From contig PGCN01000018.1 of the NCBI GenBank assembly GCA_002786385.1, positions 434,001-498,000 of the forward strand: DNA of 64,000 bases, written 5' to 3'. Below, one piece after another: positions 1-64,000 of the stretch (its first letter is position 1; every line of letters starts with the position of its first letter). Position numbers and translations under genes: made by a program. The notes under the pieces are model-generated. The model saw only the letters and a list, made by a program, of their open reading frames with translations, had not been told where the DNA came from and did not search any database. The DNA is from Flavobacterium sp. FEMGT703F (GTDB taxonomy: Bacteria; Bacteroidota; Bacteroidia; Flavobacteriales; Flavobacteriaceae).

Positions 1-95
1 TCAGAAACTTCGGAAAATGCTTTGGTACCGAAGATTTTAAAGAAGGTACAACGGCATTTTTAGAAAAAAGAAAAGCCAGTTTTACCGGGAAATAA
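1..95 (+). CDS. Enoyl-CoA hydratase/isomerase family protein, C-terminal end only
   Basis: Only the last 30 codons are in the window; the 5' part lies before base 1. The visible tail contains CFGTEDFKEG followed by AFLEKRKASF and a stop. This matches the usual crotonase-family C-terminus (FGTEDQKEGMKAFLEKR type), where the final helices complete the trimer. The full enzyme would hydrate trans-2-enoyl-CoA in fatty-acid or amino-acid degradation. The family call rests on this short tail alone, so the exact substrate cannot be given. The gene is followed by a hairpin and faces a convergent HD-domain gene. Confidence 0.65.
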   Translation, partial: RNFGKCFGTEDFKEGTTAFLEKRKASFTGK

Positions 96-104
96 AGAGT
101 TGTA

Positions 105-142
105 GTCGCAGTATTCAGTCTCATAAAACGGAATACTGCGAC
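105..142. terminator. Perfect 12-bp hairpin between convergent genes
   Basis: A 12-bp perfect stem (105-116 pairs with 131-142) with a 14-base loop sits between a plus-strand gene end (95) and a minus-strand gene end (149). It has no clear T tract on either side, so intrinsic termination is likely but not certain. Position between two stop codons is the main support. Confidence 0.55.
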
Positions 143-148
143 CGTAAA

Positions 149-793
149 CTAACTTTCCCCTTCCCATTCAGCATAAAACTGCGAGAGGAAATTTTCCATA
201 AAACGATGGCGCGCTTCCGCAATTTTTTTTCCTGTAGGCGTATTCATTTTGTCTTTCAACAACAATAATTTTTCGTAGAAATGGTTGATGGTAGGCGAAT
301 CATTGGTCTTATATTCTTCTTTACTCATGCCAAATTTTGGCGGAATAGCCGGATTGTAAAGCGCTCGGTTTTTAAAGCCGCCGTAATTAAAACAACGGGC
401 AATACCTATAGCGCCAATAGCATCTAAACGATCGGCATCCTGAACAATTTCTAGTTCTTTAGAGGAAAACGTTCTTTCGAAATTACCGCCTTTAAAGGAA
501 ATGTTTTCGATGATATTGACCACGTGAACAATAGTGGCTTCGTCTACATTTTCGCCTTCTAGAAAAGCACGAGCCGTTTTAGGACCAATTGTTTCATCGC
601 CGTTATGGAACTTGCTATCGGCTATGTCATGTAATAAAGCACCCAGTTTCACCACAGTCAAATCGCACGATTCTTCTTGGGCAATCAATAAGGCATTCTT
701 ATACACGCGTTCGATATGAAACCAATCGTGTCCGCCTTCGGCCTGCTCCAGCTTAGTTTTGACAAAAAGAATGGTTTTATCTATAATGGACAT
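149..793 (-). CDS. HD-domain phosphohydrolase (YpgQ/YedJ-like)
   Basis: The 214-residue protein belongs to the HD metal-dependent phosphohydrolases. Visible metal ligands are H26 in HDWFHIERV, H55-D56 in LLHDIAD, and the Asp-rich segment DADRLDAIG around residues 119-127, which is typical of the YpgQ/YedJ branch. Family members are small cytoplasmic enzymes that hydrolyse nucleotides or similar phosphoesters; the true substrate here is unknown. The start is the only ATG in a sensible place. It lies 47 bases downstream of the desaturase gene, with a strong hairpin in between, so it probably has its own weak transcription or read-through. There is no truncation or missing ligand. Confidence 0.8.
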   Translation of the reverse strand: MSIIDKTILFVKTKLEQAEGGHDWFHIERVYKNALLIAQEESCDLTVVKLGALLHDIADSKFHNGDETIGPKTARAFLEGENVDEATIVHVVNIIENISFKGGNFERTFSSKELEIVQDADRLDAIGAIGIARCFNYGGFKNRALYNPAIPPKFGMSKEEYKTNDSPTINHFYEKLLLLKDKMNTPTGKKIAEARHRFMENFLSQFYAEWEGES

Positions 794-808
794 GTTGTTG
801 AATTTAAA

Positions 809-834
809 AAAATCCTTTCGCGGGAAAGGATTTT
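809..834 (-). terminator. Intrinsic terminator after the desaturase gene
   Basis: An 11-bp stem (809-819 with 824-834) with a four-base loop is followed, reading on the minus strand, by a run of seven T. It lies between the desaturase stop (841) and the start of the HD hydrolase (793), so it should end the acyltransferase-desaturase transcript. Confidence 0.75.
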
Positions 835-840
835 AAAGTT

Positions 841-1830
841 TTATCGCACTAATGCCGGTTGTACCCATTTGAACACCTTGGTTTCATCGGGTAAGACCAA
901 ACGCTCAGAAATTTTGGCCATTCTTTCGGGTAATTTCATCAAATAATCTCTGGCCTTTTCAGCTTCTGCCGTTAGGTTACCGATTTTATCGATTTCCCAT
1001 TTTTCGATAAGTTTTTGCATAATATCCACATAATCAGAAGCTGTATACACGCCGATTTTTTGCGCTGAATTCGAAAACTCTTCAAAAGCCGTACTGATTT
1101 TTTCTCCTGATTCTCTCAAGAAATGAGCCGGCATGGTGATTTTTTGTTTCATCATGTATTGAAAGGCCAACATCATTTCGCTAGGATCCACTTTGAAAAT
1201 TTGGTTCACAAATTCGGAGTAAGCGTGGTGGTGACGCATTTCATCGCCGGCAATTAATTTGCACAATTTAGACAACTTTTTGTCGCCGTATTGTTTGGCA
1301 ATTTGAGAAACCCTGTTGTGGGAAACATAAGTCGCCAATTCTTGGAAACTCGTATACACAAAGTTTTTGTAAGGATCTCTTCCGGTACCGATATCGAAAC
1401 CATCGTTGATTAAATGTTGGGTGGTAACTTCTACTTCGCGCATGTTCACTCGTCCAGAAAGGTATAAGTATTTGTTGAGCAAATCGCCGTGACGGTTTTC
1501 TTCTCCTGTCCATTGGCGCACCCATTTCGACCAGCCGTTTCGGCCTTCGTTATCTACACCTTCTACTTCCATTAACCAGGATTCGTAGGTTGGTAAAGCT
1601 TCTTCGGTTATGGTATCGCCAACCATTACTACCCAAAAATCATAGGGTAAGTCTTTGGCGATTTCTCTTAATTCTTTGACTTCTTCCATAAAATTGTCTT
1701 CCTCAGAATTGGGAAGTAAATCAGATGGTTGCCATATCTTTTCCACTGGAATTAAAAACTGATCGACAAAGCTGTCGACTTTCTTTTCGAGGAATTGCAT
1801 GACTTCAAGTCGGATGTTTTTTTGAGGCAT
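841..1830 (-). CDS. Acyl-ACP desaturase (soluble di-iron, fatty acid desaturase type 2)
   Basis: The 329-residue protein has the two carboxylate/histidine motifs of plant-type stearoyl-ACP desaturases: EENRH at about residues 110-114 and DEMRHH at 196-201. It also has upstream Glu residues in the first and third helices of the four-helix bundle (for example E164). The enzyme inserts a cis double bond into acyl chains carried on ACP or CoA, using oxygen and reduced ferredoxin, and so tunes membrane fluidity. It lies three bases downstream of a PlsC-type acyltransferase, forming an apparent membrane-lipid operon, and is followed by a strong terminator. The length is normal for bacterial members and all expected iron ligands are visible. 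Confidence 0.9.
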   Translation of the reverse strand: MPQKNIRLEVMQFLEKKVDSFVDQFLIPVEKIWQPSDLLPNSEEDNFMEEVKELREIAKDLPYDFWVVMVGDTITEEALPTYESWLMEVEGVDNEGRNGWSKWVRQWTGEENRHGDLLNKYLYLSGRVNMREVEVTTQHLINDGFDIGTGRDPYKNFVYTSFQELATYVSHNRVSQIAKQYGDKKLSKLCKLIAGDEMRHHHAYSEFVNQIFKVDPSEMMLAFQYMMKQKITMPAHFLRESGEKISTAFEEFSNSAQKIGVYTASDYVDIMQKLIEKWEIDKIGNLTAEAEKARDYLMKLPERMAKISERLVLPDETKVFKWVQPALVR

Positions 1831-1833
1831 TAT

Positions 1834-2568
1834 TTAATTTTTAATCGATTGTTTGACTGCGTTTTCGGTCTTTTCCATCAATTCTTCAAAAGAAAAATCT
1901 TTAACGGCTAGCGGTTCATGAATGATAAACTCCAAGCGAGTACCTAAACCCATTGGGAAAGCACCAAATTTAACCATTTTCCACGAGTTATTGATGGTAA
2001 TCGGTACAACATAAGCCGAAGGTGCATATTTACATAAGATTTTTAGTCCACTTTGCGCAAATTCTTTGGGAGTTCCGTTTTTGCTTCGGGTGCCTTCAGG
2101 GAAAATAACGGCTGAGCGTTGGTGTTTTTCTATATATTCTGAAAGTCCTTTGATAACCGGAATAGCTTGTTTGGGATCTTTGCGATCGATTAAGACTGAA
2201 CCGCCGTGTCTCAAGTTATAAGAAACACTCGGAATGCCTTTGCCTAACTCTTTTTTACTGACAAACTTGGCGTGAAAACGTCTCAAATACCAAATAATTC
2301 CAATAATGTCAAACAGACTTTGGTGGTTGGCCACAAAAATAATCGGTACATTTTGCGGAATGCGCTCTCGATTTTCAAAGGTGTAAGTGGTTCCTAAGAG
2401 ATTAGTACACTTGACCAAGAAAAAATTCAGATAATCTACACTTTTTTTGTGCGCTTGGTATCCGAAAAGATTAAAACAAATCCATTGTATCGGATGAAAA
2501 ATAACCAAGGTCAATCCGAAACACAAATAGTATACAACAGAAATCGGGTAAGAAAGTAACTTTTCCAT
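1834..2568 (-). CDS. 1-acyl-sn-glycerol-3-phosphate acyltransferase family protein (PlsC-like)
   Basis: The 244-residue membrane-associated acyltransferase has a hydrophobic N-terminus (two likely membrane segments within the first 40 residues). The catalytic NHxxxxD motif is present as NHQSLFD (H82, D87), and the substrate-binding FPEGTRS motif lies near residue 156. The family transfers an acyl chain to lysophosphatidic acid to give phosphatidic acid. I chose the ATG at 2568; the TTG three codons upstream (2577) is in frame but less likely. The desaturase gene follows after three bases, so acyl-chain modification and phospholipid assembly are probably co-expressed. A second PlsC-like gene lies at 6516-7253. 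Confidence 0.85.
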   Translation of the reverse strand: MEKLLSYPISVVYYLCFGLTLVIFHPIQWICFNLFGYQAHKKSVDYLNFFLVKCTNLLGTTYTFENRERIPQNVPIIFVANHQSLFDIIGIIWYLRRFHAKFVSKKELGKGIPSVSYNLRHGGSVLIDRKDPKQAIPVIKGLSEYIEKHQRSAVIFPEGTRSKNGTPKEFAQSGLKILCKYAPSAYVVPITINNSWKMVKFGAFPMGLGTRLEFIIHEPLAVKDFSFEELMEKTENAVKQSIKN

Positions 2569-2814
2569 GCTTGTCAAATAGACTGCAAAAATAGGTAAAA
2601 TAGCCCGGTAGAAAACATCGAAAAGGAGAAAAAATCGGAATAAAAACGATCAAAACATACACTTTTTGTACACTTACATTGGGTTGAATAATAGTAATTT
2701 TAGTAAAAAGAAACCAAGGTCTTGCCGGCAAACGAATTTGTTCAAAACTCCTACCGTCAGAACAACATAACAACAAAAAAAGCATTATTTTTATGCCACT
2801 AAATTTTTAAAAAA

Positions 2815-3819
2815 ATGAGTTCAGAAAAAGAAGCCAAATTAAAAGCCTTACAACTAACCCTTGATAAACTAGACAAAGCCTACGGCAAAGGAACCGTAAT
2901 GAAAATGGGCGACAGAGCGGTAGAGGAAGTAGAAGTTATTCCTTCCGGTTCGTTAGGTTTGGATTTAGCATTGGGTGTAAACGGCTATCCAAAAGGAAGA
3001 ATTATTGAAATATACGGTCCGGAATCTTCGGGTAAAACTACGTTAACGTTACACGCTATTGCCGAGGCTCAAAAAGCAGGAGGTATTGCTGCTTTTATTG
3101 ATGCAGAGCACGCTTTCGATCGTCATTATGCTGAAAAATTAGGCGTTGACATTGAAAACTTAATCATTTCCCAACCGGATAACGGAGAGCAAGCCTTAGA
3201 AATTGCAGAAAACTTAATTCGCTCGGGAGCGATTGATATTGTTGTGATCGACTCGGTTGCTGCATTGACTCCGAAAAGTGAAATTGAAGGCGAAATGGGC
3301 GATTCTAAAATGGGGTTGCATGCTCGATTGATGTCACAAGCCTTGAGAAAATTAACCGGAACCATCAGCAAAACCAACTGTACGGTATTTTTCATCAACC
3401 AGTTGAGAGAGAAAATCGGTGTCATGTTTGGTAATCCTGAAACCACTACCGGTGGAAATGCGTTGAAATTTTACGCTTCCGTTCGTTTAGACATTCGCAG
3501 ATCTTCTCAAATTAAAGAAGGTGAAAACGTAATCGGAAACAGAACCAAAGTAAAAGTGGTGAAAAACAAAGTAGCGCCGCCGTTTAAAACCGCTGAATTC
3601 GACATCATGTATGGCGAAGGTGTTTCTAAAACCGGAGAAATTTTGGACTTGGCTGTTGAGTTTGAAATCATCAAAAAAGCCGGTTCTTGGTTCAGCTACG
3701 GCGATACCAAATTAGGTCAGGGTCGTGATGCTGTAAAAGCACTTATCAAAGACAACCCGGAATTGGCCGATGAGCTCGAACTAAAAATCAAAGAACTTAT
3801 CAAAGATTCTGACAATTAA
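2815..3819 (+). CDS. recA: Recombinase RecA
   Basis: The 334-residue protein is a full-length RecA. It shows the Walker A loop GPESSGKT at residues 68-75, the DAEHAFD segment, Walker [10 protein letters not shown], the L1/L2 DNA-binding loops around [10 protein letters not shown] and [15 protein letters not shown], and the [16 protein letters not shown] signature. It polymerises on single-stranded DNA, pairs homologous strands and triggers LexA-type autocleavage. The 240-base region upstream carries no gene. The only promoter-like match there is weak, and I see no clear LexA box. A strong terminator follows the stop, so the gene is probably monocistronic. Confidence 0.98.
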
Positions 3820-3825
3820 AAATCT

Positions 3826-3856
3826 ACGTCTCGTTTCAAAAGCGAGACGTTTTTTT
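3826..3856 (+). terminator. Intrinsic terminator of recA
   Basis: A perfect 8-bp GC-containing stem (3826-3833 with 3843-3850), a nine-base loop and a run of T through 3856 start six bases after the recA stop codon. Confidence 0.9.
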
Positions 3857-3915
3857 ATTACTTTAAACGCAACCATTTTCCAATACGATCATCTGAAACA
3901 AAAAAGAATACCATC

Positions 3916-4326
3916 ATGAAGAAATTACTTTCTGTTGTAACCTTAGTCTTTTTACTCAATTCTTGTTCTCCGGAATCAGACACTCGATATTCCTTAGAAT
4001 TATTGCCGGTTGAAAGCGTTGATATTCCTACGGAAATGACTTTGGGCGAAACCTACCAATTCAAAATGTATTATCGCTTGCCTACAACTTGTCATTCTTA
4101 CAACACTATTTATTATCACAAAGATTTAAACGTAAGAACCGTGGCTGTTGAAAGCTTGGTCAGAGAACAAAATAATTGCCAGGAAGTGACCGAAAACAAC
4201 TTGTACGAGTGTACGTTTGATTTTGTAGTCACCAGCAATGGCTCTTATGTTTTTAAATTCTGGCAAGGGAAAGACGAGCAAGGCAATGACATTTTTTTAG
4301 AATACGAAATACCGGTACTCAATTAA
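3916..4326 (+). CDS. Putative lipoprotein of unknown function
   Basis: The 136-residue protein starts with a lipoprotein signal peptide (MKKLLSVVTLVFLLNSC); the lipobox LLNSC gives cleavage before Cys17. The mature part is predicted by eye to be beta-rich. It has four further Cys, among them TTCHSY, NNCQE and YECTF, which could form disulfides in the periplasm. I do not recognise a domain. It sits between recA and an ECF sigma factor, 19 bases upstream of the sigma gene start, and so may share its transcript. No function is assigned; an envelope-stress link is only suggested by the neighbour. Confidence 0.7.
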   Translation: MKKLLSVVTLVFLLNSCSPESDTRYSLELLPVESVDIPTEMTLGETYQFKMYYRLPTTCHSYNTIYYHKDLNVRTVAVESLVREQNNCQEVTENNLYECTFDFVVTSNGSYVFKFWQGKDEQGNDIFLEYEIPVLN

Positions 4327-4345
4327 ACCTATCAATTTTTGAAAA

Positions 4346-4897
4346 TTGGATTTAAAGGAACTCATTAATGATTGCAAGAATAACAACCGGAAAGCACAAG
4401 AACAATTATATCGATTGTATTCGGGAAAATTGTTCGCTGTATGCTTAAAATATTCGCGCAATTATGCTGAGGCGCAAGACAATTTGCAAGATGGTTTTCT
4501 GATTATCTTTCAAAAAATAGGGCAATATTCCTTTAAAGGTTCGTTCGACGGTTGGCTGAAAAGAGTAATGATTAACAATGTACTCCAACAATACCGCCAA
4601 CAAACATTTTTGAGTTTGGTAAACGAAGACATCGCGGAAGATTATGAAATTGAATTGGATGACGATGATATTTCTTTAGATTATCTGCTGAAAATCATTC
4701 AAGAATTGCCCGACCGCTATCGGTTAGTTTTTAACCTTTATGTCATCGACGGCTATTCGCATGCGGAAATAGCAGAAATGCTAAACATCAATATTGGTAC
4801 CTCAAAATCCAACTTGGCAAGAGGTCGAATGATATTAAAAGAAAAAATTGAACAGTTAAAAAACGAAGAAACAAATAAGTTTCCTTCTGCAAAATGA
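4346..4897 (+). CDS. RNA polymerase sigma factor, ECF (sigma-70) family
   Basis: The 183-residue protein has the two ECF regions. Sigma2 is near residues 15-80 (YRLYSGKLFAVCLKYSRNYAEAQDNLQDGFL, then a DGWLKRVMINN segment). Sigma4 is near residues 115-170, with the helix-turn-helix seen as YSHAEIAEMLNINIGTSKSNLARGR. The start is a TTG (4346) directly after the lipoprotein gene. The stop overlaps the next ATG by four bases (ATGA), so translation of the downstream membrane protein is coupled. ECF factors redirect RNA polymerase after an envelope signal and are usually held by a cognate membrane anti-sigma factor. The coupled downstream gene is the natural candidate here. Confidence 0.9.
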   Translation: MDLKELINDCKNNNRKAQEQLYRLYSGKLFAVCLKYSRNYAEAQDNLQDGFLIIFQKIGQYSFKGSFDGWLKRVMINNVLQQYRQQTFLSLVNEDIAEDYEIELDDDDISLDYLLKIIQELPDRYRLVFNLYVIDGYSHAEIAEMLNINIGTSKSNLARGRMILKEKIEQLKNEETNKFPSAK

Positions 4898-6432
4898 GAG
4901 AAAGAAAGAACATAGACCGCCTTTTTCAGGAGAAATTCAAGGATTTTGAAGTCAATCCTCCTGAGGTTGTTTGGGATGCTATTGAAACCCATCTGGATAA
5001 AAACAAAACCAGAAAGATTATACCGTTATGGTGGAAACTCGGCGGCATTGCAGCGGTATTCCTTATCGGCTTTTTAATACTACAAAATGGCTCTAATCCA
5101 AACCAAATTCCGTCAAACCAAGTGACTGTTGAAGAAAACAATACCAACAAAAACGAGGCAACAAAATCCGATACCAACATTCCAAACCCTAACACTGTAA
5201 CGGCAAAAGACAAAAACCAACAGCCGGTTGTGGTAAACAACAACGCTCCTAAAAATAGTTCGACAGCAACGGCCAAAGAAGCTGCCTTTGTAAACAATAA
5301 TCGTCCACAAAACGCAACTAAAAAATCACCTGTTCAACATTCGTTCGCAAACAAAACAATAGCGGAAAGAAATGCGACAAAGGCGAACAAACACAAAACG
5401 GATGCGGAAAACAATGCTGGCCATCAGAACGATATCAATGGGTTGACGGAAAACAATAAGACTGCCATAACAGCCAACGAAGATGAAAGCGTAAACTCTA
5501 AAGAGCACACTGCTATTATAGATCGTTCCAAAGAAATTTCGTTAGAATCTTTAAAAGGAAGTCCTAAAGCCATTGCTGAAACTGAGGCAAAAAACAACCC
5601 AAAAGACAGCGCTAAAACCAACGAAACGCCTAAAAATCCTTTAGATGAATTGTTAGCTGCCAAAGAAGAAAACAAGAAAAAACCGGAAGGCAAAACAAGT
5701 AAATGGCAAATCATTTCCAATGTCTCTCCTGTTTTTATGGGGGCTTTAGCTAATGGTTCCGCAATTGATTCTACTTTAGCCGGAAACAGCAAGTCTTTCA
5801 ATACCAATATTGGATTTGGATTGGGCGTAAGTTACGCGGTAAGTCCGAAGTTCACTATCCGAACCGGATTGAATAAAGTGAACATGAACTACAACACCAA
5901 CGATGTGTTTTATTATGCTAGTATGGAAACGCGCGGTTTGAGTGGTTTGAGTCCTTCAGGACCGGGTTACTCCATACAAGTTGAAAATGCTAACGGACCA
6001 AGTCCATCCGCTGTCGCTGGCCCTTCAGAAACCGATTTGTTGAATTTTGAGCAAAACATAGTACACAAAAACAGAGGGTATATCAATCAAGAAATCGGCT
6101 ATTTAGAAATGCCGGTTGAAATGACTTATGCGCTTGTGGCTAAAAAATTCGGCTTAAAAATTATAGGCGGCTTCAGCACCTTGTTTTTACAAGACAATTC
6201 TATTGCTGTGGTATCCGGAAACCGAACTACGGTTTTGGGTGAAGCTAACAATCTGAACAATATTCATTTCAGCACCAACATAGGATTGGGAGTAAAATAT
6301 GATTTACTAAAGTCTTTCGAATTTCATATTGAACCAACATTCAAATATCAAATCAATACATTTAATAATAACGCCGGAAACTTCAGGCCTTACCTGTTTG
6401 GGGTTTACAGTGGCTTTAGTTATAAATTCTAG
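4894..6432 (+). CDS. Candidate anti-sigma / outer-membrane beta-barrel fusion protein
   Basis: The 512-residue protein has three parts. A short cytoplasmic head (residues 1-43, with FEVNPPEVVWDAIE) is followed by one transmembrane helix (about 45-62, WWKLGGIAAVFLIGFLIL). Next comes a long low-complexity Asn/Lys/Thr/Ala-rich linker (about 65-265). The last 240 residues have the alternating aromatic pattern and terminal Phe of an outer-membrane barrel or porin-like domain (ends GVYSGFSYKF). The overlap with the sigma gene suggests the head binds that sigma factor. The barrel may rest in or under the outer membrane, with the linker crossing the periplasm. Anti-sigma function is inferred from position and topology, not from a recognised domain. 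Confidence 0.7.
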   Translation: MRERKNIDRLFQEKFKDFEVNPPEVVWDAIETHLDKNKTRKIIPLWWKLGGIAAVFLIGFLILQNGSNPNQIPSNQVTVEENNTNKNEATKSDTNIPNPNTVTAKDKNQQPVVVNNNAPKNSSTATAKEAAFVNNNRPQNATKKSPVQHSFANKTIAERNATKANKHKTDAENNAGHQNDINGLTENNKTAITANEDESVNSKEHTAIIDRSKEISLESLKGSPKAIAETEAKNNPKDSAKTNETPKNPLDELLAAKEENKKKPEGKTSKWQIISNVSPVFMGALANGSAIDSTLAGNSKSFNTNIGFGLGVSYAVSPKFTIRTGLNKVNMNYNTNDVFYYASMETRGLSGLSPSGPGYSIQVENANGPSPSAVAGPSETDLLNFEQNIVHKNRGYINQEIGYLEMPVEMTYALVAKKFGLKIIGGFSTLFLQDNSIAVVSGNRTTVLGEANNLNNIHFSTNIGLGVKYDLLKSFEFHIEPTFKYQINTFNNNAGNFRPYLFGVYSGFSYKF

Positions 6433-6487
6433 TTTGTTACTTGTTTAAAATTAGTTAAGTGGTGTTATTGCTTTCGAGTAATAACTG

Positions 6488-6516
6488 AAAAGAGTTCCTT
6501 ATATCGGAACTCTTTT
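6488..6516. terminator. Bidirectional terminator between convergent genes
   Basis: An 11-bp stem (6488-6498 with 6506-6516) with a seven-base loop has A and T runs on its two sides. It serves the barrel-fusion gene on the plus strand and the acyltransferase on the minus strand, whose stop codon starts at 6518 and touches the stem. A smaller hairpin lies just upstream near 6463-6484. Confidence 0.85.
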
Positions 6517-7253
6517 TATTTTTGGTCATTTAGTAAATCTCGTAACAGCAACTCCCTAACTTCATTTTTAAGTGTTTTTTTGTACTCCGGATTTTGGTTT
6601 TTAGTCTCAAAAAAGCGATGCACTTTAACCCGCATCAAACCGGGACTTCCGCTAAAAAAGGTATAGGAAAACAATCGTTTGTTATCGAAGAAAGTCATAG
6701 GAACTATAGGAATTTCATGGTCTATGGCCAAGCGAAAAGCGCCGTCTTTAAATTCGTCTAACACCACGCTTTCATCCGGCACGCCACCTTCGGGAAAAAT
6801 GCAAATACTTAAACCTTGGTGTAATCTTTTCTGCGCTCTTTCAAAAACAGCCATACGGCTTTTAGAGCTGCTTCTGTCCACTAATATACATGTACGTTTG
6901 TAGAAAAACCCAAAAAGCGGAATCTTTGAAAGCTCTTTTTTCCCCACAAAAACAAACGGATTTCGGATAACCGAAAGCATCAACATGATGTCGGTCATGG
7001 AAGTATGGTTGGCTACAAACATATAACTCTTCCCTTCTTCGGGTTGTTGTTCAAAGTCGACTTTGGTTGGGAATCCCATCCCAAAAAGGATAAACTTGGC
7101 CCAAATTCGCGCCATGACAAAAAAGTATGGATACCATTTTTCTGAAAGTATGGAAACCAACAGAAACGGGAACATGACAATGATGGGAATCGCCATTAAA
7201 ATGTAAAACCAAATGCGATACAGTATCCAAAAAATAATTTTGATGCCTCTCAT
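6516..7253 (-). CDS. PlsC-family 1-acylglycerol-3-phosphate acyltransferase (second copy)
   Basis: The 245-residue protein has a hydrophobic N-terminal anchor (FWILYRIWFYILMAIPIIVMFPFLL) and the catalytic NHTSMTD motif (H83, D88). It also has the KKELSKIPLFGFF segment and the FPEGGVPD substrate motif. It should acylate lysophosphatidate or a related lysolipid at the inner membrane. I chose the ATG at 7253 because the upstream in-frame extension to 7370 would run through the trpS promoter region and is unlike the family. It is transcribed divergently from trpS. It differs clearly in sequence from the PlsC-like protein at 1834-2568, so the two are not a recent duplication. Confidence 0.85.
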   Translation of the reverse strand: MRGIKIIFWILYRIWFYILMAIPIIVMFPFLLVSILSEKWYPYFFVMARIWAKFILFGMGFPTKVDFEQQPEEGKSYMFVANHTSMTDIMLMLSVIRNPFVFVGKKELSKIPLFGFFYKRTCILVDRSSSKSRMAVFERAQKRLHQGLSICIFPEGGVPDESVVLDEFKDGAFRLAIDHEIPIVPMTFFDNKRLFSYTFFSGSPGLMRVKVHRFFETKNQNPEYKKTLKNEVRELLLRDLLNDQK

Positions 7254-7298
7254 GTTGTCAAAAGTAATGAAACGTATGCAATTTTTGCTACAAAGGCT

Positions 7299-7306
7299 TA
7301 ACTTTG
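7299..7306 (+). promoter_or_regulatory. Bacteroidota-type -7 element upstream of trpS
   Basis: The octamer TAACTTTG matches the Bacteroidota -7 consensus TAnnTTTG and lies 22 bases before the chosen trpS ATG. No well-spaced upstream TTG is seen, so this is a moderate call. Confidence 0.45.
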
Positions 7307-7327
7307 CGGGAAGAAAATTTATTGAAA

Positions 7328-8305
7328 ATGCCAAAAATACTAACCGGAGTTCAAAGTACCGGAACACCACATTTAGGAAATTTGTTAGGCGCTATTTTGC
7401 CTGCCATCGAAATGTCGAAAAACCCCAACAACGAATCGTTTTTGTTTATAGCCGATTTGCATTCGGTGACCCAAATTAAGAACGGGACCGAACTTCGCCA
7501 AAACACTTACAGTACAGCGTCGGTTTGGTTGGCTTGCGGTTTAGATGTGAACAAGGTGATTTTCTACCGTCAAAGTGATGTGGTGCAAACGACGGAATTG
7601 TCTTGGTATTTGAGCTGTTTCTTTCCGTTCCAACGCTTGACCTTGGCGCATTCTTTTAAAGACAAAGCCGATCGTTTGGAAGATGTGAATGCCGGTTTGT
7701 TTACCTATCCGATGCTTATGGCAGCCGACATATTGTTGTATGACGCCAATTTTGTTCCGGTAGGCAAAGACCAAATGCAACACATCGAAATTACCCGCGA
7801 CGTGGCTTCCCGTTTCAACCACCAAATGGGCGAAACTTTTGTATTACCGGAAGGCAAAGTACAAGAAGAAACCATGTATGTTCCAGGTACTGATGGACAG
7901 AAAATGAGTAAATCCCGTGGCAACTTCATTAATATTTTCTTAGATGACAAAGCGTTGCGCAAGCAAATCATGAGTATTGAAACCGACAGTACACCATTAG
8001 AAGAACCGAAAGATCCGGAAACTTGCAAAATTTTTGCGATTTACAAATTGATAGCTAATGCCGAGCAAATTGCCGAAATGAAAACCAAATACGCTAATGT
8101 GAACAGAGATTTTGGTTACGGTCATGCCAAACAAGCTTTATTTGAATTGATTTGCGAGCGTTTCAAAACCGAGAGAGAAAAGTACAACTACTATATGAAC
8201 AACTTACCTGAAGTAGATGCTTTACTAAAACAAGGTGCTGAAAAAGCCGGTGTAATTGCCGATGGCGTTTTACAAAGAGTTCGCGTGAAATTGGGTTTTG
8301 AATAA
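7328..8305 (+). CDS. trpS: Tryptophanyl-tRNA synthetase
   Basis: The 325-residue class I synthetase charges tRNA-Trp. The HIGH-type ATP motif is PHLGN (residues 14-18) and the KMSKS loop is intact at residues 192-196. TGVQSTGTPHLGN at the N-terminus and the Trp-binding region MLMAADILLYDANFVPVGKDQMQH are also typical. The ATG at 7328 gives the canonical MPKILTG start; an in-frame upstream extension (from 7304) overlaps the -7 promoter element and is rejected. It ends three bases from the convergent dprA stop, with no terminator between them. Confidence 0.97.
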   Translation: MPKILTGVQSTGTPHLGNLLGAILPAIEMSKNPNNESFLFIADLHSVTQIKNGTELRQNTYSTASVWLACGLDVNKVIFYRQSDVVQTTELSWYLSCFFPFQRLTLAHSFKDKADRLEDVNAGLFTYPMLMAADILLYDANFVPVGKDQMQHIEITRDVASRFNHQMGETFVLPEGKVQEETMYVPGTDGQKMSKSRGNFINIFLDDKALRKQIMSIETDSTPLEEPKDPETCKIFAIYKLIANAEQIAEMKTKYANVNRDFGYGHAKQALFELICERFKTEREKYNYYMNNLPEVDALLKQGAEKAGVIADGVLQRVRVKLGFE

Positions 8306-8308
8306 AAG

Positions 8309-9412
8309 CTAAATCGCCTCAAATAATTTTCCGGGCAAAGGTCGAACCACGCCTTTTAATTCCATATTAATGAGCGTTGACGACACTCTGAAAATCGGAC
8401 ACTCGCATTCGAGTGCGATGATATCCAAGAGTTGTTTTCCGTTTTGCAATAAGAAATCGTAGATTTTTTGTTCTTCAGCATCCAACGACACAAAAAGTTG
8501 CTTTTGAATGGTTTTAGGCTTTTCCTCTTCCAATTGCCAGTTCAAACTGTAAATTAAATCGGCTGCGGAAGTAATGAGTTGCGCTCTTTGGGTTTTGATC
8601 AACTCATTGCAACCCTGACTGTATTTGTCGGTTGTTCTTCCGGGTACGGCAAAGACATCTCTGTTGTAGTCGTTGGCCAAATTGGCAGTGATTAATGACC
8701 CACCTTTTTCGGCACTTTCAATCACAATTGTGGCTTCGCTCATGCCGGCTACTATGCGATTTCGTTTGACAAAATTCTCTTTTTCGGGACTGGAACTGCT
8801 CCAAAATTCGGTTAAAAAACCACCGTTTTGCTCCATTTTGGCCACAAACTTTTTATGGCTCTTGGGGTAAATCTGATTTAATCCGTGTGCTAAAACACCA
8901 ACGGTTTGAAGTTGCAATTCCATAGCAGTTTGGTGCGCTACAATATCAACGCCGTAAGCCAATCCGCTTACAATGATAGGATTGTAAAACGACAAATCTT
9001 CCAGCAGTTTTTTGCAAAATTCGGTACCGTAAGCGGTGATTTGTCGGGTGCCAACTATGCTGATAAGTTTCCGATTGCGAAAGTCAAAATTACCGTTGCC
9101 AAACAACAAAACAGGTCCGTCTATACAGTGTTTCAACCGTTCGGGATAAGCTTCGTCTGTAAAATATAAAACCCGAACACCTTCATGTTCTATAAATTGC
9201 ATTTCGGCAGTGGCTTTTTCAAAAATGGATTTGTCTTTTAACTTTCGCACCAAAACATCACCTATACCGTCAACAGTCCTCAGTTGATTGGGCTTGGCTT
9301 CAAAAACAGCAGCAGCTGAACCAAAGGCATTTAGCAACTTTTTGGCCATAATATCGCCTACGCCTTCTACCTGGAGCAGTGCTAAAAGATGAAATAGTTC
9401 GTTTTGATTCAT
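8309..9412 (-). CDS. dprA: DNA-processing protein DprA
   Basis: The 367-residue protein starts with helix-hairpin-helix-like segments (VEGVGDIMAKKLL and VDGIGDVLVRKL). The central Rossmann-type DprA core follows, with SIVGTRQITAYG, IVSGLAYGVDIVAHQTA and AVPGRTTDKYSQGCNELI. A short C-terminal winged helix (about residues 300-367) completes it. DprA loads RecA onto incoming single-stranded DNA during natural transformation, and the protein is also widespread in organisms not known to be competent. Its stop lies three bases from the trpS stop. A -7-like element (9429-9436) and the divergent SPOR-gene promoter share the upstream region. Confidence 0.95.
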   Translation of the reverse strand: MNQNELFHLLALLQVEGVGDIMAKKLLNAFGSAAAVFEAKPNQLRTVDGIGDVLVRKLKDKSIFEKATAEMQFIEHEGVRVLYFTDEAYPERLKHCIDGPVLLFGNGNFDFRNRKLISIVGTRQITAYGTEFCKKLLEDLSFYNPIIVSGLAYGVDIVAHQTAMELQLQTVGVLAHGLNQIYPKSHKKFVAKMEQNGGFLTEFWSSSSPEKENFVKRNRIVAGMSEATIVIESAEKGGSLITANLANDYNRDVFAVPGRTTDKYSQGCNELIKTQRAQLITSAADLIYSLNWQLEEEKPKTIQKQLFVSLDAEEQKIYDFLLQNGKQLLDIIALECECPIFRVSSTLINMELKGVVRPLPGKLFEAI

Positions 9413-9480
9413 ATCAATAAAATACTACAAAAATAGGAGTTTTTTTATTCGGATTGTTAATAAAAATTGTGAATAATTTT

Positions 9481-9509
9481 TTGATACTACTATTGTTTCT
9501 CTAAATTTG
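9481..9509 (+). promoter_or_regulatory. Consensus Bacteroidota promoter for the HU-like/SPOR gene
   Basis: TTG at 9481-9483, an 18-base spacer and TAAATTTG at 9502-9509 give a full -33/-7 match. The gene's ATG is at 9515, so transcription would begin within a few bases of the start codon. That implies a very short or absent leader, unless a downstream in-frame start is used. Confidence 0.65.
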
Positions 9510-9514
9510 TCGAT

Positions 9515-10459
9515 ATGAAGATTGAACATCACATTTCCCAATTATTATATCGCTATCAGTGTGTTACCGTTCCCGGATTTGGTGCTTTTTTAACCGAATT
9601 CCAGTCGGCACAATTGGATGAAAGTTCACATTCTTTTTATCCGCCTAAAAAATTGATTTCCTTCAACCCGTTTTTAAAAAATAACGATGGTTTGTTGGCG
9701 AATCATTTGGCGCAGGCTGAAAAAGTTGCCTACGAAACAGCTGTACATGCCATTCAAAATGAAGTATCGGTTTGGATGAATCGCATCCAGGAGATGGGTC
9801 GCATTTCTTTAAAAAATATAGGTGAGTTTACGCTGAATGCCGAGAGAAACATCGTATTCGTTCCGGCCGATCAAATCAACTATCTCAAAGAATCTTTCGG
9901 ATTGAGTCCGTTTATGTCGCCTGCCATAAAACGCGAGGTGTACAAAAAAGAGGTAGAAACCATCGAAGAAAAAGCGCCTATTGCCTTTACTCCGGAAAAA
10001 AGAAGCAGTTACAAAGCGTTAAAATATGCCGCTGTTTTTGCCTTATCTCTTGGTTTAACCGGAGCTTTGGGTTATAAATTATACGACAATTACTTGAATC
10101 AAATAGAGCAAGAAACACTGTTAGTTCAATCCAATGTCCAGAAAAAAATCAACCAAAAAATTCAGGAAGCTACCTTTTTCATCGAAAATCCGTTGCCGAG
10201 TGTTACTTTAACGGTACCGAATGAAAAAATGCCTTACCACGTTGTAGCCGGAGTTTTCAGAATAGAAAGCAATGCCGACAAAGCTTATAATGCCTTACTA
10301 AAATTAGGTTTCAAAGCCAAAAGACTACCACAAAACAAACACGGTTTATTCCCGGTATTGTACGGTAGTTTTTCAAGCTATGCTGAAGCACAAGCCACAG
10401 TGAAAGACATCCGAAAATTAGACAACAAAGACGCTTGGTTACTGATAGAAGAATTATAA
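9515..10459 (+). CDS. HU-like (CCDC81-type) and SPOR-domain membrane protein
   Basis: The 314-residue protein has an N-terminal part (residues 1-130) resembling the tandem HU/CCDC81-like domains found in Bacteroidota SPOR proteins (MKIEHHISQLLYRYQCVTVPGFGAFLTE). One transmembrane helix follows near residues 168-190 (KYAAVFALSLGLTGALGYKLY). A periplasmic C-terminal SPOR domain (about 240-314, YHVVAGVFRIESNADKAYNALLKLGFKAKR) completes it. SPOR domains bind denuded glycan strands at division sites. The cytoplasmic HU-like part may bind DNA or protein, so the protein could tie the septal wall to the nucleoid; that link is an inference. It has a consensus promoter and a strong terminator and stands alone. 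Confidence 0.85.
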   Translation: MKIEHHISQLLYRYQCVTVPGFGAFLTEFQSAQLDESSHSFYPPKKLISFNPFLKNNDGLLANHLAQAEKVAYETAVHAIQNEVSVWMNRIQEMGRISLKNIGEFTLNAERNIVFVPADQINYLKESFGLSPFMSPAIKREVYKKEVETIEEKAPIAFTPEKRSSYKALKYAAVFALSLGLTGALGYKLYDNYLNQIEQETLLVQSNVQKKINQKIQEATFFIENPLPSVTLTVPNEKMPYHVVAGVFRIESNADKAYNALLKLGFKAKRLPQNKHGLFPVLYGSFSSYAEAQATVKDIRKLDNKDAWLLIEEL

Positions 10460-10460
10460 A

Positions 10461-10486
10461 AAAATCCCGATTTCTCGGGATTTTTT
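10461..10486 (+). terminator. Intrinsic terminator of the SPOR-domain gene
   Basis: A 10-bp stem (10461-10470 with 10475-10484), a TTTC loop and a T run follow the stop codon by two bases. Confidence 0.9.
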
Positions 10487-10498
10487 ATTTACTGTAAT

Positions 10499-10506
10499 TA
10501 CCTTTG
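10499..10506 (+). promoter_or_regulatory. -7 element of the thioesterase gene
   Basis: TACCTTTG matches TAnnTTTG and lies 12 bases before the ATG at 10519. The preceding terminator leaves no room for read-through, so a local promoter is expected. No TTG is seen at the usual spacing. Confidence 0.5.
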
Positions 10507-10518
10507 CAAAAAAAAGCT

Positions 10519-11028
10519 ATGCACCCGAAACACCCTTCTGAGTCTTTAACTGTATTAACCGATTTGGTATTGCCCAGTGAAACCAATCCGTTGAACAATC
10601 TTTTTGGTGGTGAATTATTAGCCCGAATGGACCGCGCTGCCAGTATTGCCGCCAGAAGACATTCGCGCAGAATTGTGGTAACCGCCTCAGTGAACCATGT
10701 GGCTTTTAATCGCGCTATTCCTCTGGGAAGCGTGGTAACCGTAGAAGCTAAAGTATCACGCGCTTTTACCTCTTCCATGGAAATATTTATCGATGTTTGG
10801 ATAGAGGATCGTGAATCGGGCAACCGAACTAAGGCCAATGAAGCTATTTACACTTTTGTAGCGGTAGACGAGATGGGACATCCTGTACCGGTGCCGTTGC
10901 TTGAGCCGGAAACCGAGTTGGAAAAACAACGTTACGACGCTGCCTTAAGAAGAAAACAATTGAGCTTGGTATTGGCCGGAAAAATGAAACCAAACGATGC
11001 TACCGAACTGAAAGCTTTATTTATATAA
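10519..11028 (+). CDS. Acyl-CoA thioesterase, hotdog fold (YciA/Acot-like)
   Basis: The 169-residue protein shows the single hotdog domain of acyl-CoA hydrolases: ETNPLNNLFGGELLARMDRAAS around the long helix, then VNHVAFNRAIPLGSVVTVEAKV. The Asn-containing NPLNNLFGG loop carries the catalytic region. It hydrolyses acyl-CoA to free acid and CoA in the cytoplasm, controlling acyl-CoA pools. The ATG at 10519 is preferred over an upstream TTG (10504) that falls inside the -7 promoter element. It is flanked by terminators on both sides and so is monocistronic. Confidence 0.88.
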   Translation: MHPKHPSESLTVLTDLVLPSETNPLNNLFGGELLARMDRAASIAARRHSRRIVVTASVNHVAFNRAIPLGSVVTVEAKVSRAFTSSMEIFIDVWIEDRESGNRTKANEAIYTFVAVDEMGHPVPVPLLEPETELEKQRYDAALRRKQLSLVLAGKMKPNDATELKALFI

Positions 11029-11033
11029 AAAAG

Positions 11034-11058
11034 AAAAGACCCTTTTGGGGTCTTTTTT
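11034..11058. terminator. Terminator between convergent thioesterase and EnvC-like genes
   Basis: A 9-bp stem (11034-11042 with 11048-11056), a five-base loop and a run of T on the plus side lie five bases after the thioesterase stop. The A run on the other side lets it work for the minus-strand gene as well. Confidence 0.88.
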
Positions 11059-12315
11059 TTATCTTCCTGACAACCATCCGGTTGGATTGAAAAATGTAGT
11101 ATTTTGAAGGACTAAGAACTTCAGTACTGTTTTACCGTCAGAATCAGTTCTGATTTTACCCAAGACTTGTTTAGCGGAAACTTTATCACCCACACTTACG
11201 TTAACCGAACTTAAGTTTTGGTAAATGGTGAAATAATCTCCGTGTTTGACGGCTACAGCTTTTTTAAGCGGTGTTAACTGCTGCACCTGGGTAACTTCTC
11301 CGGCAAAAACCACACGTGCCGTTGAGCCGCTTTCTGTAGAAATTTCGATACCGCTGTTGTGAACCGTTAAAGTTCGGAATACCGGATGTGGTTGGTCTCC
11401 GTAGCCCAAAGTAATGGCGCCTTTTTCTACCGGCCAAGGCAATCTGCCTTTGTTGGCTTTAAAGTTATCCGAAACGATTTTACCTTCCGGAGTTAAAATA
11501 ATCTTACTAGAAGATTCGATCGCCTTTTTCTCTGCTGCCGTTGTTTTCGGATTGGCTTTAACGTTGGCCGCTGCCGTTTTTCTGTTGGCTGCCGCAATGG
11601 CCTCGCGAATCATTCTTTTAATTTGATCATCTATACGTTTGGTTTCTTGCTGCTTCTTTTTGATTTCAGCCGCAATTTTTCCTTTTTCTTTTTTGATTTG
11701 ATTGGCAATTTTTTCTTGCTCTTTCTTTTCTTTTTCGAGCTCTTGCTTCTCTTTCTCGTTCTCTGCAATCAATTTTTCTTTCTCTTGCTTTTGAGCACCG
11801 ATTTTAACATTGTAATCTTCCAATTGCTTGGTTTTGCCTTTGATTTCTTCGCCTTGCATTTTGCGGTAACTGGCGTATTGCTTCATGTATTGCGCTCTTT
11901 TATAAGCTTGCAGGAAGTTTTCGGAAGACAATAAAAACATGGCGCGACTTTGCTCTGAGCGACTTTTATACGACTTAACAATCATCTGTGCATAATCTTC
12001 GCGCAACTTTTCTAAATCGCGATTAAGCTGATTGATTTTCAATTGATTGATGTAAATATCATTGGTGAGCAACTTGGTTTGCTTTTCGGTTGTTCGGATG
12101 AGTTTTTCTTTGAGACCGATTTTTTCCTTTTGAATCAACAACTGATTTACCACCGATTTCTCTTTGCTCTTAACCGATTGTAATAATTTTTCCTTTTCTT
12201 GGATTTCGAGCTGGATTTTGGCTTTTCGTTGCTCTAATTCTTCTTGTGTAGGCGGTTGGCTCCACATGGGTGTAGCAAAACAAAAAAGCAATAAAAAGAA
12301 AAAGAATTTAGGCAT
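11059..12315 (-). CDS. EnvC/NlpD-like murein hydrolase activator with degenerate LytM domain
   Basis: The 418-residue protein has a signal peptide (FFFLLLFCFATPMWS), a long Lys/Glu-rich coiled coil (about residues 25-235), an Ala/Lys linker, and a C-terminal M23/LytM fold (about 290-418). The metal-binding residues expected in an active LytM enzyme are altered: the HxxxD motif reads HNSGIE and the final HxH region reads YQNL. This is the pattern of EnvC, which activates cell-wall amidases at the septum rather than cutting murein itself. It ends the minus-strand run with the DUF4292 lipoprotein and TPR protein, 23 bases downstream of the former. The non-enzymatic role is inferred from the residues. 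Confidence 0.85.
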   Translation of the reverse strand: MPKFFFFLLLFCFATPMWSQPPTQEELEQRKAKIQLEIQEKEKLLQSVKSKEKSVVNQLLIQKEKIGLKEKLIRTTEKQTKLLTNDIYINQLKINQLNRDLEKLREDYAQMIVKSYKSRSEQSRAMFLLSSENFLQAYKRAQYMKQYASYRKMQGEEIKGKTKQLEDYNVKIGAQKQEKEKLIAENEKEKQELEKEKKEQEKIANQIKKEKGKIAAEIKKKQQETKRIDDQIKRMIREAIAAANRKTAAANVKANPKTTAAEKKAIESSSKIILTPEGKIVSDNFKANKGRLPWPVEKGAITLGYGDQPHPVFRTLTVHNSGIEISTESGSTARVVFAGEVTQVQQLTPLKKAVAVKHGDYFTIYQNLSSVNVSVGDKVSAKQVLGKIRTDSDGKTVLKFLVLQNTTFFNPTGWLSGR

Positions 12316-12338
12316 GATATCAGTAAATTTTGGCTCGA

Positions 12339-13124
12339 CTAATTTATAAAAATTCTGTCATATCCGTCGGGTACGCTGTACGGAAAAGACAATTCTTCGT
12401 TAAAGGTAACCGAATTGTAATCGATGGCTATTTCGGTTTTGCCTTTCTTCTGCGTGGCATTGATGAACAATCCTGCCGGAAGAATAGCGGTGGCGAAGGT
12501 TTGAAATTCGGAATAATTAACGGTAAAAGCTCTTTCTTTTTCCGGCTGCACTACTTCTTGCTTTTTGAGCAGGTAATTTTTAGACTCGAAGAAAAAGGAC
12601 TTTTCTGTTTTATTCACGGTAGCATTCAACTTGTAAAAACTATCGGTGACTTCCGAAAGATATTTTTGTTGCGTCAAATCGTCTATCGGTTGTCCCAAAA
12701 GCATGTTTTGTATTTTATTGAAATCCAGATCGGTGCCCAACCATTCGCTCAATGAAGCGTAATCACCTTCAAAATAGGTTCCGTTGATTTTTTCATAGTA
12801 CTTCACTTCTTTAGGTGTAATCAAGGCTTTGGCCATGGTAATTCCTAAGAAACGAATGCTGACTAAGATCTTTTCGTCTTTCTTGATTTTGATTTCGGCC
12901 GAAATGCTTTGCGATTGTCTGTCGTCGCGGTATTTCGCGCTGGAACGTATGTATAACGTGGAAAAATCTCTTTTATTGTTGTAATGGTTCTCGATTACTT
13001 TTTTAGAAGTCAACTCGTTTTCATCGACTACATAAGGTGTAACCGAATTGGTGTTGACCATTCCTGCTTTGGTTTTACAAGAGGCTAAAAAAAGAGCGGC
13101 TATGATGACAATCCAATACTTCAT
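12339..13124 (-). CDS. DUF4292-family lipoprotein
   Basis: The 261-residue protein has a lipoprotein signal peptide (MKYWIVIIAALFLASC) with cleavage before Cys16. The body matches the DUF4292 pattern, including VSIRFLGITMAKALITPKEVKYYEKI and the ALSEWLGTDLDF-like segment. It is beta-rich and likely folds like the LolA/LolB lipoprotein-carrier group, to which DUF4292 has been compared; that comparison is from family knowledge, not shown here. It probably sits on the periplasmic side of a membrane. It overlaps the upstream TPR gene by one base and precedes the EnvC-like gene, a gene order common in flavobacteria. Confidence 0.82.
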   Translation of the reverse strand: MKYWIVIIAALFLASCKTKAGMVNTNSVTPYVVDENELTSKKVIENHYNNKRDFSTLYIRSSAKYRDDRQSQSISAEIKIKKDEKILVSIRFLGITMAKALITPKEVKYYEKINGTYFEGDYASLSEWLGTDLDFNKIQNMLLGQPIDDLTQQKYLSEVTDSFYKLNATVNKTEKSFFFESKNYLLKKQEVVQPEKERAFTVNYSEFQTFATAILPAGLFINATQKKGKTEIAIDYNSVTFNEELSFPYSVPDGYDRIFIN

Positions 13125-14470
13125 TATGGCTTTTGTTTGTTAATGAGTTCGTTGGCTTTGGTAAAGTACTTTTCTTTTTTCTTGATATCGCCTAAACCAT
13201 TGTAGGCCTCGCCGAGTTGAATGTTGAAGTTGATTTCCAAAGCTGTATCGTCAATCACAAAATCCAAGCCAGTTTCCAATATGTCGGTAGCTTTTTTAAA
13301 CGATTTAAGCTGATTGTAAGCCAATCCGGCGTAATAATAAAATTGAGGCTGAGTCGGGAAAAGCTGTGTCAACTCGTCTGCCTTTTTAGCCAATGCCTCG
13401 AATTGATTGTTTTCAGTATAGGCTTGTAACAACAGTAGTAATGATTCCATGTCTTCGGGTGCATTTTTAAGATGCATCTCGAAGTATTTTACCGCTTTGG
13501 GCCAATCGGCTTTACTAACATAAAACTTGGCGATTTCTTTGGCTACTTTGACTTCTTTATCGTTGTCAAAATAGGCAATGGCTTTGTCCAAGTCTGTTTC
13601 GTATTTCGGATTATTTTTAGCAAATAACAAGAACTCGTTTAAAATGCGATGTTTGATTTTCGGGTCGATTTTTTTACTCGGCAGCACAATATTCATGGCT
13701 TTTACCGCATTGTCTCCATCGCCGTTATTCAAATGAAATTTGAACAAACTTACTTGCGCCCAATCGGAAGTTGGGATTTCTTTTTCCAACTTTTTAGCAA
13801 TTTCCAAGGCTTTTTCTTCTTGATTGCTTTGAGAATAGAGATAAATCAGGCTAATGTAATTTGACTCATCTTTCGGAAACTTTTTGATTTGGTCGAGCAG
13901 ATTATTTTTTTCCGCCGTTTGGTACTTGGCATCGCGCAAAATGTCGGCTTTGTACAAGTCGCGTTTGTCTGACCTTCCTACTTTTTCATTCAGCTCGTTG
14001 ATAAGTTCCAACGCTTTGTCGTATTGCTGCGTGTTCATGTATAGCGACGTCAAATCTTCTTTATAATCGGCTTTGAATTCGATTAACTTTTGGACGATGA
14101 TTATTGCCTGATTGTAATCGTGCGTATCGTAACAAACGTCGTACATGCCTACCCAAGCCCAACGGTTTTTCGGATCCATTTGGGTTACTTTCTCGAAATT
14201 GTCGTAGGCGTCTTTGTATTTTTTTTGCGCCAGGTAATTTTTACCCAATTCAAAATACACTACAGCATTATTAGGTTCGAGTTCTTGGCATCTTTGCAAA
14301 GCTTCAATGGCTTTGTCATAGTTCTCGATGCCTTTTTGCTTGAGAGATTCGTAAAAGAAATTTTGAAATTTATCGTCTACAGCCGCCACGTCCTCCGGCT
14401 CGGTTTGCGCCAAAAGAAGCGTAGGAACGAATAACATTCCGATAAGCCAACTATACATTTTAAATCTCAT
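13124..14470 (-). CDS. Secreted tetratricopeptide-repeat protein
   Basis: The 448-residue protein has a signal peptide (MYSWLIGMLFVPTLLLAQ) and then about ten TPR-like helical pairs. The best examples are AIEALQRCQELEPNNAVVYFELGKNYLAQKKYKDAYDNF and the C-terminal FYYYAGLAYNQLKSFKKATDIL. TPR arrays form scaffolds for protein binding, here in the periplasm. Its stop codon overlaps the DUF4292 start (TAATG), implying coupled translation, and it starts 11 bases after the nucleotidyltransferase gene. The cluster suggests an envelope-assembly role; the exact partner is unknown. Confidence 0.82.
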   Translation of the reverse strand: MRFKMYSWLIGMLFVPTLLLAQTEPEDVAAVDDKFQNFFYESLKQKGIENYDKAIEALQRCQELEPNNAVVYFELGKNYLAQKKYKDAYDNFEKVTQMDPKNRWAWVGMYDVCYDTHDYNQAIIIVQKLIEFKADYKEDLTSLYMNTQQYDKALELINELNEKVGRSDKRDLYKADILRDAKYQTAEKNNLLDQIKKFPKDESNYISLIYLYSQSNQEEKALEIAKKLEKEIPTSDWAQVSLFKFHLNNGDGDNAVKAMNIVLPSKKIDPKIKHRILNEFLLFAKNNPKYETDLDKAIAYFDNDKEVKVAKEIAKFYVSKADWPKAVKYFEMHLKNAPEDMESLLLLLQAYTENNQFEALAKKADELTQLFPTQPQFYYYAGLAYNQLKSFKKATDILETGLDFVIDDTALEINFNIQLGEAYNGLGDIKKKEKYFTKANELINKQKP

Positions 14471-14481
14471 CCTTTGTCTTT

Positions 14482-15492
14482 TTATTCTAAAACTGAATAA
14501 TCGCCCAAGCTAATGCTGGTAAAATCACCGTCAAAATTCACGTGATTGCCTATCATCGCATTGTTCAGTTGCGCATTTTTAATGTGTGCGTGTGTTTGGA
14601 TTAAGCTATTTTGGATTTTACTATTGGTTATATGCGTGCCTTTTCCTAAAGACACATTTGGTCCAATTACCGAATTAATAACAGCCACATCTTCGCCTAT
14701 ATAGCAAGGCGGAATTACCGTAGCATTTTCCAATCTTACGCTGTCGGCGATTAAATTTTCGCCGTCCTCGTGTAAAAACCCTAACATTCTGGAATTGGTT
14801 TCGACAGTTACTTCTTTGTTCCCGCAATCCATCCATTCGTCTACTTCACCCGGCACAAATTTCATGCCTTTTGCCATCATTTGTTTGATTCCGTCGTTAA
14901 TTTGGTATTCGCCACCGTGGATGATATTGTTATCTAAAACGCTTTGCAACTCGTTTTTCAAAACACCAACATCTTTGAAATAGTAAATTCCGATAACGGC
15001 CAAATCCGAAACAAACTCTTTCGGTTTTTCGACTAACTCTACAATCTCATTGGCTTCATTTAAGTTGATTACCCCGAAAGCTTCCGGTTGGTCGACTTGT
15101 TTTACCCAAATCACACTGTCGGCAGATTGATCTAAGTTAAAATTGGCGCGAATCAAAGTATCAGCATAAGCAATCACGGCCGGTCCGCTTAAAGAATCTT
15201 TGGCGCACATAATGGCGTGACCGGTACCTAAGGCTTCATTTTGGTAATAAATGGTTCCTTTTGAACCCAATTTTTCAGCTATGGCAATCAAATCTTCCTC
15301 CACTTTTTTCCCAAAACTTTCGTGGATGATAAAGGCAATTTCTTCAATATCTTGATTGAGTACTTTGGCAATGTCTTCCACCAAACGGTGAACGATAGGT
15401 TTCCCGGCAATGGGAATTAACGGTTTCGGAACGGTTAAGGTATGTGGACGAAGGCGTGAACCGCGACCGGCCATTGGCACTATTATTTTCAT
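14482..15492 (-). CDS. Sugar-phosphate nucleotidyltransferase with left-handed beta-helix tail
   Basis: The 336-residue protein begins with the nucleotide-binding motif MAGRGSRLRPHTLTVPKPLIPI. It continues through the Rossmann-like NTP-transferase domain (to about residue 230; motifs AYADTLI and VELVEKP). It ends with hexapeptide repeats (about 250-330: SVRLENATVIPPCYIGEDVAVINSVIG). It should make an NDP-sugar from a sugar-1-phosphate and NTP. The sequence resembles the glucose-1-phosphate thymidylyl/uridylyl group, but the substrate cannot be fixed by reading. It sits between dut and the TPR/DUF4292/EnvC genes. A -7-like element on the minus strand (15521-15528) lies 29 bases upstream. Confidence 0.85.
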   Translation of the reverse strand: MKIIVPMAGRGSRLRPHTLTVPKPLIPIAGKPIVHRLVEDIAKVLNQDIEEIAFIIHESFGKKVEEDLIAIAEKLGSKGTIYYQNEALGTGHAIMCAKDSLSGPAVIAYADTLIRANFNLDQSADSVIWVKQVDQPEAFGVINLNEANEIVELVEKPKEFVSDLAVIGIYYFKDVGVLKNELQSVLDNNIIHGGEYQINDGIKQMMAKGMKFVPGEVDEWMDCGNKEVTVETNSRMLGFLHEDGENLIADSVRLENATVIPPCYIGEDVAVINSVIGPNVSLGKGTHITNSKIQNSLIQTHAHIKNAQLNNAMIGNHVNFDGDFTSISLGDYSVLE

Positions 15493-15509
15493 TTTTTATT
15501 TAATTTAAA

Positions 15510-15547
15510 CGCAAAGTTTGCAAAGGTATTTCGCAAAGTTCGCAAGG
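15510..15547. repeat. Short GCAAAGTT-type direct repeats with an embedded -7 element
   Basis: The unit CGCAAAGT recurs at 15510-15517 and 15532-15539, with related TTGCAAAGG and TCGCAAGG units around it. On the minus strand this stretch includes TACCTTTG (15521-15528), a match to the -7 consensus for the nucleotidyltransferase gene. It may be a short intergenic repeat, a promoter, or both. Confidence 0.45.
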
Positions 15548-15591
15548 TGTTTTACTTTGTTTTCTGAATAATGTGAACTGAATACTGATCA

Positions 15592-16026
15592 CTATTTTAC
15601 TCCTGTACTGCCAAAACCGCCTTCGCCTCTAGAGGTTTCAGATAATTCGGAAACTTCAATCCACTCGGCGCGTTCATGTTTGGCAATGACCAATTGGGCG
15701 ATTCTTTCCCCATTTTCGATGGTGAAATCTTCTTGGGATAAATTTACTAAAATCACTCCAATTTCTCCGCGATAATCGGCATCAACCGTTCCCGGTGAGT
15801 TTAAGACGGTGATTCCTTTTTTGGCTGCCAATCCGCTTCTTGGACGAACTTGGGCTTCATAACCCAACGGCAATTCAATAAAAAGACCTGTTTTTACAAT
15901 GATTCTCTCCAGCGGTTTTAAGACGATGGATTCGGTTAAATTGGCTCTCAAATCCATTCCGGCTGAGGCTATGGTTTCGTAATTCGGCAAATCGTGTTGC
16001 GATTTGTTGATGATTTTAATCGTCAT
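15592..16026 (-). CDS. dut: Deoxyuridine 5'-triphosphate nucleotidohydrolase (dUTPase)
   Basis: The 144-residue trimeric dUTPase hydrolyses dUTP to dUMP and pyrophosphate, keeping uracil out of DNA and feeding dTMP synthesis. Motif 1 is AGMDLRAN, motif 2 [11 protein letters not shown], motif 3 with the catalytic Asp [13 protein letters not shown], motif 4 [12 protein letters not shown], and the C-terminal P-loop-like motif 5 is [10 protein letters not shown]. All five are intact. I chose ATG 16026 (MTIKIINKS); an in-frame longer form to 16050 would overlap the flippase gene. It begins one base after the flippase stop, so it is in the same transcript. Confidence 0.97.
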
Positions 16027-16027
16027 T

Positions 16028-17494
16028 TTACTTGGTTTTTCTTTTAACAATTCGGAGTAATGTTTCCTTTTCGTTTCGGTAGATAAAATATAAAAATAAG
16101 GCCAACAAAAGTATTTTTACCCCATAGTTTTCCCGCAATGACGGGATATAAAATGAAATGGCTGAAAACACTATGGAAAGCGATAAATATTTTAAAAGGG
16201 TTGTAATATCGTAAGGAATAGGATATTGTTTTTGTCCCATTTGATAGGAAATCACCATCATGGTTCCGTAAGCAGCGATAGTCGCGATGGCAGAACCGTA
16301 ATAGCTCAAACCTTGTTTGATAAGCACATAATTGAGCACGAGTGTTACCAGAGCACCCACAATGGAAATATAAGCGCCGATTTTAGTTTTGTCAATTAAT
16401 TTGTACCATACCGATAAGTTGGTGTAAATGCCTAAAAAGAAATTTGCCAAAACAATCAACGGCACTACTTTAATGGCTATCCAATAACTGTCTTCCGGCA
16501 CCAACGGCAATTTTAATAAATCGATAAACGCAATCACAAAAAAGCTGATAAACGACCCAAAAATCACAAAATACTTGGTAATAGTCGCATACGTTTGTTG
16601 GGCATTTTCGTTAGCGGCATGACTAAAAAAGAACGGTTCAATTCCTAAGGTGTAGGCTGTTCGGAACAAGACCATAAACATGCCTATTTTGTAACAAGCT
16701 GAATAAGCACCGATATCTGACTTGGACACTTTCATCCAATCCAACAAAATTTTATCGAAATGTTCATTGATGGCAAAGGCTACCCCTGCAATTAAAATAG
16801 GTAAACCGTATTGCATCATTCTTTTCCATAGGTTGAAATCGAACTTCCAACTGATCTTGAGATAATCGGGAGATAAGACCACAAAAGTGAGCAGACTGGC
16901 TATTAAATTGGAGATGAAAATGTATCCCACTTGAAAGTTCACGTAGTATATGGTATTAAAAAACCCTTCAGAATCCATTTGAGCCAATCGTGGCAGTAAT
17001 AACAAAAAGAATAAGTTAAGCAACATATTCAGCATTACATTCCCGATTTTGATAACCGCATATACGATAGGCCTTTGTGTAGCGCGTAACTTGGAAAAAG
17101 GCAGAATGACTAAAGCGTCTAAGGCGAGAATCCAAAGGGTATAAGTGATGTATTCGACTTTAATTCCGGACCAATCGGACAAGGTATTCCGATTGAGTAA
17201 GGATAAAAACAAGAAAATGAGCGTGGACCAAAACAGTGAAACCGTTGCGGTAGAAATTACGCGTTGCTTGTCGGATTCTGTGTTGTAAAACCGAAAAAAA
17301 GCCGTTTCCATACCATAAGAAAGAATGACATTGAAAAACACCAACCAAGCAAAAACAATGGAGACATCGGCAAACTCTTGTTTGGGCAATTGGTCTACAT
17401 AGAGCGGATTCAGTAAAAAACTAATCATTCTGGGCAGCACTGTTGCCAGGCCATAGATTAGGGTTTGTTTGAAAAGGTTTTTATAAAGGCTCAA
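16028..17494 (-). CDS. Polysaccharide flippase / oligosaccharide translocase (MATE/Wzx-like)
   Basis: The multi-spanning protein (488 residues from the chosen start) has about 12-14 hydrophobic helices and the N-terminal [21 protein letters not shown] segment typical of flavobacterial lipopolysaccharide flippases. It should move lipid-linked sugars or another lipid intermediate across the inner membrane. The start is uncertain. A TTG at 17521 gives a longer reading frame, but that codon lies inside a -7 promoter match (17519-17526 on the minus strand). I therefore prefer the in-frame TTG at 17494, which gives [11 protein letters not shown]. It heads the run flippase, dut, nucleotidyltransferase. 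Confidence 0.82.
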
Positions 17495-17518
17495 TCCGAG
17501 AATTATTATGGTGTTGAA

Positions 17519-17545
17519 CAAAAATAACTATTAAATCTGTTCCAA
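17519..17545 (-). promoter_or_regulatory. Promoter candidate for the flippase operon
   Basis: Reading on the minus strand, TTG (17545-17543), a 16-base spacer and TATTTTTG (17526-17519) match the Bacteroidota promoter with a slightly short spacer. It directly follows the atpG terminator, as expected for a new transcription unit. Confidence 0.5.
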
Positions 17546-17570
17546 AAAAAAAGAGCGAACAAATGTTCGC
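17544..17570 (-). terminator. Intrinsic terminator of the ATP synthase operon
   Basis: Reading on the minus strand, a stem (17570-17565 with 17560-17555, extendable with one mismatch to 10 bp) has an ATTT loop. It is followed by nine T. It lies 26 bases after the atpG stop. Confidence 0.88.
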
Positions 17571-17595
17571 CCTTTCCTTGAAATATTGTGTAAAA

Positions 17596-18453
17596 CTATC
17601 CGTTTAAGGCTTCCGCTCCACCAACAATTTCCAAAATTTCTCCGGTAATTGCCGCTTGACGCGCTTTGTTGTACGTTAGTTTTAATTGGTTTCTTAAATC
17701 GGTTGCGTTGTCAGTTGCTTTGTGCATTGCGGTCATACGAGCACCATGCTCAGCAGCAAAAGAATCGCGTACAGATTTGTACAACTGTGTTTTTAATGAC
17801 TTAGGAATAAGTGTTAATATAATTTCCTCTTTTGACGGTTCGAAAATGTAATCGCCCGCAGTCGTATTCTCGGATTGTATTGGTGCCAATGGCAAAAATT
17901 GCTCAGTCATTACCAATTGAGTAGCGGCATTTTTAAATTGATTGTAAACAATTTCAATTTTGTCGTATTCTCCGGCCACGAACTTATCGGTTAGCAAGTT
18001 GGCAACTTCTGCTACATTTTCAAAGGTAAGGGAATCAAATACATCACTTCTGTTGGCAATAACATTATGTGTTTTTCTCAAAACATCATTTCCTTTTTTA
18101 CCAATAGCAAATACATCTACTTGTTTGCCGGCATAAGCATCAGCAACAACTTTTACTTGCTTGATAACGTTGGTATTGAAAGCACCACACAAACCACGGT
18201 TTGAGGTAACAGCTACGATTAAGACTTTATTTACCTCACGTTGTGAAGTGTATTGTCCGCCTGCATCACCATCTAAAGTAGCACTAACACTTTGTAATAA
18301 TTCCGTTAATTTTTCGGCATAAGGACGCATCGCTGTAATAGCATCTTGTGCTTTTTTCAGCTTAGCGGCAGAAACCATCTTCATCGCTGATGTGATTTGC
18401 ATCGTCGACTGAACGGAAGTAATTCTATTACGGATTTCCTTTAAGTTTGCCAT
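17596..18453 (-). CDS. atpG: ATP synthase F1 subunit gamma
   Basis: The 285-residue protein forms the central rotor shaft. The N-terminal helix MANLKEIRNRITSVQSTMQITSAMKMVSAAKLKKAQ and the C-terminal helix HGARMTAMHKATDNATDLRNQLKLTYNKARQAAITGEILEIVGGAEAL are the coiled-coil halves that turn inside the alpha/beta hexamer. TSNRGLCGAFN is the conserved middle motif. It is the last gene of the atp run. atpD and atpC (beta, epsilon) are not in the window, in line with the split F1 operons of Bacteroidota. Confidence 0.97.
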   Translation of the reverse strand: MANLKEIRNRITSVQSTMQITSAMKMVSAAKLKKAQDAITAMRPYAEKLTELLQSVSATLDGDAGGQYTSQREVNKVLIVAVTSNRGLCGAFNTNVIKQVKVVADAYAGKQVDVFAIGKKGNDVLRKTHNVIANRSDVFDSLTFENVAEVANLLTDKFVAGEYDKIEIVYNQFKNAATQLVMTEQFLPLAPIQSENTTAGDYIFEPSKEEIILTLIPKSLKTQLYKSVRDSFAAEHGARMTAMHKATDNATDLRNQLKLTYNKARQAAITGEILEIVGGAEALNG

Positions 18454-18473
18454 AGTTAATTTGAAAATTATCA

Positions 18474-18518
18474 GATTTGAAAATTTAAAAATGGATTACA
18501 TCTTCAAATTCTCAAATC
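18474..18518. repeat. Imperfect intergenic inverted repeat between atpA and atpG
   Basis: A 13-base arm (18474-18486) pairs with 18506-18518 with one mismatch around a 19-base loop. Related TTTGAAAATT and CTTCAAATT units flank it. This looks like a short AT-rich intergenic palindrome that could form an mRNA stem, perhaps setting the atpA/atpG ratio. It has no T tract and is not placed as a terminator. Confidence 0.45.
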
Positions 18519-18530
18519 TTCAAATTGTTA

Positions 18531-20108
18531 TTAGTTATATTTTGCTGAAATTTCTTTAGCTGCTTTTTCTAAAACGTCAGTAATATTATCATCTAACTTA
18601 CCGGCTTTTAAAGCATTCAAAGTATCTCTGTGTTTGTTGTTCAAGTACTCGATATAATCTTTTTCGAATTCTTTTACTTTGTTTACAGGAACATTTCTCA
18701 ACAAGTTTTTAGAACCAGCGTAGATAATAGCCACCTGATCTTCTACTGTAAACGGATCGTTTACGGCTTGTTTCAAGATTTCAACGTTTCTTCTACCTTT
18801 TTCGATTACATTTAGAGTAGCAGCATCAAGGTCTGAACCGAATTTAGCAAACGCTTCCAATTCACGGAATTGTGCTTGATCCAATTTCAAAGTACCAGCT
18901 ACTTTTTTCATCGATTTAATTTGTGCATTACCTCCAACACGTGATACCGAGATACCTACGTTAATCGCCGGACGAACCCCTGAGTTGAACAAGTCAGACT
19001 CCAAGAAAATTTGACCGTCGGTAATTGAAATTACGTTGGTTGGGATATACGCAGAAACGTCACCTGCTTGTGTTTCAATAATTGGTAAAGCTGTTAATGA
19101 ACCGCCACCTTTTACGATTGGGCGTAAAGATTCCGGTAAGTCGTTCATGTTTTTAGCAATATCATCATCGGCAATTACTTTACAAGCTCTTTCTAATAAA
19201 CGAGAGTGTAAGTAGAATACGTCTCCAGGATAAGCCTCACGTCCCGGTGGTCTTCTTAACAACAAAGACACCTCACGGTAAGCTACCGCTTGTTTTGATA
19301 AATCATCATAAATAATCAAGGCCGGACGACCTGAATCACGGAAATACTCTCCGATAGCAGCACCTGCCATTGGAGCATATACCTGCATTGGTGCAGGGTC
19401 AGAAGCGTTGGCAGCAACAATTACTGTATAAGCCATAGCTCCTTTTTCTTCTAATGTTTTAGCAATACCTGCAACTGTTGACGCTTTTTGTCCAACAGCA
19501 ACATAGATACAAAATACCGGTTGACCAGCATCGTAGAACTCTTTTTGGTTCAAGATCGTGTCGATACAAACCGTAGTCTTACCTGTTTGACGGTCACCAA
19601 TTACCAACTCACGTTGACCTCTACCTACAGGAATCATGGCGTCGATTGACTTGATACCAGTTTGTAACGGCTCGGTTACCGGCTGACGGAAGATAACTCC
19701 AGGAGCTTTTCTTTCCAATGGCATTTCGTATAAGTCTCCTCCGATTGGACCTTTACCGTCGATTGGCTCACCAAGGGTGTTTACTACACGACCTACGATT
19801 TGCTCACCCACTTTTAAAGACGCAATACGTTGAGTTCTTTTTACGGTTGATCCTTCTTTGATACCGGTTGAAGGTCCTAAAAGTACTACCCCAACATTGT
19901 CTTCTTCCAAGTTCAATACGATAGCTTCCAATCCGTTGTCGAATTGTACTAACTCACCGTATTGTGCGTTTGATAACCCGTAAACACGAGCGATACCATC
20001 CCCAACTTGAAGAACTGTTCCTACTTCTTCTAATGTAGCACCGGATTGAAATCCTTCTACTTGTTTCTTTAATATTGCTGAAATTTCAGCAGCTTTAATT
20101 TCTGCCAT
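18531..20108 (-). CDS. atpA: ATP synthase F1 subunit alpha
   Basis: The 525-residue non-catalytic nucleotide-binding subunit shows Walker A GDRQTGKT, the [12 protein letters not shown] segment, the arginine-finger region ([30 protein letters not shown]) and the [21 protein letters not shown] signature. The N-terminal residues 1-30 form the delta-binding part. It lies 18 bases after the small secreted-protein gene and before atpG. Length and motifs are normal. Confidence 0.98.
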
Positions 20109-20126
20109 AATATATAATCTAAAAGA

Positions 20127-20573
20127 TTAGTTTATTTTTAATTTTAAATTTTCGTTATTGTACTTATTGATAAAAATAGTCAGTTTTTCTTCGTCAATAT
20201 TTCCGTTTTCATCCACCAACTTAGATTTATAGATGGCTTTGATTACATCCTTATGATCCATGTCTATGAATATTTCCTGCCCGCTTTTCAAAAATCTTAC
20301 TGTGAACACGAACTCTTTTTTTAAAGGAGACATTCCGTATTTCGAAGGATTTGGAGTTCTGTAATAAGCGTCATTTCTTACTTGGTATTCTGTACTTAAT
20401 ACCGTTACAAATTCAACAGCTGACAAAGTTGAGAAAGTATAAGTATCTCCCTGTCTTTCGTAGTTGTAAACTTCAACATCATCGATGATTACTTTGTCTT
20501 TTTTCAGCTTTACTTTTTGAGCGAAAGCAGAAAAACTGAGAACAAAGAACAATATTGTAAATACCTTTTTCAT
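20127..20573 (-). CDS. Small secreted protein of unknown function inside the atp operon
   Basis: The 148-residue protein has a clear Sec signal peptide (MKKVFTILFFVLSFSAFAQ, cleavage after AFA). The mature domain is charged and probably beta-rich: KLKKDKVIIDDVEVYNYER, then FSTLSAVEFVTVLSTEYQVRN. I do not recognise a family. It lies between atpH (6 bases downstream of the atpH stop) and atpA (18 bases upstream of its start) with no terminator or promoter visible. It is therefore almost surely co-transcribed with the ATP synthase. That is unexpected, because a periplasmic or exported product has no known place in F1Fo assembly. It may simply ride on a strong operon. Confidence 0.78.
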   Translation of the reverse strand: MKKVFTILFFVLSFSAFAQKVKLKKDKVIIDDVEVYNYERQGDTYTFSTLSAVEFVTVLSTEYQVRNDAYYRTPNPSKYGMSPLKKEFVFTVRFLKSGQEIFIDMDHKDVIKAIYKSKLVDENGNIDEEKLTIFINKYNNENLKLKIN

Positions 20574-20579
20574 GGGTGG

Positions 20580-21107
20580 TTAATTTGAAAATTCTCTTCT
20601 TAACTCTTGCAATCTGTTGGCTACAGATGCATTGTATTGTTTGTCGCCGATTCTCAAAATGAAACCACCAATAATGCTTGGGTCAACTGTATTTTGAACC
20701 GTTATTTTTTTGTTTGAAATGGTAGCAATTTTCTCTAACACTTGTTTTTCCAATTCCGCTGTAATAGGAAAAGCAGTCGTTACATTGGCTACTTCTACAC
20801 CGATCATTTCATCGAACTGAGCGTTGAATTGTGCAGCAATTGCAGCTAAAATTTCAAATCTTTTGTTTTCTTGCAACAATCGAAACAACGAATTGGTCTC
20901 AGGTTGCACTCCAGCGAAAATTTCTTTCACGGCATTCATTTTCACTTCTGAAGAAGTAACCGGGCTTGATAAAAAATCGCTCAATTCAGTATTCCCTTTG
21001 ACAGTAGCTGCTACAGCCAACATATCATCGTTTACTTTAGTGGCGTTTCCACTGGAAACCGCTGTTTCTAATATTGCTTTTGCGTATCTAATCGCTGCTC
21101 TTGACAT
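20580..21107 (-). CDS. atpH: ATP synthase F1 subunit delta
   Basis: The 175-residue peripheral-stalk subunit caps the alpha/beta hexamer. It shows the N-terminal helical bundle (RAAIRYAKAILETAVSSGNATKVNDDML) and the C-terminal conserved DPSIIGGFILRIGDKQYNASVANRLQELRREF. It follows atpF by five bases. The family signature residues are intact. Confidence 0.95.
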   Translation of the reverse strand: MSRAAIRYAKAILETAVSSGNATKVNDDMLAVAATVKGNTELSDFLSSPVTSSEVKMNAVKEIFAGVQPETNSLFRLLQENKRFEILAAIAAQFNAQFDEMIGVEVANVTTAFPITAELEKQVLEKIATISNKKITVQNTVDPSIIGGFILRIGDKQYNASVANRLQELRREFSN

Positions 21108-21112
21108 ACCGA

Positions 21113-21613
21113 TTAATTTAATTTTACGTCGCCTAACATTTTCTCAACCAATTTGGTTTGAGCTTCTTTGTTAGACAATTCATCTTTCAATAATTTCTCG
21201 GCGATGTCTAATGATAAAGTAGAAACTTGCGCTTTCAATTCGGCCATAGCGGCATTTTTCTCACTTTCAATAGAAGCCTTAGCTTGCTCGATCATTTTTT
21301 GACCGGCTACTTGAGCTTCTGTCTTAGCATCGTTAACCATTTTTTCTTTGATTTCACGAGCTTCTTTTATCATCGCATCACGCTCTAATCTTGCTTCAGC
21401 CAATAATTTCTCATTGTCTGATTTTAAGTTTTGCATTTCTTTCTTTGCATTTTCTGCAGAAAGCAAAGCGTTTTTGATTCCTTCTTCTCTTTCGTTAACC
21501 GCATCTAAAATAGGTTTCCAAGCAAATTTTTTCAAAAGGAAAATTAGCCCAACGAACAATATTGTTTGCATGATAAACAAACCTATTGAAAACTGTCCAA
21601 ATAATTCTTCCAT
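21113..21613 (-). CDS. atpF: ATP synthase Fo subunit b
   Basis: The 166-residue peripheral-stalk subunit has one N-terminal membrane helix (FSIGLFIMQTILFVGLIFLLKKFAW) followed by a long charged coiled coil to the C-terminus. That is the usual b-subunit layout. It sits between atpE and atpH in the standard order and is homodimeric in this type of enzyme. Confidence 0.95.
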   Translation of the reverse strand: MEELFGQFSIGLFIMQTILFVGLIFLLKKFAWKPILDAVNEREEGIKNALLSAENAKKEMQNLKSDNEKLLAEARLERDAMIKEAREIKEKMVNDAKTEAQVAGQKMIEQAKASIESEKNAAMAELKAQVSTLSLDIAEKLLKDELSNKEAQTKLVEKMLGDVKLN

Positions 21614-21692
21614 TATAATATGTCTTTAGTTTAAATGATGTTTAATAGTTAACAAAAGCTACAACCAACCGTTGCAGCTTTTGTTTGTTTTT

Positions 21693-21917
<225 letters not shown>

Positions 21918-21920
21918 TTA

Positions 21921-23108
21921 TTAATGATGAGCAGCTTCATGGTGCTCATCATGGTGATGCTCCTCAACAGCGGCCCCGAAATAAAGTGCTGCCAACATGG
22001 TGAAGATATAAGCCTGTAATAAGGCAACTAAGATTTCCAATAAAGATAGTACAAAAGCCAAGAAGAACGACAACGGACTTCCGATTGGACTGTTGAAAGT
22101 ATACATCAAAGCAATCAAACTCATCAATACAATGTGTCCCGCTACCATATTAGCATACAAACGAATCATCAATGAGAACGGTTTGATGATGGTTCCTAAC
22201 AATTCGATAGGCGCCAAAATAAACTTCATCGGAACCGGAACACCCGGCATCCAAAAAATGTGTCCCCAATAATCTTTCTTAGCAGTAAACGTGGTAATCA
22301 AATAAGTAATTAAAGCCAATGAAGCTGTAATAGCAAGGTTACCGGTGATGTTTACCCCTAGTGGAGTCAATCCGAACATATTTAAGAACCAAATAAAGAA
22401 GAAGATGGTTAATAAAAAGCTCATGTATTTTTTATAGTGCTTCTCCCCAATATTAGGAATAGCAATATCGTCTCTGATGTAAAGGATGATTGGCTCGAAG
22501 AATCTTCCGGCACCTTTGGCAATAGAACCGTTTTTCTTGTATGACTTTCCTAAACCGGCAAACACCATGAACAAGATCAAACCAACAACTAAAATCATAA
22601 AGATGTTTTTAGTGATTGAAAAATCGATAGGCTTAGCATTGGTTACATGTCCTTTTGCGTCTTCGGTGAAGTTACCATCAGCGTCTGTTTTATAAACCAA
22701 ACCATCATGGTGGTTGATTTTATAGTAGTTTCCATTAGACTCGGCTACTGCTTCTCCATGCTCAAATTTAGAAGAAGAGAAAACGTGTAATCCGCCATCC
22801 CATAAAATTACAGGTAGTGGAAATCCAACATGCGTAGGATGCTCTTCACCTCCATAAGTAAAAAGGGTAAAATCGTGAGAATCCATCAAGTGGTGCTTGA
22901 TGTAGGCTTTTCTTTCTAAATCGGCTTTTTGTTCTTCTGATAAGTTAGCAGTTTCTCCGTGCGCTTCATGAGATTTTGAGGCAACTTCGTGAGTTGCTTC
23001 AACGGCTACGTGAGTAGAATCTCCGGTTGGATTTGCAATACTAATTAATGGAAAGAAAGCTACTAAAGCAGCGATTATAAATTGGAGTGGTTTTTTTGAA
23101 AACACCAT
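21921..23108 (-). CDS. atpB: ATP synthase Fo subunit a, with long His-rich extensions
   Basis: The 395-residue protein is much longer than the usual 230-270. An N-terminal signal peptide (about residues 1-25) and a roughly 135-residue His/Glu-rich periplasmic domain precede the canonical five-helix core, which starts near KNIFMILVVGLILF. The essential Arg lies in LMIRLYANMVAGH. The C-terminus ends with a His-rich tail (EEHHHDEHHEAAHH). It forms the proton half-channels next to the c-ring. Long a-subunits of this type occur in related bacteria; what the extension does is not known. It heads the atpB-E-F-H-x-A-G order. Confidence 0.95.
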   Translation of the reverse strand: MVFSKKPLQFIIAALVAFFPLISIANPTGDSTHVAVEATHEVASKSHEAHGETANLSEEQKADLERKAYIKHHLMDSHDFTLFTYGGEEHPTHVGFPLPVILWDGGLHVFSSSKFEHGEAVAESNGNYYKINHHDGLVYKTDADGNFTEDAKGHVTNAKPIDFSITKNIFMILVVGLILFMVFAGLGKSYKKNGSIAKGAGRFFEPIILYIRDDIAIPNIGEKHYKKYMSFLLTIFFFIWFLNMFGLTPLGVNITGNLAITASLALITYLITTFTAKKDYWGHIFWMPGVPVPMKFILAPIELLGTIIKPFSLMIRLYANMVAGHIVLMSLIALMYTFNSPIGSPLSFFLAFVLSLLEILVALLQAYIFTMLAALYFGAAVEEHHHDEHHEAAHH

Positions 23109-23148
23109 ATCTGATAATTAGCTAAGATTTTATTTCTCAAATTTGGTG

Positions 23149-23156
23149 CAAAAGTA
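23149..23156 (-). promoter_or_regulatory. -7 element upstream of atpB
   Basis: On the minus strand the octamer TACTTTTG (23156-23149) matches TAnnTTTG, 41 bases before the atpB start. It lies in the only sizeable gap (116 bases) between the accessory genes and atpB. No clean -33 TTG is visible. Confidence 0.45.
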
Positions 23157-23224
23157 CAATATTAATTAATATTAAAAAGTATCTGTTTTATTTTTTTTGA
23201 CAGAAATGACAATTAAAAGCAGAT

Positions 23225-23623
23225 TTATTGTTTATTATTTAAAATTCTGATAGTTACATAGGTCTCCATTGCCAAAAAGTAAATAAAAATGATAAAAAAA
23301 CTCATTTTTTCGATTGGCGTTTTTTCCAAGTTGGCAGCCAGTATCGGTTTGAGGAAAATATAGGCAATACCCATTTTAAGTGTAGTTAGTAGTAAAAAAG
23401 CATACCCAACTGAGTTGATACTCTTTTGTTTGACCAAATCTAAAACTAAAATTAAGAACGCAGAAAAGAAGAAAAAGAACAAATACAACAACTCCAAAGT
23501 ATACACGAATTGGTCTTGATACAATTTCGGAACCCAAAAATAAAAAACAGTTTTATGAATCAAATACCCGATTGTTCCCAGAACTAATAAGGTAAAAATG
23601 GATTTGAATTTTTGTAAATTCAT
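23225..23623 (-). CDS. Small four-helix membrane protein upstream of atpB (possibly DUF6168-like)
   Basis: The 132-residue protein has four hydrophobic helices (FTLLVLGTIGYLIHKTVF, LELLYLFFFFFSAFLILVL, VGYAFLLLTTLKMGIAYIFL, FFIIFIYFLAMETYVTIRI). I chose ATG 23623 (MNLQKFKSIF); a longer frame to 23680 overlaps the AtpZ-like gene. The position between an AtpZ/AtpI-like gene and atpB recalls the small AtpI-type proteins that precede many atp operons and help assemble the c-ring. That role is inferred from place and topology. The DUF6168 name is my recollection of such flavobacterial proteins and is not certain. Confidence 0.7.
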   Translation of the reverse strand: MNLQKFKSIFTLLVLGTIGYLIHKTVFYFWVPKLYQDQFVYTLELLYLFFFFFSAFLILVLDLVKQKSINSVGYAFLLLTTLKMGIAYIFLKPILAANLEKTPIEKMSFFIIFIYFLAMETYVTIRILNNKQ

Positions 23624-23624
23624 G

Positions 23625-23855
23625 TTATTGGTCGGATTTATTGATTTCTTTGAGTTGTCGGTTGAGATTATAAAAAGCAATGGCTACACCAAGCAGAGTT
23701 AGCAACTTAACATAAAGATGTTGAGGATTAGTATACTTTTGATCGAGCCAATCTCCGAACTTAGCAAACAAGAAAACGATAACACCCATTTGAATCGGAA
23801 TGTTCACCAGGGCTAACCACTTGTTAGGCGCTTTGTTCTTCTTTGGTTGGTCCAT
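23625..23855 (-). CDS. AtpZ/AtpI-family protein
   Basis: The 76-residue protein has two membrane helices (WLALVNIPIQMGVIVFLFAKFGDWLD and LYVKLLTLLGVAIAFYNLNRQ) with the GxWLD-type turn of AtpZ. Family members form small channels or assembly factors encoded just upstream of the ATP synthase genes. I start at ATG 23855 (MDQPKKNK); a possible start three codons upstream is less likely. The first 32 bases overlap the end of the bactofilin gene, and the stop is one base from the next start, so these genes are tightly coupled. Confidence 0.82.
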   Translation of the reverse strand: MDQPKKNKAPNKWLALVNIPIQMGVIVFLFAKFGDWLDQKYTNPQHLYVKLLTLLGVAIAFYNLNRQLKEINKSDQ

Positions 23856-24228
23856 TAGGCGCAAGGTTTTTTACATGCGGTTTCATCACACAAGAAGCAC
23901 TGAACTCGGCTCCTGGTTCAACCGAGAGTTTACCGCAAACTACCTCTCCGATGATGTGCGATCTCGATTTTACATTGAGGATTTCCTGCACTTGGATTTT
24001 GCCTTCAAATCGGCCTTCAATATCGGCATTTTTACAAATAATGTCGCCTTTAACGCTTCCGGCAGGTCCAATTACGATTTTCCCTTTGGATTGAAAATTG
24101 CCAATCAAATGGCCGTCTAAACGAAAGTCTGCCGGAGAATTGATGTCGCCGGTAATAGTGGTTCCTTCTACAATTCGATTGGTTTTACCCAATAAATCGG
24201 TGTATGATTTCGGACTTTTTTCAAACAT
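23824..24228 (-). CDS. Bactofilin family polymer-forming protein
   Basis: The 134-residue protein has the central bactofilin beta-helix: NRIVEGTTITGDINSPADFRLDGHLIGNFQSKGKIVIGPAGSVKGDIICKNADIEG shows the repeated short strands and glycines. The N- and C-terminal tails are unstructured. Bactofilins polymerise without nucleotide into filaments that place cell-wall or motility factors. The gene begins two bases after the sprE/porW stop and overlaps the AtpZ-like gene, so it links a gliding/secretion gene to the atp cluster on one transcript. Confidence 0.9.
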   Translation of the reverse strand: MFEKSPKSYTDLLGKTNRIVEGTTITGDINSPADFRLDGHLIGNFQSKGKIVIGPAGSVKGDIICKNADIEGRFEGKIQVQEILNVKSRSHIIGEVVCGKLSVEPGAEFSASCVMKPHVKNLAPNGPTKEEQSA

Positions 24229-24230
24229 GA

Positions 24231-27044
24231 CTATCCTTTTTTACCCGGAGTTCCCATTTGCGGTGACGGCGGTAAACCGAACTCGCTGTCTTGGCCTTCC
24301 ATTCCTGAAGAAGATGGTTTTACCGGTTGGTTATTCTGTTGCTTGTTTTGTACTTCTTTTTTAGGTTGGTCCTGACTCTGAACCGGCTTTTGCTCTTGTT
24401 GCACTATCGGCTTTTCAAAGCTTCCGTCCCAATTAGGTTGGGTTGGCGTAGCGGTTAAATTCCCTGCCAAAAACTCGTCTATATTTTTCTTGATTTGAAC
24501 TATGGTATAGTTTTCAGCCGAAATAACTATTGCCTTTTCTTGCACCTTGTACTCTTTATAGTCTTTCAAAATGGCAGTAATTCCGTCGGCTAAATCTTTA
24601 GAATTCAACCCGTGAATCACTACAAAATTATCCGTCATCGTATAAATATCCAACGAAACAGACAATTTTTCCAAGCCTCTTTCTTTGATGAATTTCGCAA
24701 TTTTTTCACGCAATACTTTCGTCGGCTGGTCTTCGAAATCTTTAGTAGCGTATAAAATTTTCCAGTTCTTAGAGTCTAAACTCGAAAGTTGTAAAGCTTG
24801 CAGTTTTGGCAAATCGACAGCAATCATACGTTCAGCTCTTTTGCCTTCTTCGCTGTTCGGATAATTGAGCGCTACAAAATTTAGGGCTTTGCCGTATTCT
24901 TCTAACCCGGATAACTTGCCGATTAAGTTGGCCTTTAACAGTTCCAACTTCGGCACAATCTCGTCGCCGGTAAAGCGATCAATAGCACCGTTAATCTCTG
25001 CCAATACTGTTTTATATTCGTGATTTTGATAGCTTTCGTACAAGTTTTCGTAAACAGATTTAGGCGAATCTCCTGACTCAGCCATTTGACTGTTCGGATT
25101 GGCCAAAATTTGTGCATATCTTGAATTCGGATACATCGAAATGATTTGCGATTTCATGGCTGCAGCCTTTTCTTTGTCGATTATCTCATACACTTTATAC
25201 AAATGATACATCGACGGCAAAACCAAGCGCTCTTCCGGATTGTTTTTAAGCAGTTGCTCTAGTTTATCGGCGGCTCTTTGGTATTCTTTGAATTTTTCTT
25301 TGTAGATGATACCCAACTGATAGTAAGCAAAATTTCTTTCCTTGCTCAAGCTATCAATTACGGTAGGATTCGTAGGCAATTGTTGGATGTAAAAATCAGG
25401 CGTAAATCGTTCTTCTGCTGTGGCGACATCTTTGGTTTCTTCAGCAAGTTGTTCTTCTTTAGTATCGTTGTCTTTGCCTTTTAAACTACTGTTAGCCGCC
25501 GAGTTTCTCCAATTGTCCTGCAGTGTAACCTTGCCCCATTTTTTCTGAAACTCTTTTTGACCAAAGGCCACAGTAGTTGGATTGTAAAAATAGAACGAAC
25601 CCTGATTGCCATTGGAATTGGATTTCGTGTTTTCGGTTGCAGTGGCTTTTTTGCTGTTGTCTTGGACTGAATTGCCGGAATTTCGTTCCTGATTTTCCTT
25701 GATTTGCGCTTCTTTCTCGGCTAATTTTAAAGCAGCAGCTTCTTCTTTTTTAATTTTCTCGATATGCTTTTCAAAATAGGCTACTTTGTCTTCGTTAGAC
25801 ATTTTGTACAACGAAATAATGCTGTCGTTTCGCTGTGCAATGCCTTCATATTTGATAACATCTTCTAAGTTTTCGCGCTTCTTTTTAATCAAATTGAATT
25901 CGCGGGTTCTGGGCTTCAAGTTAACTAAGGTACTGTCGAAATACTTTCCGGCAGTTACATATTTAGCGCGATTGAAATAAATATCGGCTAAATTTCTGTA
26001 GTTTGAAGCCGTTAAATAAGTGTCTTGAGATTTCTTCTTAAGGGAAATATTGTAGTGCTTTTTCGCCTGGGCAATGTTTTTGTTTTTGTCGAAGAACAAA
26101 GCTACTTGGTGGTGCAAAACATCCAAATACGGTCGGTTTTCTCGATCTTCGATTAAATCGTTGAATTTTTTCATAAAGGCAATCGTATCACCTTGGGCAT
26201 AATCAAACTGACCGGCTTGTTTGGCATGCGCCTGAATCACATATTGGCGCGCCGCTTTGCGATTCATATCGATTACTTCTTGGTATTTGGCAAAAGCACT
26301 GTCTTTGTACCCTAAGCTTTCGTACAGCTGTCCGAGTATAAAACGATAACGCGCTTTTTCTTCGTTGGATTTGGTGAATTCCGTGGCCAATTTAATTTTG
26401 GCTACAGCGCTGTCTTTTTGCTCTAAGTTCAGAAAGGCTTGCGCCAAAGCAGCATTGGCATCAGCAAAAATTTGATCTTTGAACTTGATTTCTTTCAGTA
26501 ATTTGGTTAGGTTGTTAACGGCAATGGCATCGTTTTCCAGACGCATATTGGTTTTTTCACGCCAAATCTTTACCTCGTATATTTTATCGCTCTTTGGATA
26601 TTTGTACAATACGTAGTTGAAGGCTTCCAAAGCGGGAACGAAGCGTTGTTCGTAGTATCTCGATTTGCCTAACAACAAATGTGCTTCATCCATTTGTGGG
26701 TTTTTTTCCGAGCCTTGGATGTACATAGAGTGTTTTTGAATGGCTTTAGTCGCTTTTTCTTCGGCTCTTTCAAAGTTGGCGTTTCGGTTATCGCCTGGCA
26801 ACATGGCAGCTTCATTGACTTGCATTCTTTCAATTGGAAGCAACTCCCAGAAGTTGTCTTTGTTTTGCAACTTAACATCTTCAATCCCTTTATCCAAAGC
26901 CATTTGCCCATTGTACAATATGTTGTACTCGGTACTTAAAGCATGAGAATTGCGGGAAAGGAAAGTGTTTTTTTTAGTAGAACAAGCTATTAAAAAAATA
27001 AACAATCCGGTATAGAGAAAATATTTAAGTGTATTGGTTTTCAA
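24231..27044 (-). CDS. sprE: Type IX secretion / gliding TPR lipoprotein PorW/SprE
   Basis: The 937-residue protein has a lipoprotein signal (FLYTGLFIFLIAC, lipidated Cys21) followed by many TPR-like helical repeats (residues 100-430 and 560-740). A Gln/Pro/Lys-rich linker region and a low-complexity C-terminus (QEQKPVQSQDQPKKEVQNKQ) are also seen. The N-terminal LSRNSHALSTEYNILYNGQMALDKGI is the usual PorW/SprE start. In Flavobacterium, SprE is needed for gliding and for export through the type IX system, where PorW bridges the trans-envelope parts. It is the first gene of a minus-strand run with the bactofilin. Confidence 0.9.
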   Translation of the reverse strand: MKTNTLKYFLYTGLFIFLIACSTKKNTFLSRNSHALSTEYNILYNGQMALDKGIEDVKLQNKDNFWELLPIERMQVNEAAMLPGDNRNANFERAEEKATKAIQKHSMYIQGSEKNPQMDEAHLLLGKSRYYEQRFVPALEAFNYVLYKYPKSDKIYEVKIWREKTNMRLENDAIAVNNLTKLLKEIKFKDQIFADANAALAQAFLNLEQKDSAVAKIKLATEFTKSNEEKARYRFILGQLYESLGYKDSAFAKYQEVIDMNRKAARQYVIQAHAKQAGQFDYAQGDTIAFMKKFNDLIEDRENRPYLDVLHHQVALFFDKNKNIAQAKKHYNISLKKKSQDTYLTASNYRNLADIYFNRAKYVTAGKYFDSTLVNLKPRTREFNLIKKKRENLEDVIKYEGIAQRNDSIISLYKMSNEDKVAYFEKHIEKIKKEEAAALKLAEKEAQIKENQERNSGNSVQDNSKKATATENTKSNSNGNQGSFYFYNPTTVAFGQKEFQKKWGKVTLQDNWRNSAANSSLKGKDNDTKEEQLAEETKDVATAEERFTPDFYIQQLPTNPTVIDSLSKERNFAYYQLGIIYKEKFKEYQRAADKLEQLLKNNPEERLVLPSMYHLYKVYEIIDKEKAAAMKSQIISMYPNSRYAQILANPNSQMAESGDSPKSVYENLYESYQNHEYKTVLAEINGAIDRFTGDEIVPKLELLKANLIGKLSGLEEYGKALNFVALNYPNSEEGKRAERMIAVDLPKLQALQLSSLDSKNWKILYATKDFEDQPTKVLREKIAKFIKERGLEKLSVSLDIYTMTDNFVVIHGLNSKDLADGITAILKDYKEYKVQEKAIVISAENYTIVQIKKNIDEFLAGNLTATPTQPNWDGSFEKPIVQQEQKPVQSQDQPKKEVQNKQQNNQPVKPSSSGMEGQDSEFGLPPSPQMGTPGKKG

Positions 27045-27134
27045 AGCGAAACGTATTTTTAGTATAACGTCAAATTGTTATAAATTGTATAACTAACTGG
27101 TAAAAATACGTTTCTTTTTGATATAGCAAAACAA

Positions 27135-27833
27135 TTACACCGCAAAAAACGCTTCCAATTCTTTCAAGGTCTCAGGCGAGGTTTGAATGTCTTTCACCAC
27201 TTCACCCAAATGCAAGGCTACAATTCGGTTGCAAACCTCAACGGTATGAACCAAATCGTGACTCGAAACCAAAACGGTTCTGTTAGAATCATCGGCCAAC
27301 TCTTTGATGATCTTTTTCAAACGATTAACGGTCGTCGGATCTAAATTAGCAAAAGGCTCATCTAGAATTACCACTTCCGGATCACCAATTAAAGCGGCAA
27401 TAATGCCCACTTTTTTCATATTTCCTTTAGACAAATCTCGAAGGTATTTTTTACTGTTCAAGATTTCGCCGTTAAAAAACTCTTCGTGTTTGGCCAACAA
27501 CGCATCCACATCGGCTTTGTTTTGGCCGCGTAAATCTCCTATGAAATAAAAATATTCTTCTGCGGTTAAATAACCAATTAAAAAACTTTCGTCTATAAAA
27601 GCAGCGGTGAAAGGCTTCCAAGCTTCACTGGTATTTACCTGAATAGTGTTGTTAAGAATATGCCCGGAACTTGGTTGAATTAAATCGAGTAACAAACTGA
27701 AAAAAGTAGTTTTTCCGGCTCCGTTGTTGCCCACTAAACCAAAGCTTTGTCCTTTGGGAATTTCTAGATGTTCAATGTTTAACACGCGAACACCGTTAGT
27801 ATATGTTTTTGAAAGATTAGTAACTTGTATCAT
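27135..27833 (-). CDS. ABC transporter ATP-binding protein
   Basis: The 232-residue ATPase has Walker A GNNGAGKTT (near residue 35), the signature LSKGNMKK (a variant of LSGGQ), Walker B VVILDEPF, and the switch His in VSSHDLVHT. The LSKGN form is common in ABC-2-type exporters. It follows the DUF5687 permease by 24 bases and would energise it. The substrate is unknown. Confidence 0.92.
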   Translation of the reverse strand: MIQVTNLSKTYTNGVRVLNIEHLEIPKGQSFGLVGNNGAGKTTFFSLLLDLIQPSSGHILNNTIQVNTSEAWKPFTAAFIDESFLIGYLTAEEYFYFIGDLRGQNKADVDALLAKHEEFFNGEILNSKKYLRDLSKGNMKKVGIIAALIGDPEVVILDEPFANLDPTTVNRLKKIIKELADDSNRTVLVSSHDLVHTVEVCNRIVALHLGEVVKDIQTSPETLKELEAFFAV

Positions 27834-27857
27834 GTTTCTTTTTTTAGTAGTGATGAA

Positions 27858-29324
27858 TTAATTTTTTTGTTTGTAAGCCGCGATGGTAGCGTACTTCTCC
27901 GATTTGTAAATCTTTTCAATTTTATCGAATACATAGTTGCGGAAGGCAAAACCTAAAACGCCGGCTGCAGCCACCAGAATCAAACCTGCGTTAGGCGAAA
28001 TCAAATAGTACCCAACAGTATACAATCCCATAGGCACCAACATTTTAGGCAAGGAAATTAACATGGTTTTCATGTTAAACGCTTGCTTATCGCCAAAAGC
28101 TTGTTTGGAAGTCGTTAAATCGATAGGTGTTTTTACAAAAGCGCCGCCCAACATCACCAAATGCGAATTCACCCCGATGTTGAAAATGGCACCGGCCACA
28201 ATAATCAAATAAGTGTGCAAACCGAAATACAAATAGAAAGAGGCAATCAAGGTTGAAATTACGGTGCCAATAACCATCAACCACCATTTAGAACTGATGT
28301 ACTCGCGGTATTGAATGTTTTGACTCATCATGAGTTGGTAGTAAGCACTGTCCCAACTCGGCACAAACTGTCCGAAAGTGAATAAAAATCCGCCCGAAAC
28401 AAAAATCCCGGCAAAAACCTTCATCCACGGATTGTCATACGCTTCTATCGATTGGGTAAAAAACAGCAACCCGTAAAAAATAAAGATAAAGCTCATGATT
28501 AAAGTAGTTCTCGAACGTTTGTTGCGTTTGAGCAATCGAATGTCATTTTTAAGGAATGTTCCCAAAGTACCAAACTGATCCAACCAAGTGAAATTTTCGG
28601 TTTGGGCAACCTCACTTTTCTTGGCTAAGCCATCGTCTAAATTGAGTCGATTTTTAAAATAATTGTAAGCGCTGTAATAAGTACCAACAACTAAAAGTAC
28701 TGCAATCAAAAACCAATAATTGGTGTCATACATGTTTTGGAAAAACACCTTACTGTATGTTGTTATATCGAAAACATTGTAATACTGAGAAGCGCCTAAA
28801 GCGGCCAAAAGTGCCAGGGCGATATAGAAAACTGTGTTTTTACTGTTGACCAAAATGTTCAGGAAATTATTGGTGTAAATCAACGCCATCATGGCCAAAT
28901 GCCACAAAATGGCTTGGTAACCGTAACCTTTGTACAACAATACAACCGTGAAAGGCACAAAGAAAAAAGCGTGGAGTATGTTGAAAAAAGAAATAGTCGT
29001 TTTGCCAAGCGTGTAATGCACAATAGTGCTTCGGTTGATGGGCAATATCAACAGCGGTTTGATATTGGTTACCGGCATTTTCTGTAGAAAATATCGAATT
29101 ACCAAATCGAATAGTATGTAATAAATCATGAATTTGTTGATGGCTGCGAGCGGTTCCAGTCCTTCATCTTCTAAAATGAAAAAGACGGCGGTTCCGAGTA
29201 TAGCAAAGCAAGCCATAAAATACAATGCTCCTAATCCCATGATAATTTTTAGGGCGAGATTAGTTCCAAAAGAAGCCGAGCGGGTAAAAGATTTCCACTC
29301 CAGCCTGATAAAATGTTTGAACAT
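27858..29324 (-). CDS. ABC-2-type transporter permease, DUF5687 family
   Basis: The 488-residue membrane protein has about 12 hydrophobic helices. The N-terminus MFKHFIRLEWKSFTRSASFGTNLALKI is the usual DUF5687 opening, so I start at ATG 29324 rather than at 29369. It is paired with the downstream ATP-binding gene as a two-gene exporter unit. It begins 57 bases from the end of the upstream membrane-protein gene in the PadR cluster and may be expressed with it. The exported substrate cannot be told from the sequence. Confidence 0.85.
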   Translation of the reverse strand: MFKHFIRLEWKSFTRSASFGTNLALKIIMGLGALYFMACFAILGTAVFFILEDEGLEPLAAINKFMIYYILFDLVIRYFLQKMPVTNIKPLLILPINRSTIVHYTLGKTTISFFNILHAFFFVPFTVVLLYKGYGYQAILWHLAMMALIYTNNFLNILVNSKNTVFYIALALLAALGASQYYNVFDITTYSKVFFQNMYDTNYWFLIAVLLVVGTYYSAYNYFKNRLNLDDGLAKKSEVAQTENFTWLDQFGTLGTFLKNDIRLLKRNKRSRTTLIMSFIFIFYGLLFFTQSIEAYDNPWMKVFAGIFVSGGFLFTFGQFVPSWDSAYYQLMMSQNIQYREYISSKWWLMVIGTVISTLIASFYLYFGLHTYLIIVAGAIFNIGVNSHLVMLGGAFVKTPIDLTTSKQAFGDKQAFNMKTMLISLPKMLVPMGLYTVGYYLISPNAGLILVAAAGVLGFAFRNYVFDKIEKIYKSEKYATIAAYKQKN

Positions 29325-29380
29325 GTTGCTTGGTTTTAGGTTTTGTGTGTTAGTTTCTAAAGATAGCAAAAAGTTACAAC

Positions 29381-30082
29381 TTAGTTTACAAAATTGTACT
29401 CGGGATAAGTCTCTTTTAGGAAAGTTTCGGCCTTTGAAGGAATTAAAACCAAGACGACATATTCGCCTAAAGCCATGAAAATTATAAAAAAGCTAAAAAA
29501 AAGTAAAGCCCAATCGCTGTAGTTTTCGCCTTTGACATTAAGGGCGACTTGAATTGGTAAATTCATCAATCCTGTGATAGAACCGTAGCCGAAAATAATC
29601 TCTTTGAGCAACCATTTCTTTCCGGTTTTTTGGCGATTCTTTTTGTTTTTTCTGGACAACCAAAAAATCCCGACAAAAAAGGAAACGACCAAAACCACAA
29701 AAGCCATTTGGACTATTACAACATCTTGTTGAAATAACTTTAAGGCGTAAAAAACAATACCGATAGTCGCTAAGGTTCCTATAATTTTGGGCCAACGGAA
29801 AAAGTTTTTGAGTTCATTCCAAACCAATTTATGGTACTTTTTTTGCAGCGCCGCTTGGCGCTTTTCAACGACCTCCATAAATCCGAAAACACCAAATTTT
29901 TTAAATTCAATTTGAAGCGCTTCCTCAAAAGAGCGTTTCGAATTTTGCTCCCATTGTGCTTCTATGGCATTAGCCAAATGGTCGACCAACTCGGTTTGTA
30001 AATCGTAGTATTCTACATAATGTTGGCGCGTAAAAGCATAAAGCTTTTCGATTTGTTCGGCGTTTAGTTTTTTAGGATGCAT
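29381..30082 (-). CDS. HAAS-like membrane protein linked to PadR (long paralogue)
   Basis: The 233-residue protein has an N-terminal helical domain (residues 1-70) with YYDLQTELVDHLANAIEAQ. Four membrane helices follow (about 95-115, 120-140, 165-185, 195-220). The head matches the first 50 residues of the next gene upstream (IYRDIRLEILDHLASELE) and has the size and place of the HAAS/DUF1700-type helical domains often found beside PadR regulators. It probably senses or relays a membrane state to the regulator; that is an inference. It lies three bases after the shorter paralogue. Confidence 0.68.
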   Translation of the reverse strand: MHPKKLNAEQIEKLYAFTRQHYVEYYDLQTELVDHLANAIEAQWEQNSKRSFEEALQIEFKKFGVFGFMEVVEKRQAALQKKYHKLVWNELKNFFRWPKIIGTLATIGIVFYALKLFQQDVVIVQMAFVVLVVSFFVGIFWLSRKNKKNRQKTGKKWLLKEIIFGYGSITGLMNLPIQVALNVKGENYSDWALLFFSFFIIFMALGEYVVLVLIPSKAETFLKETYPEYNFVN

Positions 30083-30085
30083 AAA

Positions 30086-30697
30086 TCAAATTAGCTTTTT
30101 AGTATGTTGTTTTACAGCAATCCAATAGGAATAATAATAAGCCAGTGATAAAGTCATAAAGAACGAAAAAACGGCAACAGCATAAATAGCATCTGCTTTT
30201 CGAACCAAATGGATCACTAAAAACAAATAAATCATAAAAATCATGTTGAAGCTTCCTACCAACGAAAAAGTACACAACCTTCTTTTGGAAGTAAATAAAG
30301 TATACAATTCTATCAAGGATAACGGTGCAGGGATTACAATCGGTAAAATGTCGAAATAGGTTAAAAACCAATCTTTCCCATGAACAGCAATCAAATAATA
30401 AAAGGCCAATGAGGCTATTGCATAAAGCAAAACAAATGGCAAAGAAAATACGATTTTGGTCACTTGTTGTAGCCCGTTTTTAGAATACTGTTGGGTTAAC
30501 AATTGGTTGGTCTTTTGGATAAACTCTTGGTTAGATTCCATAAACTCGGAAATCTTCTCGTCAAAAGTGCCTTCCGAAATTTCAAGTTCAGAGGCTAAAT
30601 GATCTAAAATTTCCAAACGGATGTCTCGGTAAATCAACCCGTATTTTTTAAGGAGTATTTTATCGATTACAGCTATGTTTTCCTTACTCAACGTCAT
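30086..30697 (-). CDS. HAAS-like membrane protein linked to PadR (short paralogue)
   Basis: The 203-residue protein shares the N-terminal helical motif (IYRDIRLEILDHLASELE, residues 18-35) with its downstream neighbour. It has four membrane helices (about 80-100, 110-130, 145-165, 175-195). It follows the PadR gene by two bases. The shared motif with divergent membrane parts suggests an old duplication in which only the helical head kept its sequence. No enzyme motif is visible. A role as membrane partner of PadR is inferred from context and from known PadR-HAAS pairs in Firmicutes. Confidence 0.66.
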   Translation of the reverse strand: MTLSKENIAVIDKILLKKYGLIYRDIRLEILDHLASELEISEGTFDEKISEFMESNQEFIQKTNQLLTQQYSKNGLQQVTKIVFSLPFVLLYAIASLAFYYLIAVHGKDWFLTYFDILPIVIPAPLSLIELYTLFTSKRRLCTFSLVGSFNMIFMIYLFLVIHLVRKADAIYAVAVFSFFMTLSLAYYYSYWIAVKQHTKKLI

Positions 30698-30699
30698 GG

Positions 30700-31035
30700 T
30701 TAATTGGTAATTTTAGGTTGTACCAAAGTTTGCATGTTTCGGATAAAATCTTCCAACTCGGCCAAACGATTAACGGTTTCCGTCGTGCCTTTTTCAGTAA
30801 GTTTATAGTATTTGCGCAAGCGATTGTCTACGTTTTCAACTTCAACTTCAAGCACACCATCAGCTTCCAACTTGTGCAAAGCAGGATAAAGCGCGCCTTC
30901 GGTGATTTTTAATTCGCCTTGGGTGATTTCTTTTACTTTTTGGGTGATTTCGTAGCCGTACATTCGGCCGTTTTCTTCCAAAAGCTTCATAACTATAGTA
31001 GTCAGACTGCCTTTGTACAATTGTGAATTTTTCAT
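30700..31035 (-). CDS. PadR-family transcriptional regulator
   Basis: The 111-residue winged-helix repressor begins MKNSQLYKGSLTTIVMKLLEENGRMYGYEITQKVKE and has the PadR wing and recognition region LKITEGALYPALHKLEADGVLEVE. A C-terminal dimer helix follows (ETVNRLAELEDFIRNM). I start at ATG 31035; a longer in-frame form to 31083 would run through the promoter and operator. It is the first gene of a unit with two membrane proteins. A perfect palindrome over its own -7 element suggests self-repression. The inducing signal is unknown. Confidence 0.92.
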   Translation of the reverse strand: MKNSQLYKGSLTTIVMKLLEENGRMYGYEITQKVKEITQGELKITEGALYPALHKLEADGVLEVEVENVDNRLRKYYKLTEKGTTETVNRLAELEDFIRNMQTLVQPKITN

Positions 31036-31055
31036 CCTACTGCATATTAGACGAA

Positions 31056-31063
31056 CAAATATA
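31056..31063 (-). promoter_or_regulatory. -7 element of the padR unit
   Basis: On the minus strand the octamer TATATTTG (31063-31056) matches TAnnTTTG, 21 bases before the PadR ATG. It overlaps the first arm of the palindrome at 31060-31099, so a bound repressor would block it. Confidence 0.6.
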
Positions 31064-31099
31064 CCTAAGTTTTTTATATACATAAAAATCTTAGGTATA
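31060..31099. promoter_or_regulatory. Operator-like palindrome between padR and the reductase gene
   Basis: TATACCTAAG (31060-31069) is repeated perfectly in inverse as CTTAGGTATA (31090-31099) around a 20-base AT-rich spacer. Both arms lie between the divergent padR and ferredoxin-reductase genes. The left arm overlaps the padR -7 element. Perfect 10-base arms at about three helical turns apart fit a dimeric PadR site. That PadR is the binder is an inference. Confidence 0.6.
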
Positions 31100-31131
31100 A
31101 ATTATTTTTTTCTCAAAAGTGTTTCGTTCGC

Positions 31132-31139
31132 TACCTTTG
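31132..31139 (+). promoter_or_regulatory. -7 element of the reductase gene
   Basis: TACCTTTG matches TAnnTTTG and lies 16 bases before the ATG at 31156. No TTG is seen at the right spacing upstream. The operator-like palindrome ends 32 bases upstream of it. Confidence 0.5.
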
Positions 31140-31155
31140 TCAAAAATACTACTCC

Positions 31156-32211
31156 ATGTCCACTTTCTATAAATTATACATTAAAGAAGTAAAACGCGAA
31201 ACGCCAAGTGCCATTTCAGTGGCTTTTACCATTCCTGCCGAATTACAATCGGCTTACCAATTTACCGCCGGGCAATATGTAAATCTCAAATTAACTTTAG
31301 ACGGCGAAGAAGTGCGTCGCGCTTATTCGGTTTGTTCATCGCCTAACAGTGGTGAATTGCGTATTGCTATCAAATCGGTTAAAAACGGTCACTTTTCGAA
31401 ATTTGCCAACGAGCATTTGAAAGCCGGCGATCTTTTGGAAGTGAGTCAACCCGAAGGAAGATTCACGTTTGAGCCGAATAATTCTAATCAAAAAAACTAT
31501 GCAGCTTTTGCAGCCGGTAGTGGCATTACCCCAATAATGGCTATCTTGAAATCGGTTTTAGAAAACGAACCCAACAGTACCTTTGTATTGGTTTACGGGA
31601 ATAAAACTCCGGCAGAAACCATCTTTCACGACGAATTACATGCCCTGCAATTACAGTATGTAGGCCGATTTTTTGTGCATTTTGTGTACAGTCAGACTAA
31701 AGTAGACTATGAACTTTTTGGTCGTATAGATAAATCAACCGTTAACTTCGTACTACACAACAAACACAAAGAAAAGACTTTCGATAAGTTTTACTTATGC
31801 GGTCCGGAAGAAATGATTAACTTGGTTTCTGGGGTTTTGAAAGAGCACAATGTAGCCGAGAAAAACATCAAGTTTGAATTGTTTTCTACGTCATCAGCAG
31901 CGGAGAATTCGGCTGCCACTTCTCAAGAAGGTCATACTAAAATTACTGTTTTGGTAGATGATGAAGAAACCACTTTCGAAATGTCGCAAAAGCAAACCCT
32001 ATTAGAAGCCGCATTAAAACAAGGCATCGATGCGCCATACTCTTGCCAGGGCGGCATCTGCAGTTCTTGTTTAGCGCGCATTACAAATGGCGCAGCAGTG
32101 ATGAAAAAGAATTCGATTTTAACCGATAGTGAAGTCGCCGAAGGATTGGTTTTAACTTGCCAAGCGCATCCGACTACAACAGAAATTTATGTGGATTTTG
32201 ACGACGTATAG
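31156..32211 (+). CDS. Ferredoxin-NADP-type reductase with C-terminal 2Fe-2S domain (PaaE/Hcr-like)
   Basis: The 351-residue protein has three parts. A flavin-binding domain has RAYSVCSSP (FAD motif). An NAD(P)-binding domain has AAGSGITPIMAILKSVL and the FYLCGPEEMI motif. A plant-type 2Fe-2S ferredoxin domain has CQGGICSSC and a fourth Cys in LTCQAHP. This layout fits reductases that feed electrons to phenylacetyl-CoA epoxidase (PaaE) or to fatty-acid desaturases or hydroxylases. No paa genes are nearby, so an electron donor to a desaturase is as likely. It is divergent to padR. Confidence 0.85.
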   Translation: MSTFYKLYIKEVKRETPSAISVAFTIPAELQSAYQFTAGQYVNLKLTLDGEEVRRAYSVCSSPNSGELRIAIKSVKNGHFSKFANEHLKAGDLLEVSQPEGRFTFEPNNSNQKNYAAFAAGSGITPIMAILKSVLENEPNSTFVLVYGNKTPAETIFHDELHALQLQYVGRFFVHFVYSQTKVDYELFGRIDKSTVNFVLHNKHKEKTFDKFYLCGPEEMINLVSGVLKEHNVAEKNIKFELFSTSSAAENSAATSQEGHTKITVLVDDEETTFEMSQKQTLLEAALKQGIDAPYSCQGGICSSCLARITNGAAVMKKNSILTDSEVAEGLVLTCQAHPTTTEIYVDFDDV

Positions 32212-32233
32212 TCTTTAAAAAAATACTGTTTTA

Positions 32234-32267
32234 AAATTCCAATTTTGTTTAGGCAAGATTGGAATTT
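32234..32267. terminator. Bidirectional terminator over the end of the GT9 gene
   Basis: A 13-bp stem with one mismatch (32234-32246 with 32255-32267) and an eight-base loop separates convergent genes. The GT9 stop codon (TAA at 32251-32249 on the minus strand) lies in the loop, and a T run follows for the plus strand. Confidence 0.75.
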
Positions 32268-33292
32268 ATTTTTGCTACCACAGCATCAACCGGTATGGTT
32301 CTCATAGCGTCTTCATAGCCCGGAACTATTTTGTTTCCGTAGACTGATGTAGGCAACAGGGGGTATTTTTCTCTATCAGCAGTCAAACAATTGTCAAGAG
32401 GTTGGTTGAAAGGTTTGAATCCGGCATACGGATGTGTCGCGCCCCAAAGCGTTACTACTTTAACACCTAACATGGCGGCAATATGCGAATTCCCGGAATC
32501 CATAGACAACATGACATCCAAATTAGAAATCAACTGAAGTTCTTGTTGTAATTTGAGCTTTCCGGCCACCACTATTACATTGTATTTGTTTGCCGCTAAG
32601 GTTTGCAATTGTGCTGTTTCTTTAGAACCGCCACCAAAAAGGAAAATTTTGTTGCTGTTGTTTTCGGCCAATTTATGGATGACTTCCTGCGTCAAATCGA
32701 GGGGATAAACTTTGCTTTCATATTGGGCGAAAGGAGCAATACCAATCCAATTCGTATTCCCTTTTTCTCCGCAAACTTTGAAAACTTCTTCCGAAGGCTT
32801 CACTTTCTCGGGGAAATTCGGCTGTGTTAAATCGATATCGAATCCAAGGTTTTGAAAGGTTTCCACATGGCGTTCTACCATCGATTTTACCGGTTGGAAG
32901 ATTTTATTTTGCGCTCGAGTCAAGGCTTTTTTTTCTGCACGGCCTTTGTCGGAGTAAGCCACTTTTTTACCACTTAAAGCGAAAAGATTTCGGATGACAA
33001 TAGAGCGTAAAACATTGTGTAAATCAGCTACCGCGTTGATGTTGCGCTTTTTTAAATCGGCGTACAGTTTGAACAAGCCCATAGTGCCTTTGTGCCTGCC
33101 GTTAAGGTCAACTGCAAAAAAGGCAACATTAGGAATGCCTTCAAAAAAAGGTTGAAAAAAAAGTCGGGAAACCACGGTGACTTTAACGTGCTGATTTTGC
33201 TGAACCAAAGCGCGTATAACAGGAACCGTCATCGCAACATCGCCCATGGCAGATAATCGGATGACGGCTATATGTGTAATTGGTGTTGACAA
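32249..33292 (-). CDS. Glycosyltransferase family 9 (heptosyltransferase-like)
   Basis: The 347-residue protein has the two Rossmann halves of GT9. It begins HIAVIRLSAMGDVAMTVPVIRAL and contains IGIAPFAQYESKVYPLDL and LMSMDSGNSHIAAMLGVKVVTLWGATHPY-type segments. The last is the usual nucleotide-sugar motif of LPS heptosyltransferases. It adds a sugar, probably heptose, to the lipopolysaccharide inner core at the cytoplasmic membrane face. It lies 11 bases after the DUF4254 gene, a pairing often seen in Bacteroidota. Confidence 0.88.
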   Translation of the reverse strand: MSTPITHIAVIRLSAMGDVAMTVPVIRALVQQNQHVKVTVVSRLFFQPFFEGIPNVAFFAVDLNGRHKGTMGLFKLYADLKKRNINAVADLHNVLRSIVIRNLFALSGKKVAYSDKGRAEKKALTRAQNKIFQPVKSMVERHVETFQNLGFDIDLTQPNFPEKVKPSEEVFKVCGEKGNTNWIGIAPFAQYESKVYPLDLTQEVIHKLAENNSNKIFLFGGGSKETAQLQTLAANKYNVIVVAGKLKLQQELQLISNLDVMLSMDSGNSHIAAMLGVKVVTLWGATHPYAGFKPFNQPLDNCLTADREKYPLLPTSVYGNKIVPGYEDAMRTIPVDAVVAKINSNLA

Positions 33293-33303
33293 AAGTTTGT
33301 CGG

Positions 33304-33909
33304 TTATTTTTTGTTTTGGTACAATACCGGATTTAATTCTTCGTCGTTGTACATTTTCATTTGTTTGTACACTTTCATGTATTTGTCGCCGTTTTCAATA
33401 TCGGTCAACAAATCGTTGATAGATACAAACATATCGCTTTTTTGATCCAACAATACGTTTAGTTTTTCCTGACATTTGGCTCTGTGTTCCTCGGTAGCTT
33501 CAGCACGATTGGCTTCTTCGCTCATGTGGTAAATTTTCAACGCTAAAATCGACAAACGATCGATAGCCCAGGCCGGACTTTCGGTATTGATTTTGGCTTC
33601 AGGTTTAACTTGAACTTCCTTGTATTTCTGTAAAAAATAGCTGTCGATGTATTCCACCATATCCGTACGCACTTGGTTAGAAGCGTCGATTTTTCGCTTC
33701 AAATCCAAGGCGGCTACCGGATCAATATTCGGGTCACGGATGATGTCTTCGTAATGCCATTGTACGGTGTCAACCCAATTTTTTGCATACAACAAATACT
33801 CTATAGTTCCTTTGGCGTATGGGTTTAAAGTAGGTTGGTAAACATCGTCAATAATGTGATAATCTTTGATACATTGTTCAAAAATCGGGAAGGCAAATTG
33901 TGAAAACAT
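33304..33909 (-). CDS. DUF4254-family protein
   Basis: The 201-residue all-helical soluble protein matches the DUF4254 pattern: LLYAKNWVDTVQWHYEDIIRDPNIDP, then IDASNQVRTDMVEYIDSYF and SPAWAIDRLSILALKIYHM. The family's role is unknown, but it regularly precedes a heptosyltransferase-like gene, as here. A link to lipopolysaccharide core synthesis is therefore likely by context only. A full-consensus promoter lies 51-80 bases upstream of its start. Confidence 0.82.
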   Translation of the reverse strand: MFSQFAFPIFEQCIKDYHIIDDVYQPTLNPYAKGTIEYLLYAKNWVDTVQWHYEDIIRDPNIDPVAALDLKRKIDASNQVRTDMVEYIDSYFLQKYKEVQVKPEAKINTESPAWAIDRLSILALKIYHMSEEANRAEATEEHRAKCQEKLNVLLDQKSDMFVSINDLLTDIENGDKYMKVYKQMKMYNDEELNPVLYQNKK

Positions 33910-33959
33910 AACGCAGTTTTTATTTTATTTCTTAGTAATCAACCAAAAGGTCTCGGGTG

Positions 33960-33989
33960 CAAAGATAGTTTTTTATACTTTTACCTCAA
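33960..33989 (-). promoter_or_regulatory. Consensus promoter of the DUF4254-GT9 unit
   Basis: On the minus strand, TTG (33989-33987), a 19-base spacer and TATCTTTG (33967-33960) are a full match to the Bacteroidota promoter. The region also holds a weaker plus-strand -7-like sequence for upp (TACTTTTA), so the two promoters overlap. Confidence 0.65.
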
Positions 33990-34006
33990 CAAAATTTAAG
34001 TCGTCC

Positions 34007-34660
34007 ATGCACATTCATTACATTTCTGAGCAAAACAGTATTCTCAACCATTTTTTGGCCCAAATTCGTGATGTTACCATCCAAAAAGACAGCATGCGTT
34101 TTCGAAAAAACATTGAGCGTATCGGTGAAATCATGGCGTATGAGTTGAGTAAAACGCTTGAATATAAAAATATTGATGTTCAAACACCACTAGGTATAAA
34201 ACACACTACCACTATTGCGGATCATGTGGTTTTATGTTCCATTCTTCGCGCCGGATTGGCTTTGCATACCGGTTTTATGAACATCTTTGACAATGCGGAA
34301 AACGGATTCGTATCGGCTTACCGCCATCATTACAACAACGATGATCAATTTGAAATTTTAGTAGAATACCAAGCGGCGCCTTCTTTTGAAAATAAAAACC
34401 TCATTTTAATTGATCCGATGTTGGCCACCGGACAATCGATAGTAGCCGTATTGCATAAATTGCATTTGGAACAAAAGCCGAAAGAAATCCACATAGCCGT
34501 AGTCATTGCCGCGCCTGAGGGCATTGCTTATTTAGAAGAAAACTTGCCGGACAATTGCCACTTGTGGGTAGCCGCTTTAGATGATCGCCTGAATGAGAAA
34601 AACTACATCATTCCCGGATTAGGCGATGCAGGAGATTTGGCTTATGGCAGTAAATTATAA
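34007..34660 (+). CDS. upp: Uracil phosphoribosyltransferase
   Basis: The 217-residue enzyme makes UMP from uracil and PRPP. It shows the PRPP-binding loop LILIDPMLATGQSIVAVL, the flexible Arg-containing loop near CSILRAGLALHTGFM, and the uracil-recognition end YIIPGLGDAGDLAYG. I start at ATG 34007 (MHIHYISEQ); an in-frame longer form to 33866 would run across the promoters. It ends overlapping the convergent DUF6427-like gene by six bases, with no terminator between. Confidence 0.95.
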   Translation: MHIHYISEQNSILNHFLAQIRDVTIQKDSMRFRKNIERIGEIMAYELSKTLEYKNIDVQTPLGIKHTTTIADHVVLCSILRAGLALHTGFMNIFDNAENGFVSAYRHHYNNDDQFEILVEYQAAPSFENKNLILIDPMLATGQSIVAVLHKLHLEQKPKEIHIAVVIAAPEGIAYLEENLPDNCHLWVAALDDRLNEKNYIIPGLGDAGDLAYGSKL

Positions 34661-35584
34661 TTGCGCAAAAAAGGCGGTAAAACTCCCTACAGTTAATAAA
34701 AGCAATACAATTTCCTGATACATTTTGTTTTGGGAGTATTCGATATTGTTTGTCGTCATTACGGCTAAAGGGAAAAACGTAAACAATAACATCGCGTTAT
34801 TTTTTTCGGGAGAAAGGATAAAAACGATACTGCCAATCAGAAATCCGAATACCATTTTCTTATAAGAAGCTTGTAAAATTAATGGCCTGTTGGTTAACGT
34901 AAATACCATCGACAGTAAAAAATACAAGGCGACCACTACGTAAAAAGACAAGGCTGCATTTTGGAAATTGTTCGTGAAATAATTCCATTCCAAATGCATT
35001 TGGGCCTGGAGAACAATATGGTCAATCCACGATTTATCTATCAACAAAGCCGCCACCAAAAAAACTACAGCGGTAGCCACAAAAGCCACAAACGGCAACA
35101 ACCAATTTCGGTAATCGCGCGACACATGAAAAATAATCGAAATGTAAACTAAAAGCACGAAAAGAATACACCAAAAATGGAATAGTGAGGCGATAAAAAT
35201 CCACATCGAAGCATCAAAAATTTTCTCTTTTGGCGCTTTTAAAGTTTGCAACGAAATGAGCCTTCTCATCGCTAAGAGCAGAAAGAAATTGGCAAACAAC
35301 AAGTTGGAATGGCTAAAAACTGATGGAAAAAGCATCAAATACAACAAAAAAAAGAAAATGGCATAACTGCTGTTTTTGGTCAGCCCATTTTTCTTTACTA
35401 TAAAATTGACCAAGAAAAAACAAACCAATAAAAGAATGATTAACAAAACATTAGCCGAATTTCCACCAGCCGTAACAGATTGACTTAACAAGCTGTTTTG
35501 GTAAACAAAAAAGGAAGCCAAAAGCAAAAGAAACACCAAGACATAATTAACGATGCTTGATTTTTTAAAAATGCTTGTAATCAT
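34655..35584 (-). CDS. Multi-spanning membrane protein (DUF6427-like)
   Basis: The 309-residue protein has about nine hydrophobic helices with few polar residues, beginning MITSIFKKSSIVNYVLVFLLLLASFFVY. I recognise it as the membrane protein that commonly lies beside upp and purD in flavobacteria (DUF6427 as I recall). No catalytic motif is visible and the function is unknown. It overlaps the upp 3' end by six bases on the opposite strand and is divergent to the small gene at 35630. Confidence 0.75.
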   Translation of the reverse strand: MITSIFKKSSIVNYVLVFLLLLASFFVYQNSLLSQSVTAGGNSANVLLIILLLVCFFLVNFIVKKNGLTKNSSYAIFFFLLYLMLFPSVFSHSNLLFANFFLLLAMRRLISLQTLKAPKEKIFDASMWIFIASLFHFWCILFVLLVYISIIFHVSRDYRNWLLPFVAFVATAVVFLVAALLIDKSWIDHIVLQAQMHLEWNYFTNNFQNAALSFYVVVALYFLLSMVFTLTNRPLILQASYKKMVFGFLIGSIVFILSPEKNNAMLLFTFFPLAVMTTNNIEYSQNKMYQEIVLLLLTVGSFTAFFAQL

Positions 35585-35604
35585 GAGGATATTTTATACA
35601 TTTG
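35575..35604 (+). promoter_or_regulatory. Consensus Bacteroidota promoter for the small membrane-protein gene
   Basis: TTG (35575-35577), a 19-base spacer and TACATTTG (35597-35604) fully match. The -33 element lies within the start of the divergent DUF6427-like gene. The ATG at 35630 is 25 bases downstream of the -7 element. Confidence 0.7.
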
Positions 35605-35629
35605 TGGTGTAAATATAACATTTTATACA

Positions 35630-35860
35630 ATGAAAGCATTTTTCGAAGCTATTCAAACTTTATTTGTAGACTTTTTATTCAAACCTTTAGATTGGTTACG
35701 CGAATTAGAATTGAGCAACTGGTGGTTGGCCAACATTGTAAGCTGGACTTTAATCATTGTTTGCTGCAAATACATTGTGTACTGGTGTAAAGAGTTGAAA
35801 AAGCACCAAGCCAACAACGAAGAAAACCAAGATACAACGGCTCACTCTTTCTTAAGCTAA
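35630..35860 (+). CDS. Small membrane protein (DUF6341-like)
   Basis: The 76-residue protein has an amphipathic head (MKAFFEAIQTLFVDFLFKPLDWLRELEL), one firm membrane helix (WWLANIVSWTLIIVCCKYIVYW) and a charged tail. It is the small protein conserved between the upp-side membrane gene and purD in flavobacteria; the DUF6341 name is from memory. Function is unknown. A consensus promoter supports it as a real gene. Its 3' end overlaps purD by nine bases on the opposite strand. Confidence 0.75.
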   Translation: MKAFFEAIQTLFVDFLFKPLDWLRELELSNWWLANIVSWTLIIVCCKYIVYWCKELKKHQANNEENQDTTAHSFLS

Positions 35861-37126
35861 GTCGAAGCCGATATCTTTCCTGAAATACATCTTATCAAAA
35901 TGTAACTTGTTTATGTTTTGGTAAGATTTTTTTATGGCTTCTTGGTACGTAGTTCCAAAAGATGTCACGGCCAAAACCCTTCCGCCATTGGTTACCACTT
36001 GGCCATTTTCTAATTTCGTTCCCGCATGAAATACTATCGAATCCGAAATGTTTTCAATACCGGAAATGGCAAATCCTTTGTCGTATTCCTCAGGATATCC
36101 GCCTGAAACAACCATAATCGTAGTGGCGCTACGCGGATCAATAGTCAAAGTAACTTCATCGAGTTTTTGTTCGGCTACCGCTTGAAACAAGGCCACTAAA
36201 TCCGACTGGATTCTCGGCATAACCACCTCAGTTTCCGGATCGCCCATTCTCACGTTATACTCAATCACCATGGGTTCGCCTTTAACAATAATCAAACCGA
36301 TAAACACAAATCCTTTGTATTCAATACCGTCTTTTTGCAAACCGGCAACGGTTGGTTTTACGATTCGGCTTTCGATTTTCCCCATCAACACTTCATCTGC
36401 AAACGGCACCGGTGAAACAGCCCCCATTCCTCCTGTATTCAATCCGGTATCCCCTTCTCCTATTCGCTTGTAATCTTTGGCCGTTGGCAATAACTTGTAA
36501 TTTTTCCCATCGGTTAGCACGAAACAACTCAATTCAATTCCATCCAAAAACTCCTCGATAACCACTTTGGAACTCGCTGCGCCAAACTTAGCGTTCACCA
36601 ACATATTGCGCAATTCGTTTTGGGCTTCTTGTAAATCTTGCAAAATTAAAACACCTTTACCGGCCGCTAATCCGTCGGCTTTTAGCACGTATGGCGGTTG
36701 TAAAGTGGTTAAAAATTCACAACCTTGCGCTACGGTTTCAGCTGTAAAACTAGCATACGCTGCAGTTGGGATTTGGTGTTTGACTAAAAATTCTTTGGCA
36801 AATTCTTTACTGCCTTCGAGTTGAGCACCTAATTTAGAAGGACCAATTACCGGAACGTGGTTGATTTGATTGTCGTTTTTAAAGAAATCGTAAATCCCAT
36901 GCACCAAAGGATCTTCGGGGCCAACCACTACCATATCAATGCTTTCGGTAAGGACTAATGCTTTAATCGCTTCAAAATCCGTTGGATTTACTGCAACATT
37001 TGTTGCTATACCCGCAGTACCGGCATTTCCGGGTGCTACTAATAGCTTTTCACAAGACGGACTTTGTAATAATTTATAGGCTAAAGCATGTTCCCTTCCT
37101 CCGGAACCGAGTAGTAAAATAGTCAT
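35852..37126 (-). CDS. purD: Phosphoribosylamine-glycine ligase (GARS)
   Basis: The 424-residue ATP-grasp enzyme joins glycine to phosphoribosylamine in purine synthesis. It shows the N-terminal LLGSGGREHALAYKL, the ATP-grasp core PYVLKADGLAAGKGVLI, the EEFLDGIELSCF segment, and the Mg/ATP region NVRMGDPETEVVMPRI. I start at ATG 37126 (MTILLLGSGGREH); a longer form to 37153 reaches the -7 promoter match and is rejected. The gene stands alone between oppositely directed neighbours. Confidence 0.96.
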   Translation of the reverse strand: MTILLLGSGGREHALAYKLLQSPSCEKLLVAPGNAGTAGIATNVAVNPTDFEAIKALVLTESIDMVVVGPEDPLVHGIYDFFKNDNQINHVPVIGPSKLGAQLEGSKEFAKEFLVKHQIPTAAYASFTAETVAQGCEFLTTLQPPYVLKADGLAAGKGVLILQDLQEAQNELRNMLVNAKFGAASSKVVIEEFLDGIELSCFVLTDGKNYKLLPTAKDYKRIGEGDTGLNTGGMGAVSPVPFADEVLMGKIESRIVKPTVAGLQKDGIEYKGFVFIGLIIVKGEPMVIEYNVRMGDPETEVVMPRIQSDLVALFQAVAEQKLDEVTLTIDPRSATTIMVVSGGYPEEYDKGFAISGIENISDSIVFHAGTKLENGQVVTNGGRVLAVTSFGTTYQEAIKKSYQNINKLHFDKMYFRKDIGFDLA

Positions 37127-37152
37127 GGTGTGTGTTGTTTGTAGTTGTGGCA

Positions 37153-37160
37153 CAAAAGTA
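37153..37160 (-). promoter_or_regulatory. -7 element of purD
   Basis: On the minus strand, TACTTTTG (37160-37153) matches TAnnTTTG, 27 bases before the purD ATG. No spaced TTG is seen. Confidence 0.45.
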
Positions 37161-37236
37161 GTTTGTTTTTACTTTCTAAGCGAGAATAATTTTTCAAAAA
37201 AAGACTAGCAATTAACGGTTAGTTGCAGCTATATGC

Positions 37237-37244
37237 TATTTTTG
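37237..37244 (+). promoter_or_regulatory. -7 element at the start of the polysaccharide locus
   Basis: TATTTTTG matches TAnnTTTG. It lies 18 bases before the GTG start proposed at 37262 and downstream of an in-frame TTG at 37223, which argues against that earlier start. Confidence 0.45.
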
Positions 37245-37261
37245 TACAAATTCCTCTTTTC

Positions 37262-38584
37262 GTGTTTGACCTTTTTTCCTTTGCATTAAAAATTAATGGC
37301 TTTCCAATTGAGAAAGCTCAACGGCAATTATCTGATATTTTGGCCGTTCCGGAAGAAAACTACACCGCCTTTGTTGAACAAAAAAAAAGAGAAATTGTAG
37401 ATTTTCACTTGAAAAACAATAAATTCTACAAAAATTTTATTGGAGAGATTGACACTTTTCAATGGGAAAACATTCCGGTATTGAAAAAAAGTGATTTTCA
37501 AATCCCTTTAGAGAAAAGACTGTCAATCGGTTATAATAAAAAGACTGTCTACATCAACTCTACCTCCGGCTCGAGTGGTGACCCTATGGTTTTTGCAAAA
37601 GATAAGTTTTGTCATGCTTTGATTTGGGCCAATATCATGCACCGATTTGCCTGGCATGGTGTCGATTTTAATCACTCCTATCAGGCTAGATTTTACGGTA
37701 TGCCGTTGGATTTTAAATCCAACAAAATATTGCGTTTTAAAGATTTCTTAAGCAACAGATACCGGTTTAATATTTTTGATTTATCGGCAAGTGGAATAGA
37801 AAAAATCATAACTAAGTTTAAACAAAAAAAGTTCACCTATATCAACGGATACACCAGTTCTATTGTCTTAGTGGCAAAACATTTAAAAGAAAAAAAACTT
37901 GTACTCAAAAATTTATGTCCTTCCTTAAAAATATGCATTGTTACTTCTGAAATGCTTTTTGAAGATGATAAAAGATTATTGGTGGAAACTCTTGGTGTAC
38001 CAATTATTAACGAGTATGGTGCTTCGGAGCTGGATGTGATTGCTTTTGAAAATCAGACCGGAGAATGGACAGTTAACGCTGAGACTTTATTTGTTGAGAT
38101 TTTAGACGAAAACAACAAGCCGCTGCCTCTGGGTAAAGAAGGACGAATTGTAGTAACCAATTTGTACAACAAAGCCCATCCATTTATAAGGTATGACGTT
38201 GGGGATTATGGGGTATTGGACGAAAAAAGTACCGCAAAGCATCCGATATTGAAAAAACTAACCGGAAGAACCAATGACGTTGCAGTTTTACCAAGTGGGA
38301 AAATGGCTCCGGGAATGACTTTTTATTCCATCACCAAAAAACTATTTGGAGACGAAGGAAATGTAAAAGAATTTACAATTACTCAAATTCAAAGTGATAC
38401 TTTTGAAATTCAATATGCCAGTGAAGTTGCTTTGACTACCGACGAAATTAATAGAATAGAAAAAGTATTTACCAATTTTTTAGAGCCTAATCTAAAATAT
38501 ATTTTCAATCGTAAAAATCTTTTACAAAGAAATAAAAACGGAAAATTAAAACAGTTTACTTCTCTGGTAAAAAATACCCCATAA
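37262..38584 (+). CDS. CapK/phenylacetate-CoA-ligase-like AMP-forming enzyme
   Basis: The 440-residue protein belongs to the PaaK/CapK branch of adenylate-forming enzymes. It shows the phosphate loop TSGSSGDPMVF, the adenine-side motif NEYGASELDVIAFE, and RYDVGDYG plus GRTNDVAVLPSGKMAPG near the C-terminal subdomain hinge. CapK-like members are frequent in capsule and exopolysaccharide loci, where they may activate an acid for sugar acylation or amidation. That role here is inferred. The start is uncertain: GTG 37262 is preferred, and TTG 37223 would add 13 residues but lies before the -7 element. It is the first gene of the surface-sugar locus. Confidence 0.78.
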   Translation: MFDLFSFALKINGFPIEKAQRQLSDILAVPEENYTAFVEQKKREIVDFHLKNNKFYKNFIGEIDTFQWENIPVLKKSDFQIPLEKRLSIGYNKKTVYINSTSGSSGDPMVFAKDKFCHALIWANIMHRFAWHGVDFNHSYQARFYGMPLDFKSNKILRFKDFLSNRYRFNIFDLSASGIEKIITKFKQKKFTYINGYTSSIVLVAKHLKEKKLVLKNLCPSLKICIVTSEMLFEDDKRLLVETLGVPIINEYGASELDVIAFENQTGEWTVNAETLFVEILDENNKPLPLGKEGRIVVTNLYNKAHPFIRYDVGDYGVLDEKSTAKHPILKKLTGRTNDVAVLPSGKMAPGMTFYSITKKLFGDEGNVKEFTITQIQSDTFEIQYASEVALTTDEINRIEKVFTNFLEPNLKYIFNRKNLLQRNKNGKLKQFTSLVKNTP

Positions 38585-38670
38585 TGTAATTGAAGCTTTG
38601 ATTGCATTTTATTTGGTAAAAAAAGATGTATCGATAATTAAATACTAAATTCGTAACGAAAAGTTTGTTT

Positions 38671-39756
38671 ATGAAAATTACCATTGTAGCCGGTGCAAGG
38701 CCGAATTTTATCAAAATTGCTCCTATCATTAAAGCTATTGAGAAAAAGCAAAGCGAAGGCATTGACATCACTTACCGTTTGGTACACACCGGTCAACACT
38801 ACGATAAAAACCTCAGCGATACTTTTTTCGAAGAGTTGAATATTCCGCATCCCAATGCCAATTTGGAAGTAAAAAGCGGAACGCAAGCCGAGCAAACCGG
38901 AGCCATAATGGTGGCTTTTGAAAAAGAGTTACAACAGCATCCATGCGATTTGGTGTTGGTGGTTGGCGATGTGAATTCAACTATGGCCTGTGCTATAGTG
39001 GCCAAAAAAAGTCACATCAAGGTTACCCACGTTGAAGCCGGAATTCGCTCCGGAGACATGAGCATGCCGGAGGAAATTAATCGAATTGTAACCGACAGTA
39101 TTACGGATTACTTTTTCACCACTTCGACCACGGCTTCGGAAAACTTACTCAAATACGGTGCTAATCCTAACGATATCCACTTTGTGGGCAACGTAATGAT
39201 TGATACTTTAACCCAAAACTTAAACCGAATCTCAGCCCCTGTTTTTTGGGACGAATTCGGACTAACCACAGGAAATTATATTGTTTTAACCTTGCATCGC
39301 CCGGCTAATGTGGATGAAGCGCAATCATTACTCACTTTGTTGCAAGGTATAGATGCTTTAGCCGGTGAAAAGAAAATAATTTTCCCGGTACATCCACGTA
39401 CCAAAGCCATTTTAGGCGATAGGTCGCTTGCATTGAAAAACACGCTGATGGTGGAACCGCAAGGCTATTTGAACTTTATGTTTTTGGTAAAAAACAGCTT
39501 TGCCGTAATTACGGATTCGGGTGGAATATCTGAAGAAACTACGGTTTTGGGCGTTCCGTGTTTTACCATGCGCAACAATACCGAAAGACCCGAAACGCAA
39601 ACCATCGGCACCAATACTTTGGTAGGAACGTCTATAGAAAACTTAAAAAAACTATTCGGTGATTTTTTAATGAATGGCCCGAAACCGGCAGGCATACCGG
39701 AACTCTGGGACGGAAAAGCATCAGAACGCATTATTGAAATCCTCTTGCAAAAGTAA
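38671..39756 (+). CDS. wecB: UDP-N-acetylglucosamine 2-epimerase (non-hydrolysing)
   Basis: The 361-residue protein interconverts UDP-GlcNAc and UDP-ManNAc. The opening KITIVAGARPNFIKIAPII, the catalytic HVEAGIRSGD, NRIVTDSITDYFFTTS, HRPANVDE and TDSGGISEETTVLGVP motifs are all present. I use the ATG at 38671; a TTG two codons earlier is less likely. It feeds ManNAc-type sugars into the polysaccharide. Its stop overlaps the next ATG by one base (TAATG). Confidence 0.93.
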   Translation: MKITIVAGARPNFIKIAPIIKAIEKKQSEGIDITYRLVHTGQHYDKNLSDTFFEELNIPHPNANLEVKSGTQAEQTGAIMVAFEKELQQHPCDLVLVVGDVNSTMACAIVAKKSHIKVTHVEAGIRSGDMSMPEEINRIVTDSITDYFFTTSTTASENLLKYGANPNDIHFVGNVMIDTLTQNLNRISAPVFWDEFGLTTGNYIVLTLHRPANVDEAQSLLTLLQGIDALAGEKKIIFPVHPRTKAILGDRSLALKNTLMVEPQGYLNFMFLVKNSFAVITDSGGISEETTVLGVPCFTMRNNTERPETQTIGTNTLVGTSIENLKKLFGDFLMNGPKPAGIPELWDGKASERIIEILLQK

Positions 39757-40940
39757 TGGAAGAAATTCTCATTATATCCAATTATTATCCGCCCGAAAAA
39801 GGCGCTGCTGCCAATAGGATTGAGCAATTGGCGTTGAAGTTGCACCAAAATAATTATCGTGTTTCCGTGGTTTGTCCTTTAGGAAATTACCCTAAAGGCG
39901 AACTCTTTCCGGAGTACAAAGGGAAATTTTCGGTGACTGAAAACAGGGATAACATTACCGTAAAAAGACTATGGATTTATCCGAGTGTGAGTAAGAATAT
40001 TTTTGTTCGGATTGTTTCGGTCTTGTCCTTTTCGTTGTGTTTGTTGGCTTATTTGCTGTTTCGCAAGACCCCGAAAAAAGTGGTAGTACAATCGCCGCCA
40101 TTATTGTTATCGTTTCTGTCGGTCATGGTTTTATCGCTTAAAAATAAAAAAATCATCCTCAACATTTCCGACTTATGGCCGTTGGCTGCCATAGAGCTTA
40201 AAGCAGTAAAAGAAGGCTCGTTTTCGCATAAAGTTTCATTGTTCATGGAACGTTTCATTTACAAAAAAACAACGGTTATCATTGGGCAATCCGAAGAAAT
40301 CATCACGCACGTCAAGACGCTTTTCCCTAGTAAAAAAGCGTTTTTGTACCGCAATTTTCCCGATCATAAATCGGATGTCTTTACCTTGAAAACCATCGAA
40401 AACGAACCGACAAAGCTGTTTTTTGCCGGACTTTTGGGGATTGCCCAAGGCGTTTCCGAATTGTGTAAGCAAATCGATTTAAAAGACTTGAATATCGAAT
40501 TGCATTTGTTTGGTGACGGTGCTGAAAAAGCGGCGATTGAATCACTCATAGCCGATGGAAAAAACCCTAAAATAGTATACCACGGCATGATGGACAGAAA
40601 GGCATTGCACGAAACTTTGCAGACTTTTGACATCGCTTTAGTGCCTTTAAAAACCCGAATTTACGGTTCGGTTCCTTCCAAAATTTTTGAATATACGGCG
40701 CTGGGATTTCCGGTCTTGTACTTTGGAGGCGGAGAAGGCGAAACCATCGTGGAAGAAAACCATTTAGGTTGGGTTGCAGCGGTAGGAAATTTTGAAGCGC
40801 TGAATGAAAAACTAGTGGCCATTGCCCAACTTAACAAAGCCGATTTGGCCCTCATGAAAACGCGCATTTTTAATAAAGCCCAGCTTGCTTTTGACTTAGA
40901 TAATCAGTTGAAAGATTTGATCGAGAAAGGTATTTTTTAA
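39756..40940 (+). CDS. Glycosyltransferase family 4
   Basis: The 394-residue GT-B enzyme shows the N-terminal ISNYYPPEKGAAANRIEQLALKL and the C-terminal nucleotide-sugar region. That region includes YHGMMDRKALHETLQTFDIALVPLK and the S/P-rich loop YGSVPSKIFEYTALGFPVLY. WbuB-like enzymes of this type add an amino sugar to a lipid-linked chain in the cytoplasm. It overlaps wecB by one base, fitting use of a wecB-derived sugar. The donor and acceptor are not known. It ends overlapping the convergent sugar-transferase gene by four bases. Confidence 0.88.
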   Translation: MEEILIISNYYPPEKGAAANRIEQLALKLHQNNYRVSVVCPLGNYPKGELFPEYKGKFSVTENRDNITVKRLWIYPSVSKNIFVRIVSVLSFSLCLLAYLLFRKTPKKVVVQSPPLLLSFLSVMVLSLKNKKIILNISDLWPLAAIELKAVKEGSFSHKVSLFMERFIYKKTTVIIGQSEEIITHVKTLFPSKKAFLYRNFPDHKSDVFTLKTIENEPTKLFFAGLLGIAQGVSELCKQIDLKDLNIELHLFGDGAEKAAIESLIADGKNPKIVYHGMMDRKALHETLQTFDIALVPLKTRIYGSVPSKIFEYTALGFPVLYFGGGEGETIVEENHLGWVAAVGNFEALNEKLVAIAQLNKADLALMKTRIFNKAQLAFDLDNQLKDLIEKGIF

Positions 40941-42304
40941 TACGCCTTGTCTTCTCCTTTAAAGATATTAATCACCGTTTGGATGATGATTTTCATGTCC
41001 ATAAACATAGACCAATTTTCGATGTAAAACACGTCTAACTTGATGCGGTTTACCATATCTTCTTCGGTTTCAATTTCGCCACGGAAACCTTTTACCTGAG
41101 CTAGTCCGGTAATCCCGGGTTTTACGTAATGACGCACCATATACTTTTTGATTCTGGTGGCGTAGGCTTTGTTTTGAGACCATAAATGCGGTCTTGGACC
41201 AACTACCGACATATCTCCTAAAAGGACATTGAAAAACTGTGGCAATTCGTCGATACTGGTTTTGCGCATAAACTTACCCATTTTGGTAACTCTTGGGTCG
41301 TTTTTGGATGCTTCTTTTTCCGTGAATCGATTCACCTGCATGGAACGGAATTTATAGCAAAAGAATTCTTTTTCGTCCAATCCCGGTCGGCCTTGCTTGA
41401 AAAAAACAGGTCCTTTAGATTCCAGTTTAATCAAAATGGCCAATATGGGAATGAGCCAAGACAAGAGAAAAACAATCACAAAAAGGGAAAAAACTACGTC
41501 AAAAGCTCTTTTAATGCCTTTGATGAGCGGATTGTGCAATTGGGTTTTTTGGAGCGATAAAACGGGAAATAATTCGTAATAGTCAATCTTCAGATTTTTA
41601 GAGAAAATCTCTTTAGTATCCGGGATGAACTTGATGGCTTTTTTATGTTCGTCGGCAAATTCGACAAGGTCTTTTAGTTTTTCGTTGGAAATCTCATTCA
41701 GAGAACAGTAGATTTCATCTATTTTATTGTCGATGACATATTTTTTGATATCTTCTACGCGACCTGAAATTTCCGGATTTTGCTTCTTATCTGAAAAATA
41801 ACCGTAAAATCGATAACCGTAATCCTTTCTGTTATCAAACACTTCTTTCAAACGTATGGCTTCAGCCGTATAACCGATAATAATGGCATTACGGTAATTA
41901 CTCCCGGTAGTTATTCGGTACTTTTTAAGGTAAATGAAAAGAAAACTTTTAAAAGCAACTATAATGATAAAACTCAGCGTTACGAAATAGGCTATGACAG
42001 TTCCGCTAAAAATGGCTGTTTTGGCGAAGGGGAAAAAAGCAATAACCACCAGCAGAAATAGGCTGAATTGCTTGATGAGTTTGGACAAGATTTCTACAGG
42101 AGTTGTAAAACGAAAAACCTCATAATACCCAACAATAGCGGCAATCAAAAGCCATGTAATGGTTTGATAAACGACATAATTAACTTCTGAAACGTTCAAA
42201 TCTCTGAAGAAAAACAGGCTTAAAACCGTTAGCGTAATTACATCAAAAAGCACACTGATTGGTCTGATGTACTTTGAGTATCTTCCTGTTTGCTGTGCAA
42301 CCAT
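40937..42304 (-). CDS. Polyprenyl-phosphate sugar phosphotransferase (WcaJ-like)
   Basis: The 455-residue initiating enzyme has four N-terminal membrane helices, a central nucleotide-fold domain (about 140-240, YRNAIIIGYTAEAIRLKEVFDNRKDYGYRFYGYF), and a fifth membrane helix near 270-295. The C-terminal bacterial sugar-transferase domain shows KRAFDVVFSLFVI, KLESKGPVFFKQGRPGLDEKEF, KTSIDELPQFFNVL, DMSVVGPRPH and VKPGITGLAQV. It places the first sugar phosphate on undecaprenyl phosphate. It lies five bases after the UDP-glucuronate decarboxylase gene. Confidence 0.93.
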   Translation of the reverse strand: MVAQQTGRYSKYIRPISVLFDVITLTVLSLFFFRDLNVSEVNYVVYQTITWLLIAAIVGYYEVFRFTTPVEILSKLIKQFSLFLLVVIAFFPFAKTAIFSGTVIAYFVTLSFIIIVAFKSFLFIYLKKYRITTGSNYRNAIIIGYTAEAIRLKEVFDNRKDYGYRFYGYFSDKKQNPEISGRVEDIKKYVIDNKIDEIYCSLNEISNEKLKDLVEFADEHKKAIKFIPDTKEIFSKNLKIDYYELFPVLSLQKTQLHNPLIKGIKRAFDVVFSLFVIVFLLSWLIPILAILIKLESKGPVFFKQGRPGLDEKEFFCYKFRSMQVNRFTEKEASKNDPRVTKMGKFMRKTSIDELPQFFNVLLGDMSVVGPRPHLWSQNKAYATRIKKYMVRHYVKPGITGLAQVKGFRGEIETEEDMVNRIKLDVFYIENWSMFMDMKIIIQTVINIFKGEDKAY

Positions 42305-42309
42305 AAATA

Positions 42310-43293
42310 CTAATGGATATATCCTTTAAAATCTTTATGTTCTTCTTTTAAAAGCTCTTCACTTGAAAGCGATTTAAAATAGTCATACGTTAATTTCATC
42401 CCTTCTTCACGAGACACTTTGGCTTCCCATCCCAAAATTTCTTTGGCTTTGGTAGTATCGGGTTGGCGCTGTAACGGATCGTTTATCGGTAGCGGATGGT
42501 AAACCACTTTTTGATTGGTTCCGGTAAGTTTGATGATTTCGTCAGCAAAATCTTTGATGGTGATTTCATCCGGGTTACCAATGTTAACCGGATAAACATA
42601 ATCCGAGTGCAACAAACGGAAAATCCCTTCCACCTGATCGGTTACATAACAGAAAGAGCGTGTTTGACTTCCGTCACCAAAAATAGTTAAGTCTTCCCCT
42701 CTCAAAGCCTGACCAATGAAAGCCGGAATTACACGGCCGTCGTTGAGACGCATTCTTGGACCGTAGGTATTGAAAATCCTGACAATTCTTGTTTCTACGC
42801 CATGAAAAGTATGGTAAGCCATGGTGATTGATTCTTGGAAGCGTTTGGCCTCATCGTAAACACCTCTTGGTCCAATGGTATTTACATTGCCGTAATATTC
42901 TTCGGTTTGCGGATGCACCAATGGATCTCCATACACTTCAGAGGTTGAAGCAATCAGAATTCTGGCTTTTTTAACTCGCGCCAAACCCAATAAATTATGC
43001 GTTCCTAAAGAACCTACTTTAAGGGTTTGTATCGGAATTTTTAAATAGTCTATCGGACTGGCCGGTGAGGCAAAATGGAGTATATAATCTATTTTTCCAG
43101 GAACATGCACAAACTTGGTTACATCGTGGTGGTAAAATTCGAAGTTTTTTTCTTTGAATAGATGCTCGATGTTTTTTAAATCTCCCGTGATTAAATTATC
43201 CATTCCAATCACAAAGTATCCTTCGGCAATGAATCGGTCACAAAGATGAGAACCTAAAAATCCTGCGGCTCCGGTAATTAATATTCTTTTCAT
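42310..43293 (-). CDS. UDP-glucuronate decarboxylase-like SDR (UDP-xylose synthase type)
   Basis: The 327-residue short-chain dehydrogenase has the NAD motif [10 protein letters not shown] and the catalytic Tyr/Lys in [10 protein letters not shown]. It also has the UXS-type segments [34 protein letters not shown] and TRSFCYVTD. These fit conversion of UDP-glucuronate to UDP-xylose more than other epimerases. It overlaps the O-antigen ligase gene by four bases (start over stop) and precedes the sugar phosphotransferase, forming a three-gene minus-strand unit. Confidence 0.88.
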
Positions 43294-44624
43294 AATTTTT
43301 GTTCTGTTTTGGGACCTTGAAATGGAATGCCCGAATTAAAAAGGCAGTACATTATGGTGAAATATACCACCCCTCTTTGTCTCCATAAAAATGATTCCGT
43401 CAAAAATAAACTTATCATTAGAAATGCAAAAGCAAAATGGGTAAAATCTTTTGACTGAATGGCTTTTTTTAATGTTAGCGTAATGATAATAATCAAAAGC
43501 AAGAAACCAAACACGCCCAGCTCGGCAAAATTCTGAATATACTGATTGTGGAAGTTCTTTTTTTGGTAACCTTCTAAAGAGGCATTACCTTGAAAAACGT
43601 TGTAAATTAATCCCTTGGCTTCTATTTTAGGATAAGAAGCATTGAGTCCATAACCTTTCCAAAAAATAGCATCTTCATCCAACATTTCCAGAAATAATCT
43701 GAATTGGTAAACCCGAAATGCTGTGCCCGGGAAAAAGTCGTTTTCATTGAACTTGTCTTGCGTCCACGCTTGTTTAATGCTGACATTGAAAAAAGTACTG
43801 TTCTTTTCTTTAGAAATAACGTCGTTAACCGTGCTGTTGGTCATAATGGTTTCGTATTCCCGATGCAAATGGTCTTTAATTTTCCCTATGAATCCTAAGG
43901 ACAGTAAAAGCACTGTCATCACTATTAAATTTTTCATTCGCATTTGCTTAGAAACTTTGGCGAAGGCTAAAAAATAAATGATGATTAATCCGAAAAAGGC
44001 AATAATGATGTTAACCGAAGAGAGCAAAAGCACCATTAGTAGTAATATGGCCATGGCTACATAGTCAAAGGTTTTTTGGGTACTCTTGGCTAAAAACCAA
44101 AAAAAAGAGACCGCCATATATACCGAAACGTGGATGGCATTGACATCTTTGGTCACTAATTCGTGGTAAAAAAAGACATCCGAGTTTCCCGTTAGAAAAT
44201 ACCTTAACGTTGCTTTTGACAGATAAAACAAGGCGAAAATTAAAATACAATGACTGTAGTATTTTAGAACAGTAGCTTTTTTCTCTTGTGAAATACCGCC
44301 AAAAAGCCAAAAAAACAGCGGAATTAAAAGCAAAGAAAGCTCTTTTGACAAGGCCGGTAAGGTTAAACTCCGATCAATACTCCACCAAAAAGACAACGCC
44401 ATTAAAACGTACAGCAGAATGGGAAACAACAAGTATGACTGAAAACGAATTTGTGCTGTTTTGAGACGGATAAGCGTATACAATCCCAACACCGCAATAG
44501 CAATGGAATTGACAATATAGGGAAAAGGAATACTGAGTAAAACCAAAAGGACTAATAAGGCCTGCTTTTCTCCTTCAAAATCCTGTTTTATAGTTTCAGA
44601 AAAGTTTTTTAAAACGTTGTTCAT
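43290..44624 (-). CDS. O-antigen ligase/polymerase family membrane protein
   Basis: The 444-residue protein has about 11 hydrophobic helices and a large periplasmic loop near residues 280-360 with [17 protein letters not shown] and the [21 protein letters not shown] motif. The H-N-x-Y-I-x-x-xx-E-x-G pattern is the usual Wzy/WaaL loop. It either polymerises O-units or ligates them to the lipid A core; the sequence does not decide. It is first in a unit with the UDP-glucuronate decarboxylase and the initiating transferase. Confidence 0.85.
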
Positions 44625-44770
44625 GCCCTGATTGTTCTTTAGTTGTTTACTTTAGGAAAACAAATGTCTTTAATTGGAACAAGGCAATTTAGGTTATTTA
44701 TTTTGTATATTGAATTTTTGGGACGAAATCTTTCATAGTGAGACTTTACTAAAGTCCGCCGTTTAAAGAA

Positions 44771-44802
44771 AAAACCTCAAAACTAATTAGCTTTGAGGTT
44801 TT
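44771..44802 (-). terminator. Intrinsic terminator overlapping the end of the GME-like gene
   Basis: An 11-bp perfect stem (44802-44792 with 44781-44771 on the minus strand) and a T-rich tail end the epimerase transcript. The stop codon (TAG, 44785-44783) lies in the loop and the upstream arm is made of the last codons. Confidence 0.8.
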
Positions 44803-45766
44803 CCATTTGTTTTTCTATAACCTGAGCGTTTATCCACTCATAAGTCTTTTTCATTCCTTCCAACAAAGGCATTGACGGAGCCCAATTGAGTTTTTCCAGT
44901 AACAGTTTGTTATCGGAATTTCGGCCTCTTACTCCTGTTGGTCCTTTGATATTATTAATAGTTAGCGTTTTACCTGAAATAGCTATGGCCATATTGGCAA
45001 AATCATTGATAGATATCATTTCTTCAGAACCGATATTCACCGGACCTGTAAAATCAGAATCCATTAAGCGAAGTATAGCCTCGATGCACTCATCGATGAA
45101 AAGGAAAGAACGGGTTTGTTTTCCGTCGCCCCAAACTTCAATCGAAGTGCCATTTTCGGCTTCAGCTGCTTTTCTGCACATGGCTGCCGGAGCTTTTTCT
45201 TTGCCTCCTGTCCATGTTCCTTGTGGACCAAAAATATTGTGAAACCTGGCTATTCTGACTTCCATCCCATAATTACGGTGGTAAGACAAATAAAGTCTTT
45301 CGCTGAATAACTTTTCCCAACCGTACTCACTGTCGGGAGCGGCAGGATAAGCGGAATCCTCTGAACATTTTGGATTATCAGGATCCATTTGGTTGTATTC
45401 AGGATACATACAAGCCGAGGAAGAATAGAAAATTTTCTTTACTCCTTCATTTTGAGCAGCGCCCAAAACATTGAGGTTACAAAGCGCGGAATTACTCATT
45501 ACATCTGCATCATGATCTCCGGTAAAAATATATCCGGCACCACCCATATCAGCAGCCAATTGATACACTTCATCCATTCCTTTAACAGCATTTTTTGCTA
45601 CTACAGGATCTCTTAAGTCGCCTAAAATGAACTCGTCAGCATTTGCATTCCCAAACTCGTTTTCTTTTAAATCAACCCCTCTTACCCAATGACCGTCTGC
45701 TTTTAATCTATTTACCAAATGACCTCCAATAAAGCCACCGGCACCGCATACCAATATTTTTTTCAT
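44783..45766 (-). CDS. GDP-mannose 3,5-epimerase-like SDR
   Basis: The 327-residue protein has the NAD motif GAGGFIGGHL and the plant-GME-like sequence YSSSACMYPEYNQ. The catalytic Tyr-Lys is in YGWEKLFSERLY, and RFHNIFGPQGTWTGGKEKAPAAMCRKAAEA and GDGKQTRSFLFIDECIEAI follow. These segments resemble plant GDP-mannose 3,5-epimerase (GDP-L-galactose/gulose formation) far more than common dTDP or UDP epimerases. It would supply an L-galactose-type sugar or a related derivative. It follows the GT26 gene by 35 bases on the same strand and ends in its own terminator. Confidence 0.85.
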   Translation of the reverse strand: MKKILVCGAGGFIGGHLVNRLKADGHWVRGVDLKENEFGNANADEFILGDLRDPVVAKNAVKGMDEVYQLAADMGGAGYIFTGDHDADVMSNSALCNLNVLGAAQNEGVKKIFYSSSACMYPEYNQMDPDNPKCSEDSAYPAAPDSEYGWEKLFSERLYLSYHRNYGMEVRIARFHNIFGPQGTWTGGKEKAPAAMCRKAAEAENGTSIEVWGDGKQTRSFLFIDECIEAILRLMDSDFTGPVNIGSEEMISINDFANMAIAISGKTLTINNIKGPTGVRGRNSDNKLLLEKLNWAPSMPLLEGMKKTYEWINAQVIEKQMENLKAN

Positions 45767-45801
45767 TTATTAAAATGCAATTTTATTTTCAAGGTGCGAA
45801 T

Positions 45802-46551
45802 TTATGAATTATTTTCAATAGGAGCGACCTTATTGGATTTATTAACTAAAATCATCCCAAAAAGCTTAAAGCCACTTAGGTATCTCGGCACGAATACTTT
45901 GGGGTTTGAAATGCAGCGGCTCAACCAGCCCATATAGATATAATCAACCCATGTGGGCATGTTTACTTGCCGACCGGTTTTGAATGCCAAAGCTGCACCG
46001 GTACAAAGAATGGCCGGTTTGTAGCTTAAATTGTTTTTTAAAAAAAGCCCTAATTTTTCTTGTGTTCCTCCGCCAATATTGATAAAAACCCATTTAGGTT
46101 TTTGTTGTTCAATTTGCTCCAAAAGCACTGTGTCGTTTACATTGCCTTTGTAAAAGGGTGCCGTGTATACTTCATTTTCGTTAATGTTCAATCCTTTTTC
46201 GGATAGAAAAGTTCTGTTGATTTGACTGTCGAGTTCGGAAGGATTAACCAAAAAAAACTTGTCTTGTTTGAAGGCGTCAATGTGATCAATAAAATAATTG
46301 ATGAATTCCAGACCGGATATCTTATTAATTCTGTGTTTTGAAATCATATTCCAAATCAGCACCATATAACCACTGTCGGGAATTACCAGATCAGATTGCA
46401 GTAAAGCGTCGTAATAATCCTGATCTTGTGCTATGGTAACCAATGCCGGAGCGGCGGGAACAGTAAGCAATCCGCCGTGGTTTTTCAACTGTTCAAACAC
46501 TTGGTTTACTTTTCCTTTAAAGAAATCGATCCCTAAAATTTTAATTGTCAT
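45802..46551 (-). CDS. WecG/TagA/CpsF-family glycosyltransferase (GT26)
   Basis: The 249-residue protein shows the GT26 features: an N-terminal nucleotide-fold, the PDSGYMVLIWNMISKH segment (usually D-G-x-G), KWVFINIGGGTQEKLGLFLKNNL, and the C-terminal MPTWVDYIYMGWLSRCISNPKVFVPRYLSG. Family members add ManNAc/ManNAcA to a lipid-linked amino sugar, in keeping with the wecB gene of this locus. It is soluble and membrane-associated through its C-terminus. It is transcribed divergently from the flippase. Confidence 0.85.
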   Translation of the reverse strand: MTIKILGIDFFKGKVNQVFEQLKNHGGLLTVPAAPALVTIAQDQDYYDALLQSDLVIPDSGYMVLIWNMISKHRINKISGLEFINYFIDHIDAFKQDKFFLVNPSELDSQINRTFLSEKGLNINENEVYTAPFYKGNVNDTVLLEQIEQQKPKWVFINIGGGTQEKLGLFLKNNLSYKPAILCTGAALAFKTGRQVNMPTWVDYIYMGWLSRCISNPKVFVPRYLSGFKLFGMILVNKSNKVAPIENNS

Positions 46552-46676
46552 TTACTGTGTTTTCTTGAAAGCCACAATATTATAATTTTCTTTTAGAATA
46601 TGGAATGTTTCCGGAAAATAAAACTCGGTTTTCAACAAGAATTAACTTTAAAAAAATTACTTTTACCCGTTTGCGT

Positions 46677-46684
46677 TATCTTTG
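46677..46684 (+). promoter_or_regulatory. -7 element upstream of the polysaccharide flippase run
   Basis: TATCTTTG matches TAnnTTTG, 71 bases before the first candidate start of the flippase gene. A second match, TAATTTTG (46751-46758), overlaps that start. No -33 TTG at proper spacing is seen for either. Confidence 0.4.
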
Positions 46685-46755
46685 CTGTGAAGCATCAAAA
46701 AATGACTCGCCTACAGGGAAAATTCGATTCCTTTTTTTGAAAAAACAATTTAATT

Positions 46756-48078
46756 TTGGTTAGAATACTCCAAAAAATAACAAGCAATCAACTCATTATG
46801 AGTGGCTTTTACAAAGCCTTTTCCGGTTTGGCTTTGTTTGTTTCCATTCCGGTACTAATTCATTATTTAGGCAACACTAGTTATGGTGTTTGGGTTTTAG
46901 TATTCACACTGTTTCAGTGGGTGTTGCTTATGGATTTCGGGTTGTCCAGTGTACTGAAGACCAAAATACCCGAGTTGCAACACACGGGAAACACTGATTT
47001 AATCAACGCTTACGTAAAATCAACTTATAAAATTTGCGGCTACATTGCAACGGGGATTTTCCTGTTGTTTGTGTTGCTTTTCGCGGTTTTAGATGTCAAA
47101 AACTTGCTGAATATCGATTTCGATAGTGGCTTTGTGATTAAACTTTTTTTGCTCAACATCTTCTTCTTTTGCCTCAACTTTGTTTTGAATACGCACAAAG
47201 CCCTTTTCGTAAGTGTTCACAAAGGAAAATTTGCGGAACAATCTATTGCGGTAACTCAAGTTTCCTTTTTGCTTTTACTAATCGTGACTACACATTGTTT
47301 TCCTGAGACTGCCATAGAAACTAAACTATATTTGGTGAGTTTTGTCAATGGTTTTGTGTCGTTATTGATTAATTTAATCTACACCGTTTACTTCTTTAAA
47401 AGCGAAAAATTCTCCCTTAAAACCAAGCTTGAAACGCCTAAAGAATACCTCAACAGCATTTATCGTTTAGGCATGAAGTACATGGCTATTCAGGTTGGTG
47501 GATTGCTGTTGTTTTCGTCTGACAATTACATTTTAGCTTATTTTTTCGGCCCAAAAGAAATTGTACCGTATGAAGTAGTTTCCAAATACTTTCAATTTCC
47601 GTTGATGATTTTATTGGCCGGTATGGCTCCGTTATGGTCAAAATTTACCAAGCATTACTTAGAGAGAGACGCTATTTGGATTAAAGATGCGTTCCGAAAA
47701 TTCAATTATTTTTTTATAGCGGTTTTAATTGGAATTATTGTGGTTACCGTTTTGGCACGCCCTGTAATGGGTATATGGATTTCCGAAGATTTTAATCCGC
47801 CGTTGCTTTTATTAATTTTTGTGGCTATCATGACCGCATTGCGCATATTTACAGCCTTCTACGGATACTTTTTTAACGGAATTGGCAATCTGAGAAGTTA
47901 TTTACTACTTTTGTCCGGGAGTGTGTTGATCAAATTGCCGCTTTCCTATCTTTTTATTAAACTTGACTTCGGAATTTCAAGTGTAGTTATTGCCTCAAGC
48001 TGCTGCCTTTTAATTTGGAGTTTCGTACAACCCATGGAGGCTTATAAAATTGTCTCCGATTTAAAAAAGCATGAATAA
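46756..48078 (+). CDS. Wzx-like polysaccharide flippase
   Basis: The 440-residue protein has about 12-13 membrane helices and the usual flippase opening (SGFYKAFSGLALFVSIPVLIHYLGNTSYGVWVLVFTLFQW). It should move lipid-linked repeat units to the periplasmic face. The start is unsure: the TTG at 46756 gives a charged N-terminal helix typical of flippases, but it overlaps a -7 match. ATG 46798 would shorten it by 14 residues. It heads a plus-strand run of ten or so polysaccharide genes and overlaps the next gene by eight bases. Confidence 0.85.
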   Translation: MVRILQKITSNQLIMSGFYKAFSGLALFVSIPVLIHYLGNTSYGVWVLVFTLFQWVLLMDFGLSSVLKTKIPELQHTGNTDLINAYVKSTYKICGYIATGIFLLFVLLFAVLDVKNLLNIDFDSGFVIKLFLLNIFFFCLNFVLNTHKALFVSVHKGKFAEQSIAVTQVSFLLLLIVTTHCFPETAIETKLYLVSFVNGFVSLLINLIYTVYFFKSEKFSLKTKLETPKEYLNSIYRLGMKYMAIQVGGLLLFSSDNYILAYFFGPKEIVPYEVVSKYFQFPLMILLAGMAPLWSKFTKHYLERDAIWIKDAFRKFNYFFIAVLIGIIVVTVLARPVMGIWISEDFNPPLLLLIFVAIMTALRIFTAFYGYFFNGIGNLRSYLLLLSGSVLIKLPLSYLFIKLDFGISSVVIASSCCLLIWSFVQPMEAYKIVSDLKKHE

Positions 48079-48808
48079 ATTTATTTACAACAATAAAAGC
48101 AGTCTATTAAAGTTAAAACGGTTTCTGAATTCTCTTTTGGGTATTGAACTGAAAAGATATCCTACCGATGAATTGACCCGCAGAATTCGCCTGATTGAAC
48201 ATCATAATATAGATGTGATACTCGACATTGGTGCCAACATAGGCCAATACGGTGGCGAAATGAGAAACTTGGGATTTAAAGGAGAAATCCATTCGTTTGA
48301 ACCTATGAAATCGGCTTTTGAAAAACTGAAAAAAAATGCAGCCGGTGATTCCAAATGGAAAGTACACCATTATTCCATTGGTGAAAAAGACGGACAAACC
48401 ACTATCAATATAGCTAAAAACTCGGTCAGCAGTTCGCTGTTAGAAAACCTGCCACAGCTTACTGATAGTGCGCCGGAAGCTGCTTTTGTGGAGAAGGAGA
48501 CTATCGAAATCAGAAAATTGGACACTATTTTTGACGATTTAAATTTAAACGGGAAAAACATTTACCTAAAAATTGACACCCAAGGCTATGAAGAAATGGT
48601 GTTGTTGGGCGCAGAAAAATCCTTGGAAAAAGTGACCGGAATTCAGATAGAAATGTCATTTGTGCCCTCTTATCAAGGCGCCATTACATTTGACGAAATG
48701 AAAACAAAACTTAACCAAAAAGGATTCACCTTACTGGCATTGGAAAACGGTTTTTATGACAAGAAAACAGGGAAACAATTGGAAGTTGATGGTGTTTTTT
48801 ACAGATAA
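48071..48808 (+). CDS. FkbM-family methyltransferase
   Basis: The 245-residue SAM-dependent enzyme has motif I as VILDIGANIGQYGGEMRNLGFKG, FEPMKSAFEKLKKNA, and the FkbM-type core IRKLDTIFDDLNLNGKNIYLKIDTQGYEEMVLLGAEKSL. FkbM enzymes O-methylate sugars or polyketides; in a polysaccharide locus, a sugar O-methylation is likely. Its start overlaps the flippase stop by eight bases, so translation is coupled. Confidence 0.9.
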   Translation: MNKFIYNNKSSLLKLKRFLNSLLGIELKRYPTDELTRRIRLIEHHNIDVILDIGANIGQYGGEMRNLGFKGEIHSFEPMKSAFEKLKKNAAGDSKWKVHHYSIGEKDGQTTINIAKNSVSSSLLENLPQLTDSAPEAAFVEKETIEIRKLDTIFDDLNLNGKNIYLKIDTQGYEEMVLLGAEKSLEKVTGIQIEMSFVPSYQGAITFDEMKTKLNQKGFTLLALENGFYDKKTGKQLEVDGVFYR

Positions 48809-48814
48809 ATTATT

Positions 48815-49534
48815 ATGATTCAAAAACTCTCTATCATCATACCGGCCTATAACGAAGGAAAAACCATTCATTTGATATTGGATAAATTACAAAAGGTAAA
48901 CCTTCCTAATGGAATTGAAAAAGAAGTAATTATTGTAAATGATTGTTCCAAAGACAACACAGAGGAAGCTATTTACAATTACATGCAGCAAAACCCCGCT
49001 TTGAACATACAATATTTCAAACAAGCAGTTAATATGGGTAAAGGTGCTGCGCTTCATACCGGAATTCAAAAAGCAACCGGTGAATACTTGGTTATTCAAG
49101 ATGCTGATTTAGAATACGACCCGGAAGAATATAACCTACTGTTAAAGCCTATTTTATCCGGCTTTGCCGATGTAGTATTTGGCTCTCGTTTTATGGGAGG
49201 AAATCCTCATAGGGTATCTTTCTTTTGGCATACCATTGGTAATAAATTTTTGACCTTTCTTTCCAATATGTTTACCAATCTGAACTTAACAGATATGGAA
49301 ACCTGTTACAAAATGTTCAATACCAAAGTTGTACAAAGTTTGGTTCTTAAAGAAAAAAGGTTTGGTTTTGAGCCTGAAGTCACAGCAAAAATTTCGAGAA
49401 TACCCAAAATACGCATCTATGAAGTGGGTATATCCTACTACGGAAGAACCTATGAAGAGGGTAAAAAAATTGGTTGGAAAGATGGATTTCGGGCCATTTA
49501 CTGCATTTTAAAATATGGATTATTTAAGTCGTAA
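48815..49534 (+). CDS. Glycosyltransferase family 2 (dolichyl-phosphate mannosyltransferase-like)
   Basis: The 239-residue GT-A enzyme shows [20 protein letters not shown], the [15 protein letters not shown] segment, the metal-binding DAD in [13 protein letters not shown], and the [11 protein letters not shown] and [10 protein letters not shown] motifs of DPM1/GtrB-like enzymes. It probably makes a polyprenyl-phosphate sugar as donor for the large membrane GT-C-like proteins encoded downstream (50445-52361, 52821-54506). That partnership is an inference. It overlaps the next ATG by one base. Confidence 0.92.
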
Positions 49535-50253
49535 TGGAAATAAAAGAAATTGACGTAGAAGGATTAACCACCTTATCGGTAATAGAAAAAGCGGATAAAT
49601 TCAATGGTTGGATGTACCACACTATTGCGCCGTTTTGCAAAGGAAGAATTTTGGAAATCGGTAGTGGCATTGGTAATATCTCGCAGTTTTTTTTGGCTAA
49701 TAATCAGGAAATTGTCTTAAGCGATTTAAGAGATAATTATATTGATATTTTAGGAAAAAAGTTTCCAACTTCAGAGGCTATCAAAATTGATCTGGTGCAT
49801 CCGGAATTTGACCTTGTTTACAAAGATTACCTAGGCGCTTTTGATACTGTCTTTGCACTCAATGTGGTTGAACACATTAAGGATGATGTTCAAGCTATTG
49901 CCAATTGTAAAAAGCTATTAACAAACAATGGGAACTTGATTATTCTGGTGCCTGCATTTCAAGCCCTGTACAACAATTTTGATGTAGAATTAGAGCATTT
50001 CAGAAGGTATACAGCCAAAACATTAAAACCCCTTTTTGTTAAGAATGATTTGAAAATCCTCAAAACTTTTTCATTCAATTTCATTGGGATTTTCGGATGG
50101 TATTTTTCGGGAAATATCCTGAAGAAAAAAACCATCCCTGAAGGGCAAATGGGTCTGTTTAATCGTTTAGTGCCTTTATTCAAATTAGCTGATGTCTTGA
50201 CTTTCAAAAAAATTGGCTTGTCGGTTATTTGTATTGCTACTAGAGAAAAATGA
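49534..50253 (+). CDS. Class I SAM-dependent methyltransferase
   Basis: The 239-residue protein has SAM motif I as ILEIGSGIGNISQFF, an acidic residue in VLSDLRDNYI, motif II-like FDTVFALNVVEHIKDD and motif III GNLIILVPA. It resembles methyltransferases that often accompany DPM1-like enzymes in surface-sugar loci. The last 90 codons are duplicated at 52516-52800. This copy is the intact one: the seven-A run near its end is in frame, whereas the duplicate has six. Substrate unknown. Confidence 0.88.
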   Translation: MEIKEIDVEGLTTLSVIEKADKFNGWMYHTIAPFCKGRILEIGSGIGNISQFFLANNQEIVLSDLRDNYIDILGKKFPTSEAIKIDLVHPEFDLVYKDYLGAFDTVFALNVVEHIKDDVQAIANCKKLLTNNGNLIILVPAFQALYNNFDVELEHFRRYTAKTLKPLFVKNDLKILKTFSFNFIGIFGWYFSGNILKKKTIPEGQMGLFNRLVPLFKLADVLTFKKIGLSVICIATREK

Positions 50254-50381
50254 GTATTGTCTTTTAATGTAACTCGATGTATGTTAGCTTAATTTGTTTT
50301 CTTCTTACCGCTTTAATTTTTGTAGTTTACGGGAAGAGTTTTGTTCTTAAATTTGGCCAACATAACATACTCAATTACAAT
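49971..50381 (+). repeat. Direct repeat copy 1 (methyltransferase end plus start of the next gene)
   Basis: The 411-base segment matches 52516-52925 at about 90% by hand alignment (roughly 39 substitutions and one single-base gap). It covers the last 280 bases of the methyltransferase gene, the 23-base spacer and the first 105 bases of a second gene. The similarity starts and stops abruptly at both ends. Confidence 0.9.
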
Positions 50382-50426
50382 ATTTTGAGTTTTTTTGTTG
50401 TGTACTGTCTCTACAAATTAGGGTAA
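50277..50426 (+). pseudogene. Truncated 5' copy of the 52821-54506 membrane-protein gene
   Basis: The 49-codon reading frame begins MYVSLICFLLTALIFVVYGKSFVLKFGQH, almost the same as the start of the 561-residue protein at 52821. After residue 35 the sequence departs (NYNILSFFVVYCLYKLG) and stops. Homology at the DNA level ends at about 50381. It is a leftover of the duplication that brought in the next gene, not a working enzyme. It may still be translated as a one-helix peptide. Confidence 0.8.
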
Positions 50427-50444
50427 TTCCAAAATAATTATAAC

Positions 50445-52361
50445 ATGCTAGTATACTTAGGTTACATTTTACTGCTAATGGTTTTTTTGGGGAAAAATAA
50501 TTTTTCCAGAATTACAGAGACGGTTATAAAAACAACTCTTCTTTTTTCCGGTATTCTATTTTTAGTAACCGAATTATTGAGTGGTTTTCATTCCTTAAAC
50601 CTATTTAGTTTGGCGATTTTTTGGAGCACTTTCAATGTGATCCTAATTGCTTTACTACTTCGAAATCAAGGCAAAGTAACACTCCGGTTGATGGTGCAAA
50701 AAATTAAATTCTACTATCAAAACCTTTTACTAAAAGAAAAGCTATTGATTGGTGTCTTGTTGATTCTATTGTGTCTTTTGCTTGCTCAAGGCTTGTTGTA
50801 TCCGCCAAACAACTGGGATTCGCTTACTTACCACATGTCGAGAATTATGTATTGGATTGGCAACGAATCCGTTGATTATTTTCCTACACATATATTACGC
50901 CATCTCTACCAACCGCCTTTCGCCGAATACTTTATTCTAAATATCAACTTATTAAACGGAAACGATTTTTTATCGAATAGTGTTGAACTTTTCTTTTTAA
51001 TACAGTGTCTTGTAGTGGTGTATGCCCTACTAAGTATGTTCCAAACAACTCGTTTATTAAAGCTGTTAGCGTTATTCTTGGTGATTACTATTCCGGCGGT
51101 AGAATTACAATCCACCACAACCAAAAACGACATAGTTTGTGCTTTTTTTGTTTTATCGTCGTTGTTTTACAGTTTAAAAATATTCAAAAATAATTCGTTA
51201 AACAATACTGTTTTTTTTGGACTTAGTATCGGTTTGGGATTTATTACCAAAGGAACCGCGTACGTCTTTATGGCGCCTATTTTAGTCTTATACGGTTTTC
51301 ACATATTATCCGTAAGCCTGAAAGACAAAAGTGTCAAACCCATAGGATTGGCCACTTTAGCAATGGTCCTTGCGCTAAGTTTGAACGTTAAACATTACAG
51401 CCGAAATTATGCTGTAAACAAGTCGTTTTTGAATATTGACGATGCAGAAGTTAAAGCTTACGCTAATGAAACTATGAACGGGAAATTGCTCTTGTCTAAT
51501 TTGATCAAAAACTCCGGCTTGCATTTGGGCTATCCTATAGAGAAAAAGTGTGATTCAATAATTCGAAATGCACACAAAGCAATAGGCGTTTCGATTGATG
51601 ATAAGAGGTTAAACTATTTAGGAGTTCCATACCAAAGTGCCAGAGCAGCCGTTACCCATGAAGATTATGTGACTAATACTGTACATTTCATTCTTTGGGC
51701 TTTAGCTTTTTCCTTTTTAGTGTTTCACTTTTTGTTTTCAAAAACAAGAAATAAGACTGAAATGATAATCGTTATCGTTTTGGTTGCTCAAATTTTACTA
51801 TTTACGGGCTATTTAAAATGGCAACCTTGGCATACCCGACTTCATATTCCGATTTTCATACTATCAATTATTCCCATAATTCTAGCTTGTCAAAAAGCTA
51901 AGTGGTTTAAAGGAATCGTTGGGTTTAGCACTCCGTTACTTCTTTATAGTTTCATGTTTTACTTTGTGTATAATAATTTGAGACCAATACAAAACAATCC
52001 TGTTTACACTAAAAATTTAAGGATTGACGATAATCGCTTCAAAAAATACTTTGCCAACCAACCGCAGCTCTATACGGAATACAAAGTCGTCTTAGAGGAA
52101 TTGTACGATGCAAATCCAAAAACAGTTGGATTAAAAATGATGGACTGGGAATATCCTTTATTTAATGCTTATTATTATGATCAATTGCAACTCGTAGCCA
52201 TTGATGTTAATAATAACACCGGAATCCTTAAGCAAGAAAATCAGAGCGTCGACTTAATAATATCTACTTCAAATAGTCCGGAGATAATGTATAATGGTAT
52301 AAAATATTCCAACCAAAACAGCAATCATTTGTATATTTGGCTTTACAAAAAGGAGCCATGA
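50445..52361 (+). CDS. Large GT-C-like membrane protein of unknown specificity
   Basis: The 638-residue protein has about 12 membrane helices and, after the third, the loop NNWDSLTYHMSRIMYWIGNESVDYFPTHILRHLYQPP. The early Asp in a periplasmic loop followed by a helix-rich body is the layout of GT-C enzymes (PMT/ArnT-like) that use polyprenyl-phosphate sugars. The last 130 residues form a soluble periplasmic tail. I do not recognise a named family. The gene lies exactly between the two 410-base repeats, so it was probably brought in with them. Its stop overlaps the next ATG by four bases. Confidence 0.72.
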   Translation: MLVYLGYILLLMVFLGKNNFSRITETVIKTTLLFSGILFLVTELLSGFHSLNLFSLAIFWSTFNVILIALLLRNQGKVTLRLMVQKIKFYYQNLLLKEKLLIGVLLILLCLLLAQGLLYPPNNWDSLTYHMSRIMYWIGNESVDYFPTHILRHLYQPPFAEYFILNINLLNGNDFLSNSVELFFLIQCLVVVYALLSMFQTTRLLKLLALFLVITIPAVELQSTTTKNDIVCAFFVLSSLFYSLKIFKNNSLNNTVFFGLSIGLGFITKGTAYVFMAPILVLYGFHILSVSLKDKSVKPIGLATLAMVLALSLNVKHYSRNYAVNKSFLNIDDAEVKAYANETMNGKLLLSNLIKNSGLHLGYPIEKKCDSIIRNAHKAIGVSIDDKRLNYLGVPYQSARAAVTHEDYVTNTVHFILWALAFSFLVFHFLFSKTRNKTEMIIVIVLVAQILLFTGYLKWQPWHTRLHIPIFILSIIPIILACQKAKWFKGIVGFSTPLLLYSFMFYFVYNNLRPIQNNPVYTKNLRIDDNRFKKYFANQPQLYTEYKVVLEELYDANPKTVGLKMMDWEYPLFNAYYYDQLQLVAIDVNNNTGILKQENQSVDLIISTSNSPEIMYNGIKYSNQNSNHLYIWLYKKEP

Positions 52362-52517
52362 GAATTTCAATAAAAAATTATTTGTTCTACTCGTCAGTAT
52401 TTGCCATATTTACTGAAGCCTTCTTTTTTAATTTAATTATTGATTGGAAATTACTCTACCTAATCATACTGGTCAATTATTTTTTATTGTTCAGAATCAA
52501 AAAAATAGCACTAAACA
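52358..52517 (+). repeat. Partial copy of the polymerase gene start (matches 54541-54700)
   Basis: These 160 bases align without gaps to 54541-54700 with about 16 mismatches. This copy begins with ATG where the intact gene has TTG. The alignment supports the TTG as the true start of the intact polymerase gene. Confidence 0.88.
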
Positions 52518-52816
52518 ACATTTTTGATACAGAATTAGAGGCTTTCAGAAGATACTCAGCCAAAGCATTGAATCCCCTTTTTGTTGAGAATGATTTGAAA
52601 ATCCTTAAACCTTTTTCATTCAATTTCATTGGAATTTTCGGGTGGTATTTCTCGGGAAACATCTTGAAGAAAAAAAACATACCTGAAGGACAAATGGGCC
52701 TGTTTAATCGTTTAGTGCCTCTGTTCAAATTAACTGATGTTTTGACTTTCAAAAAATTGGCTTGTCGGTTATTTGTATTGCTACTAAAGAAAAATGAGTA
52801 TTGTCTTTTAATGTAA
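52358..52816 (+). pseudogene. Chimeric ORF: polymerase N-terminus joined to methyltransferase C-terminus
   Basis: The 152-codon frame has two parts. Residues 1-53 (MRISIKNYLFYSSVFAIFT...) copy the start of the polymerase at 54541 at about 90% DNA identity over 160 bases. Residues 54-end copy the last third of the methyltransferase at 49534. The join is in frame at an AACAA-type overlap near 52514-52518. A missing A near 52774 shifts the methyltransferase frame, replacing the true C-terminus with LACRLFVLLLKKNEYCLLM. It lacks the SAM-binding part and most membrane helices, so it is most likely a dead remnant of the rearrangement. Confidence 0.85.
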
Positions 52817-52925
52817 CACTATGTATGTTAGCTTAATTTGTTTTCTTTTTACCACTTTAATTTTTGTAGTTTACGGGAAGAGTTTTGTCCTCAAATTTGG
52901 CCAACATGATATTTCCAATTACAAT
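52516..52925 (+). repeat. Direct repeat copy 2 (methyltransferase end plus start of the 561-residue gene)
   Basis: The 410-base partner of 49971-50381, one base shorter owing to a lost A in a homopolymer. Here the second gene continues intact beyond the repeat, while the methyltransferase part is cut off at its 5' side. The spacing of the two copies is 2,545 bases. Confidence 0.9.
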
Positions 52926-54506
52926 GGCTTTGACTTTTTCTTTATTGGCCTTTGTCTAACCGGAACGTTACTCAATACTTGGTCTTTATTTTTACCGGTA
53001 GACCTGTTTTCTCTGATATTCTTAAGCCTCGGAGCGGCTTTTTTAGTGTATTTCAACAAAGCTGATTTTATTCCATTTTTCTCCTCTTTGAGAAAACAAA
53101 TATTAGACAATAAAATATTCCTTTTCCTTTCATTTATTGCTATTCTAATCACCTTATTGTACGGGTTAGTTACTCCAAGGAATTACGATTCTTATCTGTA
53201 CCACATTAATGCTATCCAATGGAATGAAATGTATGGAACCGTTCCCGGATTAGCTAATTTTCACGATCGGTTTGGGTTAAATTCCTCGGTTTTTGTTCTT
53301 AGCGCAGCGTTCTCCTATAATTTTCTTTACAATCAGTACATTTTCACCATTTCTTCACTCTGTTACTTGGTTTTGTTCATTTGGCTTTTAAAGCAAATCG
53401 TTTTCAAAAAAGGGATAATTGGTTTCTTTTCCATTTTATTCATTTACTTCTTTACTGCTCAATACGCTAATGACATTTCCTCGCCGGGCACCGACTTATT
53501 ACCAAACATTATTGTAGGTTATGTATTGCTTTCCATATTGTTTGACGGCGAAATTTTAACAAAGAAAACCCACTTGTTTATCATTTTGTCCCTTTTTTGT
53601 ATTACTCTTAAACTGTCTTCATTCCCCATAATTTTAATTGGATTGTGGGCTGTTTATTTACGAAATAAAAAGTTTTTTAAAGCTTTGTTCCAATTTTCAG
53701 GGTTTGGTTGTCTCTTGATTTTGCCTTGGATGACTAAAAATGTCATGCTCACGGGATACATCATTTACCCTATGGCAGAAGTTGATTTGTTCAATTTCGA
53801 TTGGGAAGTTTCGAAAAACAGTGTATTAGACATCAAAAGATGGATTACTTCTTGGGCTAGGATTCCCATGAAAAACCACGATGAAGTTTTGGCCATGCCT
53901 TTTAAAGAATGGTTTTCCGTGTGGTGGAATGCCTCTTTAAACATCAATAAGATTTTTTACTTACTGGCTGCAGCTGCTCCTTTAAGTTATGCATCTTACT
54001 ATTTGCTTAACAAAAAAGTTGAAAAAAGTATTCTGACAACTATTTTGGTCGCCTACTTAGGCCTAACCTTTTGGTTTGTCACCGCACCGGATGTACGGTT
54101 TTCGTTTGCTTTTGTGTTGTTCTTAGCATTACTACCATTATTATTCTTTAAATCTTTAGTAGATAAAGTAGCCGAAAAAATCAACCTTTTATTAATTATT
54201 TCGACTGTATATTGCTTATTTTTGATGGGTAAGAATGGCTATAAGCTCTTTTGTGAAGACTATTTTTCAGCTGGAAATTTTTCTGAATATGCCTATTTGC
54301 CTTTAGATGCTTCCGAGATTAAAGACAAAAGAAATATAAAATTTAATTCGGTTGTCTTATTAACAAAAGACGGAAGAAAAATAGAGCTGTTCGAGCCTAA
54401 TCCGAATCACGCCCAATGTTTTGATAAATTCCCTTGTTCATGGTATATTGATCAAAGTTTAAAATTGAGAGGTGAAGATTTGAAGGACGGGTTTTGTACT
54501 GAATAA
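52821..54506 (+). CDS. Large multi-spanning membrane protein, LIC_10190-like, likely GT-C type
   Basis: The 561-residue protein has about 12 membrane helices. The loop TPRNYDSYLYHINAIQWNEMYGTVPGLANFHDRFGLNSS after the third or fourth helix carries the early Asp of GT-C enzymes. It resembles the family I know as LIC_10190 membrane proteins, which sit in surface-sugar loci of Bacteroidota and Leptospira; their reaction is not established. A short Cys-containing periplasmic tail follows the last helix. It is the intact version of the stub at 50277-50426. The polymerase gene follows after 34 bases. Confidence 0.75.
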   Translation: MYVSLICFLFTTLIFVVYGKSFVLKFGQHDISNYNGFDFFFIGLCLTGTLLNTWSLFLPVDLFSLIFLSLGAAFLVYFNKADFIPFFSSLRKQILDNKIFLFLSFIAILITLLYGLVTPRNYDSYLYHINAIQWNEMYGTVPGLANFHDRFGLNSSVFVLSAAFSYNFLYNQYIFTISSLCYLVLFIWLLKQIVFKKGIIGFFSILFIYFFTAQYANDISSPGTDLLPNIIVGYVLLSILFDGEILTKKTHLFIILSLFCITLKLSSFPIILIGLWAVYLRNKKFFKALFQFSGFGCLLILPWMTKNVMLTGYIIYPMAEVDLFNFDWEVSKNSVLDIKRWITSWARIPMKNHDEVLAMPFKEWFSVWWNASLNINKIFYLLAAAAPLSYASYYLLNKKVEKSILTTILVAYLGLTFWFVTAPDVRFSFAFVLFLALLPLLFFKSLVDKVAEKINLLLIISTVYCLFLMGKNGYKLFCEDYFSAGNFSEYAYLPLDASEIKDKRNIKFNSVVLLTKDGRKIELFEPNPNHAQCFDKFPCSWYIDQSLKLRGEDLKDGFCTE

Positions 54507-54540
54507 TTCCGGTTATTTTATAAATTAATCTATTTTTTCG

Positions 54541-55716
54541 TTGAAAATAAATATAAAAAATTATTTACTCTACTCGTCAGTATTTGCCATATTTACTGAA
54601 GCCTTCTTTTTTAATTTTATTATTGATTGGAAATTACTCTATCTAATCATTGTGGTCAATTACTTTTTATTGTTCCGAATCAAAAAAATAGCCCTGAACA
54701 AGTACTTTGCGCTGCTTTTGGTCTTCTTTTTTATTCATGGTCTGTTGGCTTATTCCGTTATCCGGATTCCATATAATTATATGCTTTCCCAAATTATAGG
54801 AATTGGTATAGTGGGAACGTATTATTACAATTTTATTTCGCTGTACAAAACCATCGATATCATCAAGGTATATGCTAAAATGTGTACCTATGTTGCCCTT
54901 ATTGGGTATGTGTTTTTTTACTTTGGGATTAACTATGTTGACGGTCGATTGAATAGTATTTTTAAAGAACCGGCACACTATGTTATCGTAGTGATTCCGG
55001 CCTGTTACTATTACCTTAAAACAAAAAAGTACCTCAATTTCATTATAATTTTCGGGACATTGCTCCTGTCCAATTCTTCCTTGGGATACATTGGCTGCGG
55101 ATTGTTGTTTTTAGTGCCCAATCTCACGTTAAAAAGAATCGGCTATTTCGTTGCTTTAATGCCTTTTATCGGACTTGCATTTTACTTTGCTTACAACGAG
55201 TTACCTTTCTTTAAAATGCGTGTTGACGACACCTATAATTCGCTTAATGTGGTCAATACCGGAAAGTTTGAAGAGCACACCAACCTAAGTTCCTATGTGT
55301 TAATCAGTAATTTGTACATTGCTAAAAGAAATATCACTGAACATCCATTGGGCAGCGGCATCGGAAGCCACCATTATATGCATACCCAACGTTACTTAAA
55401 AGAAGTGCGACCGCCCGAATACATCCGCGACCAGCAAAAACAAGATGACAATTCTTTTGATGCCAATTCCTTATTCACACGCATTTTTTCTGAATTCGGA
55501 TTTATTGGATTTTTCTTGGTGCTCTATACTATGTTTCTGGCTTCCAAATGCTACTCGCATGAGGAATTACTCTTTTCACAGGGTGTTTTTATTTACTTTT
55601 TGTTAAAACTGTTCAGAGATGGTCATTATTTTCCTCCTGAATTCTTCTTCTTTATTTGGCTTTTTTATTTTTGCCGAAAGGAATTCGCCCTAACCTCTGA
55701 TGCCCATGAAAAATGA
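54541..55716 (+). CDS. O-antigen polymerase (Wzy)-like membrane protein
   Basis: The 391-residue protein has about ten membrane helices and a large periplasmic loop near residues 245-310 (TEHPLGSGIGSHHYMH, NSFDANSLFTRIFSEFGFIGFFLVL). The G-x-G-x-x-x-H and the loop before the last helices fit Wzy polymerases. It probably joins repeat units in the periplasm. The start is TTG 54541; the 160-base partial copy at 52358 begins with ATG at the matching place, which supports it. The GT4 gene overlaps its end by 17 bases. Confidence 0.8.
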   Translation: MKINIKNYLLYSSVFAIFTEAFFFNFIIDWKLLYLIIVVNYFLLFRIKKIALNKYFALLLVFFFIHGLLAYSVIRIPYNYMLSQIIGIGIVGTYYYNFISLYKTIDIIKVYAKMCTYVALIGYVFFYFGINYVDGRLNSIFKEPAHYVIVVIPACYYYLKTKKYLNFIIIFGTLLLSNSSLGYIGCGLLFLVPNLTLKRIGYFVALMPFIGLAFYFAYNELPFFKMRVDDTYNSLNVVNTGKFEEHTNLSSYVLISNLYIAKRNITEHPLGSGIGSHHYMHTQRYLKEVRPPEYIRDQQKQDDNSFDANSLFTRIFSEFGFIGFFLVLYTMFLASKCYSHEELLFSQGVFIYFLLKLFRDGHYFPPEFFFFIWLFYFCRKEFALTSDAHEK

Positions 55717-56794
55717 AATCTTCCATATTATTGAAGACATTACTGTAGAAAGTGGTGGCTTGCGTACAATGGTGACCAGCCTTCACGATCATATTGTGAA
55801 TTCAGGCGGTTATAAGTCAACCATACTCACTCTTCACAAAGAAAAAGAAGATTCATTTACCTGTTTTGAAAGCGGAAGTCCGAAATCTTGGTATTATTCT
55901 AAACCATACGGCCAATTTTTAGAGACTCATTTGACAAGTGATAAAATGGCGCATCTTCACGGTGTTTGGATGTATCCGCAATACATCGCTTCCAAAATAG
56001 CTTTGCAAAAGAAAACGCCTTATGTAGTTACAGCACACGGTATGTTAGAACCACTATTGCTTAAGGATAAAGGCTTAAAGAAGAACGTTTACTTAAAACT
56101 TTTTCTTGAAAATATATTAAGAAAGGCTACGTATCTTCACGCCATTACGCCTTCTGAAAAGGAAAATCTATACAAGCTTTCGAAAAACAAAAATATCGTT
56201 GAAATCCCGAATTTAATTCACTTTAATACCAGCTTGAAAGATTGGCAATACCAACCACAAGAGGAATATCTGTTGTTTTTAGGTAGGTTTCACAAAATAA
56301 AGGGAATTGATTTGTTGCTAAACGCTTTCGGTCAAATGGCCGACAAAAACATCAAACTGTACCTGGTTGGTTTTAAAAACGAGTATGCTGCTACTATAGA
56401 AGAACTGGCCAAAAAAAATAACCTAAGCCATCGCATTAAGTTTATCGGGAAAACCGTTGGCGAAGAGAAGTTTCGCTTGTATGCTAATGCAAAAGCATTT
56501 GTAGCGCCCTCCTACTCTGAGGTTATCGGTATGGTGAACTTGGAAGCGGCGATGTGTAAAACACCTGTAATTACCACATACAATTCAGGCATTAATCCTG
56601 ATTGGAATAAAAACGGAGGTCTGATGATTCATCCGAATGTTCCTGAATTAATAACCGCTTTGGACGAAGCCTGCCGCTGGAATACAGCAGAAAGAATAGA
56701 CCGAGGAATACAACTCTCTAACTATGTGCTGAACCAGTACTCTTGGGAACGAAAAGGCCATCTTTGGGACGACTTTTACAATAGTATAAAATAA
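55700..56794 (+). CDS. Glycosyltransferase family 4
   Basis: The 364-residue GT-B enzyme has ESGGLRTMVTSLHDHI as acceptor-side glycine loop, HLHGVWMYPQYIA, and LLFLGRFHKIKGIDLLLNAF. The nucleotide-sugar motif APSYSEVIGMVNLEAAMCKTPVITT (E-x7-E region) is also present. It adds a sugar to the lipid-linked unit on the cytoplasmic face. The start ATG (55700) lies inside the polymerase gene, with a second in-frame ATG at 55706. It is the last gene of the plus-strand run and is followed by a strong terminator. Confidence 0.9.
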   Translation: MPMKNEIFHIIEDITVESGGLRTMVTSLHDHIVNSGGYKSTILTLHKEKEDSFTCFESGSPKSWYYSKPYGQFLETHLTSDKMAHLHGVWMYPQYIASKIALQKKTPYVVTAHGMLEPLLLKDKGLKKNVYLKLFLENILRKATYLHAITPSEKENLYKLSKNKNIVEIPNLIHFNTSLKDWQYQPQEEYLLFLGRFHKIKGIDLLLNAFGQMADKNIKLYLVGFKNEYAATIEELAKKNNLSHRIKFIGKTVGEEKFRLYANAKAFVAPSYSEVIGMVNLEAAMCKTPVITTYNSGINPDWNKNGGLMIHPNVPELITALDEACRWNTAERIDRGIQLSNYVLNQYSWERKGHLWDDFYNSIK

Positions 56795-56823
56795 AAAAGA
56801 GGTTGAATATCAACCTCTTTTTG
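56795..56823. terminator. Bidirectional terminator at the end of the polysaccharide run
   Basis: An 11-bp perfect stem (56795-56805 with 56811-56821), a five-base loop and A/T runs on both sides lie between the GT4 stop (56794) and the convergent lipoprotein stop (56825). Confidence 0.9.
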
Positions 56824-56824
56824 T

Positions 56825-57343
56825 TTATCGGGCTAAAGCCGCCTCTAAATTTTGATTTCCGGCAATTCCCGGTGGATATTGTCCGTCGAAATTTAAATTG
56901 TTTCTCATGTTTTTCTCATCCCAAATCAAACCTGAATTCGAATCAAAGTATTTGATATAAGACATATTGCCACCATTAAAAACTTCTTTTTGGTTATTAA
57001 AAATAGCTACGCTTTTTAAAGCCATTGTTTTTTGTTCTTTGTTGGTGCTTAACGTAATTTGAACGTTTTCAAGTTTGTCGCCTTCCGGTATTAAAATGGT
57101 AAGCTTTTGTGGATTAGGTTGACCCATTACTTTAAAAGGAACCGGATGGTCGTAATCCCAATATCCGCCTTTTTTATATACTACCGATAAACTGTCGTCT
57201 TTTTCATAAACGGATTCTAAAACAACACTAAAATTATCTTTAAAGGCCACCGCCTCTTCACTGTTTTCAACATCGTTTTTCTTGTCTTTACCGCAGGATA
57301 CTAAAAAAGCACCGGTTAAAAATAATACAATTAGTCTTTTCAT
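56825..57343 (-). CDS. Putative lipoprotein of unknown function
   Basis: The 172-residue protein has a lipoprotein signal (MKRLIVLFLTGAFLVSC, lipidated Cys17) followed by a charged Lys/Asp/Glu linker. A probably beta-rich domain follows (NFSVVLESVYEKDDSLSVVYKKGGYWDYDHPVPFKVMG). I do not recognise the family. It interrupts the surface-sugar locus on the opposite strand with its own promoter and terminator, so it may have nothing to do with polysaccharide synthesis. Confidence 0.72.
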   Translation of the reverse strand: MKRLIVLFLTGAFLVSCGKDKKNDVENSEEAVAFKDNFSVVLESVYEKDDSLSVVYKKGGYWDYDHPVPFKVMGQPNPQKLTILIPEGDKLENVQITLSTNKEQKTMALKSVAIFNNQKEVFNGGNMSYIKYFDSNSGLIWDEKNMRNNLNFDGQYPPGIAGNQNLEAALAR

Positions 57344-57363
57344 TTTCTCGTTTTTTAGGTATG

Positions 57364-57399
57364 CAAATATATTATATTTTCTATTAAATGATATATTTG
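57364..57399. promoter_or_regulatory. Symmetric divergent -7 elements
   Basis: CAAATATA (57364-57371, that is TATATTTG on the minus strand) and TATATTTG (57392-57399, plus strand) form a perfect 8-base inverted repeat with a 20-base spacer. Each matches TAnnTTTG and points at a gene: the lipoprotein (start 57343) and the ligase (start 57516). No TTG -33 is seen for either. Confidence 0.5.
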
Positions 57400-57515
57400 T
57401 GACTGTAAAAATACCTGCTCACTCTAGGGACTTAATGTCCTAAAATACAATCCTTTTTTTAGTTAGATTGTAAGTTACCAATGTTTGTAAAATAGTGTTG
57501 CTTATATACCCTTGT

Positions 57516-58772
57516 ATGAAAAAAATATCGTTTCAGTTATTTCCTTTTTTGCTTGCTTTACTCTTTGTTTTCCCCATCCTAAAGGAAAACTGGTCGAGTA
57601 TAATTGTCATCCTGATTTGCTTAAATGCTATTGTATATAAAATTGCCGCTAAAGATTTTACTTGGCCCAAAAGAACAACGCTCTTGCTTACGATTCCGTT
57701 TTGGTTGGTTACTTTTCGATCTTTATTCAGCAACCATTGGAGTGAAAGCGCCACTCACATTCAGCATGCGCTGTTTTTTTTGATACTGCCGCTTTTTTTC
57801 TTCTTTATCCCAAAAGAGCATTTTACGAAACAAAAGTTTGACTTATACATCAAGGTTTTAAAGTATACTTGTTTGGCTATAGGAATCATTTATGTGGTGA
57901 GTTTCTTTATGAATTACTCCATCAGCGAGTTTTTTATAGTGTTCCAAAACGTTTCGAGCTTCAGAAACTATGTGTATTTCGACTTTACGCTGTTTAAAAT
58001 TCATCCTACTTATTACACTACTTTGTTGGTTTTTTGTACAGCGCATTCCTTTGATTTGGTTTTGCAACAAAAAAAATACAGTCAATTTTTGTTTGTAGTA
58101 GCGTTTATGCTGATTTCGATTATGCTTTTAACCCGACTCAACATTGTCTTGCTCATATTAACTTTAACATTAATGGTGTTTTTCAGAAGCAATCTCAAAC
58201 TCAAACAAATGTTGCTGTTGTCGGGCGGTATTTTAGGTTTAACCGTTGTTATATCCCTGCTCACACCGGGCATTAAACACCGATTTGTAGAACTGTATCA
58301 CAGTTACGATGTAAAACCCCAAAATGTGGCCTATGATTCAACCAACATTCGAAGAGCTATTTTTGACTGCTCGGTGGCCATTTCTAAGGAAAATTTTTGG
58401 TTTGGCGTGGGCTTCGAGAATCTACAAGACGAATTAAACACTTGTTATAGAGATAATTACGATTCCAGCTTTTATGATGGTCACAACTACATGACACACA
58501 ATTATTTCTTTTACATCTTGGTGTCAGGTGGCATTTTTTGCTTGGCTGTATTTTTGTTTTATCTTTTTACCATTTTGCAAATCGCTTGGAAATCTAACAA
58601 CTTCTTATTCAAAGTTTTCCTAATCAATGTAATGGTGATTTGGTTTATAGAAGATTATTTGTACAGACATTATGGGATATTGTACTTCAATTTGCTACTG
58701 ATTTGTTTCATCAGATATACTGAAAACCAAACCCTTGTAACAGAAGCTGAGTCAAAAAAAGTTACCGCATAA
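57516..58772 (+). CDS. O-antigen ligase family membrane protein
   Basis: The 418-residue protein has about 11 membrane helices and a periplasmic loop near residues 290-335 with FWFGVGFENLQDELNTCY and YDGHNYMTHNYFFYILVSGGIFCLA. The H-N-x-F-x-x-x-x-x-x-G-G pattern fits WaaL-type ligases or Wzy polymerases. I use the ATG at 57516 (MKKISFQLF); a GTG 21 bases earlier is possible. It lies alone on the plus strand between two minus-strand units and ends three bases from the rfbD stop. Confidence 0.82.
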   Translation: MKKISFQLFPFLLALLFVFPILKENWSSIIVILICLNAIVYKIAAKDFTWPKRTTLLLTIPFWLVTFRSLFSNHWSESATHIQHALFFLILPLFFFFIPKEHFTKQKFDLYIKVLKYTCLAIGIIYVVSFFMNYSISEFFIVFQNVSSFRNYVYFDFTLFKIHPTYYTTLLVFCTAHSFDLVLQQKKYSQFLFVVAFMLISIMLLTRLNIVLLILTLTLMVFFRSNLKLKQMLLLSGGILGLTVVISLLTPGIKHRFVELYHSYDVKPQNVAYDSTNIRRAIFDCSVAISKENFWFGVGFENLQDELNTCYRDNYDSSFYDGHNYMTHNYFFYILVSGGIFCLAVFLFYLFTILQIAWKSNNFLFKVFLINVMVIWFIEDYLYRHYGILYFNLLLICFIRYTENQTLVTEAESKKVTA

Positions 58773-58775
58773 TTA

Positions 58776-59618
58776 CTACAAACAAGCGTCCCAGTTTTTA
58801 ATGGATAATCCGAAAGTGTTTTTAATCTTAGATTTATCCAACACACTATAGGCAGGTCTTTGAGCCGGTGTTGGAAAACTTGAGGTAGGAATGGCCTTTA
58901 GCTCAATTTGTGTCTTGTTGATTTCAAATATCTTCTTAGCAAAATCATACCACGAACATTGTCCTTCGTTACTAAAGTTGTAAATGCCAAAGTTATCGGT
59001 TGTGGTTTGTCGGTTATCGGTTAAAATAATTTGAACTAAAGCATCCGCCAAATCTACGGCATTCGTTGGTGTTCCGATTTGGTCGTTAACCACTGAAATG
59101 GTGTCTCTTTCCGAAGCCAAACGCAACATCGTTTTCATAAAGTTATGGCCGAATTGCGAATAAACCCAAGAGGTTCTCACGATGAAATGCTTCTCCCAAG
59201 TTTGCTGAACTGCTATTTCACCTTCCCACTTGGTTTTACCGTAAACACCGGTAGGATTGGGAATGTCTTCTTCTGTGTAAGGCGATTTTTTAGTGCCGTT
59301 GAAAACAAAATCGGTTGAAATGTGTAGTAAAACCGTATTGTAGGCTTTGCAAACCTCAGCTATATTTTTAGCGCCTATTATATTAATGATATGAGCTTTT
59401 TCCGGTTCTGATTCTGCTTTATCTACAGCGGTGTAAGCAGCAGCATTTATACAATAATCAGGTTGGTATTGTTTAAAAACCGCATGGCACTGCGCAATAT
59501 CGGTAATGTTTAGATCGGCTGAAGTACAAAAAACAAATTGAATTTCTGGGTAGTTAGGCGCTAAGTATTGTAAACTTTGACCTAATTGTCCAGAACTGCC
59601 TGTAACCAATACTACCAT
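58776..59618 (-). CDS. rfbD: dTDP-4-dehydrorhamnose reductase
   Basis: The 280-residue SDR shows the NADPH motif VTGSSGQLGQSLQ and INAAAYTAVDKAE. The catalytic YxxxK is in GVYGKTKWEGE, and it also has the STDFVFNGTKKSPYTEED and RTSWVYSQFG segments. It makes the last step to dTDP-L-rhamnose. It overlaps rfbC by seven bases and ends the minus-strand unit; no terminator is seen in the three bases before the convergent ligase end. Confidence 0.96.
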   Translation of the reverse strand: MVVLVTGSSGQLGQSLQYLAPNYPEIQFVFCTSADLNITDIAQCHAVFKQYQPDYCINAAAYTAVDKAESEPEKAHIINIIGAKNIAEVCKAYNTVLLHISTDFVFNGTKKSPYTEEDIPNPTGVYGKTKWEGEIAVQQTWEKHFIVRTSWVYSQFGHNFMKTMLRLASERDTISVVNDQIGTPTNAVDLADALVQIILTDNRQTTTDNFGIYNFSNEGQCSWYDFAKKIFEINKTQIELKAIPTSSFPTPAQRPAYSVLDKSKIKNTFGLSIKNWDACL

Positions 59619-60163
59619 ACTTTTTTAGCATTTTCCAGCAAAGGTTGGAATTTATCTTTTTCAGAAACAATCATTTCTCGTAATGGAAATCCCCAATCAA
59701 TTCCGATTTTCGGATCACTGAACAACACACCACCTTCGCTTTCTTTGTGGTAAAAATTATCGCATTTGTAAAAGAATGTTGCCGTGTTGCTTAAAACTAA
59801 GAAGCCATGCGCAAAGCCACGAGGTACAAAAAATTGGCGTTGGTTTTCTCCTGATAATACTACTGATTCATATTGTCCGAAAGAGGGAGAATCAGGTCTG
59901 ATATCAACCGCCACGTCCAATACTTCTCCTTGTAATACCCTAACCAATTTGGCTTGAGCGTGTTCACCACATTGGTAATGCAATCCGCGTAAAACGCCTT
60001 TGGAAGAATACGATTGGTTGTCTTGTACAAAGTGAACAGATTGCCCGATTCCCTTTTGAAAAGTTTGCTCGTTAAAACTCTCCATAAAATACCCTCGCTC
60101 GTCTAAAATGACAGTAGGTTCGAGTATAAAACAACCTTCGAGTTTTGTTGGAATGAATTTCAT
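59612..60163 (-). CDS. rfbC: dTDP-4-dehydrorhamnose 3,5-epimerase
   Basis: The 183-residue cupin enzyme has the usual opening EGCFILEPTVILDERGYFMESFNEQTFQKGIG, the active-site QDNQSYSSKGVLRGLHYQ (with its His), VRVLQGEVLDVAVDIRPDSPSFGQY and FFVPRGFAHGFLVLS. It epimerises dTDP-4-keto-6-deoxyglucose at C3 and C5. Its start overlaps the rfbA stop by one base. Confidence 0.97.
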   Translation of the reverse strand: MKFIPTKLEGCFILEPTVILDERGYFMESFNEQTFQKGIGQSVHFVQDNQSYSSKGVLRGLHYQCGEHAQAKLVRVLQGEVLDVAVDIRPDSPSFGQYESVVLSGENQRQFFVPRGFAHGFLVLSNTATFFYKCDNFYHKESEGGVLFSDPKIGIDWGFPLREMIVSEKDKFQPLLENAKKVW

Positions 60164-61020
60164 TAAATCAAACTTAACAAGTGAGTACCATAACCGCTTT
60201 TCAAAAGTGGCTGGGCTAGTTTTTTCAGTTGATCCGCATCGATAAAGCCCATTTTATAGGCGGCTTCTTCAATGGCTCCAATTTTTAAGCCTTGGCGCTC
60301 TTCAATTACTTGAACAAACTGACCGGCCTGCATCAAAGAGTTAAAAGTTCCGGTATCTAACCAAGCGGTGCCTCGGTCGAGTATGCTAACTTTTAATTTT
60401 CCTCTTCGCAAATATTCTTTATTAACATCGGTGATTTCCAATTCGCCGCGGTGACTTGGTTTGATGTTCGCCGCAATATCAACTACTGCATTATCATAAA
60501 AATAAATTCCCGGAACAGCAAAATTGGATTTAGGATTTTTGGGCTTTTCCTCAATAGAAAGTACCTTGCCGTTTTCATCAAAATCAACTACGCCGTAACG
60601 CTCGGGATCTTGCACGTGGTAGGCATAAATAATACCGCCTTCCGGATCATTATTCGCCAAAAGCAGGTCCGATAATCCGGTACCGTAAAAAATATTATCG
60701 CCCAACACTAGAGCTACTTTATCTTGTCCGATAAAGTCCCGACCAATAATAAATGCCTCAGCTAAACCGTTAGGGTTTTCTTGTACGGCGTATTCAAAAC
60801 GACAACCTAAACTGCTTCCGTCACCTAACAGTTGTCGAAACAAAGGCAAATCGTGTGGTGTAGATATAATTAAAATTTCTCTGATGCCCGACCACATTAA
60901 AGTGGATAACGGATAATAAATCATCGGTTTGTCGTATATCGGCATCAGCTGTTTGCTCACGGCCAAGGTAAGCGGATGTAGTCGAGTCCCGGAACCACCG
61001 GCTAATATAATTCCTTTCAT
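60163..61020 (-). CDS. rfbA: Glucose-1-phosphate thymidylyltransferase
   Basis: The 285-residue enzyme makes dTDP-glucose. It shows the nucleotide-binding [46 protein letters not shown], the [22 protein letters not shown] segment, and [20 protein letters not shown]. The length is usual for the short RmlA type. It starts three bases after the Wzz-like gene stop. rfbB (dTDP-glucose 4,6-dehydratase), needed between RfbA and RfbC, is not in this window. Confidence 0.97.
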
Positions 61021-61023
61021 AGG

Positions 61024-62004
61024 TTATGCATTCAATTTAGCCAATTGGTTTCTATAGTAAGACCTAAAAGAGTTCACTAAAACAAAAACAAAAACGAATA
61101 ATAACGGTAAGATTATTTTCTTTTTACCATTTAATTTTTTGTTGTTTTTTACATTTAGTGTGACGCTGTTGTCTTTTACAATTTTATCTAAACTAACCAA
61201 CTCTAAGCGATGACTTCCTTGCTCGTTAACTAAATTATCTTTAGTTTTTATTACGTCGTCTAATTGCGAATTCTCGTTGTAATACACCAACTTATCACTT
61301 TTTTGTGATCCGCTGATAGTGCTGTTAAATGTGTTCAAAAAACCATTGATTTGTCCGATAACCGAATCGTTTTCAACCATTTTTATTTTAACATTATTCA
61401 CAAACTCTTTTTGTATCATTTTATAATAATCAGAGTTGTTTAAATAGTCTAAAATAGGCTTTACAGTAGCTTCATTAGAGGTTAAATCAACCGTTGAAAA
61501 CTCTATCAAATGGTAAGGATAATTTTTACTGGTAATCGATTCTTTGATAACTTTCTCTATATCGCCGTCTTCTGCCATTAATTTGATTAACTCAAAATTC
61601 TGAGCCTTATTTTCAACAAATTTGTAAACGTCTGTAACGGGACTCACTTCAATACCTTTCAATTTTTTAGGTTCTTTGACGCCAACCACATTTTTAAGAA
61701 AAATGGAGTCGCCTTCACCAATTTTGGAATTAATCAACTCTATCTTGGCATACATATCATCGGTTGATCCAAAATTTGGCGTAACGATAATTTGATTGTC
61801 GTAAATTTTGGTGTTTTTATCCAAATAAAACCCAAGTCCGGCACCAATAACGAATAATGTTCCTACCCAAACAATATTTCTTTTAAAGAATAAAATTCCT
61901 TTGAAGAATCTGTTGGATATGCCTTCAAAAAAATCACCGACTTTTCGGGAAATTTGCGACAAATCAAGCTCTTGATCATCCGGATTTTGAGGTGTGGCAC
62001 TCAT
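61024..62004 (-). CDS. Wzz-like chain-length/co-polymerase membrane protein
   Basis: The 326-residue protein has two membrane helices near its ends (about 45-65, VWVGTLFVIGAGLGFYL; about 292-312, KIILPLLFVFVFVLVNSF). A large helical periplasmic domain of about 225 residues lies between them. This is the layout of Wzz-type polysaccharide co-polymerases that set chain length. The sequence itself is divergent and a named family was not recognised; the C-terminal membrane helix lacks a clear Pro-rich motif. It lies six bases after the 562-residue gene and before rfbA. Confidence 0.7.
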   Translation of the reverse strand: MSATPQNPDDQELDLSQISRKVGDFFEGISNRFFKGILFFKRNIVWVGTLFVIGAGLGFYLDKNTKIYDNQIIVTPNFGSTDDMYAKIELINSKIGEGDSIFLKNVVGVKEPKKLKGIEVSPVTDVYKFVENKAQNFELIKLMAEDGDIEKVIKESITSKNYPYHLIEFSTVDLTSNEATVKPILDYLNNSDYYKMIQKEFVNNVKIKMVENDSVIGQINGFLNTFNSTISGSQKSDKLVYYNENSQLDDVIKTKDNLVNEQGSHRLELVSLDKIVKDNSVTLNVKNNKKLNGKKKIILPLLFVFVFVLVNSFRSYYRNQLAKLNA

Positions 62005-62010
62005 ATAAAT

Positions 62011-63699
62011 TTATTTTACGTTAAAAATTTGTTCCAATATTTTGATGGTAATCAGATACGTTGGTTTTACGCCCGTTGTTCCTAATCCGCCGGAAGCCAA
62101 AGTACTACCGGTTTCTAAAGGGTTATCCGAAGCGTAATAAGCATAACGCACTTTTACATTGGGATTAATGCTTTTGCGGATTTTAGAGGCGGATTGTATC
62201 GCTTTTTGGTAATAAGCACCTTCCATTTCCAAACCGATAGCGCCCCAAGTAGACTCATGGAAAAACTTCAGTAAGTCTTTATTTTGCAATGAAGTTCCTA
62301 ATACAGTTACCATCGGACCGGCAAAAACGGGAATATCGTTACCTTCAAACATCTGAGCAGTCAACTCATTTTCAAACGGATAATTATCCGCAGTACCTTC
62401 GTTGATGTGTGCATTCGGAATCATGATGTCGCCTTTTCCGCCTTGTAAAATACCGGCTTTCCCCATAATTGAAACCGATTCTACATTTAAGAAAATATGG
62501 TTTTTCCCTTTTTTATAAGGTTTCAACAACTCGTCTATGGTTTCGTAAGCTTGCTCACCAAAAGCATAGTCCATTACAATAATGACCGGTTTTTCTTTGC
62601 CGAGTTTGGCTTTTGGGAAACCCGATTTAGACCAATCGACTTTATCAGTATCAAAAATTTGTACATCGATATTGGTTCCTGAACAATCCGGTAAAGAAAT
62701 CATCCCTTGTTTCAAGGCTAATTCTTCTACTTTACTTCTCAAGTCTTTGTTGCCCGAAGCACTCAAATCCTCATAAATTTGGTATTCCGATTTACCTTTG
62801 TATTTAGCACCCAAAACACCTTGGGCAAAGATGGAATTCATTACCGAGTGCATGTTGGCACTGATGATGTGTATAGGTCGGTCGATTAAATTGTTTTGGT
62901 TTAAAACTTCTTTGATGTTGTTGGCCCAAATTTCACCGTGAATGTGATGGCCTAAACGCTCTCTTAAAATCGGACTGAACGTAATGGTTCTTTTGTTGTT
63001 ATCCACTACTTCTTCGATGGCTAATTTTCCTAACCAGTAAATTACGTGTAAAAAGCGATCCGGTTTTTCGGCTGAACCAAAGGCATCATAAATGTCTAAA
63101 ACCTCTGCAAAGGTTCTACCCAACACATTGGCAGCGTGTGAAATAGCCTTTTCTTTATCAACCTGATTTAACTTTTTGGTTTGTAAAGCGGCTTGCTCCA
63201 ATTTTTGCCAATCGCGTGAAATTCGGCCTTCATCGTCAATCAACACTCGGTCTTTGATTTTGTGAGATTCGATGAAAATGAAAGTCAAATGCGTTAAAAT
63301 ATCATAAATATCCGAACGTCCGCGAGTAATTTCCACGTTCATTTGCTCGTCGTCGATGCGGTAGCAGTTTCTTCTTCTCTTAGGCGGAATAATCGGTTTG
63401 AAGTGAGATTTAGAATAGCCTTCGTCGGAAGTCAAGTTGATGTAACGACATTCTTCAATTCCTATCGGAAGTCTTTCAATCACATAAAGTAAACCGTTCA
63501 ATTCTACTTTTTCTTCGGCTATACTGCCGTAAATTTCGGGGCGAAGCGCTAATAAAGCTTCTCGTAATGTGTCTCCTGAAACACCCATTGGTTTGTAAAA
63601 ACCTCTGTTAAATAAATGTCTCATGGTAATGTACAGTCGCTCGATAGCTGCCGAGGACTCTTGCGCTCTGGAGCGCGAAATGTTTTTAATTTCTTTCAT
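62011..63699 (-). CDS. Large conserved protein of unknown function (DUF6909-like) with nucleosidase-like C-terminus
   Basis: The 562-residue soluble protein begins MKEIKNISRSRAQESSAAIERLY. The N-terminal half (1-260) is helical and charged. The C-terminal half (280-560) reads like an alpha/beta fold with VIIVMDYAFGEQAYETIDEL, GKAGILQGGKGDIMIPNAHINEGTADNYPFENEL, VFAGPMVTVLGTS and GAIGLEMEGAYYQKAIQSA. The EMEGA and GPMVTV elements recall the nucleoside phosphorylase/AMP nucleosidase superfamily. I recall the family as DUF6909, with no known function. I start at ATG 63699. It heads the Wzz-like/rfbACD unit and has a -7 match 22 bases upstream. Confidence 0.75.
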   Translation of the reverse strand: MKEIKNISRSRAQESSAAIERLYITMRHLFNRGFYKPMGVSGDTLREALLALRPEIYGSIAEEKVELNGLLYVIERLPIGIEECRYINLTSDEGYSKSHFKPIIPPKRRRNCYRIDDEQMNVEITRGRSDIYDILTHLTFIFIESHKIKDRVLIDDEGRISRDWQKLEQAALQTKKLNQVDKEKAISHAANVLGRTFAEVLDIYDAFGSAEKPDRFLHVIYWLGKLAIEEVVDNNKRTITFSPILRERLGHHIHGEIWANNIKEVLNQNNLIDRPIHIISANMHSVMNSIFAQGVLGAKYKGKSEYQIYEDLSASGNKDLRSKVEELALKQGMISLPDCSGTNIDVQIFDTDKVDWSKSGFPKAKLGKEKPVIIVMDYAFGEQAYETIDELLKPYKKGKNHIFLNVESVSIMGKAGILQGGKGDIMIPNAHINEGTADNYPFENELTAQMFEGNDIPVFAGPMVTVLGTSLQNKDLLKFFHESTWGAIGLEMEGAYYQKAIQSASKIRKSINPNVKVRYAYYASDNPLETGSTLASGGLGTTGVKPTYLITIKILEQIFNVK

Positions 63700-63720
63700 T
63701 AAATATTTTTTTCTAACCTG

Positions 63721-63728
63721 CAAATATA
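63721..63728 (-). promoter_or_regulatory. -7 element of the DUF6909-like/Wzz/rfb unit
   Basis: On the minus strand TATATTTG (63728-63721) matches TAnnTTTG, 22 bases before the start at 63699. No TTG is seen at the usual distance. Confidence 0.5.
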
Positions 63729-63740
63729 GGGTTTTTGTCT

Positions 63741-64000
63741 TTAATTGGTCAGTGTTAAATGGATGGCCGGTTCATAAACCTTAACTTTTCCCGAATCGAC
63801 ATCGGTTTGTTTGCTCCATTTACCACCCGAAAACGTGAATAAAAAATCCCTTTCTACATAGTTATAAAGCATCAACGGATAATAAGTTTTTTGTATTTGG
63901 GCTTCCTTAGTGACCGGATTAATCACGGTTTTTTCTTTTTTGTTTTTCTCAATCATGAGTTTTTCAAAACCTACAAAGAGACCGTTTTTAGGCATTACCA
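63741..64000 (-). CDS. Hypothetical protein, C-terminal part (gene runs past the window end)
   Basis: At least 86 codons are visible, ending KVKVYEPAIHLTLTN and a stop at 63741. An internal ATG at 63995 could be a start, but the frame stays open to base 64000, so the gene probably continues. The visible part is charged, with TYYPLMLYNYVERDFLFTFSGGKWSKQTD, and shows no membrane helix. I do not recognise it. It ends 13 bases before the -7 element of the next unit. Confidence 0.55.
   Translation of the reverse strand, partial: VMPKNGLFVGFEKLMIEKNKKEKTVINPVTKEAQIQKTYYPLMLYNYVERDFLFTFSGGKWSKQTDVDSGKVKVYEPAIHLTLTN

What the first reader, a model, noticed from the sequence alone, without database searches (positions are those of the whole stretch)
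49971..52925. A roughly 410-bp direct repeat flanks an acquired membrane-glycosyltransferase gene
49971-50381 and 52516-52925 match at about 90% by hand alignment. They cover the end of a methyltransferase gene and the start of a second membrane-protein gene. Between them lie an intact 638-residue GT-C-like gene and a piece of the polymerase gene. Such repeats are the expected product of a single-crossover (Campbell-type) integration of a circular or duplicated segment sharing the methyltransferase/gene-start region. Recombination between the repeats would excise the GT gene cleanly, giving a switch in surface sugar structure. The 10% divergence suggests a donor from a related strain rather than a recent in-place duplication.
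Basis: partly seen in the sequence, partly recalled or inferred. Interest (0 to 1): 0.78.

Follow-up and report, generated by a model that had tools for sequence, protein, structure and literature searches.

The report
Hybrid sugar-coat locus with flipped genes
Two versions of the same surface-sugar gene cluster appear to have been spliced head to tail in this Flavobacterium, leaving broken copies of the neighbouring genes and reversing the usual order of two probable sugar-transferase genes; it is an instructive scar of ordinary gene exchange, not a proven switch.

Summary
The repeat is real: 49970-50394 and 52515-52939 are 89.7% identical. A second repeat explains it: the wzy start at 52370-52518 matches 54553-54701 at 93.3%. 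The two meet at 52515-52518, inside a 12-bp stretch where intact wzy and methyltransferase (MT) agree at 11 of 12 bases; about 1 in 9,000 random breakpoint pairs falls in such a stretch. Gene order is MT - ORF561 relic - GT638 - wzy'/MT' in-frame fusion - ORF561 - wzy.

In Flavobacterium relatives this locus loses genes modularly. In 4 of 4 places that hold both membrane genes the order is ORF561, GT638, wzy, the opposite of here; two that lack GT638 clearly keep its 3' end just before wzy, and four more weakly.

Codon changes fit two alleles that diverged while functional, then fused, after which the relics decayed: pooled relic dN/dS 0.3-0.4; neutrality is 5.8 lnL worse, full constraint 8.2 worse (5.5 and 8.3 with four dropped codons restored). 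An unnamed relative (G382) has an independent repeat flanking ORF561 here.

Best reading: two alleles joined at a microhomology, comparable to the Salmonella D2 hybrid cluster. A Campbell circle is possible but unnecessary; a switch is untested.

The parts
48815..49534 (+). GT2-type glycosyltransferase upstream of the composite region
   Evidence: PF00535 E 3.1e-32; found beside MT, ORF561 or GT638 in many of the relatives
49534..50253 (+). intact methyltransferase (MT), 239 aa
   Evidence: PF08242/PF08241; 67-76% identity to 7 orthologues
49970..50394 (+). repeat R1, copy 1: end of MT, spacer, start of ORF561
   Evidence: 89.7% to 52515-52939
50277..50426 (+). relic of ORF561: first ~42 codons recognisable, 49 codons then a stop
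   Evidence: tblastn of ORF561 residues 1-42 at 50277-50402, 78.6%, E 2e-13
50445..52361 (+). GT638: intact 638-aa GT-C-type membrane glycosyltransferase
   Evidence: PF13231 E 7.7e-9; low-confidence model, best PDB hits AftA, OST and Emb proteins at E 0.014 or worse
52358..52816 (+). in-frame chimeric ORF (152 aa): wzy N-terminus (53 codons) fused to MT C-terminus, frameshifted tail; ATG overlaps the GT638 stop and the ORF ends 4 nt before ORF561
   Evidence: no Pfam match
52370..52518 (+). repeat R2, copy 1: start of wzy
   Evidence: 93.3% to 54553-54701
52507..52518 (+). wzy'/MT' junction; intact wzy (54690-54701) and MT (49962-49973) agree at 11 of 12 bases here, the junction itself differing from each at 2-3 bases
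   Evidence: fraction of random breakpoint pairs in such a stretch 1.1e-4
52515..52939 (+). repeat R1, copy 2: truncated MT (1-nt deletion near 52750), spacer, start of intact ORF561
52821..54506 (+). ORF561: intact 561-aa multispanning membrane protein, tentatively GT-C-like
   Evidence: 39-52% identity to relatives at the same place; no Pfam match; 'NYDSYLYH' aligns with 'NWDSLTYH' of GT638
54541..55716 (+). intact wzy (O-antigen polymerase/ligase family); its start holds R2 copy 2 (54553-54701)
   Evidence: PF04932 E 3.3e-8

Best explanation
A composite of two alleles of one modular polysaccharide locus. Allele A was MT - (deleted ORF561) - GT638 - wzy; allele B was MT - ORF561 - wzy. Both descend from an ancestral order GT2-MT-ORF561-GT638-wzy by loss of one gene each. 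A recombination anchored by homology upstream and completed at a 12-bp microhomology between wzy of A (codon ~53) and MT of B (codon ~147) put A's segment in front of B's. The result has one working copy of every gene, GT638 and ORF561 in reversed order, and relics (ORF561 start, wzy start, MT end) where copies were redundant. The wzy'/MT' relic stayed in frame, which may preserve translational coupling along the operon (inferred). Both proteins can now act in one cell, as in four relatives. Shown: both repeats, relics, microhomology, gene orders, codon pattern. Inferred: two-allele source, upstream crossover, route of DNA entry, effect on the sugar.
For: Two repeats abutting at 52515-52518; wzy/MT junction at an 11/12 microhomology, 1.1e-4 of random breakpoint pairs. 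Order ORF561, GT638, wzy in 4 of 4 places with both (L045, L024, L030, L052), among 26 distinct places (36 fetched loci, 10 of them the same contigs twice). Single-gene alleles exist: ORF561 only in 7 of 26 (L044's is frame-broken), GT638 only in 4 of 26, neither in 11 of 26, some of these on truncated contigs. GT638 3'-end scars just upstream of wzy (L038 8e-13, L037 2e-8; weak in L048, L049, L051, L023) and before FkbM in L039 (4e-5). Codon model with equal branch lengths, pooled over three relics: best relic dN/dS 0.3-0.4; 1.0 is 5.8 lnL worse, background 8.2 worse; 5.5 and 8.3 with 39 instead of 35 ORF561 codons. Pooled simulation of in-place duplication: 19 nonsynonymous codons seen, ~30 expected, 0 of 3000 as low (35 codons); 22 against ~33, P about 0.001 (39 codons). 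Three of the 10 MT' amino-acid changes hit residues invariant in all 7 orthologues used (H to A and T to S in LEHFRRYT, A to T in LAD), which the intact copy keeps. Independent parallel in G382 (L024; one contig): GT2 copies 96.4% identical over 719 bp flank ORF561, 27 codon differences, 2 nonsynonymous.
Against: No same-species genome with allele A or B alone was found, so the parents are inferred, and today's intact genes stand in for the parental ones in the microhomology test. The dN/dS test rests on 77+35+52 codons; taken gene by gene it is weak (dN/dS of 1 costs 2.3 lnL for MT, 2.9 for wzy, 1.0 for ORF561; simulation P for ORF561 0.27-0.29). A first fit without equal branch lengths converged poorly, and gave odd single-gene values, though it pooled near 0.3. 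A functional chimera under constraint would also lower dN/dS. The ORF561-wzy gap of copy 2 holds no significant GT638 trace (P 0.86), so allele B's loss of GT638 is not seen directly. The weak scars (E 0.001-0.008) are individually within reach of chance: 23 of 720 shuffled upstream stretches hit at E <= 0.05, one of those printed at 0.001.
Confidence: 0.66

Rival explanations
1. In-place tandem duplication followed by reciprocal gene loss: one lineage with MT-ORF561-GT638-wzy duplicated the segment from MT end to wzy start at the same microhomology, then lost ORF561 from copy 1 and GT638 from copy 2, flipping the gene order (the tandem-duplication/random-loss model).
For: Every gene has exactly one intact copy; ancestral order supported; the microhomology junction would serve equally; needs no donor.
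Against: MT' and wzy' would be truncated, hence neutral, from birth; too few nonsynonymous differences (MT 10 observed vs ~17 expected, P 0.002-0.007; pooled omega 1 is 5.8 lnL worse; pooled simulation). NG86 dS of 0.41 for MT means a long time for unselected fragments to survive. Weakened if the chimera is constrained or if two whole cassettes coexisted before truncation.
Confidence: 0.18
2. Campbell-type integration: a circle carrying MT end, ORF561 start, GT638 and wzy start from a related strain integrated by one crossover within R1.
For: Topologically gives the same structure; R1 flanks the unit; codon pattern also fits two alleles.
Against: Needs a circle first closed at the wzy/MT microhomology, an extra step; GT638 has no match at E <= 1e-5 in 72,556 plasmid or 50,697 phage records; no integrase or transposase family among 20 ORFs scanned, 5 of which matched no family.
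Confidence: 0.08
3. Active switch: recombination between R1 copies (removing GT638) or R2 copies (removing ORF561) is frequent and gives cells with different sugars.
For: Both products would leave MT, one of the two membrane genes and wzy, gene sets that occur in relatives. Exact shared runs reach 36 bp (R1) and 49 bp (R2), long enough for some homologous recombination (general knowledge).
Against: 10% and 7% divergence should suppress it; R1 differences number 1-8 per 50 bp with no clear homogenised block; relic decay indicates the joined form has persisted. No recombinase family seen; the only inverted pair reported in 45-57 kb is a weak one of 29 nt at 72%.
Confidence: 0.05
4. Assembly artefact joining two co-occurring strains.
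Against: The join has a 4-bp exact overlap (12 bp at 11/12), too short for an assembler's k-mer join; relics carry degenerative changes (frameshift, invariant residues lost); reported completeness 100 and contamination 0.06; a parallel case lies in an assembly listed as one contig (G382).
Confidence: 0.03

Closest known systems
Salmonella group D2 O-antigen gene cluster (hybrid of D1 and E clusters; PMC3715488, passages read)
   Same: Two versions of a polysaccharide cluster joined into a composite with a recombination scar at the junction; related clusters carry wzy remnants.
   Different: D2 has an H-repeat element remnant at the junction; here no mobile element was seen and the join is at a 12-bp microhomology, with duplicated relics of flanking genes and a reversed order of two genes.
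Homology-facilitated illegitimate recombination in natural transformation (S. pneumoniae, A. baylyi, P. stutzeri; PMC6382021, passages read)
   Same: Homology on one side and a microhomology join on the other would produce this structure in one event.
   Different: The passages speak of 3- to 10-bp segments; that the process can bring in kilobases with a short microhomology at one end is recalled from the primary papers they cite, not read here. Competence of this organism and the upstream crossover were not tested.
Tandem duplication - random loss (the 6 papers listed concern mitochondrial genomes, to judge by titles and abstract starts)
   Same: Order reversal with one intact copy of each gene and relics of the others.
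   Different: Codon pattern favours two diverged alleles rather than one duplicated copy.
F. psychrophilum serotype locus (PMC5601056, passages read)
   Same: Flavobacterium polysaccharide locus with substituted membrane-protein (polymerase-like) genes exchanged by recombination.
   Different: There single genes replace one another; here two segments are stacked.

Membership tests
Composite (hybrid) O-antigen-type cluster | segments related to different alleles joined at a recognisable junction | tested here: met
   R1 and R2 abut; wzy'/MT' junction at 11/12 microhomology
Composite (hybrid) O-antigen-type cluster | parental alleles exist separately | tested here: inconclusive
   MT-GT638-wzy (L047) and MT-ORF561-wzy (L023, L051) exist in other species, none close enough to be the parent
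Tandem duplication - random loss | gene order derived from the ancestral order by keeping one copy of each duplicated gene | tested here: met
   ORF561-GT638-wzy in 4 of 4 places with both; here reversed with relics
Tandem duplication - random loss | copies identical at birth, truncated copies neutral afterwards | tested here: not met
   relic dN/dS 0.3-0.4, 1.0 is 5.8 lnL worse, pooled simulation P < 0.002; a constrained chimera would mimic this
Campbell-type integration | circular donor or phage/plasmid origin | tested here: inconclusive
   no GT638 match in plasmid or phage collections; a one-off circle cannot be excluded
Repeat-mediated phase switch | excised form present in cells | not testable with these tools
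   no reads or same-species genomes
GT-C glycosyltransferase (GT638) | PMT-type domain | tested here: met
   PF13231 36.4 bits, cut-off 26.1
GT-C glycosyltransferase (GT638) | GT-C fold | tested here: inconclusive
   the ten best Foldseek hits are AftA, Emb, DPY19 and OST-containing entries, but none at E <= 0.001 and the model has pLDDT 61.6; that these are GT-C proteins is recalled
GT-C glycosyltransferase (ORF561) | family match or GT-C fold | tested here: inconclusive
   no Pfam match; model pLDDT 66.5, best PDB hit ALG3 at E 0.2; profile match to GT638 over 69 columns, probability 32%

The most novel reading that the evidence does not exclude
The two unequal repeats make a three-state locus: R1 x R1 recombination deletes GT638, R2 x R2 deletes ORF561, and the joined form keeps both, so one strain can yield three surface sugars that recreate natural alleles; and such stacked alleles (also G382) are a recurrent intermediate by which Flavobacterium reshuffles gene order in its sugar loci.
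Probability: 0.1. Interest if true: 0.65.

Novelty: new variant of a known kind. Interest (0 to 1): 0.42.

Why it matters
Operon gene orders differ between bacteria, yet the intermediate steps are seldom readable. Here the duplicated relics, the breakpoint microhomology and the usual order in relatives can all be read, so one rearrangement of a surface-polysaccharide operon can be reconstructed. It also suggests how cells come to hold two alternative transferase-like genes at once.

Tried and rejected
In-place duplication was my first model; the codon tests moved it to second place. The fit (no clock) had a nan warning and branch lengths or ratios at bounds, so one search is used. Rows and codons dropped before counts: the last 4 of 39 aligned ORF561 codons (3 more nonsynonymous differences; restored, result unchanged), the wzy start codon, and MT codons after the frameshift; orthologues used were MT 7 of 7 found (L022 and L043, close to L039, were not in that call's list), ORF561 7 of 8, wzy 10 of 21. 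I looked for ORF561's 3' end in the spacer 50395-50446 (P 0.03 against the end region, 0.35 against all of ORF561: not claimed) and for GT638 in 54504-54541 (P 0.86). A closer relative was sought in 398 genus genomes drawn from a larger group, 199 relatives and a GTDB contig scan (16 loci): best DNA identity over most of wzy or MT 72%. From one search's 64 matching genomes I fetched 20 stretches of 19 genomes, leaving out G095 and genomes with only short matches; G095 (L100) has ORF561 but no other of the nine query genes within 19 kb and is not among the 26 places. Structure searches gave only weak matches. Literature: searches returned 0 papers; six, mitochondrial by title and abstract start; others (2 papers; 3 papers) no title on this point; led to the transformation paper, 33 to the F. 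psychrophilum paper, 57 to the Salmonella paper. I found no description of this structure in those searches, which cover open-licence papers only.
Full report
Observation. A BLASTN of the window against itself finds two repeat pairs at E <= 1e-5. R2 copy 1 and R1 copy 2 overlap at 52515-52518. The region therefore reads MT (49534-50253), start of ORF561 (relic, 50277-50426), GT638 (50445-52361), wzy' fused to MT', ORF561 (52821-54506), wzy (54541-55716). The locus occurs once in its 2.98-Mb genome, inside contig C24.

The junction. Intact wzy 54690-54701 and intact MT 49962-49973 agree at 11 of 12 bases, and the fusion changes from one to the other at that place; the junction itself differs from each at two or three of the 12, as expected if the parents were not today's copies. 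Of 825,985 twelve-base wzy/MT pairings, 12 reach 11 matches, and 1.1e-4 of random breakpoint pairs lie inside one; counting only an exact overlap of 4 bp or more the figure is 0.026. The fusion is in frame: an ORF of 152 aa from 52358 to 52816 that starts at an ATG overlapping the GT638 stop and ends 4 nt before ORF561. An in-frame fusion has a one-in-three chance, so a role in coupling is only a suggestion. The MT' part has a 1-nt deletion near 52750.

Relatives. Thirty-six loci (L017-L052) cover 26 distinct places, 10 having been fetched twice (equal contig lengths and hits). L022 and L040 are two short contigs of one genome (G256); L027 shows GT2 and MT but no wzy of this family. One conserved but modular order appears: a transporter that I label Wzx-type from its sequence (no Pfam match), FkbM, GT2, MT, ORF561, GT638, wzy, GT4, each often absent. 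ORF561 and GT638 occur together in 4 of 26 places (L045 F. enshiense, L024 = G382, L030, L052) and in 4 of 4 the order is ORF561, GT638, wzy, opposite to the window. ORF561 alone is in 7 of 26 (L022, L023, L036, L039, L043, L044, L051; L044's is broken into frames), GT638 alone in 4 (L034, L046, L047, L050), neither in 11. GT638 is rare: 9 of 396 genus genomes match, including the window's own and two short matches (G145; and G527, 24 residues of the C-terminus), so 7 of 396 have it full length. Some loci that lack GT638 keep its C-terminus directly before wzy: L038 (E 8e-13) and L037 (2e-8) are clear; L048, L049, L051 and L023 (0.001-0.008) are weak; L039 has one between ORF561 and its FkbM gene (4e-5). 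L038 and L049 also have GT2 N-terminal scars and L028 an ORF561 C-terminal scar. Shuffled controls gave 2 of 700 hits at E <= 0.01 and 23 of 720 at E <= 0.05. The ancestral order GT2-MT-ORF561-GT638-wzy with repeated loss is the simplest reading.

Which history. If one copy had been duplicated in place, MT' and wzy' would have been truncated at birth and would evolve neutrally. The copies differ at 24 of 77 MT codons (10 nonsynonymous), 13 of 52 wzy codons (5) and 7 of 35 ORF561 codons (4). Simulation of the in-place model expects about 17, 8.3 and 5.2 nonsynonymous codons; P is 0.002-0.007 for MT, 0.06-0.07 for wzy, 0.27-0.29 for ORF561 over three background values. Pooled, 19 are seen against about 30 expected, 0 of 3000 simulations as low at either of two background values; with the four ORF561 codons that I had dropped, 22 against about 33, P 0.0007-0.0013. 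A codon model with equal branch lengths for relic and intact copy, pooled over the three, peaks at relic dN/dS 0.3-0.4; 1.0 is 5.8 lnL worse and background 8.2 worse, or 5.5 and 8.3 with 39 ORF561 codons. So the copies seem to have diverged under constraint for part of their history and the relics to have decayed for the rest. Three of the 10 MT' amino-acid changes hit residues invariant in the 7 orthologues used, and the intact copy keeps all three. The test is short, single genes are weak, and a chimera that is itself under constraint would mimic the result.

A parallel. In G382 (L024; listed as one contig) GT2 occurs twice, 6107-6825 and 8727-9445, 96.4% over 719 bp, flanking ORF561; 27 codons differ, 2 nonsynonymous. 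It is the only repeat between the transporter gene and wzy in the 36 loci at E <= 1e-6; repeats in L045, L046, L047 and L050 lie downstream of wzy, and one in L027 lies about 5 kb from MT. Repeat-flanked stacking has thus happened at least twice in this locus, if G382 is read the same way; its junction showed no wzy or other relic.

Mechanism and alternatives. Homology-facilitated illegitimate recombination is described for competent bacteria (PMC6382021, passages) and would give the structure in one event; competence here is untested. A Campbell circle would also do, but needs prior circularisation, and GT638 has no match among 72,556 plasmid or 50,697 phage records. Pfam scans of 20 ORFs (18 genes between 39.7 and 60.2 kb and the two relic ORFs; 5 without any match) show no integrase or transposase. 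Recombination R1 x R1 would leave MT-ORF561-wzy; R2 x R2 would leave MT-GT638-wzy. Exact runs reach 36 bp and 49 bp, so rare excision is plausible; persistence of decayed relics argues against frequent excision.

Function. GT638 has a PMT_2 domain, and its low-confidence model has AftA, Emb, DPY19 and OST entries as its ten best structural matches (E 0.014 to 0.19). ORF561 has no Pfam match; its best structural match is ALG3 at E 0.2 and its profile aligns with that of GT638 over 69 columns including a shared D-S-x-x-Y-H motif (E 4.7e-4, probability 32%). That the matched proteins are GT-C enzymes is recalled. I take both to be GT-C-like transferases of lipid-linked sugars; for ORF561 this is tentative.

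Comparison with what is known. Salmonella group D2 is a composite of two O-antigen clusters with a remnant at the junction (PMC3715488, passages), so the general kind is known. F. psychrophilum swaps polymerase-like genes in its serotype locus by recombination (PMC5601056, passages). What is unusual is the microhomology join without a visible mobile element, the three relics, and the resulting reversal of gene order. I therefore call it a new variant of a known kind, of moderate interest.

Noticed in passing
L024:6107-9445 (G382): Independent 719-bp, 96.4% direct repeat of almost a whole GT2 gene flanking ORF561 in the same locus of another species.
   Followed up: partly
L038:9450-9651; L037:9900-9992; L049:9850-9960; L028:7132-7206; G527:C1:691992-692063: Short scars of GT2, GT638 and ORF561 ends, the first four just upstream of wzy, in genomes without the intact genes there; the surroundings of the G527 one were not examined.
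   Followed up: partly
L044:8259-9936: ORF561 homologue broken into three overlapping frames in a MAG titled as a complete chromosome (CP096136.1); real decay or sequencing indels not distinguished.
   Followed up: no
L039/L043:9213-9947: FkbM gene sits between ORF561 and wzy instead of upstream of GT2, another order change in this locus, with a GT638 C-terminal scar before it in L039.
   Followed up: no
window 43290-44624 (-), 54541-55716, 57495-58772: Three Wzy_C (PF04932) proteins within about 15.5 kb; which is the polymerase, the ligase or a second system's enzyme is unclear.
   Followed up: no
G000:C1:58505-59761: A distant ORF561-like paralogue (26%) elsewhere in the same genome; of 120 of 398 genus genomes that match ORF561, only 9 (the window's own included) have a full-length match at 40% identity or more.
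   Followed up: no
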